38,665 bases of DNA, from the NCBI GenBank assembly GCA_025358645.1, contig JANYIW010000001.1:1-38665 (forward strand). The letters run 5' to 3'. A program made the position numbers and the translations under genes. Within the stretch, counting starts at the first letter, position 1. Every line of letters begins with the position of its first letter. Shown one piece after another: positions 1 to 38,665 of this stretch. Source of the stretch: Bacteroidales bacterium. GTDB lineage: Bacteria; Bacteroidota; Bacteroidia; Bacteroidales; VadinHA17. The notes below the pieces were generated by a model. That model saw only the letters and a list, made by a program, of their open reading frames with translations, was not told where the DNA came from and made no database searches.

Positions 1-1
1 G

Positions 2-478
2 AAAAACTCTTTTCCTGAAATAAAACTTCTTAATACCAATATCGATGCACAGATGATGTGGCTTACCAAAAATCCGGAGGAATATGGAGTAATCGTTGCC
101 GGTAATATGTTTGGTGATATAGCATCCGATGCCTTTGCCGGACTGATAGGCGGTTTAGGATTTGCCTGTAGCGCTCAGTTTTCCTCCGATGGGATAGCGG
201 TTTTTGAACCAAGCCATGGGTCAGCGCCGAAATATGCAGGTTACAAAGTTTCAATTGTAAACCCGATTGCCATGATAGAATCTGCCTGTATGATGCTTGA
301 TTATCTCGATGAAAAGAAGATTTCATTTAAAATCCGTAAGGCAGTTGCTGATGTTATTGAAGAAGGTAAAGTCAGAACTTACGATATGATGAAGATGGCA
401 GGCAGGCCAGAGGTAGTTCAGAATGGAGCCGCTTCAACATTGCAAATGACAGATGCCATAATAGCCAGATTTGAGTAA
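2..478 (+). CDS. Isocitrate/isopropylmalate-family dehydrogenase, C-terminal part (5' end outside window)
   Basis: The frame is open from the first bases of the window, so this is the last ~158 residues of a longer protein. It belongs to the beta-decarboxylating dehydrogenase family, which oxidises and decarboxylates 2-hydroxy acids such as isocitrate (TCA cycle). Visible signatures are the metal-binding segment NMFGDIASD (about nt 107-133) and the cofactor loop HGSAPKYAG (about nt 215-241). The Lys-Tyr pair at nt 230-235 matches the residues that grip the 2'-phosphate of NADP in E. coli isocitrate dehydrogenase, where NAD enzymes and isopropylmalate dehydrogenases usually have Asp-Ile. I therefore favour isocitrate dehydrogenase, possibly NADP-linked, but substrate specificity sits partly in the missing half. 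The HD-fold gene follows 15 bases later, probably in the same transcript. Confidence 0.85.
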   Translation, partial: KNSFPEIKLLNTNIDAQMMWLTKNPEEYGVIVAGNMFGDIASDAFAGLIGGLGFACSAQFSSDGIAVFEPSHGSAPKYAGYKVSIVNPIAMIESACMMLDYLDEKKISFKIRKAVADVIEEGKVRTYDMMKMAGRPEVVQNGAASTLQMTDAIIARFE

Positions 479-493
479 TTTAAACAAATTCTT

Positions 494-1045
494 ATGAATG
501 AACAGGTTATAAAATTATGGCCGGAACTTGAGTGGATTAAAGACAATTCACTCAGAGAAAAAACTGCTAAAACCTGGGAAATAGCTCTTGAAAGGAGTGT
601 TCTGACTGGAGAAGATCTTGAAAAAATTCCATTTACACTTTTGTGCGGGCCGGATCTTAAAGTAAGCTTCATGGCCCATAAAAGATGTGTGGTACATTTA
701 GCCAGAGCCAGTGGTGAGAAGATGAACGAGTTCTTTGGCAACGACCTTCCTGTTAATATGGATGTACTAATCGCTGGAGCTATACTTGCCGATGTAGGTA
801 AACTGCTTGAATATGAGATTGATAAGGAGGGTAAAGTTGTTCAGGGGAAGTATGGTCAGTACCTTAGGCATCCTTTTTCAGGTGTCGCTCTTGCAGAAGA
901 GTGTTGCATTCCTATGGAGGTTTGTCATATAATTGCAACACATGCTCATGAAGGAGATCTTGTGAAAAGAACTACTGAGGCATATATTGTGCATCATGCC
1001 GACTTTATGACTTTCCTCCCGTTTAAAAGCAGATTAATAGTCTGA
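494..1045 (+). CDS. HD-fold (phosphohydrolase-like) protein with a non-canonical HD motif
   Basis: A 183-residue protein with the layout of an HD-superfamily metal phosphohydrolase. The features are an early His (H62/H68 region), a helix ending LADVGKLLEY (97-106), RHPFSGVALAEE (125-136), THAHEGD (149-155) and HHADF (167-171). In canonical members the second motif reads H-D; here it is Ala99-Asp100, so one metal-ligand histidine is absent while the other His/Asp positions remain. It may be a weak enzyme, a binding protein, or a subfamily in which Ala is normal. The substrate is unknown. It sits 15 bases after the dehydrogenase gene on the same strand. A run of heptamer repeats starts 10 bases after its stop codon. 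Confidence 0.7.
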   Translation: MNEQVIKLWPELEWIKDNSLREKTAKTWEIALERSVLTGEDLEKIPFTLLCGPDLKVSFMAHKRCVVHLARASGEKMNEFFGNDLPVNMDVLIAGAILADVGKLLEYEIDKEGKVVQGKYGQYLRHPFSGVALAEECCIPMEVCHIIATHAHEGDLVKRTTEAYIVHHADFMTFLPFKSRLIV

Positions 1046-1055
1046 TTTTTTTTCT

Positions 1056-1160
1056 CACACCTCACGTGTCACACCTCACACCTCATACCTCACGCCTCAC
1101 ACCTCATACCTCACGCCTCACGCCTCACGCCTCACGCCTCACACCTCACACCTCACACCT
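1056..1160. repeat. 15-unit heptanucleotide tandem repeat (CAYRCCT-type)
   Basis: Exactly 15 consecutive 7-base units fill 1056-1160. Most are CACACCT or CACGCCT, two are CATACCT (1084, 1105), and one is a diverged CACGTGT (1063-1069). The array lies between the convergent HD-fold and acyl-CoA synthetase genes and touches neither reading frame. The plus strand is C-rich with almost no G. The unit length is not a multiple of three and no ORF crosses it. It looks like a slippage-prone minisatellite with no visible function. Confidence 0.95.
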
Positions 1161-1171
1161 CTTATTTCTTC

Positions 1172-3085
1172 CTATCCCAGTTTCATCTTTTCTACTTCTT
1201 CGATATTTCTTTCATTAGTAACTGCTTTTGCATCGGGAGTATAGAGGTAATCAATCAGATTCTGATATTTATCCATAACTTTTCCTCTCACAATCTTCAT
1301 TGTAGAGTTCATAAGGCCATTATCTTCTGTAAAACTTTCTTCCAGGATACCAATTGCTACCGGCAGCCATCTCTGGGGGAACATATTACCGAATTTCCCG
1401 TTTGTCCGGTACTCAAAAACTTCGTTTTCGATTAAAGTGATAATTGTACGTTTCCCTTCATCTGAATCTGCAGTCAGATTTTTTTCTTCAAGAAAAAGTT
1501 TGAGAGCATGCTGATTAGGCACAACCAAGGCTACAGTATACGGCTTCTGGTTATTATAAAGCATGCATTGTTCAATATATTTTGATTGTTCTGAGATAGC
1601 TTCTTCTATACCTTCCGGACTGAACTTCTCTCCGTCATCAGCAATAAGCAGACTTTTAAATCGTCCCAATACATAGAGAAATCCATCTTTTGACATATAC
1701 CCCATATCACCGGTATATAACCATCCGTCTCTTATTGTCTCTTTTGTGGCTGCTTCATTTTTCCAGTACCCATACATTACATTACCTCCTTTGATAACTA
1801 TTTCTCCTTTTTGGCCTGCAGGTAACTCAGTTCCATCGTCATCGCAGATTTTTAGATCCATATTATTGACTAATGCACCAGATGAACCGAGTTTATGACG
1901 GCTGGTGGAATTAGAGGAGATTACGGGAGAGGCTTCACTTAATCCATATCCCTGATACATTGGTATGCCAAGAGCATAGAAGAATCGCTGCAATTCTATT
2001 TCCAGAAGGGCTCCGCCTCCGACAAAAAAATCGAGCTCTCCTCCGTAAGCTTCACGGATTTTACTGAAGAAGAGCCGGTCATAAAATCTGAGTAGCGGTT
2101 TTTTAAGTCTTTGCAAACCTCTTCCTTTATTCCAGCCTTCCTTGTTGTATGAATAGGAGACTTTAAGTGCATGATTAAAAAGTATTTCAATGGGTTTCCC
2201 TTTTTCTTTTATGCCTTTTTCAATATTCTTTCTGAAATTCTTTGCTATAGCGGGAACGCTCATGAGGAGATTTGGCTTAATCTCTTTAAGACAGGCAGGA
2301 AGGTTCCTCAGAGTCTCCATGGGAGTTTTTCCTGTTTTTACCGAAGCTATACTGGCTCCTTTACCCATAAATGCAAATATTCCGCCGGTATGTCCGAAAG
2401 AGTGATCCCATGGAAGGATAAGGAGTGTTTTATAGAAAGATGGTATATCTATCAGACTATAGGCCTGGTAAACATTTGATACATAATTTCCATGAGTAAG
2501 AATGATCCCTTTCGGATCGGCTGTTGTACCCGATGTGTAGCAGATATTCGCAAAATTGTCAGGAGTAAGGCTTTTATACAGTTCCTCGAATTTTGTTAAA
2601 TTTTCAGTCACTTCCAGCCATTCTCTCCCGATCTTTCTGACTTCATTAAAATGGATTTCGTTATCAGCATACTCTTCCTGCGTATCAAAATGTATTACTT
2701 TTTCTATGGAGGGACATTCTGCTATTACTCCTTTGAGTTTCTGAGCCTGAATAGAAGAGATCAGGATCATCCTAGATCCTGAGTGATTAATCCTGAATTT
2801 TATTTCCTCAGGATTTAGCTTTACTGAGAGGGGAACATTTATTGCACCGGTGTACAGAATCCCCATTTCACCAATAACCCAGCTATTCCGACCCTCAGAA
2901 ATAAGGCTTAATCTATCCCCTTCTTTTATTCCAAGTTTTATCAATCCTGCCGCAAATTCATAAACCTGCTTACTTGTTTCACCATAAGTTGTGCCTTCAT
3001 ATTTATCATTAGGTTTCTCCCACAGATAAACATTATTACTATATTTTTCTACACTTTCTTCGAAGAATTGTATTAACGATTTCAT
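1172..3085 (-). CDS. Long-chain acyl-CoA synthetase (AMP-forming, ANL superfamily)
   Basis: This 637-residue enzyme activates a fatty acid with ATP to an acyl-adenylate and then transfers it to CoA. The P-loop-like signature YTSGTTADPKG is at 183-193, the adenylate motif YGLSEASP at 380-387, TGD at 458-460, the hinge motif GRFK at 474-477 and a candidate catalytic lysine in DGEKFSPEG at 487. Length and motif order fit the bacterial FACS/AMP-dependent ligase family of about 600-640 residues. There is no signal peptide, so it is a cytosolic or peripheral membrane enzyme. The ATG at 3083-3085 is the only sensible start. It is transcribed alone, divergent from the SPOR lipoprotein and convergent with the HD gene. 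The chain length used cannot be read from the sequence. Confidence 0.93.
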   Translation of the reverse strand: MKSLIQFFEESVEKYSNNVYLWEKPNDKYEGTTYGETSKQVYEFAAGLIKLGIKEGDRLSLISEGRNSWVIGEMGILYTGAINVPLSVKLNPEEIKFRINHSGSRMILISSIQAQKLKGVIAECPSIEKVIHFDTQEEYADNEIHFNEVRKIGREWLEVTENLTKFEELYKSLTPDNFANICYTSGTTADPKGIILTHGNYVSNVYQAYSLIDIPSFYKTLLILPWDHSFGHTGGIFAFMGKGASIASVKTGKTPMETLRNLPACLKEIKPNLLMSVPAIAKNFRKNIEKGIKEKGKPIEILFNHALKVSYSYNKEGWNKGRGLQRLKKPLLRFYDRLFFSKIREAYGGELDFFVGGGALLEIELQRFFYALGIPMYQGYGLSEASPVISSNSTSRHKLGSSGALVNNMDLKICDDDGTELPAGQKGEIVIKGGNVMYGYWKNEAATKETIRDGWLYTGDMGYMSKDGFLYVLGRFKSLLIADDGEKFSPEGIEEAISEQSKYIEQCMLYNNQKPYTVALVVPNQHALKLFLEEKNLTADSDEGKRTIITLIENEVFEYRTNGKFGNMFPQRWLPVAIGILEESFTEDNGLMNSTMKIVRGKVMDKYQNLIDYLYTPDAKAVTNERNIEEVEKMKLG

Positions 3086-3175
3086 TATCCAGGTTTTTAA
3101 AAATGTCAGAAAATTTTATAAGCCGAATATACTAAATCCGCAATACTTTGGTGTGACGTGGTTATAAATATATCG

Positions 3176-3207
3176 TTTGGTTTGGGTTTTAATAATTTGT
3201 ATCTTTG
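3176..3207 (+). promoter_or_regulatory. Bacteroidota sigma-A promoter for the SPOR lipoprotein gene
   Basis: TTTG at 3176-3179 is followed by a 20-base spacer and TATCTTTG at 3200-3207. This agrees with the Bacteroidota consensus TTTG-N19-21-TAnnTTTG. Transcription would start near 3213, leaving a leader of roughly 55 bases before the ATG at 3268. It is one of the two best two-box matches in the window. Confidence 0.65.
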
Positions 3208-3267
3208 ATTATCACCTTTTGAAAATACTATCGCAGGAAGATTTCTGTAAATTTTAAATCTTTTATT

Positions 3268-3741
3268 ATGAGACATTTACCAGTAATTTTATTAATAGGA
3301 CTTTTGATTGTTCTCCCATCGTGTAAATATTTTAAGGGAGGAGGATTATTTGGTAAAAAAGCCAGAATAATGGCCATTATGAAAGCACAGGAGGACAGTA
3401 TCCGGGTTGCTGATTCTATGCAAAAAGTAAAGGATCATTTAATGGAAATTGAGAATGCGAAACTTGATTCAGTAAGAAAAGCGGATGAAGAGCGATTAGC
3501 TTTTGAATCGAAGCATAAGTATAATATTATTGTAGGAAGTTTCATTACGCCTGAATATGCAAAAGGCCTCTGTGAAGGATACCGTAAACAGGGTTATGAT
3601 CCCCAAATATTAAAGATGGAGCGAAGTAGATTTGAACTTGTTTCAATCGAAGCTCATGATAGTTTCAGAAAAGCGTTTTCACGACTTAAAAAGTTTCAGG
3701 ATACTGTTCAGTTTGAATCCTGGATGTATATTAAAAAATAG
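3268..3741 (+). CDS. SPOR-domain lipoprotein
   Basis: This 157-residue protein begins with a lipoprotein signal: a hydrophobic stretch 4-16, then LPSC with Cys19 as the lipidation site. A charged helical segment follows (about 36-80, rich in K, E, D and A, likely coiled coil). The C-terminal SPOR-like fold spans about 84-157, with YNIIVGSFITPEYAK at its start and a closing beta strand near ESWMYIKK. SPOR domains bind denuded glycan strands of peptidoglycan at division sites, so an envelope or division-related role in the periplasm is expected. It has its own promoter and ends 10 bases before the convergent purA stop. The assignment rests on fold pattern, because SPOR sequences are weakly conserved. 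Confidence 0.8.
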   Translation: MRHLPVILLIGLLIVLPSCKYFKGGGLFGKKARIMAIMKAQEDSIRVADSMQKVKDHLMEIENAKLDSVRKADEERLAFESKHKYNIIVGSFITPEYAKGLCEGYRKQGYDPQILKMERSRFELVSIEAHDSFRKAFSRLKKFQDTVQFESWMYIKK

Positions 3742-3751
3742 CGTTTGTTCC

Positions 3752-5017
3752 TTAGTTTCTGAAAATAGTTTCCTTCCTGTCGGGACCAACAGATACCATT
3801 GTAACCGGAATACCTGTCTGTTTCTCTATAAATTCTATATACTTTTTAAGCGTTGATGGTAATTCCTCAAATTCTCTGTAACCTGTTAAATCCTCTTCCC
3901 ATCCTTTAAATTCAGTGTATACAGGTTCAATTTGGGATTCCTGGTTGAATGGCAGCTCCTTGCAAATTTTGCCATCAATTTTATATGAAGTACATATCCT
4001 GATGGTTTTAAAACCTGACATTACATCTGCTTTGGTCATAAAAAGTTTTGTAATGCCATTTATCATAATAGAGTATTTCAACGCGGGCAGATCGAGCCAA
4101 CCGCAACGTCGCGGTCTTCCTGTCGTTGAACCAAACTCATGCCCGAGATTTCTTAAGTTTGTACCTGTAACATCAAGTAATTCAGTAGGGAAGGGGCCGC
4201 ATCCGACCCTTGTGCAATATGCTTTAAAAATGCCAAAGATGTTACCGATAAGCTTGGGTGAGATACCCAGACCGGTACATGCACCGGCGCTGATCGTATT
4301 TGATGACGTTACGAAAGGGTATGAACCAAAATCCAGGTCAAGCATTGTTCCCTGGGCTCCTTCGGCAAGAACCTTTTTGTCTTTTCCCGCGAGTTCATTA
4401 ACAAGGTATTCAGTACTGATTATTGAAAATTGTTTCAACATGTCAATACCTTCAAACCACTCATTTTCAGATTCTTTCAGATCGAATTTAAAATCGTAGT
4501 TTTTAAGTATTGCCAGATGGTTTTTAACATGGTCATTATATTTCTGTTTGAAATCCTCTCTCAGAATATCGCCCACTCTCAGACCGTTCCGGCTAGTTTT
4601 ATCGGTGTATGCCGGACCAATACCCTTTAATGTTGATCCGATTTTAGAATTGCCTTTATGCATTTCGTAAGCCGCATCAAGTATTCTGTGGGTCGGCAGA
4701 ATAAGGTTTGCCTTATTGGAGATAATAAGTCGTTTTGTAAGTTCACTGACAGATGGTCCCAAATCTTCGATCTCCTTTTTAAAAACAGCAGGATCGATCA
4801 CGACGCCATTTCCAATTATATTTAATTTATCAGTATGAAAAATACCGGAAGGAATAAGGTGAAGCACGTGTTTAATATTATTAAACTCGAGAGAATGCCC
4901 GGCATTAGGACCACCCTGAAAGCGGGCAATAACATCATAATCCGGACTTAAAGCATCAACAATTTTTCCCTTTCCTTCGTCCCCCCACTGCAGTCCTAAC
5001 AGTATGTCAATGTTCAT
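3752..5017 (-). CDS. purA: Adenylosuccinate synthetase
   Basis: A 421-residue cytosolic enzyme that joins IMP and aspartate using GTP, the first committed step to AMP. The N-terminal motif WGDEGKGK (11-18) supplies the phosphate-binding loop with the catalytic Asp, and GGPNAGHS (35-42) carries the catalytic His. The region around GSTTGRPRRCGWLD is typical of the IMP/GTP site. Length is normal for the family. It lies downstream of the fur-like and relA/spoT genes on the same strand, with 82 bases between fur-like stop and purA start. PurA is a known target of (p)ppGpp inhibition, which makes this neighbourhood functionally sensible. Confidence 0.98.
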   Translation of the reverse strand: MNIDILLGLQWGDEGKGKIVDALSPDYDVIARFQGGPNAGHSLEFNNIKHVLHLIPSGIFHTDKLNIIGNGVVIDPAVFKKEIEDLGPSVSELTKRLIISNKANLILPTHRILDAAYEMHKGNSKIGSTLKGIGPAYTDKTSRNGLRVGDILREDFKQKYNDHVKNHLAILKNYDFKFDLKESENEWFEGIDMLKQFSIISTEYLVNELAGKDKKVLAEGAQGTMLDLDFGSYPFVTSSNTISAGACTGLGISPKLIGNIFGIFKAYCTRVGCGPFPTELLDVTGTNLRNLGHEFGSTTGRPRRCGWLDLPALKYSIMINGITKLFMTKADVMSGFKTIRICTSYKIDGKICKELPFNQESQIEPVYTEFKGWEEDLTGYREFEELPSTLKKYIEFIEKQTGIPVTMVSVGPDRKETIFRN

Positions 5018-5099
5018 ATTATATATTATATATAAAATTTTAAACAGCTTTACAAGGTAAGATTAAATTCAACTAAACGACCACCAAATAACATAAAAT

Positions 5100-5549
5100 C
5101 TATTCATTATCCTTCCCCTTGTAATTACCATAGATATAAAGAGAGTGGTAAAGAGGAGTGAAGTTATGCAGCTCACTTGCGGTCTTAATAATCTCTTGAA
5201 TTCTCGGGTCGCAAAACTCAATAACTTTACCTGTTTCAATGTCAATAAGATGATCGTGTTGTCCGCACTGGTATGCTCTTTCAAACTGTGCTATATTCTT
5301 TCCGAACTGGTGTTTGATTACCAGATTACAATCCAGTAGCAACTCAATTGTATTATATAATGTGGCTCTGCTGACACGATAGTTCTTGTTTTTCATAAAT
5401 ATATATAGCGATTCTATATCGAAATGACCCGACCGTGAATAAATCTCATCAAGAATGGCATACCTCTCTGGTGTTTTCCGGTGGCCCTTCTTTTCGAGAT
5501 ATTCTGTGAAAATCTTCTTTACGGTTAACTTGGTATCATCACTAATCAT
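5100..5549 (-). CDS. Fur-family transcriptional regulator lacking the structural CxxC zinc site
   Basis: A 149-residue protein with a Fur-type winged helix (about 10-85; recognition helix around [12 protein letters not shown]) and a C-terminal metal-binding/dimerisation domain. The HDH motif is at 98-100, Glu111 follows in KVIEF, and a His is at 135 in LYHSLYIYG. Classical Fur has a CxxC pair just after the HDH motif; here the segment reads HLIDIETG, so that structural zinc site is missing. Bacteroidota have Fur-like proteins of this kind next to purA and relA/spoT. Its metal and targets cannot be assigned. A -7 box (TACTTTTG, minus strand) lies 25-32 bases upstream of the ATG, so it may also be transcribed separately from relA/spoT. 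Confidence 0.88.
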
Positions 5550-5573
5550 ATCTGGACTAATTTAAAATAATAA

Positions 5574-5581
5574 CAAAAGTA
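5574..5581 (-). promoter_or_regulatory. Possible -7 box for the fur-like/purA genes
   Basis: On the minus strand these bases read TACTTTTG, matching TAnnTTTG, 24 bases before the fur-like ATG. I see no good -33 TTTG at the expected distance, so this is a weak prediction. Confidence 0.35.
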
Positions 5582-5621
5582 TGCATTTTTCCGGAATATC
5601 GGGGATAGAATAAACAGAAAA

Positions 5622-7868
5622 TTAATTAGAGAAGTCTTCGACTCTTTTCACATTTTCAATTCCATTTATATTGGATATCTTAAGAATAAGGTTGTTAAGG
5701 TCTTTTGTATGATGAACAAACAGATCAATTGTCCCTTCAAAAATACCGTTATTGACAGAAATATTAATCCTGGTCATGTTAACCTTAAGTTCAGCAGAAA
5801 TTATAGTAGTGATATCGTTTACAAGACCAATTCTGTCAATACCTGTCATACTTATCCTTGCAATGAAAGAGATAAGTTTATGGATAGCCCATTTAACTGC
5901 AATAATCCTGTTTCCTTCGTTTGACATGATTCTTATGGCTACAGGGCATTTGGGCTTATGAATAATAATTGCTCCTTCCGGAGAATGATAGCCTATGACC
6001 TCGTCGCCGGGGATTGGGTTACAACATTTTGCAATTTCGTATGATTGTTCCGAGTTATCAACATTTTCCCTGAGCAGGAAAGGGACGCTCTTATCTATAT
6101 CTCCCAGGGTAACTTCAGCATCTTTCTTCTCTTTCTTTGAGCCGATAAGTTTTAACTCCCAGTATTTAATAACATTTTTAGTAGGATTCTTCTTGAATGT
6201 TTTCTTAATATTGTCCAGATTGATCCTTCCAAGGCCTATTCCCGAGTATAATTCTTCTTTATTAAGAACATCATAAGAGAGAATAAGGGATTTTAGGATT
6301 TCGCTGTTTAATGTGACTCCTATTTCTTTAATTTTGGTGTCGAGAATCTCGATCCCCTTTTGGATACTGTCTTTTGAATCATTCTTAAGTGTGTTTTTAA
6401 TTGCTTCCTTGGCTTTCGATGTTCTGACAAAAGAGAGCCATTCCATGCTGGGTTTAGCAATATCGGAAGTAATTATTTCCACCTGGTCGCCACTCATTAG
6501 AATTGAGTTTAAAGGATTGAGTTTATAATTTATTTTTGCGCCAATAGCTTTATTACCTATTTCTGTATGTATTTCATAAGCAAAATCCAGGGCCGATGCT
6601 CCTTTTGGAAGGCTTACCAGAAAACCTTTTGGTGTAAAAACCATGATTTCTGATGAGAAAAGATTCATTTTGAACTCATCAAGGAACTCAATCGGGTCTT
6701 CATGTGGATTCTCAAGCATTATGCGGATCTTTTTTATCCACTTGTCGAGTTCTGTCTCCTGTGCTTCATCTCCTTTGTATTTCCAGTGCGCAGCATAACC
6801 TCTTTCTGCTATATCATCCATTCGTTTACTTCGGATTTGTACTTCAATCCACTGGCCTTCCGGACCCATTACGGTCACATGTAATGCTTCATATCCATTT
6901 GGTTTAGGACGGCTAACCCAATCGCGAAGCCTGTCAGGTTTGGGCATATAGGAATCGGTAATTATGGAATAAATATTCCAGCATTGTGTTTTTTCCGGTA
7001 TACCTGCTGCAGGTTCAAATACGATCCTTATGGCGAGAACATCATAAATCTCTTCAAATGGGACATTTTTAGCCTGCATTTTCTTCCAGATTGAGAAGAT
7101 GGATTTCGGTCTTCCACTGATGTCAAACTTCAATTCTGCCTGTGTGAGTTTCTCAATTATCGGAAGAGAGAATTTATTAATAAGAGCAAGATTCCTTTTT
7201 TCGCTGTGTTTCAGCTTTGTCGTGATTTCTTCATAGATATGAGGTTGCCGGAATTTGAAGCTCAGGTCTTCCAATTCACTTTTAATGGCATATAATCCAA
7301 GCCTGTGAGCGAGAGGAGCATAAAGAAAAATTGTTTCTCCTGCAACTTTCAGCTTTTTATGTTCAGGCATTGAGTTGAGGGTTCTCATATTGTGCAGACG
7401 GTCAGCAATTTTAATGAGGATGACCCTGAGATCGTCAGAGAGAGTAAGTAGCATCTTTCTAAAGTTCTCAGCCTGGAGGGAGGAAGAATTTTCCTTATTA
7501 TAAGTGCCTGATATCTTTGTCAGGCCATCAATAAGCGATGCTATTTTTGGACCGAAATCCCTTTCAACATCTTCCAGTGAATATTCAGTATCTTCTACAA
7601 CATCGTGAAGAAGAGCCACAGCAATTGACTTGGCTCCAAGTCCGATTTCATTGTTTACTATTTTTGCAACGGAAATCGGGTGAATGATATAAGGCTCACC
7701 TGATTTCCTGCGCATATTCCAGTGAGCTTCATTTGCTATATTGAATGCTTTGTCAATAAGCTCCCTGTCTCCTGGTTTATTGCACCTGAGAAGGTTATTT
7801 ATGAGTGTATCATATTCAGCCTGAATACGGTTCCTGTCTTCTTCATCAAAAATATCCTTGTTCCCCAT
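5622..7868 (-). CDS. Bifunctional (p)ppGpp synthetase/hydrolase (RelA/SpoT, Rel type)
   Basis: A 748-residue long RSH enzyme that makes and degrades (p)ppGpp. The N-terminal HD hydrolase domain is intact, with ALLHDVVEDT (86-95; H88, D89) and IADRLHNMRTL (154-164). The synthetase domain covers about 245-365 with GRPKSIFSIW and YEALHVTVMG. The loop that separates bifunctional from synthetase-only enzymes reads R-L-R-D at 313-316, closest to the RxKD type. TGS (about 405-465) and ACT (about 665-748) regulatory domains follow. I chose the ATG at 7868 (MGNKDIF) over an upstream in-frame TTG at 7886, because the ATG gives the usual N-terminus and a -7 box lies upstream. Fur-like and purA follow on the same strand. 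Confidence 0.96.
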   Translation of the reverse strand: MGNKDIFDEEDRNRIQAEYDTLINNLLRCNKPGDRELIDKAFNIANEAHWNMRRKSGEPYIIHPISVAKIVNNEIGLGAKSIAVALLHDVVEDTEYSLEDVERDFGPKIASLIDGLTKISGTYNKENSSSLQAENFRKMLLTLSDDLRVILIKIADRLHNMRTLNSMPEHKKLKVAGETIFLYAPLAHRLGLYAIKSELEDLSFKFRQPHIYEEITTKLKHSEKRNLALINKFSLPIIEKLTQAELKFDISGRPKSIFSIWKKMQAKNVPFEEIYDVLAIRIVFEPAAGIPEKTQCWNIYSIITDSYMPKPDRLRDWVSRPKPNGYEALHVTVMGPEGQWIEVQIRSKRMDDIAERGYAAHWKYKGDEAQETELDKWIKKIRIMLENPHEDPIEFLDEFKMNLFSSEIMVFTPKGFLVSLPKGASALDFAYEIHTEIGNKAIGAKINYKLNPLNSILMSGDQVEIITSDIAKPSMEWLSFVRTSKAKEAIKNTLKNDSKDSIQKGIEILDTKIKEIGVTLNSEILKSLILSYDVLNKEELYSGIGLGRINLDNIKKTFKKNPTKNVIKYWELKLIGSKKEKKDAEVTLGDIDKSVPFLLRENVDNSEQSYEIAKCCNPIPGDEVIGYHSPEGAIIIHKPKCPVAIRIMSNEGNRIIAVKWAIHKLISFIARISMTGIDRIGLVNDITTIISAELKVNMTRINISVNNGIFEGTIDLFVHHTKDLNNLILKISNINGIENVKRVEDFSN

Positions 7869-7902
7869 AAAATAAGTACGCGGCAAATTCGTATCCCAGA
7901 TA

Positions 7903-7910
7903 CAAATATA
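7903..7910 (-). promoter_or_regulatory. Probable -7 box for relA/spoT
   Basis: The minus strand reads TATATTTG here, a perfect TAnnTTTG, 34 bases before the ATG at 7868. No clear -33 box is visible. It also supports the ATG start, since an RNA starting near 7897 would make the upstream TTG at 7886 nearly leaderless. Confidence 0.45.
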
Positions 7911-7963
7911 GCTTTTCCCGTTTAAAGTCAGTGCCCGAAAATGTAAAAACGATGTTGATTTTA

Positions 7964-9460
7964 TTACCTGCTCCTGATAATCGTAAGTGTCCCGGTCTTT
8001 GAAATGACCTTACCCGATGGAGTAGTTAATTTTAAAAACCATAAATAAACACCCTGCGGTTGAGGTTTTCCATTTTGTGAGCCATCCCATTCCGCATAAT
8101 AATCTCTTGTTTCAAATAAAACATTTCCCTGCCTGTTGCTGATAATAAGATGGTATTCAAGCGGAGTGAATGACAGTACAGGTCTGAAAAGATCATTATC
8201 CAGATCATTATTGGGAGTGAAAACATTCGGAACAGTTATGACCTCAGTAGGATTCGTGCATATTTCTGATGACAAACTTTCTCCGGCAATACCATAAGGA
8301 TTAGATGTTTCGGAGGCTATGACATAGAAGCAAACCTGATTTCCGGTGACTTCATACATGATCTGATGATAACCCTGCACGAATAACGTATCGGAAGCCG
8401 GGATAACCGCTTTTTCTTCATATCCCTTTCCCGTGTTGACAAATAACCTGTATGAAGATATAGTTCCCAGCCACTTTTTATATGAATTCCATGAAAGGCT
8501 GATGTTGTCCCCCGACCATTCCAACGAGAGCACCATGTTGGAGGCGATATTTGATATCATCACAGGCAAGGCGCAGTTATTGACTGCTGAGAGTCTGTAA
8601 TAGTTTATCTTGTTCTTTTCTCCCTGATCGTCTGTAAAACGGACTGATCCGTTAACTGAAACAGGTTTCGAAATCTCCTGAAATGTGCCTGCAGTTCCTG
8701 TTCTTCGTTCGAGACTGAAATGCTTTATTTCAGATAACGGATCAATTGTAAAAGAGAGCGCCACTTTGCCATCAGAATTTGTAGTTGCCTGATCGGCATT
8801 GATCCATTGGGGAGGACGCTGCATCTTTGTAGATAAACATTTTTTATTTGAAGTAGAAAACGTACCATCTTCCAGATTTGCACGGATCACAAAACAATAT
8901 TCTGCATCAATTGTGAAATCATTTACTGTAAAGCCGGTTTCCCCTGGGCCTGCATTTTTTAATTCATTATAGTTACCTCCATTGACAGACAACAATACCG
9001 AATAACCGGTTACTTTAACAGGGAAAGATGGATAACTATTCCACGACACAACTATTTTTTTCTTACAGGTATCTAAAACGGCATTTGCAAAAATTGAATT
9101 TAGTATGTTTGAAAACTTACTTGTACATCTTGGAAGTCTCATTGCTGTAACTACATAGGAAACGCTTTTATATTTAGTTACGGTGTTTGATAAAGTATAA
9201 CTTGTTGCTAATGGATTCTTTATTGTATCAGAAAATGGCATTCCATCGCCATTCTCATAAGAGTACAGAACATAAGCAGCAATACCTGGTGAGCGGCTTA
9301 ATGTCCATGTAAACTTTGTATTGCCTGTTTCTGGCTCTACTGAAACAGATGTAAGAACAGGTGGCGATATTGAATCTGTAATGCAATTGATTTGGGAGAA
9401 AGCATTATATGACCAAAAGCTACATAATAGAAAAATAATATAATAATGACGGTATTTCAT
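7964..9460 (-). CDS. Secreted FN3-like protein with a type IX secretion (gliding-motility-type) C-terminal domain
   Basis: A 498-residue exported protein. Residues 1-23 form a signal peptide with a likely cleavage after NAFSQ. The middle (about 30-400) consists of several beta-rich, fibronectin-III-like segments, recognisable by repeated phrases such as VSWNSY, LSWNSY and TWTLS. The last ~91 residues (from about 408, VPNVFTPNND) form the gliding-motility-associated C-terminal domain, with NRQGNVLFE, WDGSQNG and QGVYLWFL. In Bacteroidota this domain directs type IX export to the cell surface. No catalytic motif is seen, so a surface adhesin or scaffold role is plausible but unproven. Its ATG overlaps the stop of the upstream M16 gene (ATGA), so it is the third gene of that operon. 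Confidence 0.9.
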   Translation of the reverse strand: MKYRHYYIIFLLCSFWSYNAFSQINCITDSISPPVLTSVSVEPETGNTKFTWTLSRSPGIAAYVLYSYENGDGMPFSDTIKNPLATSYTLSNTVTKYKSVSYVVTAMRLPRCTSKFSNILNSIFANAVLDTCKKKIVVSWNSYPSFPVKVTGYSVLLSVNGGNYNELKNAGPGETGFTVNDFTIDAEYCFVIRANLEDGTFSTSNKKCLSTKMQRPPQWINADQATTNSDGKVALSFTIDPLSEIKHFSLERRTGTAGTFQEISKPVSVNGSVRFTDDQGEKNKINYYRLSAVNNCALPVMISNIASNMVLSLEWSGDNISLSWNSYKKWLGTISSYRLFVNTGKGYEEKAVIPASDTLFVQGYHQIMYEVTGNQVCFYVIASETSNPYGIAGESLSSEICTNPTEVITVPNVFTPNNDLDNDLFRPVLSFTPLEYHLIISNRQGNVLFETRDYYAEWDGSQNGKPQPQGVYLWFLKLTTPSGKVISKTGTLTIIRSR

Positions 9461-10740
9461 TCAGAGCCAACTGTTATTTCATAAAGTTCATCAATATTGT
9501 AATACGTCTTTGCCAGTTCAATTATTTCGTCAGGATCTATTGTTTTTATTTTTTCAGATAACCTGTAATAATAATTATTATCGAGTCCGAATTCCCATAC
9601 CGACTTGAAACTTTCTGCCAGGGCAAATGGACCATCAAACATTCTTACCATCTCACCCGACATATAATTACGTACAACCGCCATCTCTTCATTCTTCACA
9701 GGGACATTCTGCAGAAGCCTTATCTCCTTGTAAATCTCATCTTTCGTTTTTTGACAGTATTTCTGACCGACTTCTGTTGAAATCACTTTGTAGCCGGTTA
9801 GATCAAGTGAAGTGAGAGTAGCGTTTATTCCATAAGTATAGCCTTTTTCTTCACGGATATTTTTCATCAGGCGAGAGCCGAAATATCCACCCAGGATAGA
9901 ATTCAAAATCTTTAATCCAGGATAATCAGCATGCCGTTTGTTGATTGTGGCTGATCCTATTCTGATGGCAGTCTGAACGGTATCTGATTTATAAATATGG
10001 ACCTTTTTAATTTTTTCACCTTTAATAAAATTAACAGAATTTTCCTTTTTAATTTCCTTCATTGTCATATTTCCAAAATATGAATTGAGATGATCGGTTG
10101 TTTTGTCGTGTATTTTGCCCGATATTATTATTGTCATATTTTCAGGCGTATAATACTTGTTGTGAAAATCAGCAAGAAGAGAAGGAGTAATCATTTCAAA
10201 ATCCTGTTCATGAACCTGATAGCCGTACGGATGATTCTTTCCAAAGAGAGATTCAAAAAAGTTATCCATTGCAAGGTTCTGAACTTTTTCCCTGTTTACC
10301 ATGTACCAGCGAAGTCTTTTTATCATCAGTGAATTTAATTCCGGTTCAGGAAAAACAGGACGAAACAATATCTCACGGCTAAGTTCCATAACCTTTTCAA
10401 TATGTTTGCTAAGGAAAAAAAGAACAATGCCGGCATAATCTTTTTCAGCCGATTGGTTTAAGAAGACTCCATAAAAATCGAGCGACCTGTTTAGTTCTTC
10501 GGAGGTGTAATTCTGTGATCCCTCAGAAAGCATTATGTTGCAAGTTGAACCAAGGAGAGGTAAAGATTCCTTAATCTGACCTGCCTTGAACACAAACTCA
10601 AGACGCATAATATCCTCTGTGCCGGCTTCAATGGTATATACAGGTACACCGTTATTGAGTCTATATGACTTTGCCTCAGGAATAATTACCTTCTCAACCG
10701 GGAATACCGGCGGTTGTATTCTTTGCAGGTTATTCATCAT
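9457..10740 (-). CDS. M16-family peptidase-like subunit without the zinc motif (putative partner subunit)
   Basis: A 427-residue protein of the M16 (pitrilysin/processing peptidase) fold. The position where active subunits carry HxxEH reads LLGSTCNIMLSEG (62-74), with no zinc ligands. It does keep the C-terminal substrate-binding signature RLMKNIREEKGYTYG (290-304, R296 and Y301/Y303). This matches known bacterial M16B pairs in which one subunit brings zinc and the other brings the Arg/Tyr pair. I start it at the ATG at 10740, which overlaps the TGA of the preceding M16 gene by four bases; a longer in-frame start at 10779 would run into that gene. There is no signal peptide, so it is probably cytoplasmic. 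Confidence 0.9.
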   Translation of the reverse strand: MMNNLQRIQPPVFPVEKVIIPEAKSYRLNNGVPVYTIEAGTEDIMRLEFVFKAGQIKESLPLLGSTCNIMLSEGSQNYTSEELNRSLDFYGVFLNQSAEKDYAGIVLFFLSKHIEKVMELSREILFRPVFPEPELNSLMIKRLRWYMVNREKVQNLAMDNFFESLFGKNHPYGYQVHEQDFEMITPSLLADFHNKYYTPENMTIIISGKIHDKTTDHLNSYFGNMTMKEIKKENSVNFIKGEKIKKVHIYKSDTVQTAIRIGSATINKRHADYPGLKILNSILGGYFGSRLMKNIREEKGYTYGINATLTSLDLTGYKVISTEVGQKYCQKTKDEIYKEIRLLQNVPVKNEEMAVVRNYMSGEMVRMFDGPFALAESFKSVWEFGLDNNYYYRLSEKIKTIDPDEIIELAKTYYNIDELYEITVGSE

Positions 10741-11984
10741 TTTTCTTTTCGGGTTGATATATAATTTATTGTACTGCAATTGGAGGGGATAAAATACTTT
10801 CTGATTGCATCGGTTACTATACTATAGCTGACTTTTCTGTAAGCATCAACTTCATTATTTATTAATCCAGCGTTACCTAGTAGCTCAAAAAATGAAAGAT
10901 TTGCCGCCTTATTTAGAATACTTGTATTTGAAAATACAGTTGAAGATTCAAATTTGTTCTTCACTTTTTCCATCTCATCTTCTATACCATTTTTGTTCAG
11001 AAGGCTATTGATTACCTCATTAACAGAGTCATTGGCATAATGAATGTCAACTCCTTTCATTAACTTACCATTGACAATAATCAGCCCGGGATCTATATCT
11101 GCAGTCAGATAAGCATTTATCTCACTGAATAATTTCTTCTCCCTTACGAGCTTTGTATACAATCTGCCTGATTCTCCTCCTGCCAGAAGATCAGTAATAA
11201 GGTCGAGGGTATAAAAATCATTACTATTTCTGGCTCCTATATGCCAAACCTTATATAATGCTGTAGATGGAACATCACTTTCTATTGTCATAATTCTTGC
11301 TTCGTTCTGTTCTGGCTCGGCAGGTAGGTTTCTCGATTGCACTGTTCTTTTTTCAATAGGACCAAACCATTTCTGTGCAAGTTTATAAGCAAGCTCATAT
11401 TCAATGTTGCCAGTCAGGGCAAGAATTGCATTATTCGGGGCATAATGTGAAAAGAAAAATTTCTTAATCTGTTCAAGGCTGGTATTTTTAATATGAGCCA
11501 TGTCCATTCCGATTGTTGGCCACCGGTATGGATGTACTTTATAAGCTAATGGCCTGAGTTTTAATATTGCATCTCCATAAGGTTGATTTAGATATCGTTG
11601 GTTAAATTCCTCAGTGACTACACTCTTCTGTGTATCAAGATTCTTCTGTGAAAAATCCAACTCTAACATTCTGTCGGATTCCAGCCAAAAGCCTGTTTCA
11701 ATATTTTCTGAAGGAACTGTGAGATAATAATTTGTGATATCATTACTTGTGAACGCATTATTCTCGCCACCAACCAGTTGCAGAGGAGTGTCAAAATCAG
11801 GAATATTAACCGATCCTCCAAACATAAGGTGTTCAAACAGATGTGCCTGCCCTGTCATTGTCGGATCCTCATCTCTGGATCCAACGTCATAAAGAAGGTT
11901 CATAGCAATAAGGGGAGTGGATTTATCCTCATGTACCAGAACCCTTAATCCATTATCAAGTGAAAACCTTTTGTAGTTTATCAT
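10737..11984 (-). CDS. M16-family zinc metallopeptidase, catalytic subunit
   Basis: A 415-residue M16 peptidase with the inverted zinc motif HLFEH at 48-52 and the downstream acidic helix containing VVTEEFNQR that supplies the third ligand. Such enzymes degrade oligopeptides or process larger substrates inside a two-part chamber. No signal peptide or membrane segment is visible, so it should be cytoplasmic. It is the first gene of a three-gene minus-strand operon. Its stop overlaps the start of the non-catalytic M16 subunit (ATGA at 10740-10737), consistent with coupled synthesis of a heterodimer. A minus-strand -7 box TAAGTTTG lies at 12044-12051. The substrate is unknown. Confidence 0.93.
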   Translation of the reverse strand: MINYKRFSLDNGLRVLVHEDKSTPLIAMNLLYDVGSRDEDPTMTGQAHLFEHLMFGGSVNIPDFDTPLQLVGGENNAFTSNDITNYYLTVPSENIETGFWLESDRMLELDFSQKNLDTQKSVVTEEFNQRYLNQPYGDAILKLRPLAYKVHPYRWPTIGMDMAHIKNTSLEQIKKFFFSHYAPNNAILALTGNIEYELAYKLAQKWFGPIEKRTVQSRNLPAEPEQNEARIMTIESDVPSTALYKVWHIGARNSNDFYTLDLITDLLAGGESGRLYTKLVREKKLFSEINAYLTADIDPGLIIVNGKLMKGVDIHYANDSVNEVINSLLNKNGIEDEMEKVKNKFESSTVFSNTSILNKAANLSFFELLGNAGLINNEVDAYRKVSYSIVTDAIRKYFIPSNCSTINYISTRKEK

Positions 11985-12043
11985 ACCTCGTAACTTTCAA
12001 TTATCAGAAATGGATGAGCACAAACCGGAATAATACCTGCTTA

Positions 12044-12051
12044 CAAACTTA
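12044..12051 (-). promoter_or_regulatory. Possible -7 box for the M16/M16/T9SS operon
   Basis: The minus strand reads TAAGTTTG, a TAnnTTTG match 60 bases before the M16 ATG in the 114-base divergent region. No -33 box fits well, so confidence is modest. Confidence 0.4.
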
Positions 12052-12083
12052 ATTAAAAATCAACGATGGTTTAGTATTGTTTT

Positions 12084-12091
12084 TATATTTG
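12084..12091 (+). promoter_or_regulatory. Probable -7 box for the ClC gene (very short leader)
   Basis: TATATTTG is a perfect -7 box that ends only 7 bases before the ATG at 12099. Transcription starting 5-8 bases downstream would give an almost leaderless mRNA. No good -33 TTTG is present. Confidence 0.45.
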
Positions 12092-12098
12092 CATAATT

Positions 12099-13874
12099 AT
12101 GTTTAAAAATCATTTTTTCAGACGAATATATCATCCCGATCTTTTTAAAATTGATCAGGTTAAATTAGTTTACTTTCTTAGTCTGGTGGTCGGTCTGTTA
12201 AGTGCCCTTGCCGCTGCTATACTTAAGTATTCTATTCATTATATGCATAAAATACTTACTGAGGGAATTACAGGGAAGTCGGGTAATTATCTCTATCTTG
12301 TTTATCCTTTGGTTGGAATGTTCCTGACTTTTTTATTTATCAGATATATAGTTAAGGATAATATAAGTCATGGTATAAGCAGAATTCTATTTGCTATTTC
12401 CAGGAGAAAGAGTCATCTGAAGACACATAATACATGGACTTCAATAATTGCCAGCACACTTACTATCGGATTTGGTGGATCAGTTGGAGCTGAAGCCCCG
12501 ATAGTGCTTACAGGATCTTCAATTGGTTCTGCTATCGGAAGGTTTTTCAAATTGAATTATAAAAACATTACATTGCTTATCGGGTGTGGCGCTGCAGGCG
12601 CTGTTTCAGGGATTTTTAAGGCTCCAATTGCCGGTATTGTTTTTACTCTGGAAATATTGATGCTCGATCTGACCATATCATCTATTGTTCCTCTTTTGAT
12701 CTCTTCGGTAACAGCTGCTACTGTTGCATATTTTCTGATGGGAAATAAAGTTCTCTTTTCCTTTGATATAGTGGGAGCTTTTAATATCTCTAACATTCCA
12801 TGGTATTTGCTTCTTGGCGTTGTATCCGGATTAATATCACTCTATTTTTCGAAGATGACATTGTTACTAGAGGGAAGTTTTAGTAAAATTAAGAATACTT
12901 ATTTAAGACTTATTCTTGGAGGTATCGTCCTCGGAAGCCTGATATATCTGTTTCCTCCGTTCTTTGGTGAAGGTTATGATACAATAATGTCACTACTGGA
13001 GGGAAATACTGATTTAATTTTCAGCAATAGTATTTTTAGTCAGTTTTCCGAAAATTTTCTGGTTGTTGTTCTATTCATGACGGGTCTTATTTTTCTTAAG
13101 GTAGTTGCAAGTAGTTCAACAAATGGAGCTGGCGGAGTTGGAGGAATATTTGCACCTGTTTTATTTATAGGCGGCATAAACGGATACCTTGTTGCAAGCC
13201 TTTTAAAAAAATTTATTGGTGTGAACCTCCCGGATAACAGGTTTGTACTTGTAGGTATGGCAGGTATGATGGCGGGTGTAATGCATGCCCCGCTTACTGC
13301 CATATTCCTTATAGCAGAGATTACAGGAGGCTATAATCTTCTTATACCACTAATAATAACAGCTACAGTCGCTTTTATTACAACCAGAAGTTTTGAAAAG
13401 CACTCAATCTATCATATTCAACTTGCAGAAAGTGGTGATCTGATTACTCATGATAAAGATAAAGCAGTATTAACCAGGATGAACTGGAAGAGAGAAATTG
13501 AGACTGATTTGCTTAAGGTTAAGCCATCAGCTACTCTCGGTGAACTGGTTGAGGTAATTGCAAGGTCGAAAAGGAACCTGTTTCCTGTGGTTGATGAGTA
13601 CAATATTTTAGAAGGGGTAGTATCTCTTGATGACGTCAGAGATATAATGTTTAAACAAGAATTATATGAGACTATCTTTGTAAGGGATCTGATGACAATT
13701 CCTCCATCTTACATTGATAAAAAGGAAAAGATAGAGACTGTAATGGAAGCTTTCAGAAATACGGGCGCCTGGAATCTACCTGTACTCGATGAAGGATATT
13801 ATGTTGGATATATCTCCAAATCAAGAATTTATTCAACATACCGTGATTTGCTTGTTGAATTTTCAGAAGAATAA
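12099..13874 (+). CDS. ClC-family chloride channel/transporter with C-terminal CBS pair
   Basis: A 591-residue inner-membrane protein with about ten hydrophobic helices (about 25-435) and two CBS domains (about 450-590). Family signatures are [10 protein letters not shown] (127-136), where Glu132 aligns with the external gating glutamate, and the later [14 protein letters not shown] segment. In the helix after KAPIAGIVF the E. coli exchanger has Glu-Glu. Here it reads Leu-Glu185-Ile186, so the internal proton glutamate (E203 in E. coli) appears to be Ile. That could mean a channel or a different coupling route. CBS pairs usually sense adenine nucleotides. glyA starts 20 bases after the stop, so the two are probably co-transcribed. 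Confidence 0.92.
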
Positions 13875-13894
13875 ATGTCTTAAAATTACATATT

Positions 13895-15175
13895 ATGAAA
13901 AGAGATACTTTGATTTTTGACCTTATTGAAAAGGAGCGCCAGCGCCAGATAAATGGTATTGAATTAATTGCCTCCGAAAATTTTGTCAGTCCGCAGGTGC
14001 TTGAAGCTATGGGCTCTGTAATGACAAATAAGTATGCTGAAGGGTACCCTGGACATCGTTATTATGGTGGTTGTGAGATTGTTGACCAGTCGGAAATGAT
14101 AGCTATTGAAAGGTTGAATCAGCTTTTTAATGCTGAATATTCAAATGTTCAGCCTCATTCCGGAGCTCAGGCAAATATGGCGGTGTTTATGAGTGTTCTT
14201 AAACCCGGAGATACTTTTATGGGATTAAATCTTGCACATGGAGGACATCTCTCACACGGGTCTCCCGTAAATTCCTCAGGTCTTTTTTACAAGCCGGTGG
14301 CCTACAGTGTTAAAGAAGATGACGGCCTGATCGATTATGATATGATGGAGGAGATCGCACTGAGAGAAAAGCCAAAAATGATAGTTGGAGGGGCATCAGC
14401 ATATTCGCGCGAGTGGGATTATGAAAGAATGAGAAAGATTGCTGATATGATCGGCGCTATTTTGATGATTGATATGGCACATCCGGCAGGGTTAATAGCA
14501 GCCGGACTTCTCCGGAATCCATTGAAATATGCTCATATAGTTACATCAACCACGCATAAAACACTTCGGGGACCACGAGGAGGAATTATTCTTATGGGAA
14601 AGGATTTTGTTAATCCATGGGGAATACTTACACCAAAAGGTGAAGTAAGAATGATGTCTTCTCTTATTAATTCAGCCGTTTTTCCTGGCATTCAGGGTGG
14701 TCCTCTCGAACATGTAATTGCCTCAAAAGCTGTTTCTTTTGGCGAGGCGCTCTCTCCTGAATTCAACGAATACCAGAAAAGGGTTAAAAAGAATGCTTCT
14801 GTTATGGCTAAAGCTTTTATGGATAAAGGTTATAAAGTCATTTCAAATGGTACTGATAATCACCTGTTGTTAATTGATCTGAGGACCAAATTTCCTGAAT
14901 TATCCGGCAAGAAGGTTGAAAACACCCTTGTGCTCTCACATATCACAGTAAATAAAAATATGGTGCCTTTCGACAGCCGTTCACCATTCCTGACCTCAGG
15001 GTTAAGAGTAGGAACTCCGGCTGTCACTACAAGAGGCCTTAAGGAAGAAGATATGGGGTTAATTGTTGAGCTGATTGATGAGGTTATTTCAAATATTGAA
15101 AATGAATCAGTTATAGCCAGGGTAGGAGAGAAAGTTGTTAAAATGATGAAATCCTTTCCACTCTTTTCAATGTAA
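13895..15175 (+). CDS. glyA: Serine hydroxymethyltransferase
   Basis: A 426-residue PLP enzyme that interconverts serine and glycine while charging tetrahydrofolate with a one-carbon unit, supplying purine and thymidylate synthesis. The PLP lysine is Lys222 in [26 protein letters not shown] (21-32) and [14 protein letters not shown] (46-59) are family hallmarks. Length and order fit bacterial GlyA. It starts 20 bases after the ClC gene and is followed by the response regulator, which has its own -7 box. Confidence 0.98.
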
Positions 15176-15227
15176 TTTAAACAGGCAGGCCCATTATATT
15201 AAAATTATCTGTTATAGATTTTTATTC

Positions 15228-15235
15228 TAACTTTG
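15228..15235 (+). promoter_or_regulatory. Probable -7 box for the response regulator
   Basis: TAACTTTG matches TAnnTTTG. It overlaps an in-frame TTG at 15233 that could be mistaken for the start codon. This argues that translation starts at the downstream ATG at 15248 or 15263. Confidence 0.45.
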
Positions 15236-15247
15236 CATATATCTATT

Positions 15248-15649
15248 ATGCCCCATTCATCGATGAATGCTCAGAAACTTATTTTTATTGTCGACGACGA
15301 TCCATTTATAAGTATGTTGGTTGTTAAAAGATTTACATCTGAAGGTTACCATCTTGAGGCCTTCGGCTATGGTGAAGAATGTATAAGTGCATTAAATATG
15401 AATCCTGATCTCATAATACTCGACTACTATTTTGTCAATAACGACCATAAAGTAATGAATGGAATGGAAGTATTCGATAAGATAAAAGAGTTAAAACCTG
15501 AAACTCCTGTTATAATGTTATCAGGGCAGGAAAAAGGGGAGATTGTTCTTGAACTTGCACGGAAAGGTATTGATGATTATGTTATTAAAGATAGTAATCT
15601 CATTGATAACCTTAAAGTTGCAATTGACGAATTATTAGAGAGACAATAA
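15248..15649 (+). CDS. Single-domain response regulator (CheY-like receiver)
   Basis: A 133-residue receiver domain with no output domain. The acidic pocket is D16-D18 (IVDDD), the phospho-acceptor is Asp59 in LIILDYY, the switch residue is Ser92 in MLSGQ and the conserved lysine is K114 in VIKDS. It would be phosphorylated by a histidine kinase, none of which is encoded in the window. The beta3-alpha3 loop is a little longer than usual (FVNNDHKVMNGMEVF). I start it at ATG 15248, since the TTG at 15233 lies inside the -7 box; ATG 15263 (MNAQKL) is an equally good alternative. A strong hairpin follows the stop. Confidence 0.9.
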   Translation: MPHSSMNAQKLIFIVDDDPFISMLVVKRFTSEGYHLEAFGYGEECISALNMNPDLIILDYYFVNNDHKVMNGMEVFDKIKELKPETPVIMLSGQEKGEIVLELARKGIDDYVIKDSNLIDNLKVAIDELLERQ

Positions 15650-15653
15650 TATA

Positions 15654-15697
15654 AATGATAGTGTAGGGATGTGTCGCGACTCATCCCTACTATCATT
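15654..15697. terminator. Long hairpin between convergent genes; bidirectional terminator and/or REP-like palindrome
   Basis: GTAGGGATG (15663-15671) pairs exactly with CATCCCTAC (15682-15690). The stem extends outward by AATGATA (15654-15660) with TATCATT (15691-15697), leaving a 2-base bulge. The 10-base loop contains GTCGCGAC (15673-15680), itself a perfect palindrome, so nearly the whole segment is self-complementary. It separates the response regulator from the tonB-like gene. The T-runs flanking it are short, so termination is likely but not textbook. Confidence 0.6.
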
Positions 15698-16643
15698 ATT
15701 TCAATTTAAAATTGTATGTGATTGTTCCCTTTTGAATTGCAGGGGCATCTTGTTTAACTTCGAATCTGGCCCCAAGGGCAGCTTCCTTAGCTACTCTGAA
15801 TAAATAATCGTCTATTGTGGTTGATCCTTGTTTACCGGGGGTTGCCTGAACGACTTTCCCTGCCCTGTCGACGCTTACCTCAACTACTACGCGTCCTTCT
15901 CCCTGATAATCGTATTTGGGTGGCGGAAGCGCTTGAAACCCACGACCCTGAAGACTATATGATATACCCTTATCGCCAGTGCCGGTACCTTTATCTCCAA
16001 GTCCGCTACCCACACCGCGGACTTTGGAATTAATAGATCCGTTAGGATCACCCTGGTTACCAGGCCCGCCGGCAATACCTTCTCCTGTAGAATTGGTTCC
16101 CCTGTTCTTCGAATTTGCAAGAGCATTTTTTGTGCGATTCTTGATATCTGATTCACGCTGCTGTTCTGCTTCAATTTTCTTCTTTTCAGCTTCTTCCTGT
16201 CTTTTAACAATTCTTTCAGCTTCCAACTGTTCTTTTATCTTTTTGTTTGCTTCAATCTTCTCAAGCTTTTTTTTCACAGCTTCGGGGTCTGCTTTTTTAA
16301 CTGCTGGCGCTTCCTCAGTATTTTGAGTCAGAAGTGGTTCCTCTTTAGTTTTTATGGAGGGTTTAGGAGAAGAGGCTGGGGGCGATTTTACTTCTTTGAT
16401 TGCCGGAGCGGAACTCTCTTCCTTGTATGCTGGCGGAGAAGGTTCAATTTCACCTATACCCGTCTCACCTGTCCCGAAATTTACAAGAATGCCCTCTTCA
16501 GTTTCAGGAGGAGGAACAGGGGTTGAAAAGCCCACCAGAATGAGCATACCAAACAACATTAAATGTATTAATGTTGTACCCAGTAATCCTTTTTTTCTTC
16601 CGCCTGCAGAATTACGCAGCTCAATATTTAGTTTAGGTTGCAA
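15696..16643 (-). CDS. TonB-like energy-transducer protein (TTG start)
   Basis: A 315-residue protein with a short cytoplasmic tail (1-19) and one membrane segment (about 20-40). A Pro-rich stretch (40-130), a Lys/Glu/Ala-rich helical stalk (115-175) and a Gly/Asn-rich linker (180-235) follow. The C-terminal fold (about 245-315) is TonB-like, with GRVVVEVSVDRAGKVV and a closing GTITYNFKLK. TonB couples the proton gradient through ExbB/ExbD to outer-membrane transporters. No exbB or exbD lies in the window. The start is a TTG with an in-frame stop immediately upstream; the next in-frame ATG lies inside the membrane helix, so TTG is the best choice. The upstream gene on this strand is tamB-like, 192 bases away. 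Confidence 0.8.
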   Translation of the reverse strand: MQPKLNIELRNSAGGRKKGLLGTTLIHLMLFGMLILVGFSTPVPPPETEEGILVNFGTGETGIGEIEPSPPAYKEESSAPAIKEVKSPPASSPKPSIKTKEEPLLTQNTEEAPAVKKADPEAVKKKLEKIEANKKIKEQLEAERIVKRQEEAEKKKIEAEQQRESDIKNRTKNALANSKNRGTNSTGEGIAGGPGNQGDPNGSINSKVRGVGSGLGDKGTGTGDKGISYSLQGRGFQALPPPKYDYQGEGRVVVEVSVDRAGKVVQATPGKQGSTTIDDYLFRVAKEAALGARFEVKQDAPAIQKGTITYNFKLK

Positions 16644-16835
16644 TTATTATCTTTTAATAATTTAATAGTTCAATAAATTAGAGCAATTCCAATATATCCT
16701 CACTCTTAAAAAGAGTTGAATATTACGCGAAGTTATACATAAACGAAATGATATGGTGTTCTATTATGCCGGATTAATAACAATGATGATAAATTTATTA
16801 ACTAAGGATATCTGAAAGGAGCGGAAATATTCGGA

Positions 16836-19800
16836 TTATTTCTTTTTTATTTTTGTTTCATCCTCTTTTTTCATATCGGGTTTGGTTTTTTTCCGGAATA
16901 AATCAGAAAACCTGTTAAAATCTTGTTTGTAGAAGATTCCGACACCCTGAGTATAGGGGGTAAGTCCTGTAGCATAGGTATCATTAAAACGGTTGAATAC
17001 TTTTAATCGCAGTCTTTCAGTAAGTTTTAGTTCTGCATCAAAATCGCCGGTCATCTGATTAGTATTATTTGTTGTATAGCCACTTCCCCTGACGTCAAAA
17101 TTGCCATTAAGCACTATTTTATTGTTTAAAAGCTGGGTTGAAAGGGCAAGCTGGGCCTCTTGAGGGCTAATTGCATTGTAGCCAGGCCTTATGTTTAATC
17201 CAATGTCTACGTCTTTAGAGATTTGTGATAACCAGTTGCTGATCTGGTTTGAGACCATTTCAAAAGTTGTAGATGCCATAGCCGATGAGCCGCTTGAGTT
17301 ACTTGAATTTATCGTGGTTGTTGATGAAGGTGAAGCAGGTGATGTTAGTGAAGTTGAAGAAGCGCCCATTGAAATAAAACTGTTCATTAACAAAAGGGAA
17401 AAGACTTGCCGGGTCAATTCTTCTTCCGTTGAAATTGAATTTCGCAGGTATGTTCTGGTCTGTTCATCAGCATCCGGAAGATAAATATCAAATCCTACAA
17501 GCGGATTAAAAAGTTTACCTGACAGATTCATCTGAGGTTCAACACGTACTCTTTCAGAGTATTGCTCCCCAAGAATAGGCGATAGCGAGGTTCTTAAGTT
17601 TAAATAGTTGGCCTTCAATTCAATTTCTGCATCCCTAATATTTCCATTGAACATTATCTTCCCGCCGCTTTCCACGCTAAAGGTCTTATTTAATATGTTG
17701 CCGAGTGTGAAGGTATAGTCCCCGTCATCAATAGTATAGTCACCATATATTCCGAAATCACCTTTTTTATTCAGACTTACATTGAGATTGGGGCTTGATC
17801 CGTGACCCTTCATAACATCGCCTACCTTAGAATCAAAAATAATTTGAATTTCAGCATCTGGTGTAACTTCCAGATTCATTTTTAAGTCCATTCCTAATTG
17901 TTTCACGGGAGCGGTTGCCTTCAGTGTACTATCACTTTGTTTTAATTTTTTATTCTTGCTTGAATCTTCAAAGGCGATGTAAGAATATTCAGATACTGAC
18001 AGACCTTTACTCATTGGTATAGAAAGCTTTGAATTTTTCCCTGTTTTGGCTATAATATCAAATGAGAGTGAATTCTGATCACTTTTTATTTTTGCAACTC
18101 CCGACACATAAGCTGTGCCAAAAAATAACGGATTGTCCTTTGGCTGTGTATTCAATACCTGGAAACTACTTGAATTAATATTAATTATAAGGTCGGCAGA
18201 GTAATCAAGGAAGTTCGTATGATTAACTGATCCTGACAGAGTTGCCGTGTTGCCTTTTATGTCTGTTATCCTGATATTATTAAATTCAAACCCTTTTTTA
18301 TCGAATCTGACTGTATCGGTAATAGAGTATTTTGTCTGAAGGTAATTAATTTTCATAGTTGCCTTCTCAGCCAGAACTGCTCCTGTAAGCACCAGGTTGC
18401 CATCTTCCCCGGATAAATATACCTTACCCGAAGCAAACCCACTTATTTCAGAAGCGAATGTTTTTAGTAATGGATTAAGAAAACCTATGGGTAATTTCGT
18501 AACTCTTGCTATAAGGTCTATCTTTTTCAGAGCCGGATCATAGAATCCTGAAACATCAAACATTTTTACGGAATTGAGATTATTACTGGCTTTAATATTG
18601 ACAATTTTTTTTGAATTGTCTAAAACCGAATTAATTGAAATATTTCCAAACTCGCTGCCAAGCAGAGAGAAATTATTAATTACTATATTTCCGGCAAGTA
18701 ATAAATTCTTATAAACATTTGTAAGAAGGATTTTTCCGTAGAGCTGACCCTTAAAATCAAGAGGAACCATATTCGGATCTTTGTTCTTTTTCCCATTTAA
18801 CAAATTATTCAAAGGCGCTATATCTATTCCCTTGAACTCGATATGCAGCGTATCTGAAGGGTTTTCAGAAATAGAACCATCAACAAGGTAGTTCCGGTTA
18901 TTACTCGTGATATTTAACTTATTAATATTTATTGCATTTGAATCGATCAGAATTGATGAATTGCTTAATTTCCAAAGATTATTTTCAGAATAAATATTAG
19001 TGGAATCGATCTCAATTTTAAGAATAGTATTAGATTTTCCATTGGTATTTTTGGCGATCATACCCCTTGCTATGAAATTACCCTGGTTGAGGATTTTGTC
19101 TTTATTATCCCAATTTATTGTAAAAGTGAAATTGTCAGGTTTTGTCTTAAGCCCGATAGAAAAGTTTTTAAGTTCAGATTGACTCAGAAGGTTTAAAGAT
19201 GTACTATTCACCCCCAGAGTTAATTCAGAACCTGAAACTCTGGCGTCAAAAGTAAAATCTTTGAAAACGATATTTTTAACTGTTAGCATATTTGCCTTTC
19301 CTTCAATTTTTATTATACTGTCGGCAGAAATAATTCCCTTTATATAACTTTTATCAGAGATCAATATTCCTGTCCTGAAAAAATTATTGATCTTATCTGT
19401 ATTCTTAAAATTTACTTCAAAAGTGAACAGATTTTTTTTGAGGTCATTTTTTATACTGCTGAAATGAAACTGAGAAGGCATCAGAGTTACAAGAGTATTC
19501 TTTATGTGACTAACAAGTGTGGCAAAATTATAATAACCCCTTATATCTGCATCTACAAAATCTGTTCGCAGACTTAAAACCGGTTTGTTGTTTTCCTTAT
19601 AAGTTCTTATTGAAAAGTCAGAGAGTTCCAGATTCTTACCATATTTTCTGAACTTTGAATTAAGTAGTTTTATCTCGCCGTCAATGTTATCAATACTATT
19701 CCCTTTAAAGTTAGATGTCAGTAACATTGTGACGGTAGAAGAAGTATCAAGCTTATCAAAATTCAACTTATACAGATTTGCATCAGCAATGTTCAGAGTA

Positions 19801-21362
19801 AAATCAAATTCCGGCAGCTTATTATTAAAATTAAGTAAACCAAGAAGGTCCAACTTAATATTTTTATCGTCAATATTTATGCTTCCATCCCAGGTCTTTT
19901 CTGTAAAAGAGCCATTAAGGGCTATGTTACGGTATGTATACCTGTTAAATTCAATGCTATCTATTTTACCTGTGAGAGATGCGGCGAATCTTTTTAAAGA
20001 ATAGGCATATCCATCAACATTTGCTTTCATGCTGACATGACCTAAGAGTTCAGATTTACCGGTCAGTTCCCCAAGGTTTATATCACTTCCCGTCAGAAGA
20101 CCTTTTATTCTGTATCTGTCTGCTTCTTCGGGCCTGAGCGATATGTCAGTCCTGATGTTCCCCTCAATGGTTCTGATTTCACCATAGGTTACAAAATCTG
20201 TTGTAAACCCGGTAAAACTCCCATTAAAAGAGATGTTCCCCAGCTTTTTAATTGCTTCAGGTATAATTAGAAATCCTTTCCCTGGCAATTTAATCTTCAT
20301 GAGATCCTTTGCGTTGGTCCTAAGACTGTTTACCCCTATATATATGAATGCGCTTTCTATATTCGGGAGTCCGGAAAAATCAAAGTCACAATCAAGTGAG
20401 GTAAAATTCCTGTATGAAAGTTTAATATTGCGCCCTCTGAGTTCCGAGATTGTGCCCAGAATCTTACCTGATAACCAGATGGATGCATTTAAACTATCTG
20501 CAAAAGGAATAAAATATTGCACGTCACTTGAACTTATAAGTGATTTATCGAGCCGAAGATCAAGTTTTACCTTTTCAGTAAAATTTTTAAATGAGTTCGC
20601 CGAATCAGCAATCAGTCCAAATTTTGATATATTAAAAATACTGCTGTCACAACTGATGAAGGCCGAACTCAGAATAATGTTCTGCTTCGCTATGATTACC
20701 GAGCTGCTCATCTTTCTCACTTTAAATCCACATGATTCTTTAAATCCCAGATTTAAGATGTTGAAAGTAGTTGTATCATTCAGTGTTTTAAAGTCTTCAA
20801 TGGTCCCATTCAGGTCTGACAAGTTCAGATTATTAAAGTCAATTTTGGTATTCCCTTTGATACCACTCCGGTTGATAAGAGAAAATCTGGCATTACTGAT
20901 ATCAATCTGATCAATTGCAAATCTACTGCCGGCTTTCTTTGTAGTGTCAGATGGTGATTTAATAAGGTTGAGATACCAGGTAAGATTCATAAGTCCCGCG
21001 GAGTCAGTAATAAGTGCAATAACAGGCTTTATAATACTTACTTTTCCTAACCTGAATGATTTATTTCTAATATCAATGCTCCTGATTCCGACCGTAATCT
21101 GCTTAGAATATATGAGAGTATCATTATTTTGGTCTTTAATGATCACGTCATTGATAGATAAGCTATTAAAGAATTTGTACTTTATTGAGCCAAATGATAT
21201 TGTAGATTTGATTTCACTTGAAAAGTGATTTGTTATCCTTTTTATAAGAAAGGTCTGTACTTTTGCAGTCTGCAATAAAAGATAAAGCACGGTTGGCAGC
21301 AATATAATAACCCCGAAAACTATAATAAAATACTTAAGTGATTTTTTAATATTTTTGAGCAT
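16836..21362 (-). CDS. TamB-family translocation/assembly module protein (giant AsmA/DUF490-like)
   Basis: About 1508 residues. An N-terminal membrane anchor lies at roughly 8-32 (YFIIVFGVIILLPTVLYLLL), followed by a long periplasmic, beta-strand-rich region of AsmA/TamB type and a DUF490-like C-terminus in the last ~400 residues (FGIYGDYTIDDGDYTFTLGN, then GFDIYLPDADEQTR). The tail is Lys-rich. TamB-like proteins form a hydrophobic groove bridging inner and outer membranes and are implicated in lipid transport and outer-membrane protein assembly. I start it at ATG 21362; the longer frame opens with TTG at 21383. A two-box promoter lies just upstream. Divergent tsaD starts 62 bases away. No TamA/BamA gene is in the window. 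Confidence 0.88.
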   Translation of the reverse strand: MLKNIKKSLKYFIIVFGVIILLPTVLYLLLQTAKVQTFLIKRITNHFSSEIKSTISFGSIKYKFFNSLSINDVIIKDQNNDTLIYSKQITVGIRSIDIRNKSFRLGKVSIIKPVIALITDSAGLMNLTWYLNLIKSPSDTTKKAGSRFAIDQIDISNARFSLINRSGIKGNTKIDFNNLNLSDLNGTIEDFKTLNDTTTFNILNLGFKESCGFKVRKMSSSVIIAKQNIILSSAFISCDSSIFNISKFGLIADSANSFKNFTEKVKLDLRLDKSLISSSDVQYFIPFADSLNASIWLSGKILGTISELRGRNIKLSYRNFTSLDCDFDFSGLPNIESAFIYIGVNSLRTNAKDLMKIKLPGKGFLIIPEAIKKLGNISFNGSFTGFTTDFVTYGEIRTIEGNIRTDISLRPEEADRYRIKGLLTGSDINLGELTGKSELLGHVSMKANVDGYAYSLKRFAASLTGKIDSIEFNRYTYRNIALNGSFTEKTWDGSINIDDKNIKLDLLGLLNFNNKLPEFDFTLNIADANLYKLNFDKLDTSSTVTMLLTSNFKGNSIDNIDGEIKLLNSKFRKYGKNLELSDFSIRTYKENNKPVLSLRTDFVDADIRGYYNFATLVSHIKNTLVTLMPSQFHFSSIKNDLKKNLFTFEVNFKNTDKINNFFRTGILISDKSYIKGIISADSIIKIEGKANMLTVKNIVFKDFTFDARVSGSELTLGVNSTSLNLLSQSELKNFSIGLKTKPDNFTFTINWDNKDKILNQGNFIARGMIAKNTNGKSNTILKIEIDSTNIYSENNLWKLSNSSILIDSNAININKLNITSNNRNYLVDGSISENPSDTLHIEFKGIDIAPLNNLLNGKKNKDPNMVPLDFKGQLYGKILLTNVYKNLLLAGNIVINNFSLLGSEFGNISINSVLDNSKKIVNIKASNNLNSVKMFDVSGFYDPALKKIDLIARVTKLPIGFLNPLLKTFASEISGFASGKVYLSGEDGNLVLTGAVLAEKATMKINYLQTKYSITDTVRFDKKGFEFNNIRITDIKGNTATLSGSVNHTNFLDYSADLIININSSSFQVLNTQPKDNPLFFGTAYVSGVAKIKSDQNSLSFDIIAKTGKNSKLSIPMSKGLSVSEYSYIAFEDSSKNKKLKQSDSTLKATAPVKQLGMDLKMNLEVTPDAEIQIIFDSKVGDVMKGHGSSPNLNVSLNKKGDFGIYGDYTIDDGDYTFTLGNILNKTFSVESGGKIMFNGNIRDAEIELKANYLNLRTSLSPILGEQYSERVRVEPQMNLSGKLFNPLVGFDIYLPDADEQTRTYLRNSISTEEELTRQVFSLLLMNSFISMGASSTSLTSPASPSSTTTINSSNSSGSSAMASTTFEMVSNQISNWLSQISKDVDIGLNIRPGYNAISPQEAQLALSTQLLNNKIVLNGNFDVRGSGYTTNNTNQMTGDFDAELKLTERLRLKVFNRFNDTYATGLTPYTQGVGIFYKQDFNRFSDLFRKKTKPDMKKEDETKIKKK

Positions 21363-21387
21363 TGAAACGAGTTGAAAAATCAAGAAT

Positions 21388-21418
21388 CAAAATTACCTGA
21401 AATATATCGAAAAACAAA
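21388..21418 (-). promoter_or_regulatory. Bacteroidota promoter for the tamB-like gene
   Basis: Read on the minus strand, TTTG (21418-21415) is followed by a 19-base spacer and TAATTTTG (21395-21388), which fits TTTG-N19-21-TAnnTTTG. The leader before ATG 21362 would be about 20 bases, and it supports that start over TTG 21383. It lies inside the 62-base gap shared with divergent tsaD. Confidence 0.6.
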
Positions 21419-21424
21419 GTATAG

Positions 21425-22438
21425 ATGGCAGTTACAATCTTAGCAATAGAATCATCATGCGACGATACTTCAGTTGCAATCATCCGGGATGGTTATGTCC
21501 TTTCGAATCTTATTGCTAACCAGGATATTCATATGCTGTATGGCGGTGTAGTTCCTGAACTCGCATCCAGGGCTCATCAGGTCAACATAGTACCCGTAAC
21601 ACATCAGGCTTTGATAAAAGCAGGTATAAATGCAGAAGATATTGATGCTGTTGCTTTTACACGAGGACCCGGACTTATGGGTTCGCTGCTGGTAGGAACT
21701 TCATTTGCTAAAGGATTTGCGCTATCTCAAGATATTCCTTTAATAGAAGTGAACCATCTCCAGGCACATGTTCTTGCCCATTTTATTCTTGATAAAGATA
21801 AAAAAAACCGGTTGCCCTCTTTCCCTTTCTTATGCCTGCTTGTCTCAGGGGGACATACACGGATTATCATTTTGAAAAGTCAACTTGAAATGGAGGTTAT
21901 CGGGAATACAATTGATGATGCTGCAGGTGAGGCTTTTGATAAATGCGGGAAAGTTATGGGTTTTACATATCCTGCGGGCCCTCAGATTGATAAACTGGCC
22001 CTTGAAGGAAATATAAATGCTTTCAGGTTCTCAAAACCTCGCGTTAAAAATCTGGATTTCAGCTTTAGCGGATTAAAGACAAGCTTTCTCTATTTCCTGC
22101 GCGACAGGTTAAAAGAAGACCCCGGTTTTATAGAAAATAACAAGGCAGATTTGTGCGCTTCTCTTCAGCATACAATAATCAGTATTCTTATAGATAAAGT
22201 GGTAAAAGCCTCTCTGCTGACAGGAATAAGCGAGATTGGTATAGCAGGTGGCGTTTCAGCGAATTCCGGCTTAAGGATTGAGATGCAGAAAGAGGCTGAA
22301 AAGAGAAACTGGAATCTGTTTATCCCTGAATTAAGATTTACTACAGATAATGCTGCAATGATCGGTATCACAGGGTACTATAAATATCTGAGAGGTGAAT
22401 TTTCAGGTCATGATATTACTCCCCTGGCCAGGTATTAA
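21425..22438 (+). CDS. tsaD: tRNA N6-adenosine threonylcarbamoyltransferase
   Basis: A 337-residue ASKHA-fold enzyme that transfers the threonylcarbamoyl group to A37 of ANN-decoding tRNAs (t6A), working with TsaB, TsaE and TsaC. The start MAVTILAIESSCDDTS is the family N-terminus. The metal-binding histidines are H111 and H115 (NHLQAH), and the nucleotide-binding segments are SGGHTRI and IAGGVSANSGLR. Length is normal. The partner genes are not here. It is divergent from the tamB-like gene and is followed 46 bases later by the SiaC-family gene. Confidence 0.97.
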   Translation: MAVTILAIESSCDDTSVAIIRDGYVLSNLIANQDIHMLYGGVVPELASRAHQVNIVPVTHQALIKAGINAEDIDAVAFTRGPGLMGSLLVGTSFAKGFALSQDIPLIEVNHLQAHVLAHFILDKDKKNRLPSFPFLCLLVSGGHTRIIILKSQLEMEVIGNTIDDAAGEAFDKCGKVMGFTYPAGPQIDKLALEGNINAFRFSKPRVKNLDFSFSGLKTSFLYFLRDRLKEDPGFIENNKADLCASLQHTIISILIDKVVKASLLTGISEIGIAGGVSANSGLRIEMQKEAEKRNWNLFIPELRFTTDNAAMIGITGYYKYLRGEFSGHDITPLARY

Positions 22439-22460
22439 TAATTTTCTTAATTTTTTTTCG

Positions 22461-22468
22461 TAATTTTG
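22461..22468 (+). promoter_or_regulatory. Possible -7 box for the SiaC-family gene
   Basis: TAATTTTG matches TAnnTTTG, 16 bases before the ATG at 22485. No -33 box is visible. It would allow expression separate from tsaD. Confidence 0.35.
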
Positions 22469-22484
22469 AGACAAATAATATGAG

Positions 22485-22859
22485 ATGGAGGAGTTGCGGA
22501 TTTCGCCAACAAAGAATACACCTGAAATAATTTTAAATCCGGAAGGGATATTTCGTATTAAGGGCCGGTCAATTCATGAAAATGCAACTGATTTTTTTGA
22601 GCCTATAGAAGATTGGATTAGCGAATACATAACAGTACCCGCCGATATTACTTGTGTGGATATGAATCTTGAATATTTCAACAGCGCCAGCGCCAAAGTA
22701 TTTATACATATTTTACAGAAGATCACCTATGTCACTTTAAAGCATAAGAAATTCATATTCAACTGGTATTATGAAGATGGTGACGATGATATTCTGGAAA
22801 GGGGAGAGTACTTTGCTTCAATACTTGATGTAAAATTTAATTTTATCAAACTTAAGTGA
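22485..22859 (+). CDS. SiaC-family (DUF1987) regulatory phosphoprotein
   Basis: A 124-residue soluble protein with the SiaC/DUF1987 layout, resembling an anti-sigma-factor antagonist. It has an N-terminal beta segment with FRIKGRSIHENATDFFEP (23-40), an amphipathic DWISEY, and a switch segment LEYFNSASAKVF (62-73) where family members carry the phosphorylated Ser/Thr. Ser67 and Ser69 are the candidates here. In Pseudomonas, SiaC is controlled by the kinase SiaB and phosphatase SiaA and activates the diguanylate cyclase SiaD. None of these partners is in this window, so the function here is open. Its stop lies three bases from the convergent dnaJ-like stop. Confidence 0.85.
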   Translation: MEELRISPTKNTPEIILNPEGIFRIKGRSIHENATDFFEPIEDWISEYITVPADITCVDMNLEYFNSASAKVFIHILQKITYVTLKHKKFIFNWYYEDGDDDILERGEYFASILDVKFNFIKLK

Positions 22860-22862
22860 TCC

Positions 22863-23423
22863 TTATGATTTCCTGTTCCGCTTTTTGGAAGTCTCCTGAA
22901 AGGCCCTGAGATAAATAAAGGAGACAACAAAAAAGATCATACCGGGCAAAAGTAGTATTATGAAAGTAAATACAGATGGTTGTTCAAGTCCGGGAATCGG
23001 ATGGTTCAGCCTGAATATATATCCGTAAACAGTATAAATCAGAACTATAATAGAAACTACAAAACTGGCAATTATTGTTGTCCCATCTAAGATTCTTGTT
23101 GTTTTGTAAAATTTTGTGTTTTTAAAGTTAACATAAGATGTCCGGGCATAAGCAGTAGCTCTTTTCCGGGACCTGTCCTGCCGGTATTTTCTCCAGTCTT
23201 CCATTGCTTCCTGGTACACCTGATCGTCAGATTTAATCTTTTCGTGATTCGCAATTAAAAACTCATAAGCTTCGGTTATACTTATAAAAAGGTCTTTGGC
23301 ATCAGGGGCAGGATTGACATCAGGATGGTAAAGGCGGGCTTTTTTCCTGTAAGCCTTCTTTATCTCATCAATTGTTGAGTTTGTTGGGAGACCAAGTATT
23401 TCGTAATAATCTGTAAGTGTCAT
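22863..23423 (-). CDS. J-domain protein with two C-terminal membrane helices
   Basis: A 186-residue protein. An N-terminal J domain (about 4-60) has the HPD motif at 33-35 and the typical YYEILGL start, so it should stimulate a DnaK-type Hsp70 ATPase. A basic linker (75-105) follows, then two hydrophobic segments (about 111-136 and 151-173) and a basic tail. It lacks the Gly/Phe, zinc-finger and substrate domains of DnaJ. It is therefore a membrane-anchored co-chaperone that probably recruits DnaK to the inner membrane; the client is unknown. Its ATG lies 4 bases after the recG stop, so the two are co-transcribed. Confidence 0.88.
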   Translation of the reverse strand: MTLTDYYEILGLPTNSTIDEIKKAYRKKARLYHPDVNPAPDAKDLFISITEAYEFLIANHEKIKSDDQVYQEAMEDWRKYRQDRSRKRATAYARTSYVNFKNTKFYKTTRILDGTTIIASFVVSIIVLIYTVYGYIFRLNHPIPGLEQPSVFTFIILLLPGMIFFVVSFIYLRAFQETSKKRNRKS

Positions 23424-23427
23424 TTTT

Positions 23428-25539
23428 TTAGCTGATATTACTCCATGACTGCCTCTGACTGAAAAGCCTTTTTAACTCGGATATGAAAATCAGGTTCTGG
23501 CTATTTTCAAGCAAAGGATCGAGGTTAAGGATATCTTCTGCAATATGTCTTACATATTCAATTAATTGTACGTCTTTAACAAGGTCGGCAATCTTCAGGT
23601 CAAATGGGATACCGCTTTGAAGTGTACCTTCAATATCGCCCGGACCTCTTAGCTGAAGATCAGTCTCTGCAATTTCAAAACCATCATTAGTTCTGATCAT
23701 TACCTCAATTCGTTTTGCAGCTTCTCTTGAAAGTTTATCTGAACTCATCAGGATGCAATATGACTGGTCGGCGCCTCTGCCAACGCGCCCCCTTAACTGG
23801 TGCAACTGAGAAAGGCCAAATCGTTCTGCACTTTCAATTATCATTACAGTCGCATTAGGAATGTCTACGCCAACTTCAATAACTGTTGTAGCAATAAGTA
23901 TATGAGCTACTCCGTCCTTGAAGAGTTTCATAGACATCTCCTTATTAGCCGGTGTCATTTTTCCATGGACAATGCTAATACAGTAAAGAGGAGCAGGGAA
24001 GACTCTTGAAATGGTATCCCATCCATCCTCAAGATCTTTATAATCCATTGTTTCAGATTCTTTTATCAATGGATATACAATATAAACCTGACGATGCTCT
24101 GCAATCTGGTTCCGTATAAAACCAAAGACCTTATTCCTTTCTGAATCAGTAAAATGCATTGTTTTTATCGGAACCCTGCCTGGAGGTAATTCATCAATTA
24201 CCGAAACATCCAGGTCTCCGTAAAGAGTCATAGCAAGAGTTCTGGGAATGGGAGTTGCAGTCATGACAAGTATATGAGGAGGGTTGAGGTTTTTCTGCCA
24301 TAGTCTTGCCCGTTGGGCAACTCCGAAACGATGTTGTTCATCGATAATTACCAGTCCGAGGTTGGCAAACTGAACATTTTCTTCAAGAAGGGCGTGGGTT
24401 CCGATCAGTATATTCAGCGAACTGTCCAGCAGTGATTCCGATATTGATTTACGGGAGGACTTCTTTGAGGAACCCGTAAGCAGACGAATTTTAATATCAA
24501 TTCCCTCAAGTAATTTAACTATAGTCTGGTAATGCTGGTTTGCAAGGATTTCGGTGGGAGCCATAATACATGCCTGATACCCATTGTCGATGGCAATAAG
24601 CATACTCATCAAAGCTACCAGGGTTTTCCCGCTGCCAACATCTCCCTGAAGCAAACGGTTCATTTGTTTTCCTGAACCAAGATCTTTTCTGATTTCTTTC
24701 ACTACTCTTTTCTGCGCATCTGTAAGAGTAAATGGTAAGTTGTTATAATAGAAATTATTAAAATTATCGCCAACACTTGAAAACACAAATCCACTCAATT
24801 TAATGTTCCGGTTTGTTTTATATCTTAACAGGTTAAGCTGAATATAAAACAGTTCTTCGAATTTCAGCCGGTATCTCGCCTTTTCAAGTTCATCAGGATT
24901 AGCCGGGAAATGAATCTTATGAAGCGCCTCATGAATTTCCATGAGTTTATAACGGGAAACAAGATACAAAGGCAGTGATTCAGGCAATCTTATCTTAATC
25001 TGTTTCAGCATATTGCCTATCAGCTTGCTAATTGTCTTTGATGAAACAAACTGATTTTTAAGCTTCTCGGTGGTACTATATTGAGCCTGAAGAGCCGAAT
25101 TAAGTCTCTCTGCCATCTTATCAGCAGCTTCAATTTCAGGATGGACTATATTAATGATTCCGTTGAAGACACTTGGTTTTCCGAACACAATGAATTCAAC
25201 TCCCGGACTAAAGCTTCCGGTGATCCATTTTCCTCCTTTGAACCATACGAGTTTCAATGTTCCGGTATCATCCTGAAAATCAGCAACAAGCCGTTTTGCT
25301 GTGCCATGTCCTTCTGTAGAATAACCTTTAATAGTACCTCTTATCTGAACAAATGGAAGGTCAGGATCAAGTTCAGTAATCTTATAAAACCTGGTTCTGT
25401 CAATATATTTGTATGGAAAATAATACAGCAGATCACGGAATGTAAAAATACTCAACTCTTTATTAAGCAATTCCGCCCTTTTGGGGCCGACTCCCTGTAA
25501 ATAGGTAATGTCGGTATCAAGAAACTCCGGTTTAAACAT
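23428..25539 (-). CDS. recG: ATP-dependent DNA helicase RecG
   Basis: A 703-residue branch-migration helicase that remodels stalled forks, R-loops and Holliday junctions. The N-terminal wedge/OB region covers about 10-140 (LQGVGPKRAELL near the start). Walker A QGDVGSGKT is at 298-306, the DEQH box sits in LVIIDEQHRFG near 397, TATPIPRTLA follows, and the conserved RGRVGRGADQSYC block lies in the C-terminal helicase domain. Length fits the family. A membrane J-protein gene follows 4 bases downstream. The region upstream holds a palindromic repeat element. Confidence 0.97.
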   Translation of the reverse strand: MFKPEFLDTDITYLQGVGPKRAELLNKELSIFTFRDLLYYFPYKYIDRTRFYKITELDPDLPFVQIRGTIKGYSTEGHGTAKRLVADFQDDTGTLKLVWFKGGKWITGSFSPGVEFIVFGKPSVFNGIINIVHPEIEAADKMAERLNSALQAQYSTTEKLKNQFVSSKTISKLIGNMLKQIKIRLPESLPLYLVSRYKLMEIHEALHKIHFPANPDELEKARYRLKFEELFYIQLNLLRYKTNRNIKLSGFVFSSVGDNFNNFYYNNLPFTLTDAQKRVVKEIRKDLGSGKQMNRLLQGDVGSGKTLVALMSMLIAIDNGYQACIMAPTEILANQHYQTIVKLLEGIDIKIRLLTGSSKKSSRKSISESLLDSSLNILIGTHALLEENVQFANLGLVIIDEQHRFGVAQRARLWQKNLNPPHILVMTATPIPRTLAMTLYGDLDVSVIDELPPGRVPIKTMHFTDSERNKVFGFIRNQIAEHRQVYIVYPLIKESETMDYKDLEDGWDTISRVFPAPLYCISIVHGKMTPANKEMSMKLFKDGVAHILIATTVIEVGVDIPNATVMIIESAERFGLSQLHQLRGRVGRGADQSYCILMSSDKLSREAAKRIEVMIRTNDGFEIAETDLQLRGPGDIEGTLQSGIPFDLKIADLVKDVQLIEYVRHIAEDILNLDPLLENSQNLIFISELKRLFSQRQSWSNIS

Positions 25540-25594
25540 TAATAAAAATAAATATATTTCTTAATCATCCACTTCTGAATATTTTTATCTTTTT

Positions 25595-25667
25595 ACCCCC
25601 TTTCTTATTTCCCCCAAAGGGGAAATGTTTAGCTCCTTCCCCCTTGGGGGAAGGTTGGGAAGGGGGT
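25595..25667. repeat. Palindromic repeat element, copy 1 (73 bp)
   Basis: The element opens with ACCCCCTTTC and closes with GGGAAGGGGGT, so its ends are inverted. Inside are two more palindromes: ATTTCCCCC/AAAGGGGAAAT (about 25608-25626) and CCTTCCCCC/TTGGGGGAAGG (about 25635-25653). Its reverse complement matches copy 2 at 31350-31419 nearly base for base. It lies in the 248-base region between divergent recG and the methyltransferase gene. A longer reading frame for the methyltransferase that begins inside this element is an artefact. Confidence 0.92.
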
Positions 25668-25746
25668 CAATCAAAACCAAAAGCATATAATAGTATCAGC
25701 GAAAACCGATTCAAATATTATAAGCAAATCATTATCCGAAAATACG

Positions 25747-25754
25747 TATTTTTG
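25747..25754 (+). promoter_or_regulatory. Possible -7 box for the methyltransferase gene
   Basis: TATTTTTG matches TAnnTTTG, 33 bases before the ATG at 25788. It supports that start over one upstream at 25644. No convincing -33 box is seen. Confidence 0.4.
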
Positions 25755-25787
25755 AAAAGCTGTCCTAATTATATTTTTATTAACAAG

Positions 25788-26576
25788 ATGATTTTTTTCC
25801 GAATAGTCAAATATCTGAAATACATTCTACTATCGCACCACAGGCGTGGACATGGTATTCATAGTCCATTTGTTTTTGATCTTGTGTCAAGGGTATTCAG
25901 GAATAAAATTGATCCTGATATTGTCTTTACCGTTGAACAAGCCCGAATGAAATTGGTCGCTGACAAGCGAACTATCTTTGTTAAGGATCTTGGTTCACGA
26001 TCAGAATTATTGAAAACAAACCTTAAAAAAGTGTCAGATTTAGCAAGAAGGTCATCGGTTCCATTGAAATATGGCGTACTATTGTCAAATCTGGCTGCTG
26101 AATTCGGCAAACCACTTATAATTGAGTTGGGAACTTCTTTTGGAATAAGTACCATGTACATGGCTGCATCCAGAGATGATATAACAGTTTCTACAATAGA
26201 GGGTTGTCCTGAAATTGCAGAAATTGCAAAACAAAATTTCATTGAAGCTGGTCTTAAAAATATTACAGCCTTAGTAGGTGCATTTGATAATATTCTTCCT
26301 GATTATGCAATTAAAGGCGTTAGGCCGGGAATGGTCTTCATTGACGGGAATCACCGGAAAGAGCCGGTATTGAAATATTTCAACGAAATGGCTGAACTCT
26401 CTGATAGCAAAACAGTTATTATAATCGATGATATAAACTATTCAAGAGAGATGGCAGACGCATGGAACGAAATTAAATTTCATAAGAAGGTCTCTGTCAG
26501 TATTGATATATTCAGGATGGGAATTCTATTTTTCAGGGAGGGAATAAATCATAATGACTATATAATCAGATATTAA
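25788..26576 (+). CDS. Class I SAM-dependent methyltransferase (O-methyltransferase-like)
   Basis: A 262-residue protein with a Rossmann methyltransferase fold. Motif I is IELGTSFGIS (112-121), the acidic residue after strand beta2 is in STIEGCPE, and a later motif VFIDGNHRKEPV (183-194) is followed by IIIDDINYS (211-219). The N-terminal ~100 residues are helical and include GHGIHSPFVFDLVSR, a phrase I associate with Bacteroidota members of this group. The substrate cannot be inferred. The frame could be extended to 25644, but those codons run through the palindromic repeat and past a -7 box, so the ATG at 25788 is preferred. Confidence 0.82.
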   Translation: MIFFRIVKYLKYILLSHHRRGHGIHSPFVFDLVSRVFRNKIDPDIVFTVEQARMKLVADKRTIFVKDLGSRSELLKTNLKKVSDLARRSSVPLKYGVLLSNLAAEFGKPLIIELGTSFGISTMYMAASRDDITVSTIEGCPEIAEIAKQNFIEAGLKNITALVGAFDNILPDYAIKGVRPGMVFIDGNHRKEPVLKYFNEMAELSDSKTVIIIDDINYSREMADAWNEIKFHKKVSVSIDIFRMGILFFREGINHNDYIIRY

Positions 26577-26647
26577 TAAAAATTAAGTATTTAAAATTTA
26601 TTATTTGACATATTTAATCTAATTTCGGAAATTCAAAATTAAATCGT

Positions 26648-27349
26648 ATGGAGAAAGTAATTGAGATTCACGACATTGTTAAGAATTATCAGGTAGGATC
26701 AGTTATAGTGCGAGCTTTACGTTCCGTAAGCATAAATATTGAGAGAAATGAATACGTGGCAATTATGGGACCATCGGGTTCAGGGAAATCTACTCTGATG
26801 AACCTTCTTGGATGTCTGGATACTCCATCGAGCGGAAGTTACATTCTTAATGGTACTGATGTGAGTAAAATGGAAGATGATTATCTGGCAGAAATACGGA
26901 ATAAGGAGATTGGATTTGTTTTTCAGACATTTAACCTGCTTCCAAGATATTCTGCACTTGAAAATGTTACTTTGCCATTAATATACGCCGGGATACCTAA
27001 ACTTGACAGGGAAAAGGTTGCAGTTGAAACCCTTGAACAGGTAGGCCTGGGAGACAGGATGACTCATAAGCCAAATGAATTGTCAGGAGGGCAACGTCAG
27101 CGCGTTGCAATTGCACGCGCCCTTGTAAACAAACCGTCAATTATACTTGCGGATGAGCCCACAGGTAACCTCGATAGCAAAACTTCGATCGATATTATGG
27201 GGTTGCTGGATGAAATCCATAGAAAAGGGAATACCGTAATTGTTGTTACACACGAAGAGGATATAGCCAAACATGCTGCCCGAATAATAAGGTTATTTGA
27301 TGGGGAGATTGCTCAGGACTATAGGAACGAAAACTATAAAAAGGCTTAA
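26648..27349 (+). CDS. ABC transporter ATP-binding protein, LolD/MacB type
   Basis: A 233-residue cytosolic ATPase. Walker [10 protein letters not shown] is at 41-49, the Q-loop Gln at 93, the signature LSGGQ at 145-149, Walker B IILADE at 165-170 and the switch His at 202. The sequence around [16 protein letters not shown] is characteristic of the LolD/MacB/FtsE group, whose partners are MacB-fold permeases acting in lipoprotein release, peptide or drug efflux, or division. No permease is encoded nearby, so the partner is elsewhere. A hairpin with a T-run follows, so it may be monocistronic. Confidence 0.92.
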
Positions 27350-27396
27350 AGTAATTTTTCCGGATTATATTATTTCCTGTTTTCACTTTTGTCTTT

Positions 27397-27419
27397 CTTC
27401 GTCCACCGAAGCTTTTTTT
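27397..27419 (+). terminator. Rho-independent terminator after the ABC ATPase gene
   Basis: CTTCG (27397-27401), a 5-base loop and CGAAG (27407-27411) are followed by CTTTTTTT. The stem is short but the T-run is good. It lies 48 bases after the ATPase stop. Confidence 0.55.
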
Positions 27420-27482
27420 AACCATATTATCTAAGTTAAGGTGGTAGCGAAGGTGGATTGTAATTTTACTTTTTACTTTATT

Positions 27483-28025
27483 ATGAAGATCTACACCCTT
27501 ACAGGCGACGATGGGTCAACTTCATTGTCGGGAGGCAGGAGGGTTCCAAAACATTCAGTACGTGTTGAATCGTATGGTTCAGTTGATGAGCTTATTGCCT
27601 GGATTGGTCTCTTAAGGGATTACAAAGAAAATCAAAACCGCAAAGAGCTGCTGATTTATATACAGAACCAACTTATGAAATGTGCTGCTGCACTTGCTTA
27701 TGACAGCCAAAATTCTGATAGTAGAAGGATATTGCCTGATACTGACTGCATATCAGTTATTGAAAAAGAAATTGACATGATGGAAGAAACACTTCCTAAA
27801 TTGAAAAATTTCATTCTTCCGGGAGGAAATATAATCGTATCACATTGTCATATAGCCCGATGTGTATGCCGCAGGGCAGAAAGGGCAATTTCAAGGCTAA
27901 ATAAAACTGAAGAATCGCCTGAAATTGTGAATAAATTTCTTAACCGTCTTTCAGATTTTCTGTTCGTATTGTCTAGAAAATTAGCCTTAGAGCTTGATAT
28001 TGAAGAGATTAAGTGGACAGTTTGA
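27483..28025 (+). CDS. PduO-type cob(I)alamin adenosyltransferase
   Basis: A 180-residue cytosolic enzyme that attaches the adenosyl group of ATP to cob(I)alamin, making coenzyme B12. The N-terminal motif TGDDGSTSLSGGRRVPK (7-23) is the ATP-binding signature. YGSVDELIAWIG (31-42) and the basic HIARCVCRRAERA (123-135) are the other conserved blocks. In most relatives the first of these contains D-E-L-N; here Asn is Ile38. I chose ATG 27483 because the protein begins with the family N-terminus there; an earlier in-frame GTG at 27441 adds an unlikely extension. No cobalamin riboswitch-like structure is apparent upstream. Confidence 0.9.
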   Translation: MKIYTLTGDDGSTSLSGGRRVPKHSVRVESYGSVDELIAWIGLLRDYKENQNRKELLIYIQNQLMKCAAALAYDSQNSDSRRILPDTDCISVIEKEIDMMEETLPKLKNFILPGGNIIVSHCHIARCVCRRAERAISRLNKTEESPEIVNKFLNRLSDFLFVLSRKLALELDIEEIKWTV

Positions 28026-28049
28026 AATGTTAAAAAACTTAAAATGGTA

Positions 28050-28081
28050 TTGTTTTTTAAGTAAAATATTATATATATTTG
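28050..28081 (+). promoter_or_regulatory. Bacteroidota promoter for the DUF2795 gene
   Basis: TTG (28050-28052), a 21-base spacer and TATATTTG (28074-28081) fit the Bacteroidota consensus. The leader before ATG 28118 would be about 30 bases and includes AGGAAA, a rare Shine-Dalgarno-like stretch for this window. Confidence 0.6.
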
Positions 28082-28117
28082 CAAACTTTGTTTAAAGCTT
28101 AACTTAATCAGGAAAAT

Positions 28118-28339
28118 ATGTATTGGACACTTGAATTAGCATCAAAACTTGAGGATGCTCCATGGCCTGCCACTAAGGATGAGCTTATTGATTTCGCCAT
28201 CAGATCGGGTGCCCCAATGGAAGTTATAGAAAATCTGCAGGAGATTGAGGATGAAGGTGATATTTACGAAAGTATCGAAGATATCTGGCCAGATTATCCC
28301 AGTAAGGACGACTTCTTTTTTAATGAAGATGAATACTAG
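28118..28339 (+). CDS. Small acidic DUF2795 protein
   Basis: A 73-residue, strongly acidic protein of the DUF2795 type. LASKLEDAPWPATKDELIDFA (6-26, slightly interrupted by charged residues) suggests a short helical DNA- or protein-binding fold, and the tail carries EDIWPDYPSKDDFFFNEDEY-like acidic sequence. I recognise this as a short protein highly conserved across Bacteroidota, of unknown function. It has its own promoter and a strong terminator, so it is a free-standing single gene, and both signals suggest solid expression. Confidence 0.88.
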   Translation: MYWTLELASKLEDAPWPATKDELIDFAIRSGAPMEVIENLQEIEDEGDIYESIEDIWPDYPSKDDFFFNEDEY

Positions 28340-28340
28340 A

Positions 28341-28376
28341 AAAGAGGCTGATTCTCATTTTATCAGCCTCTTTTTT
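28341..28376. terminator. Strong bidirectional terminator
   Basis: AAAGAGGCTGAT (28341-28352) and ATCAGCCTCTTT (28362-28373) form a perfect 12-bp stem with a 9-base loop and a T-run ending at 28376. The A-run on the left gives a matching T-run on the other strand, so it can end both the DUF2795 transcript and the convergent OstA operon. The OstA stop codon begins inside the T-run. Confidence 0.93.
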
Positions 28377-29940
28377 AATTGTTAAAAATGTCTTGCTTTT
28401 TCCTGGGTCTCAGATTATCGAACCATTTAAATCCTTCAAGCCTTACGGGGTTGGCCGGAAGAGGCGGGTCAATAAAGCCTTCGGGATTGTCATGCTCATA
28501 AATCTCTGATACTTTCCCCTTCTCAATCAGAACTTCAATATTTGCGCATTTCGACTGGTTCTTCCCTGTGACAAATTCTCCATCAAGCAGATAATAAAGT
28601 GATTCCCCATTACCTTTAATATTTATCTTATACAGTTCATTGTTTTTGAAATACCCGGTAAGTGACCGGCCTTTTATCTGGTTAAATCTTATCGTATCCA
28701 CCTGGCTTGCAATGAAAGCAGCATTATATAATTCCAAACGATCAGTCTGTTGGTTTTTTGTAAATACTGCCATTGAGTCGGAGGTAAGCTGGTTTTCTTC
28801 CGACCAGATCACCGGGGAGGTATAGAGTCTTATCACGGAATCCTGAAAAGAATAAGAGAGAGAATCACATTTTGCCTGAAGATCTTTTCTGAATATGCGG
28901 CAACCATGATACGCCCTCATGAGCCTGTAACCTTTCAGTGATGTATCAGCCACTGTAATTGCACTGATAGTATCTGCATGCACGAACAATGAGTCTTGTT
29001 TTGAAATTTGAATGAACACTGCCCTGTCAGTAACTAAAAATTTTTCAGGTTGTTTATAATACCAGGCATAATTACCCTCAATCGCAATATGATTTACAGT
29101 GTCTTCAATGACCACGTTCCTGAATGATTCACCATATCCTGTACTATCATTAAAAAACAGGGAATCTCCGTGAATGATCTGCTTCCGATTGTCTATCACG
29201 GCGTTTTTCCAGACTGAAGTAACCTTTTTTTTAGTGTCGTACCATCCTTTCTCACAATAAAGATCTAAGCTATCGCCTTTTAATTCAGTAGGACCGGTAA
29301 AATATGCAATTTTGGATACGGTATTATAATCCATTGTATCGGCAGTCATTACGTAATCAGGATTTACTATTTTTACGCTATCCTTAAAATGAAACAGATT
29401 ATCTTTCACCTTATATACACCGACAATGCTTGTAAGAGTGTTTTTATCGTTTATAATCCTGCCTCTGTCGTTGTACCGCGCAATTCTGTTTGCCACATCG
29501 TAATTAAGTGAATCGGTGTACAGGTGGGTATCCTTATCAATAAGTTCAACTTTACCTTTTACGAATGCATTCCCCGTTGTTCCATCGTAAAAAAGATAAT
29601 TGCCATAAAGATTTAAAGTATCACCCTGTATGATGTGAACTTTGCTGAAAGCTCTTACCTGGTTCTTAGTTTTGTAATAATAAGCACTGTCACAAAACAT
29701 CAGGACATCTTTATCTTTTATTTTAATATTTCCTAGAAGACGGTTAAGATCCCTATCTATATTATCATTTATTTCATAGATATCTGCATTGAGGATTTCA
29801 ATTTTTTTTGAATCTTTTTTAGAAGCGGATGCTCCCTGTCCATCAGCCTTTGATGGAATAAACAGCAGTAGCAAAACATACAATATATGTCTGAGTTCAG
29901 GCAGAGTGAAATGAGCGTTGAATAATTTTATTTCAGCCAT
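28375..29940 (-). CDS. OstA-like (LptA/LptD N-terminal domain) protein
   Basis: A 521-residue protein. A hydrophobic export segment (about 18-33) is followed by repeated beta-strand units of the OstA/LptA superfamily, visible as recurring phrases such as DTLNLYGNYLFYDG, DTHLYTDSLNYDV and DSLDLYCEKGWYDT. These build the beta-jellyroll bridge that carries lipopolysaccharide across the periplasm. It is longer than E. coli LptA (about 185 residues) and lacks the LptD barrel, so it is a Bacteroidota-type bridge or lipid-handling protein. Its ATG overlaps the stop of the upstream SurA-like gene by 13 bases. It is the last gene of the guaB-surA cluster. Confidence 0.85.
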   Translation of the reverse strand: MAEIKLFNAHFTLPELRHILYVLLLLFIPSKADGQGASASKKDSKKIEILNADIYEINDNIDRDLNRLLGNIKIKDKDVLMFCDSAYYYKTKNQVRAFSKVHIIQGDTLNLYGNYLFYDGTTGNAFVKGKVELIDKDTHLYTDSLNYDVANRIARYNDRGRIINDKNTLTSIVGVYKVKDNLFHFKDSVKIVNPDYVMTADTMDYNTVSKIAYFTGPTELKGDSLDLYCEKGWYDTKKKVTSVWKNAVIDNRKQIIHGDSLFFNDSTGYGESFRNVVIEDTVNHIAIEGNYAWYYKQPEKFLVTDRAVFIQISKQDSLFVHADTISAITVADTSLKGYRLMRAYHGCRIFRKDLQAKCDSLSYSFQDSVIRLYTSPVIWSEENQLTSDSMAVFTKNQQTDRLELYNAAFIASQVDTIRFNQIKGRSLTGYFKNNELYKINIKGNGESLYYLLDGEFVTGKNQSKCANIEVLIEKGKVSEIYEHDNPEGFIDPPLPANPVRLEGFKWFDNLRPRKKQDIFNN

Positions 29941-31289
29941 CCTTTTTGCAAAAAGTCACAACCTTTGAATTCCTCGCTTATTTTTATATACGTGACACTG
30001 ATTTTGTTTATAACCCACCTGTCAAAAACCTGAGCCCGTTCCTTTACCAAAGCAGCATCATACAGTTTCTGATAGTCATCTTTCAGGTTTGCCGAGTGGG
30101 CAGGAAGGATGTTATCAAGCTTAACAATTCTGAAAACTTCATTGTTATTTTCATCAGTTGTTTTAAACGGATCGGAAATTTCACCCACCTTCATTTCCCT
30201 TACTTTTATATACATCTCATGGTTCAATTCTTCAAGAGTGAACCATGTGATCCTGGATGAAGGATTTGTACTCACTAATTTACCCCCATTAATCCTACTG
30301 TCTTTGTGGGTTGAAAAACGCAATGCAGCTTTTTCGAACTTGATGCTGTCTATTCTTATCAGATTCGCCAGACTGTCTAGTTTTGACATAGCTGTTTTTG
30401 ACTGTTGGGGTTTAACTTTAGGTCTGATAAGTATATGTCGGGTATTGACCAGGTCGCCTTTACGGTCGATAAGTTGAATAATATGGAAACCATATTTTGA
30501 TTCTACAATTTTGGAGACAGTATTTTTTGTAAGACTGAATGCGGCATCTGCATAAGGTTTCTCAAGTTCACCTCTTACCCGGAATCCGATTTCTCCCCCG
30601 GTTTTTGCCGATTCTGTATCTTCAGAGTACATTATTGCCAGAACATTAAAACTCTTGCCGGCAAGAATCTGACTTCGGATGTCCAGAAGTTTCTGACGGG
30701 CTTCAGCTTTGTTATCTTCGTTATCGGGCGGGTCAATCTGAATAATACTTAACTCATATTTTGCAGGAACAACCGGGAGACTATCCTTGGGGATCGAATT
30801 ATAAAACTTTTTTAAAGCGACGGGTGTAATTGTAAGATTCTTGGAAATCTTGCTCTGGACTTCCCCAACAACTTGCTGTTCCAAAAGAGTTTTCTTTATA
30901 TCCCTTTTGATTTCGAGCATACTCTTCTTAAAATATGCAACGAGGGCTTCTTCGCTTCCAGCTGTCCTGATAGCGTCATTCATCCTCATATTCAGATCAC
31001 CTTCAACCGCATCATCTGTAACCTTGATACTATCTATCCTGGCCTGGTCCATGAAAAGTTTTGAGACAAGCAACTCCTGAAACACACTGCATTTTAGTTG
31101 ATCGACAGGAGTTTTGTTCCCGTTTCTTCTAAGATCTGAGATAGCATTTTCCATGTCCGAAAGATAGATAACCTCATTCCCGACAATAGCAGCCACTGAC
31201 TCAACAAGTACCTGAGAATTAGCGATAAATACTCCTGGGAGAAACAAACATATCAGCGTCAGGCAAAATTTCAATTTTCTTTTCATCAT
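29928..31289 (-). CDS. SurA-like periplasmic peptidyl-prolyl isomerase
   Basis: A 453-residue exported protein. The signal peptide is about 1-25 (cleavage near IANSQ). A SurA-type N-terminal chaperone region (30-145) begins with ESVAAIVGNEVIYLSD. Two parvulin domains follow: the first at about 177-275 (YELSIIQI, then GGEIGFRVRGELEKPYA and GFHIIQLIDRKG), the second at about 281-395 (TRHILIRP). SurA escorts outer-membrane proteins through the periplasm. This is the one of the three folding factors in the cluster whose domain order best matches E. coli SurA. Its stop overlaps the OstA-like start, so the two are translationally linked. A palindromic repeat lies upstream. Confidence 0.9.
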   Translation of the reverse strand: MMKRKLKFCLTLICLFLPGVFIANSQVLVESVAAIVGNEVIYLSDMENAISDLRRNGNKTPVDQLKCSVFQELLVSKLFMDQARIDSIKVTDDAVEGDLNMRMNDAIRTAGSEEALVAYFKKSMLEIKRDIKKTLLEQQVVGEVQSKISKNLTITPVALKKFYNSIPKDSLPVVPAKYELSIIQIDPPDNEDNKAEARQKLLDIRSQILAGKSFNVLAIMYSEDTESAKTGGEIGFRVRGELEKPYADAAFSLTKNTVSKIVESKYGFHIIQLIDRKGDLVNTRHILIRPKVKPQQSKTAMSKLDSLANLIRIDSIKFEKAALRFSTHKDSRINGGKLVSTNPSSRITWFTLEELNHEMYIKVREMKVGEISDPFKTTDENNNEVFRIVKLDNILPAHSANLKDDYQKLYDAALVKERAQVFDRWVINKISVTYIKISEEFKGCDFLQKGWLK

Positions 31290-31349
31290 TATATAATCGA
31301 TTTAGTCATTGCATTTGAATTAACAGCCTAAGTGTGTCATGTTTTTTAA

Positions 31350-31419
31350 ACCCCCTTCCCATCCTTCCCCCAAGGGGGAAGGTGATCATTTCCCCCTTGG
31401 GGGAAATAAGAAAGGGGGT
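31350..31419. repeat. Palindromic repeat element, copy 2 (70 bp)
   Basis: This is the inverted counterpart of the element at 25595-25667. Reading it forward against the reverse complement of copy 1, the differences I see are one base at position 13, a central spacer of 5 versus 8 bases, and one base in the second palindrome (CCCCCTTGGGGG against CCCCTTTGGGGG). It lies in the 154-base gap between the SurA-like gene and the lipoprotein chaperone gene, inside an otherwise tight operon, so it could fold in the RNA and affect downstream expression. Confidence 0.92.
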
Positions 31420-31443
31420 TAAATATTAGGGACATTTATTCAT

Positions 31444-32292
31444 TCAATATATCTTAAAACTATTTTCTTTAAGCGCTTCATTATAAATTCCATTCTCAAG
31501 TGATTGAATAAATTCGAATCTCCTGGTATTCCAAATAATCCTCTTTATATCATCTTTAACATAATCAAAGGGCGACAGGGATGATCTTAATCTGTAATCC
31601 CGTATTGAGACAAGATATAGTGAAGTAGAATCACTTGTTTCAAAAAAAGTGTTTCTTTTAAGGAAATTTTCCTCTTTTTCAATATTTTGCGGTAATTCGA
31701 CTGAAAGTCTGTTCATTGGAACCCATTCTTCGTTGAAATCATCAAATTTTTCAGCAAACTGATAACAGTAGCTTTCCAGTTGCTGAAGATCCTTCTGATC
31801 ATTTGAACGTGCAAGTAATCTAATTTTGTTGATATCAGGTGTTTCAAGCGGTAATTTTATGAAAAGAGCTTTAACAATATTTGAGGTCAGAACAAAACTT
31901 ACTTCGTTGGTTGCATAATAATTCTCAAGTTCTGCATCAGTCAAAACAGTATCCAGCTTTTCGAGTATCATTTGACGCTGGTACTGATAGATTACCAGAT
32001 TCGACCTGGTTTCCTCGAGTTGTTTATCTATTTCATCTTTTAATGCCAGAGTCAGATTATCTTCAGCTTTCTGCAATAAAAGTTGTCTCTTGGCCCATTT
32101 GTTAATATAATTCTGAAATAGAGCTGCGGAGTCAGATTCATTTATTTCATGTTGAACAAGCTTTGGCATTTCATCGTAATAAAGAATATTTTTGCCAACT
32201 GAGGCAACAATAACTCTTTTTGGCTGATTGTGCCCGTTTTTACAGCCAGCTAAAAGCAAAAGTGTTATTAAAATGATTATGGTTTTATTCAT
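31444..32292 (-). CDS. Periplasmic lipoprotein of SurA N-terminal type, without a visible isomerase domain
   Basis: A 282-residue lipoprotein. The signal (1-16) ends in LLAGC with Cys17 as the lipid site. The start of the mature part, VIVASVGKNILYYDEMPK, resembles the beginning of SurA-type chaperone domains, and long helices follow. I see no parvulin signature, so it is probably a folding chaperone tethered to a membrane rather than an isomerase. Its start overlaps the stop of the two-parvulin gene by 8 bases, so the pair is translated together. It could be a dedicated partner of the neighbouring isomerases. Family naming is uncertain. Confidence 0.7.
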   Translation of the reverse strand: MNKTIIILITLLLLAGCKNGHNQPKRVIVASVGKNILYYDEMPKLVQHEINESDSAALFQNYINKWAKRQLLLQKAEDNLTLALKDEIDKQLEETRSNLVIYQYQRQMILEKLDTVLTDAELENYYATNEVSFVLTSNIVKALFIKLPLETPDINKIRLLARSNDQKDLQQLESYCYQFAEKFDDFNEEWVPMNRLSVELPQNIEKEENFLKRNTFFETSDSTSLYLVSIRDYRLRSSLSPFDYVKDDIKRIIWNTRRFEFIQSLENGIYNEALKENSFKIY

Positions 32293-34252
32293 TATTCAAT
32301 TTCTTCTTTATCTCCCCGAGTAACAAATTATCAACCTTAACGTTATATTTTTTATTTAATTGTTCTATCCATTCATTCTCAAGGAATTCCTGGTATCCGG
32401 TCATCACTTCTCCCTGAACATCTTCAAATTTCAAAGGCGACGGCTCCAAAACTCTTTTAATAATAATTATTGAGGGAAAACCATCCCTGAAAAAAGAATG
32501 AGAGCCATTATTCCAATCAATTTTATCTATTTCCTGATTATCACCTTTAAACCATGTACCTTCATTAATATAAAGTAAAGTATCATTTGTTCTGTTGAAT
32601 TTTTTGAGAAGAAGATTATCAAAGGCAGGTTTCCGGGAATATTTAATGAATGCAGCTGATAATAATTTTTCTCCATCAGGAGACTTAAGCGTATAAATCT
32701 TTGCCTCAATTCCTCTCCGTGACAACCAGTCGTTTTTATGCTCTTCATAATAACGGTGAATTCCCGATGAATCATTACTAATCCTGTTCCACACTTTTTT
32801 TCCTGATATCTCAAAAAGAAGCATGCCATCGTGGAATTCATTCATGAGATACCGGAATTCGGGATATTTTTTTTCAAGAATAGAATTCTCATAGCTTATC
32901 AAATGATCAGAGACCCTTGTCTCAATTAATCGATTAATAAATACAGACGAGTCTTTTGTGACAACCATTAATCTTCTCTTCTCAATGTAATTTGCAAATT
33001 CGATTGTTGTAATATGTTGATTTGCAAATGAATAAATATTTCCTTCTGGCATTGAAGAACGATCGTAAGACTTTAGTCCCTGAATGATCAGCGTATCGGT
33101 ATGATCAAGAAACCACTTATAGGCATCCTGATTGATCTGGTAGTTGTACCCTTTTTTTAATTTTTCAACAAATGATTTTTTACTAATCGAATTGAGGTAA
33201 GACTTGTTGATTTTGCTTTCGAGGAATGAGCGTGATTCTTCAAATGTACCAGGTGTTTTTTTTTCTAATAGTTTAATAATGTGCCATCCATAGAGTGTAT
33301 GAACAGGTTCGGTATACTTACCCGTATCGGCAACGGAAAATGCGGCTTCTGAAAAGTCCCTTATAAATTCCCCTGTGCCAAACCAATCGAGTTCACCTCC
33401 TTTTATAGCAGATTCTTTATGATCTGAATATTTTTTTGCGAGTTCAGCGAAAGAAGCTCCTTTCTTAAGCAATTTATAGATGCTATCTATCTGTATTTCT
33501 GCCTTCTTAGCCTCATTATCATTTGTTCCGGGTGGAATAGCCTTCATGATATGGGCAACTTTTATCCTGCCTTTTGAGGGTCGTTTGTCAACTACTTTAA
33601 TAATATGATATCCATAAGGAGTCCTGACAGGCATTGAAATAGACCCCTTCTTCAAAGAATATGCAGCATCTTCAAAAGGCATTATCATCTGAAACACTGA
33701 AAAATAGCCAAGGTTTCCACCATTAATCTTAACTGATTTATCATCGGAAGTTCCTCTTGCGACACTTTCGAAAGGTTCGCCCTTTATAATTCTTTCCCTG
33801 ATACCAGAAGCCTTCTGCCATGCTCTAAGTGTATCTTCAGCAGAAGCTTCCTGGGGCAATGCTATCAGGATATGCCAGGCATTTATTTCAGTTAATGATC
33901 TCTGATATGCTTTCTGCAGGAGTTTCTCCTCTGTGTGAGTGTCGGTGAGATAATTCTGTGCAAGCTGGTCCCGGTAGCCATTGAGCTCATTCCTGAATGA
34001 CAAGGTTGTATCATAACCTTCATGCAGAGCATCGGTTACTTTAAGTTTAAAAATAGTAAATTGCTTCAGGTAACTATCGACATCTAATATTTTTCCCGGT
34101 TCTGTACTTTTTTTATACATCCGGATAAATTCTCCTGCCTGTATATTGTTTCCATCTACCGTCATCAGTATTTTAGTATTCATATCCTGTGCCTGGCATA
34201 TTGCCGGGAACAGATATATCATAATAATTAAATAAGATGATCTGATTTTCAT
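32285..34252 (-). CDS. Periplasmic two-parvulin peptidyl-prolyl isomerase
   Basis: A 655-residue exported protein. The signal peptide is about 1-22 (AICQAQD). An N-terminal helical chaperone region reaches ~120, then two parvulin domains cover about 124-222 (AWHILIALP, GGNLGYFSVF, GYHIIKVVDKR) and about 229-332 (VAHIMKAIPP, GGELDWFGTGEF, GWHIIKLLEKK). A ~320-residue C-terminal helical region, unlike E. coli SurA, completes it. I start it at ATG 34252, 19 bases after guaB; the longer frame would overlap guaB. It likely assists outer-membrane and surface protein folding. The lipoprotein gene overlaps its end. Confidence 0.88.
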   Translation of the reverse strand: MKIRSSYLIIMIYLFPAICQAQDMNTKILMTVDGNNIQAGEFIRMYKKSTEPGKILDVDSYLKQFTIFKLKVTDALHEGYDTTLSFRNELNGYRDQLAQNYLTDTHTEEKLLQKAYQRSLTEINAWHILIALPQEASAEDTLRAWQKASGIRERIIKGEPFESVARGTSDDKSVKINGGNLGYFSVFQMIMPFEDAAYSLKKGSISMPVRTPYGYHIIKVVDKRPSKGRIKVAHIMKAIPPGTNDNEAKKAEIQIDSIYKLLKKGASFAELAKKYSDHKESAIKGGELDWFGTGEFIRDFSEAAFSVADTGKYTEPVHTLYGWHIIKLLEKKTPGTFEESRSFLESKINKSYLNSISKKSFVEKLKKGYNYQINQDAYKWFLDHTDTLIIQGLKSYDRSSMPEGNIYSFANQHITTIEFANYIEKRRLMVVTKDSSVFINRLIETRVSDHLISYENSILEKKYPEFRYLMNEFHDGMLLFEISGKKVWNRISNDSSGIHRYYEEHKNDWLSRRGIEAKIYTLKSPDGEKLLSAAFIKYSRKPAFDNLLLKKFNRTNDTLLYINEGTWFKGDNQEIDKIDWNNGSHSFFRDGFPSIIIIKRVLEPSPLKFEDVQGEVMTGYQEFLENEWIEQLNKKYNVKVDNLLLGEIKKKLNNE

Positions 34253-34271
34253 CAGGATTTTCTGATACCAG

Positions 34272-35753
34272 TTATTCAAATGATTTTCTGCTGTAATTTG
34301 GAGCCTCTCTTGTAATAGAAACATCATGAGGGTGGCTTTCTATAATCCCGGAGTTAGTTATCCTTACAAATTTACCGTCTCTTTTAAGTGCAGTAATATT
34401 TTTAGACCCAAGGTATCCCATCCCGGCTCTTAAGCCGCCTGCCATCTGATAAATTACTTCAGCAAGTGTTCCTTTATATGGCACCCTTGCCGCAATTCCT
34501 TCAGGAACAAGTTTTTGTATATCATCTTCCATATCCTGGAAATAACGATCCTTTGAACCCTGTTGCATGGCCTCAATTGATCCCATGCCTCTGTATGCTT
34601 TAAACTTACGTCCGTTATAAATAATAGTATCGCCTGGAGATTCTTCAACACCCGCGAAGAGCGACCCTGCCATAATTGAATCGGCGCCTGCGGCAATTGC
34701 TTTAATGATATCACCCGAATACCTTATACCTCCATCAGCAATTACAGGAATTCCGGAACCTTCTATTGCTTTTGCAACATTATAGATTGCAGAAAGTTGT
34801 GGAATGCCTACACCTGCAATCACCCTTGTTGTGCATATTGAACCAGGTCCAATACCCACCTTAACTGCATCTGCACCTTCGTTTACAAGCATCTTAGCTG
34901 CTTCTGCTGTTCCAATATTGCCTGCAATCACATCAATAGCAGGATAGTTCCTTTTAATTTCCTTTAATATATTAATGACATTAATTGAATGTGCATGGGC
35001 AGTATCAATCGCTATTGCATCAACATTTGCATTTATCAAAGCCTCAACTCTTTGCAAAGTATCTGCGGCTATCCCGACTGCACCTGCGACTCTGAGTCTT
35101 CCTTTGTCATCCTTGCATGAATTCGGACGATCTTTGGTTCTTGTAATGTCTTTGTAAGTTATCAGACCGACCAGCTTGCCTGATTCATCAATCATCGGCA
35201 GCTTTTCAATCTTATGTTTCTGAAGTATCCTGGCTGCTGCTTCCAGATTAGTCTGATGATTGGTTGTGATCAGACTTGTTGTCATTACTTCTGTTATCTT
35301 GCGTGCCCGGTTGTTTTCAAACCTAAGATCCCTGTTTGTGACTATTCCTTTCAGAATTCCAGCTTTATCAATAACCGGAATGCCCCCGATTCTGTACTCA
35401 CTCATTAAATTCATTGCTTCTCCCACAGTGCCATCAAGATTTATAGTTATCGGATCAAAAATCATGACGTTTTCAGCTCTCTTGACGCGTTTTATCTGAG
35501 CAGCCTGTTTTTCAATAGACATATTCTTGTGGATCACACCTATACCACCCTCCCTTGCAATTGCAATTGCAAGTTCATCTTCAGTTACCGTATCCATGGC
35601 AGCCGAGACAACGGGTGTATTGATACGGATATTTCTTGTAAACATTGAGCTGAGATCAACTTCCCTTGGAAGTACCTCAGAATATGAAGGAACCAGAAGA
35701 ACATCATCAAATGTTAAACCTTCATAAAGTATCTTATCTATTATAAATGACAT
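34272..35753 (-). CDS. guaB: IMP dehydrogenase
   Basis: A 493-residue cytosolic enzyme that oxidises IMP to XMP with NAD, the rate-limiting step to GTP. The (beta/alpha)8 barrel begins with [17 protein letters not shown] (13-29). Two CBS domains interrupt it at about 95-205. The catalytic Cys307 sits in [10 protein letters not shown], and the IMP-binding GGIRYSGD and the YRGMGS flap follow. Length is normal. It is the first gene of the minus-strand cluster that continues into the SurA-like genes, 19 bases apart. It is divergent from recQ across about 130 bases. Confidence 0.98.
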
Positions 35754-35856
35754 CAGATGAGATTTTAAGTTTTTAATGGCGCAAATTACGAAAAAAAACA
35801 GAACTCGTAAAACATCTCTTTCTTTTAACCTTCATAAAAAATTGAATAACAGTTAT

Positions 35857-35864
35857 TATATTTG
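35857..35864 (+). promoter_or_regulatory. Probable -7 box for recQ
   Basis: TATATTTG is a perfect -7 box. It covers an in-frame TTG at 35862, showing that the longer reading frame is not the gene start and favouring ATG 35883. No good -33 box is visible. Confidence 0.5.
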
Positions 35865-35882
35865 TATATAGTGCAATCCGGA

Positions 35883-37793
35883 ATGAATATTGAATCATAC
35901 AAACAGATATTAACAAAATATTGGGGATTTACCACTTTCAAACCTTTGCAGGAAGAGATAATAAAATCTATTGCTGAAGGAAGAGATACCCTTGGGCTTA
36001 TGCCTACGGGTGGAGGTAAGTCACTTACATTTCAGGTACCTGCACTTGCACAGGAAGGAATTTGTCTGGTTATTACACCCCTGATTGCCCTTATGAAGGA
36101 TCAGGTAAATCGTCTTAATAGCCTGGAAATAAAATCTATAGCAATACATTCAGGAATGTCGGGTGAAGAGATAGATAACGCACTCGAGAATAGCATCTAT
36201 GGAGATTATAAGTTCCTTTACGTCTCACCTGAGAGAATTTCGACAAGGATTTTTCAGGCTAAAGTGTCGAGGCTTAACCTTTCTCTGGTAGCAATTGATG
36301 AAGCACATTGCATTTCACAATGGGGTTATGATTTCAGACCTTCTTATCTGAAGATTGCTTCCCTTCGGGATCATATTTCTGAGAAAGTTCCTTTTCTGGC
36401 CCTTACTGCATCAGCTACCCCGCAGGTCATCGATGATATTATGAATAAGCTGGCTTTCAGAGAAAAAAATGTTCTCAAAACCAGTTTTGACAGGAAAAAC
36501 ATTTCTTATCTGGTACGGAACGTAGAAGATAAAGGTACTTATCTGATCAATACCATTCAAAAAGCTAAGGGTAGCGGAATAGTATATGTCAGAAGCAGAA
36601 AAAGATGCAAAGAGGTTGCTGATCTTATGGCAACCAATGGGATCAGCGCCGATTTCTACCATGCCGGACTGACAGTTGAACTTCGTGATAAGAAACAGGC
36701 TTCGTGGACAATAGGAGAGACCAGGGTAATTGTTGCAACGAATGCCTTCGGAATGGGAATCGACAAATCTGAAGTCAGGTTTGTAATTCATTGGGATATA
36801 CCTGATTCAATCGAAAATTATTTTCAGGAGAGCGGCAGGGTCGGACGCGATGGGAAACCTGCGTTTGCTGTTCTCTTATATTCACCTTCTGACAAAGGCA
36901 GGCTGATAGATACAATCAGAAAAAAATTTCCGGCTATTGAAAAAATCAAAGACACTTACGAGGCATTATGTAATTATCTGCAGGTGCCTCTTGGTTCGGG
37001 GAAAGACAATGTTTTTGACTTCAATATGTATGATTTTGTCTCAAAATACAGGTTGCCTGTAATCGAAGCTTATAACAGTCTTCAGTTTCTACAGCGGGAA
37101 GGTTATATGGAGTTCACTGAAGAGATAAATAATCCGTCAAGGGTACATTTTATCGTTAGCAGGGATGATCTATACAAATTTCAGGTAGCAAATGAATCGT
37201 TCGACGGTTTTATCAAACTTCTTCTGAGATCATACACAGGCATGTTTGTAGAATTTGTACCCGTTAATGAAGAAACTCTTTCGCGTAAATCAGCTGCAAC
37301 ACGGGACACGGTTTATCAATACCTGGTGAAATTATCAACATTGAAAATCATTAGTTATATTCCCGGGAAAAAGACAGCGCTTGTAATCTTTACCGAAGAG
37401 CGATTGGTCAGGAAAGCATTGATGATCTCACCGGATAATTATCTTCATGTGAAAGAGAAATATGAAGCACGGCTTGACAAAATGATAGAATATGCAGATT
37501 CTGATGGCCATTGCCGGTCAGTATATCTTCTAAACTATTTTGGAGAAGAGTCTGACCGTTGCGGGATCTGCGATGTATGCCGTGAAAGGAATGAGCTTGA
37601 CCTGAGTAAATATGAATTTGACCTTATACTGGAAGATATAAAAAGTGTTCTGAGTGAGAAGAATCCTGATGCAGAAGAGCTTGTTAAAATGATTGATTAT
37701 CCTGAGGAGAAATCCATTAAAGTAATCCGCTGGCTACTCGATCACAACAAGATAGTTCCGGATAAAGATCACAAACTTACGTGGCAATCCTGA
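35883..37793 (+). CDS. RecQ-family ATP-dependent DNA helicase
   Basis: A 636-residue 3'-5' DNA helicase. Walker A MPTGGGKSL spans 40-48, DEAH is at 139-142 followed by CISQWGYDFRP (the RecQ aromatic loop), motif VI contains ESGRVGRDG, and the RQC zinc-binding cysteines lie in SDGHCRS and RCGICDVC near 545-570. A winged-helix segment is plausible between the helicase core and the zinc region. No HRDC domain is visible. I chose ATG 35883 because an earlier TTG at 35862 lies inside the -7 box. RecQ acts on stalled or recombining DNA. It ends 2 bases before the convergent Fe-S gene. Confidence 0.94.
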   Translation: MNIESYKQILTKYWGFTTFKPLQEEIIKSIAEGRDTLGLMPTGGGKSLTFQVPALAQEGICLVITPLIALMKDQVNRLNSLEIKSIAIHSGMSGEEIDNALENSIYGDYKFLYVSPERISTRIFQAKVSRLNLSLVAIDEAHCISQWGYDFRPSYLKIASLRDHISEKVPFLALTASATPQVIDDIMNKLAFREKNVLKTSFDRKNISYLVRNVEDKGTYLINTIQKAKGSGIVYVRSRKRCKEVADLMATNGISADFYHAGLTVELRDKKQASWTIGETRVIVATNAFGMGIDKSEVRFVIHWDIPDSIENYFQESGRVGRDGKPAFAVLLYSPSDKGRLIDTIRKKFPAIEKIKDTYEALCNYLQVPLGSGKDNVFDFNMYDFVSKYRLPVIEAYNSLQFLQREGYMEFTEEINNPSRVHFIVSRDDLYKFQVANESFDGFIKLLLRSYTGMFVEFVPVNEETLSRKSAATRDTVYQYLVKLSTLKIISYIPGKKTALVIFTEERLVRKALMISPDNYLHVKEKYEARLDKMIEYADSDGHCRSVYLLNYFGEESDRCGICDVCRERNELDLSKYEFDLILEDIKSVLSEKNPDAEELVKMIDYPEEKSIKVIRWLLDHNKIVPDKDHKLTWQS

Positions 37794-37795
37794 TA

Positions 37796-38665
37796 TTATA
37801 AATTTGTCTTCGTGCTACTTACCCTGTCAACAAGGTAAACTACTGATTTATAAGATACTCCTGTATGCAGACTCAGGCCAATCTCACAGGTCCGGCTTGT
37901 TGAGTATCCGTTTTTCACAATCTCAGGCAATTGATTTTTTAAATTAGTTAACCCGTGCTTATTCAGTTCAGGAAAGGTGAAACCACGGTCACCGGCAAAT
38001 CCACAGCAATTTGTTTCTGATATTATTACCTCTTTCGCACATATTTTTGCAAGGGAGACAAGTTTTCCATCCAGCTCCATCTTTTTCATGCTGCATACAG
38101 GGAAAACAGTAATAACCTCATCCACTGGAGTAATTGTCAGATAGGGTAGGAGACAATCAATTATAAACTCCACTGGTTCGTAAAGTTTAAGATTTGACTT
38201 CATGTTTTCTTTCATTGTATACAGACAGGGACTCATATCGCAAAGGACAGGATATTCTCCATTCCTGCTTGCCTTAAGAAGCGCTGTCTCCAACTCATCA
38301 GATTTTTTTTCTCCTGCACTGATGTAACCTTTACTCGAGAATGCCATACCACAACAGAGGTTATTCAGATTTTCAGGATAGATAATATCATAATCTCCTT
38401 TATGCAACAACTGAACAATTTTTTCCGTGAGCTGTACTTCCTCTCTGTGATCCTTTGATACCCCCATTGAACGATTTATACATGATGGAAAATACACAAC
38501 CTTTCGAAGATTGTCAGAACTATCCATATTCTTCAGATTAATAATTCTGGCTCCTTGTGGCATAAAAGGGTTCCACAATGGAATCCTGTTTCCCGACACT
38601 CTTCGAAAACTTTCTGAAATGGAGAGCATGACTCTGGTTCCCAAAATGGCATGAAAAAAACTGAC
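37796..38665 (-). CDS. FAD/Fe-S oxidoreductase, C-terminal (CCG-type) part; 5' end outside window
   Basis: The frame stays open to the last base of the window, so only the C-terminal ~289 residues are seen. Cysteine-rich CCG-like motifs bind Fe-S clusters: YFPSC, NNLCCGMAFSSKG, CDMSPCLYTM, FPVCSMKKM and ETNCCGFAGDRGF. The segment RIPLWNPFMPQGA before them is typical of large fused D-lactate/2-hydroxyacid dehydrogenases, in which a flavin domain precedes the Fe-S part. Such enzymes feed electrons into the quinone pool. The FAD domain must lie beyond the window edge, and the substrate is not determined. A TTG at 38642-38644 could be misread as a start. Confidence 0.8.
   Translation of the reverse strand, partial: VSFFHAILGTRVMLSISESFRRVSGNRIPLWNPFMPQGARIINLKNMDSSDNLRKVVYFPSCINRSMGVSKDHREEVQLTEKIVQLLHKGDYDIIYPENLNNLCCGMAFSSKGYISAGEKKSDELETALLKASRNGEYPVLCDMSPCLYTMKENMKSNLKLYEPVEFIIDCLLPYLTITPVDEVITVFPVCSMKKMELDGKLVSLAKICAKEVIISETNCCGFAGDRGFTFPELNKHGLTNLKNQLPEIVKNGYSTSRTCEIGLSLHTGVSYKSVVYLVDRVSSTKTNL

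Follow-up and report, generated by a model that had tools for sequence, protein, structure and literature searches.

The 38,665-nucleotide stretch of DNA analysed in this study (the window), which comes from a Bacteroidales bacterium, contains a short palindromic element that occurs twice in opposite orientations. This raises the question of what kind of element it is and by what means it spreads.

Architecture of the palindromic element

Copy A (25595–25667, plus strand; 92.7 bits with the covariance model) has a recG-like gene (minus strand) on one side and a methyltransferase-like ORF (plus strand) on the other. As the first-pass annotation had described, it is 73 bp long and has ACCCCC/GGGGGT ends around two hairpins. 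Its left outer arm, ACCCCCTT (25595–25602), is a terminal inverted repeat whose partner is the right outer arm, AAGGGGGT (25660–25667). Between them lie the left-half hairpin, TTTCCCCC/AAA/GGGGAAA (25608–25625), and the right-half hairpin, CCTTCCCCC/TT/GGGGGAAGG (25635–25654), all on the plus strand. Copy B (31350–31419, minus strand; 70 bp, 90.7 bits) is intergenic, with genes on both sides sharing one strand, and its right-half and left-half hairpins are located at 31363–31382 and 31389–31406 of the minus strand. It had been taken for the reverse complement of copy A with a few differences, and after reverse complementation it indeed equals copy A at 90% identity (E 6.7e-23), the differences lying in the spacer, one hairpin loop, and the GGTTGGG/GGATGGG link.

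The element is composed of two inverted half-units, each running from an outer arm (ACCCCCTTYC) through a short link into a C5/G5 hairpin. The outer inverted ends thereby enclose two unlike hairpins, with arms TTTCCCCC/GGGGGAAA on the left and CCTTCCCCC/GGGGGAAGG on the right, in a cloverleaf arrangement. The spacers between the hairpins differ among copies in both length and sequence, and the short element ranges from 70 to 86 bp. The single strand is predicted to adopt either a clover or a single long hairpin, and the two window copies fold better than their dinucleotide shuffles (z −2.7 and −4.0). In 55 copies the outer helix is 95.9% paired. Outside the element, the left side is T-rich and the right side A-rich, with peaks near −2, −11, +2, and +12 (54 copies).

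Compensatory changes in the stems, which had been proposed as a mark of a structural repeat family, do occur and give weak support. Among the 55 copies, 3 of 25 pairs were changed on both sides with 97.2% of the cells paired (2 of 25 pairs in the own-genome copies), while slid structures gave 1–2 such pairs and some of them exceeded the true structure in covariation score. Only 5 of 500 shuffles of the 55-copy alignment had as many double-changed pairs. As the structure is nearly invariant, covariation adds little proof, and we dropped it as structural proof since the variation was too small and the slid structures were nearly equal. Stronger hints of structure come from whole-arm changes that preserve a hairpin, namely one site (L012) where the left arm is swapped for a different hairpin, and the arm added in several copies of the genome G025.

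Stable stems and an intergenic location could also befit a transcript-level element, such as a terminator, mRNA stabiliser, or regulator, which is kept by selection and whose copies were spread by gene conversion. We consider this extremely improbable, as no Rfam match was found in the window, the element is T-rich on its left and A-rich on its right with no T run after it, and its presence is patchy even among near relatives. A search for intrinsic terminators (GC-rich stem plus T run) gave no site at copy A or copy B.

Copy number and comparison of sites in near relatives

If only the two window copies existed, a repeat family would be unlikely. A covariance model built from 12 own-genome copies, with 150 of the 1441 own-genome candidates scored and opposite-strand matches to one site left out of the count, identified at least 12 full-length copies (75–102 bits) in the genome. 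At least seven further, weaker sites were found at E≤1e-3, one of which is half of the gene-bearing form described below. Element matches were present in 35 of 60 genomes, the own genome included. Within the genus (36 genomes), the number of matches per genome was strongly variable, from 0 to at least 78, with 70 in G011; these genus counts take in both strands and are thus only rough.

In G025, eight of the copies (L194, L195, L197–L200, L204, and L205) have the GTT near the right end replaced by an extra TCCCGATRGCTATCGGGA-type hairpin, and such copies occur in several contexts, two larger repeat families included. At L192–L199 and L202–L206 of the same genome, the element is nested in two larger recurring MITE-like repeat families. 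No empty copy of these larger repeats was found among the 14 matches listed, from which the short tip matches L201 and L207–L212 were left out; all 14 carried or adjoined the element.

Copy-free sites in related strains had also been named as a mark to look for. The closest of the 15 genomes searched over the window region was G017, which is 93–97% identical to the own genome there. Ten of the 12 full sites were compared with it, as L031 was split over two contigs and L032 was not queried. Eight of the ten (copies A and B and L023–L028) had no model match in G017 at E≤1, and the other two, L033 and L034, had just a weak, altered palindrome there (23.9 and 20 bits). None of the 10 sites compared was a conserved orthologous position across the genus. 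The family is thus multicopy, patchy in close relatives, and missing at orthologous sites.

The direction of change appears to differ between sites. Site B has no copy in G017, G019, G026, G031, or G034; the intergene is short in G017, G019, G026, and G034, and is occupied by unrelated filler in G031. This comparison indicates that copy B most probably arose in the own lineage. At L024 and L027 the element is present in G026 (87.7 and 55.3 bits) and absent in G017, so the absence in G017 looks like loss. At L026 the insert is flanked by the 10-mer AGTTTAATTA, which is single-copy in G017; a deletion between direct repeats in G017 would look the same. A weaker flanking direct repeat of 7 bases was found at L028. 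Target-site duplication was therefore clear at one site and weak (about 7 bp) at another, with none clear elsewhere. The inserts carry AT-rich borders which are not common to different copies. By eye, other palindromes were seen to sit in several of these intergenes in other species, and CTTTGCG...CGGTTAA-type and other repeats in the intergenes of A, L028, L033, and L034 in G026 and others.

Taken together, the copy number, the copy-free sites in near relatives, and the conserved folded architecture agree with the proposal of the first-pass annotation that this is a REP/MITE-like multicopy mobile element.

Association with DUF559 genes

A Pfam scan of the 29 window proteins found no transposase among them, which is what the annotation had stated. 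It had further suggested a REP-associated tyrosine transposase as the partner, and this suggestion was not supported: PF01797 has no match in the whole own genome. It is also absent from the element-rich G025 and G034. Other element-rich genomes (G003, G010, G011, and G019) do have PF01797 genes, but no element copies at E≤0.1 were found in the 42 loci fetched for PF01797 matches. A REP/REPIN system mobilised by a Y1 tyrosine (HUH) transposase would have RAYT group 5 (TnpA-Y1 subclass 2.6) as its candidate in Bacteroidetes. The REPIN-like architecture speaks for such a system, as long-hairpin and clover folds are described for REPINs (PMC3116915). According to PMC6006769, Bacteroidetes genes of subclass 2.6 have atypical flanking structures and this subclass is likewise without a GT[AG]G foot, which by our reading by eye is absent from the hairpins of the element consensus. 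A Bacteroidetes profile resembling RAYT group 5, the resemblance being judged by size and by motifs taken from PMC6006769, matched 6 of the 36 genus genomes and none of the four richest (G025, G010, G011, and G019). Over the 60 genomes, the element showed no association with Y1 (p=0.50) or with RAYT-5 (p=1.0). With no such gene in the own genome, no tracking, and no copies beside PF01797 loci, the RAYT reading is largely refuted and we regard it as very improbable.

A different gene was found together with the element. The own genome has a DUF559 gene (contig C299, 11301–11684, minus strand; PF04480, E 1.2e-35), which is enclosed by two left half-elements over a span of 499 bp. The order half-element, DUF559 gene, half-element was also found in G025 (C34), G034 (C41), and others. 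In G025 and G034 a right and a left half enclose the gene precisely, so that the whole is a full element with the gene as its spacer. This long form shares both ends with the short form, each end comprising the outer inverted arm and a C5/G5 hairpin.

We scanned a genome collection for DUF559 and obtained 60 named loci, which were picked by protein pattern alone. Twelve of them (L303–L314) share 50% or more identity with the query; 11 of these come from Bacteroidales or Bacteroidota MAGs and one from a contig labelled Vermiphilus. All 12 are accompanied by C5 half-elements, which lie on both sides in 11 cases; these two-sided long forms span 499–555 bp in 9 of 11 cases and about 675 bp in the other two. 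With proximity defined as a score of at least 20 within 300 bp, C5 half-elements adjoin 5 of 5 C5-clade DUF559 genes in one set and 12 of 12 in the other (13 distinct loci, as four are in both). For the other DUF559 genes the corresponding numbers are 1 of 22 and 1 of 48, and for background windows 0 of 159. The short and long forms therefore have common ends, and the C5 clade of DUF559 and this repeat family pair specifically.

The locus on the Vermiphilus-labelled contig (L310; 3 kb), which has a C5-clade DUF559 gene with C5 half-elements and whose frame is interrupted by a stop close to where the matched stretch ends, is binned outside Bacteroidota and would represent either horizontal transfer or misbinning. 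In the own genome we also noticed six full or partial copies of a repeat of about 600 bp (L390, L391, L392, L395, L396, and L397). In the three whose sequences were inspected, a truncated DUF559 frame and its palindromes are nested in an element that has CATAGCCGTCAACTTAAG-like ends and itself lies within other palindromes.

PF04480 was present in 38 of the 60 genomes. DUF559 and element status agree in 52 of 60 (31 with both, 21 with neither; Fisher p=1.7e-8 when three genomes with weak DUF559 matches are counted as lacking it, and p=2.0e-6 when they are counted as having it), and the Spearman correlation within the genus is 0.61. Element matches are more numerous in those genus genomes that have a C5-clade DUF559 gene (8 vs 28, p=8e-4); for all these statistics, the genomes are related by ancestry and are not independent samples. 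The exceptions are four genomes with the element and no DUF559 (G004, G006, G007, and G029; G006 has 21 matches and is 81% complete) and four with DUF559 and no element (G005, which has six genes, G047, G052, and G057). G011 is element-rich yet has no C5-clade DUF559.

The family is named only DUF559 in Pfam and NCBI. An AlphaFold2 model of the protein from 28 sequences (mean pLDDT 81.2) matched the putative endonuclease-like protein 3hrl of the gonococcus (Z 15.8, rmsd 0.8), the homing endonuclease I-Bth0305I in its catalytic domain (Z 11.7, rmsd 2.2), and Vsr (Z 9.0, rmsd 2.6). Foldseek gave these matches too, and 3hrl and I-Bth0305I were matched also by sequence. In the 28 sequences D64, H81, and D88 are invariant and E35 is conserved in at least 90%; we take these four to be the EDxHD residues. 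The matches suggest that the DUF559 partner has a Vsr-type (EDxHD) homing-endonuclease fold. PMC12907096 describes a DUF559-domain protein of Caulobacter that resembles Vsr and is linked with the SOS response, which is consistent with DUF559 nuclease activity in cells. A PADLOC search gave just weak restriction-enzyme-like and DpdF matches, and two matches to DUF559 (32–37% identical) were found in a phage collection.

While the association of the gene and the repeat is observed directly, we infer from it that the DUF559 nuclease is the mover of the repeat. In the reading that we favour, to which we give a probability of about 0.7, the 70–86 bp element and a DUF559-encoding mobile element of about 500–555 bp are two forms of one element, the shorter being non-autonomous (MITE/REPIN-like). 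The protein would act in trans on folded single strands or on the palindromic ends, and would cut or nick DNA at the donor or the target. Repair of the break would then copy the element in, by a homing-like copy-in rather than a transposase-type cut-and-paste, and this repair may have left as its footprints the AT-rich borders, which are not conserved, and the short direct repeats found at some sites. Since no fixed duplication was seen and the AT-rich borders are variable, break repair fits better than a transposase.

Such an element would resemble several known systems in part. Like REPINs, it is a multicopy inverted pair of palindromes that folds as a long hairpin or clover, and REPINs are thought, according to PMC3116915, to derive from palindromes which once flanked an autonomous gene. 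It differs in that its associated gene encodes a DUF559 nuclease of predicted Vsr fold where REPINs have a Y1 tyrosine transposase, in that the consensus lacks a GT[AG]G foot, and in that the own genome has no RAYT. Because RAYT is absent and the repeats do not flank RAYT genes, we class them as REPIN-like repeats with a DUF559 nuclease partner. Like MITEs with terminal inverted repeats, the short form is non-coding and has ends in common with a longer gene-bearing form, whereas its internal hairpins are conserved, no regular target-site duplication was seen, and no DDE transposase is known for it. The predicted fold of the partner is that of EDxHD/Vsr-like homing endonucleases such as I-Bth0305I, but DUF559 is found here between palindromic repeats and not in an intron or intein. 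In ISPpu9, an insertion sequence in REPs, a mobile gene is likewise associated with palindromic repeats; the gene-bearing element described here, by contrast, has the repeats as its own ends.

DUF559 genes and palindromic repeats in other bacteria

Among the relatives, 27 DUF559 loci were assessable (30 minus three in long reading frames). Inverted-repeat flanks scoring at least 20 were found at 17 of these 27; this score was reached at 5 of the 78 control ORFs and in 59 of the 526 cases with swapped flanks. At the 60 named loci, many of which are related Sphingomonadales, a score of at least 25 was reached by 42 DUF559 genes, as against 2 of the 107 control ORFs taken from these contigs (45 versus 12 at a score of at least 20), and 18 DUF559 genes remained under 25. 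Swapped flanks reached 25 in 109 of 581 cases, because related genes have a common repeat family. Similarity of proteins and similarity of flanks were correlated (Mantel 0.31; 0 of 2000 permutations as high; 26 loci). The high-scoring loci belong to Bacteroidota, many Sphingomonadales and Caulobacter relatives, planctomycetes, one Verrucomicrobiales MAG, and one Peregrinibacteria MAG, while those of Pseudomonas, Clostridia, and several others scored below 25. The pattern thus recurs in other DUF559 clades with other repeat families and in other phyla. Regions of plasmids from Klebsiella, Deinococcus, Sphingomonas, and Sinorhizobium (L403–L406) were inspected visually.

DUF559 domains were also seen inside a protein-coding gene. 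In G037 (L231), a DUF559 domain and translated palindromes lie in frame within leucyl-tRNA synthetase, at a linker that has three residues in the Thermus sequence. In G054 (L216), a genome of a different family, a DUF559 domain and translated palindromes are likewise in frame in this gene and, by eye, seemingly at the same linker.

The main rival to our reading holds that the palindromes are host or older repeats, that DUF559 is a free-standing homing endonuclease gene which inserts between hairpins, and that the short copies spread otherwise. The position of the gene in G025 and G034, precisely within the spacer of an element that is normal apart from it, could be explained in this way, and so could the predicted likeness of DUF559 to homing endonucleases. 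Palindromes also enclose a different type of element, whose ends are CATAGCCGTCAA. In three species, moreover, DUF559 genes of two clades occupy one intergene: the L220 protein is only 36–38% identical to those of L241 and L242, while the flanking DNA is strongly similar in all three, and such unlike proteins with alike flanks suggest separate arrival in one intergene. Nevertheless, at L217 and its ortholog L308, and at L310 and L311, the gene lies between two left halves and not between a left and a right one, as expected if the halves are ends of the element. The same holds for the Alphaproteobacteria, where the DUF559 gene lies between two whole inverted repeats, and the presence of short copies tracks DUF559. 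We therefore consider insertion of a free-standing gene between existing hairpins to be unlikely, and retain the reading in which the palindromes are the ends of a DUF559 element.

A broader proposal follows the same lines, and we hold it with only slightly more confidence than doubt. A large class of bacterial palindromic repeats, so far unrecognised, may be moved by DUF559 proteins; these would be single-gene mobile elements that spread cloverleaf repeats, in which an EDxHD/Vsr-type nuclease replaces the transposase and each clade has its own repeat family, from Bacteroidota to Alphaproteobacteria and E. coli K-12 (ycjD, with CCCTCACCCTAACCCTCTCCC repeats). In the open-access literature, judged by titles and the beginnings of abstracts, no link of DUF559 or PF04480 with palindromic repeats was found, and the open-access literature searched offered no explanation for the spread of C/G-rich palindromic repeats in RAYT-free genomes. 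The present data tie a widespread DUF559 family to palindromic repeats across several phyla and among strains of E. coli, and the pairing points to a way in which one class of palindromic repeats may spread in bacteria. If the relation is causal, this would be a mobile-element class built on a homing-type nuclease and would give DUF559 a function.

The DUF559 gene of E. coli is ycjD, between sapF and fabI. Its layout differs in that the inverted repeat pair is on the 3′ side only, with another palindrome upstream. A 40-base consensus of the ycjD repeat was found in 5358 of 5426 genomes, at 1–32 places per genome (median 17). In a sample of 60 evenly spaced ranked records, of which one plasmid was excluded, the 37 chromosomes with ycjD had 14–28 places (the ycjD place included) and the 22 without a ycjD match had 1–14 (p=2.7e-10), although ycjD presence follows strain lineage, which is confounded with these place counts. 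In three strains without ycjD that were fetched (L408, L409, and L410), an efflux gene cassette lies after sapF. The question is testable in laboratory strains, as ycjD is carried by BW25113, C600, and BL21, which have 16–17 places (the ycjD place included) in a joint ycjD-plus-repeat search. At the frlR–yhfS copy of the repeat no clean empty site was found in E. coli, and many of the listed strains match one side of the query only. Two length variants were compared at this copy, one with an internal deletion in the repeat and the other K-12-like there.
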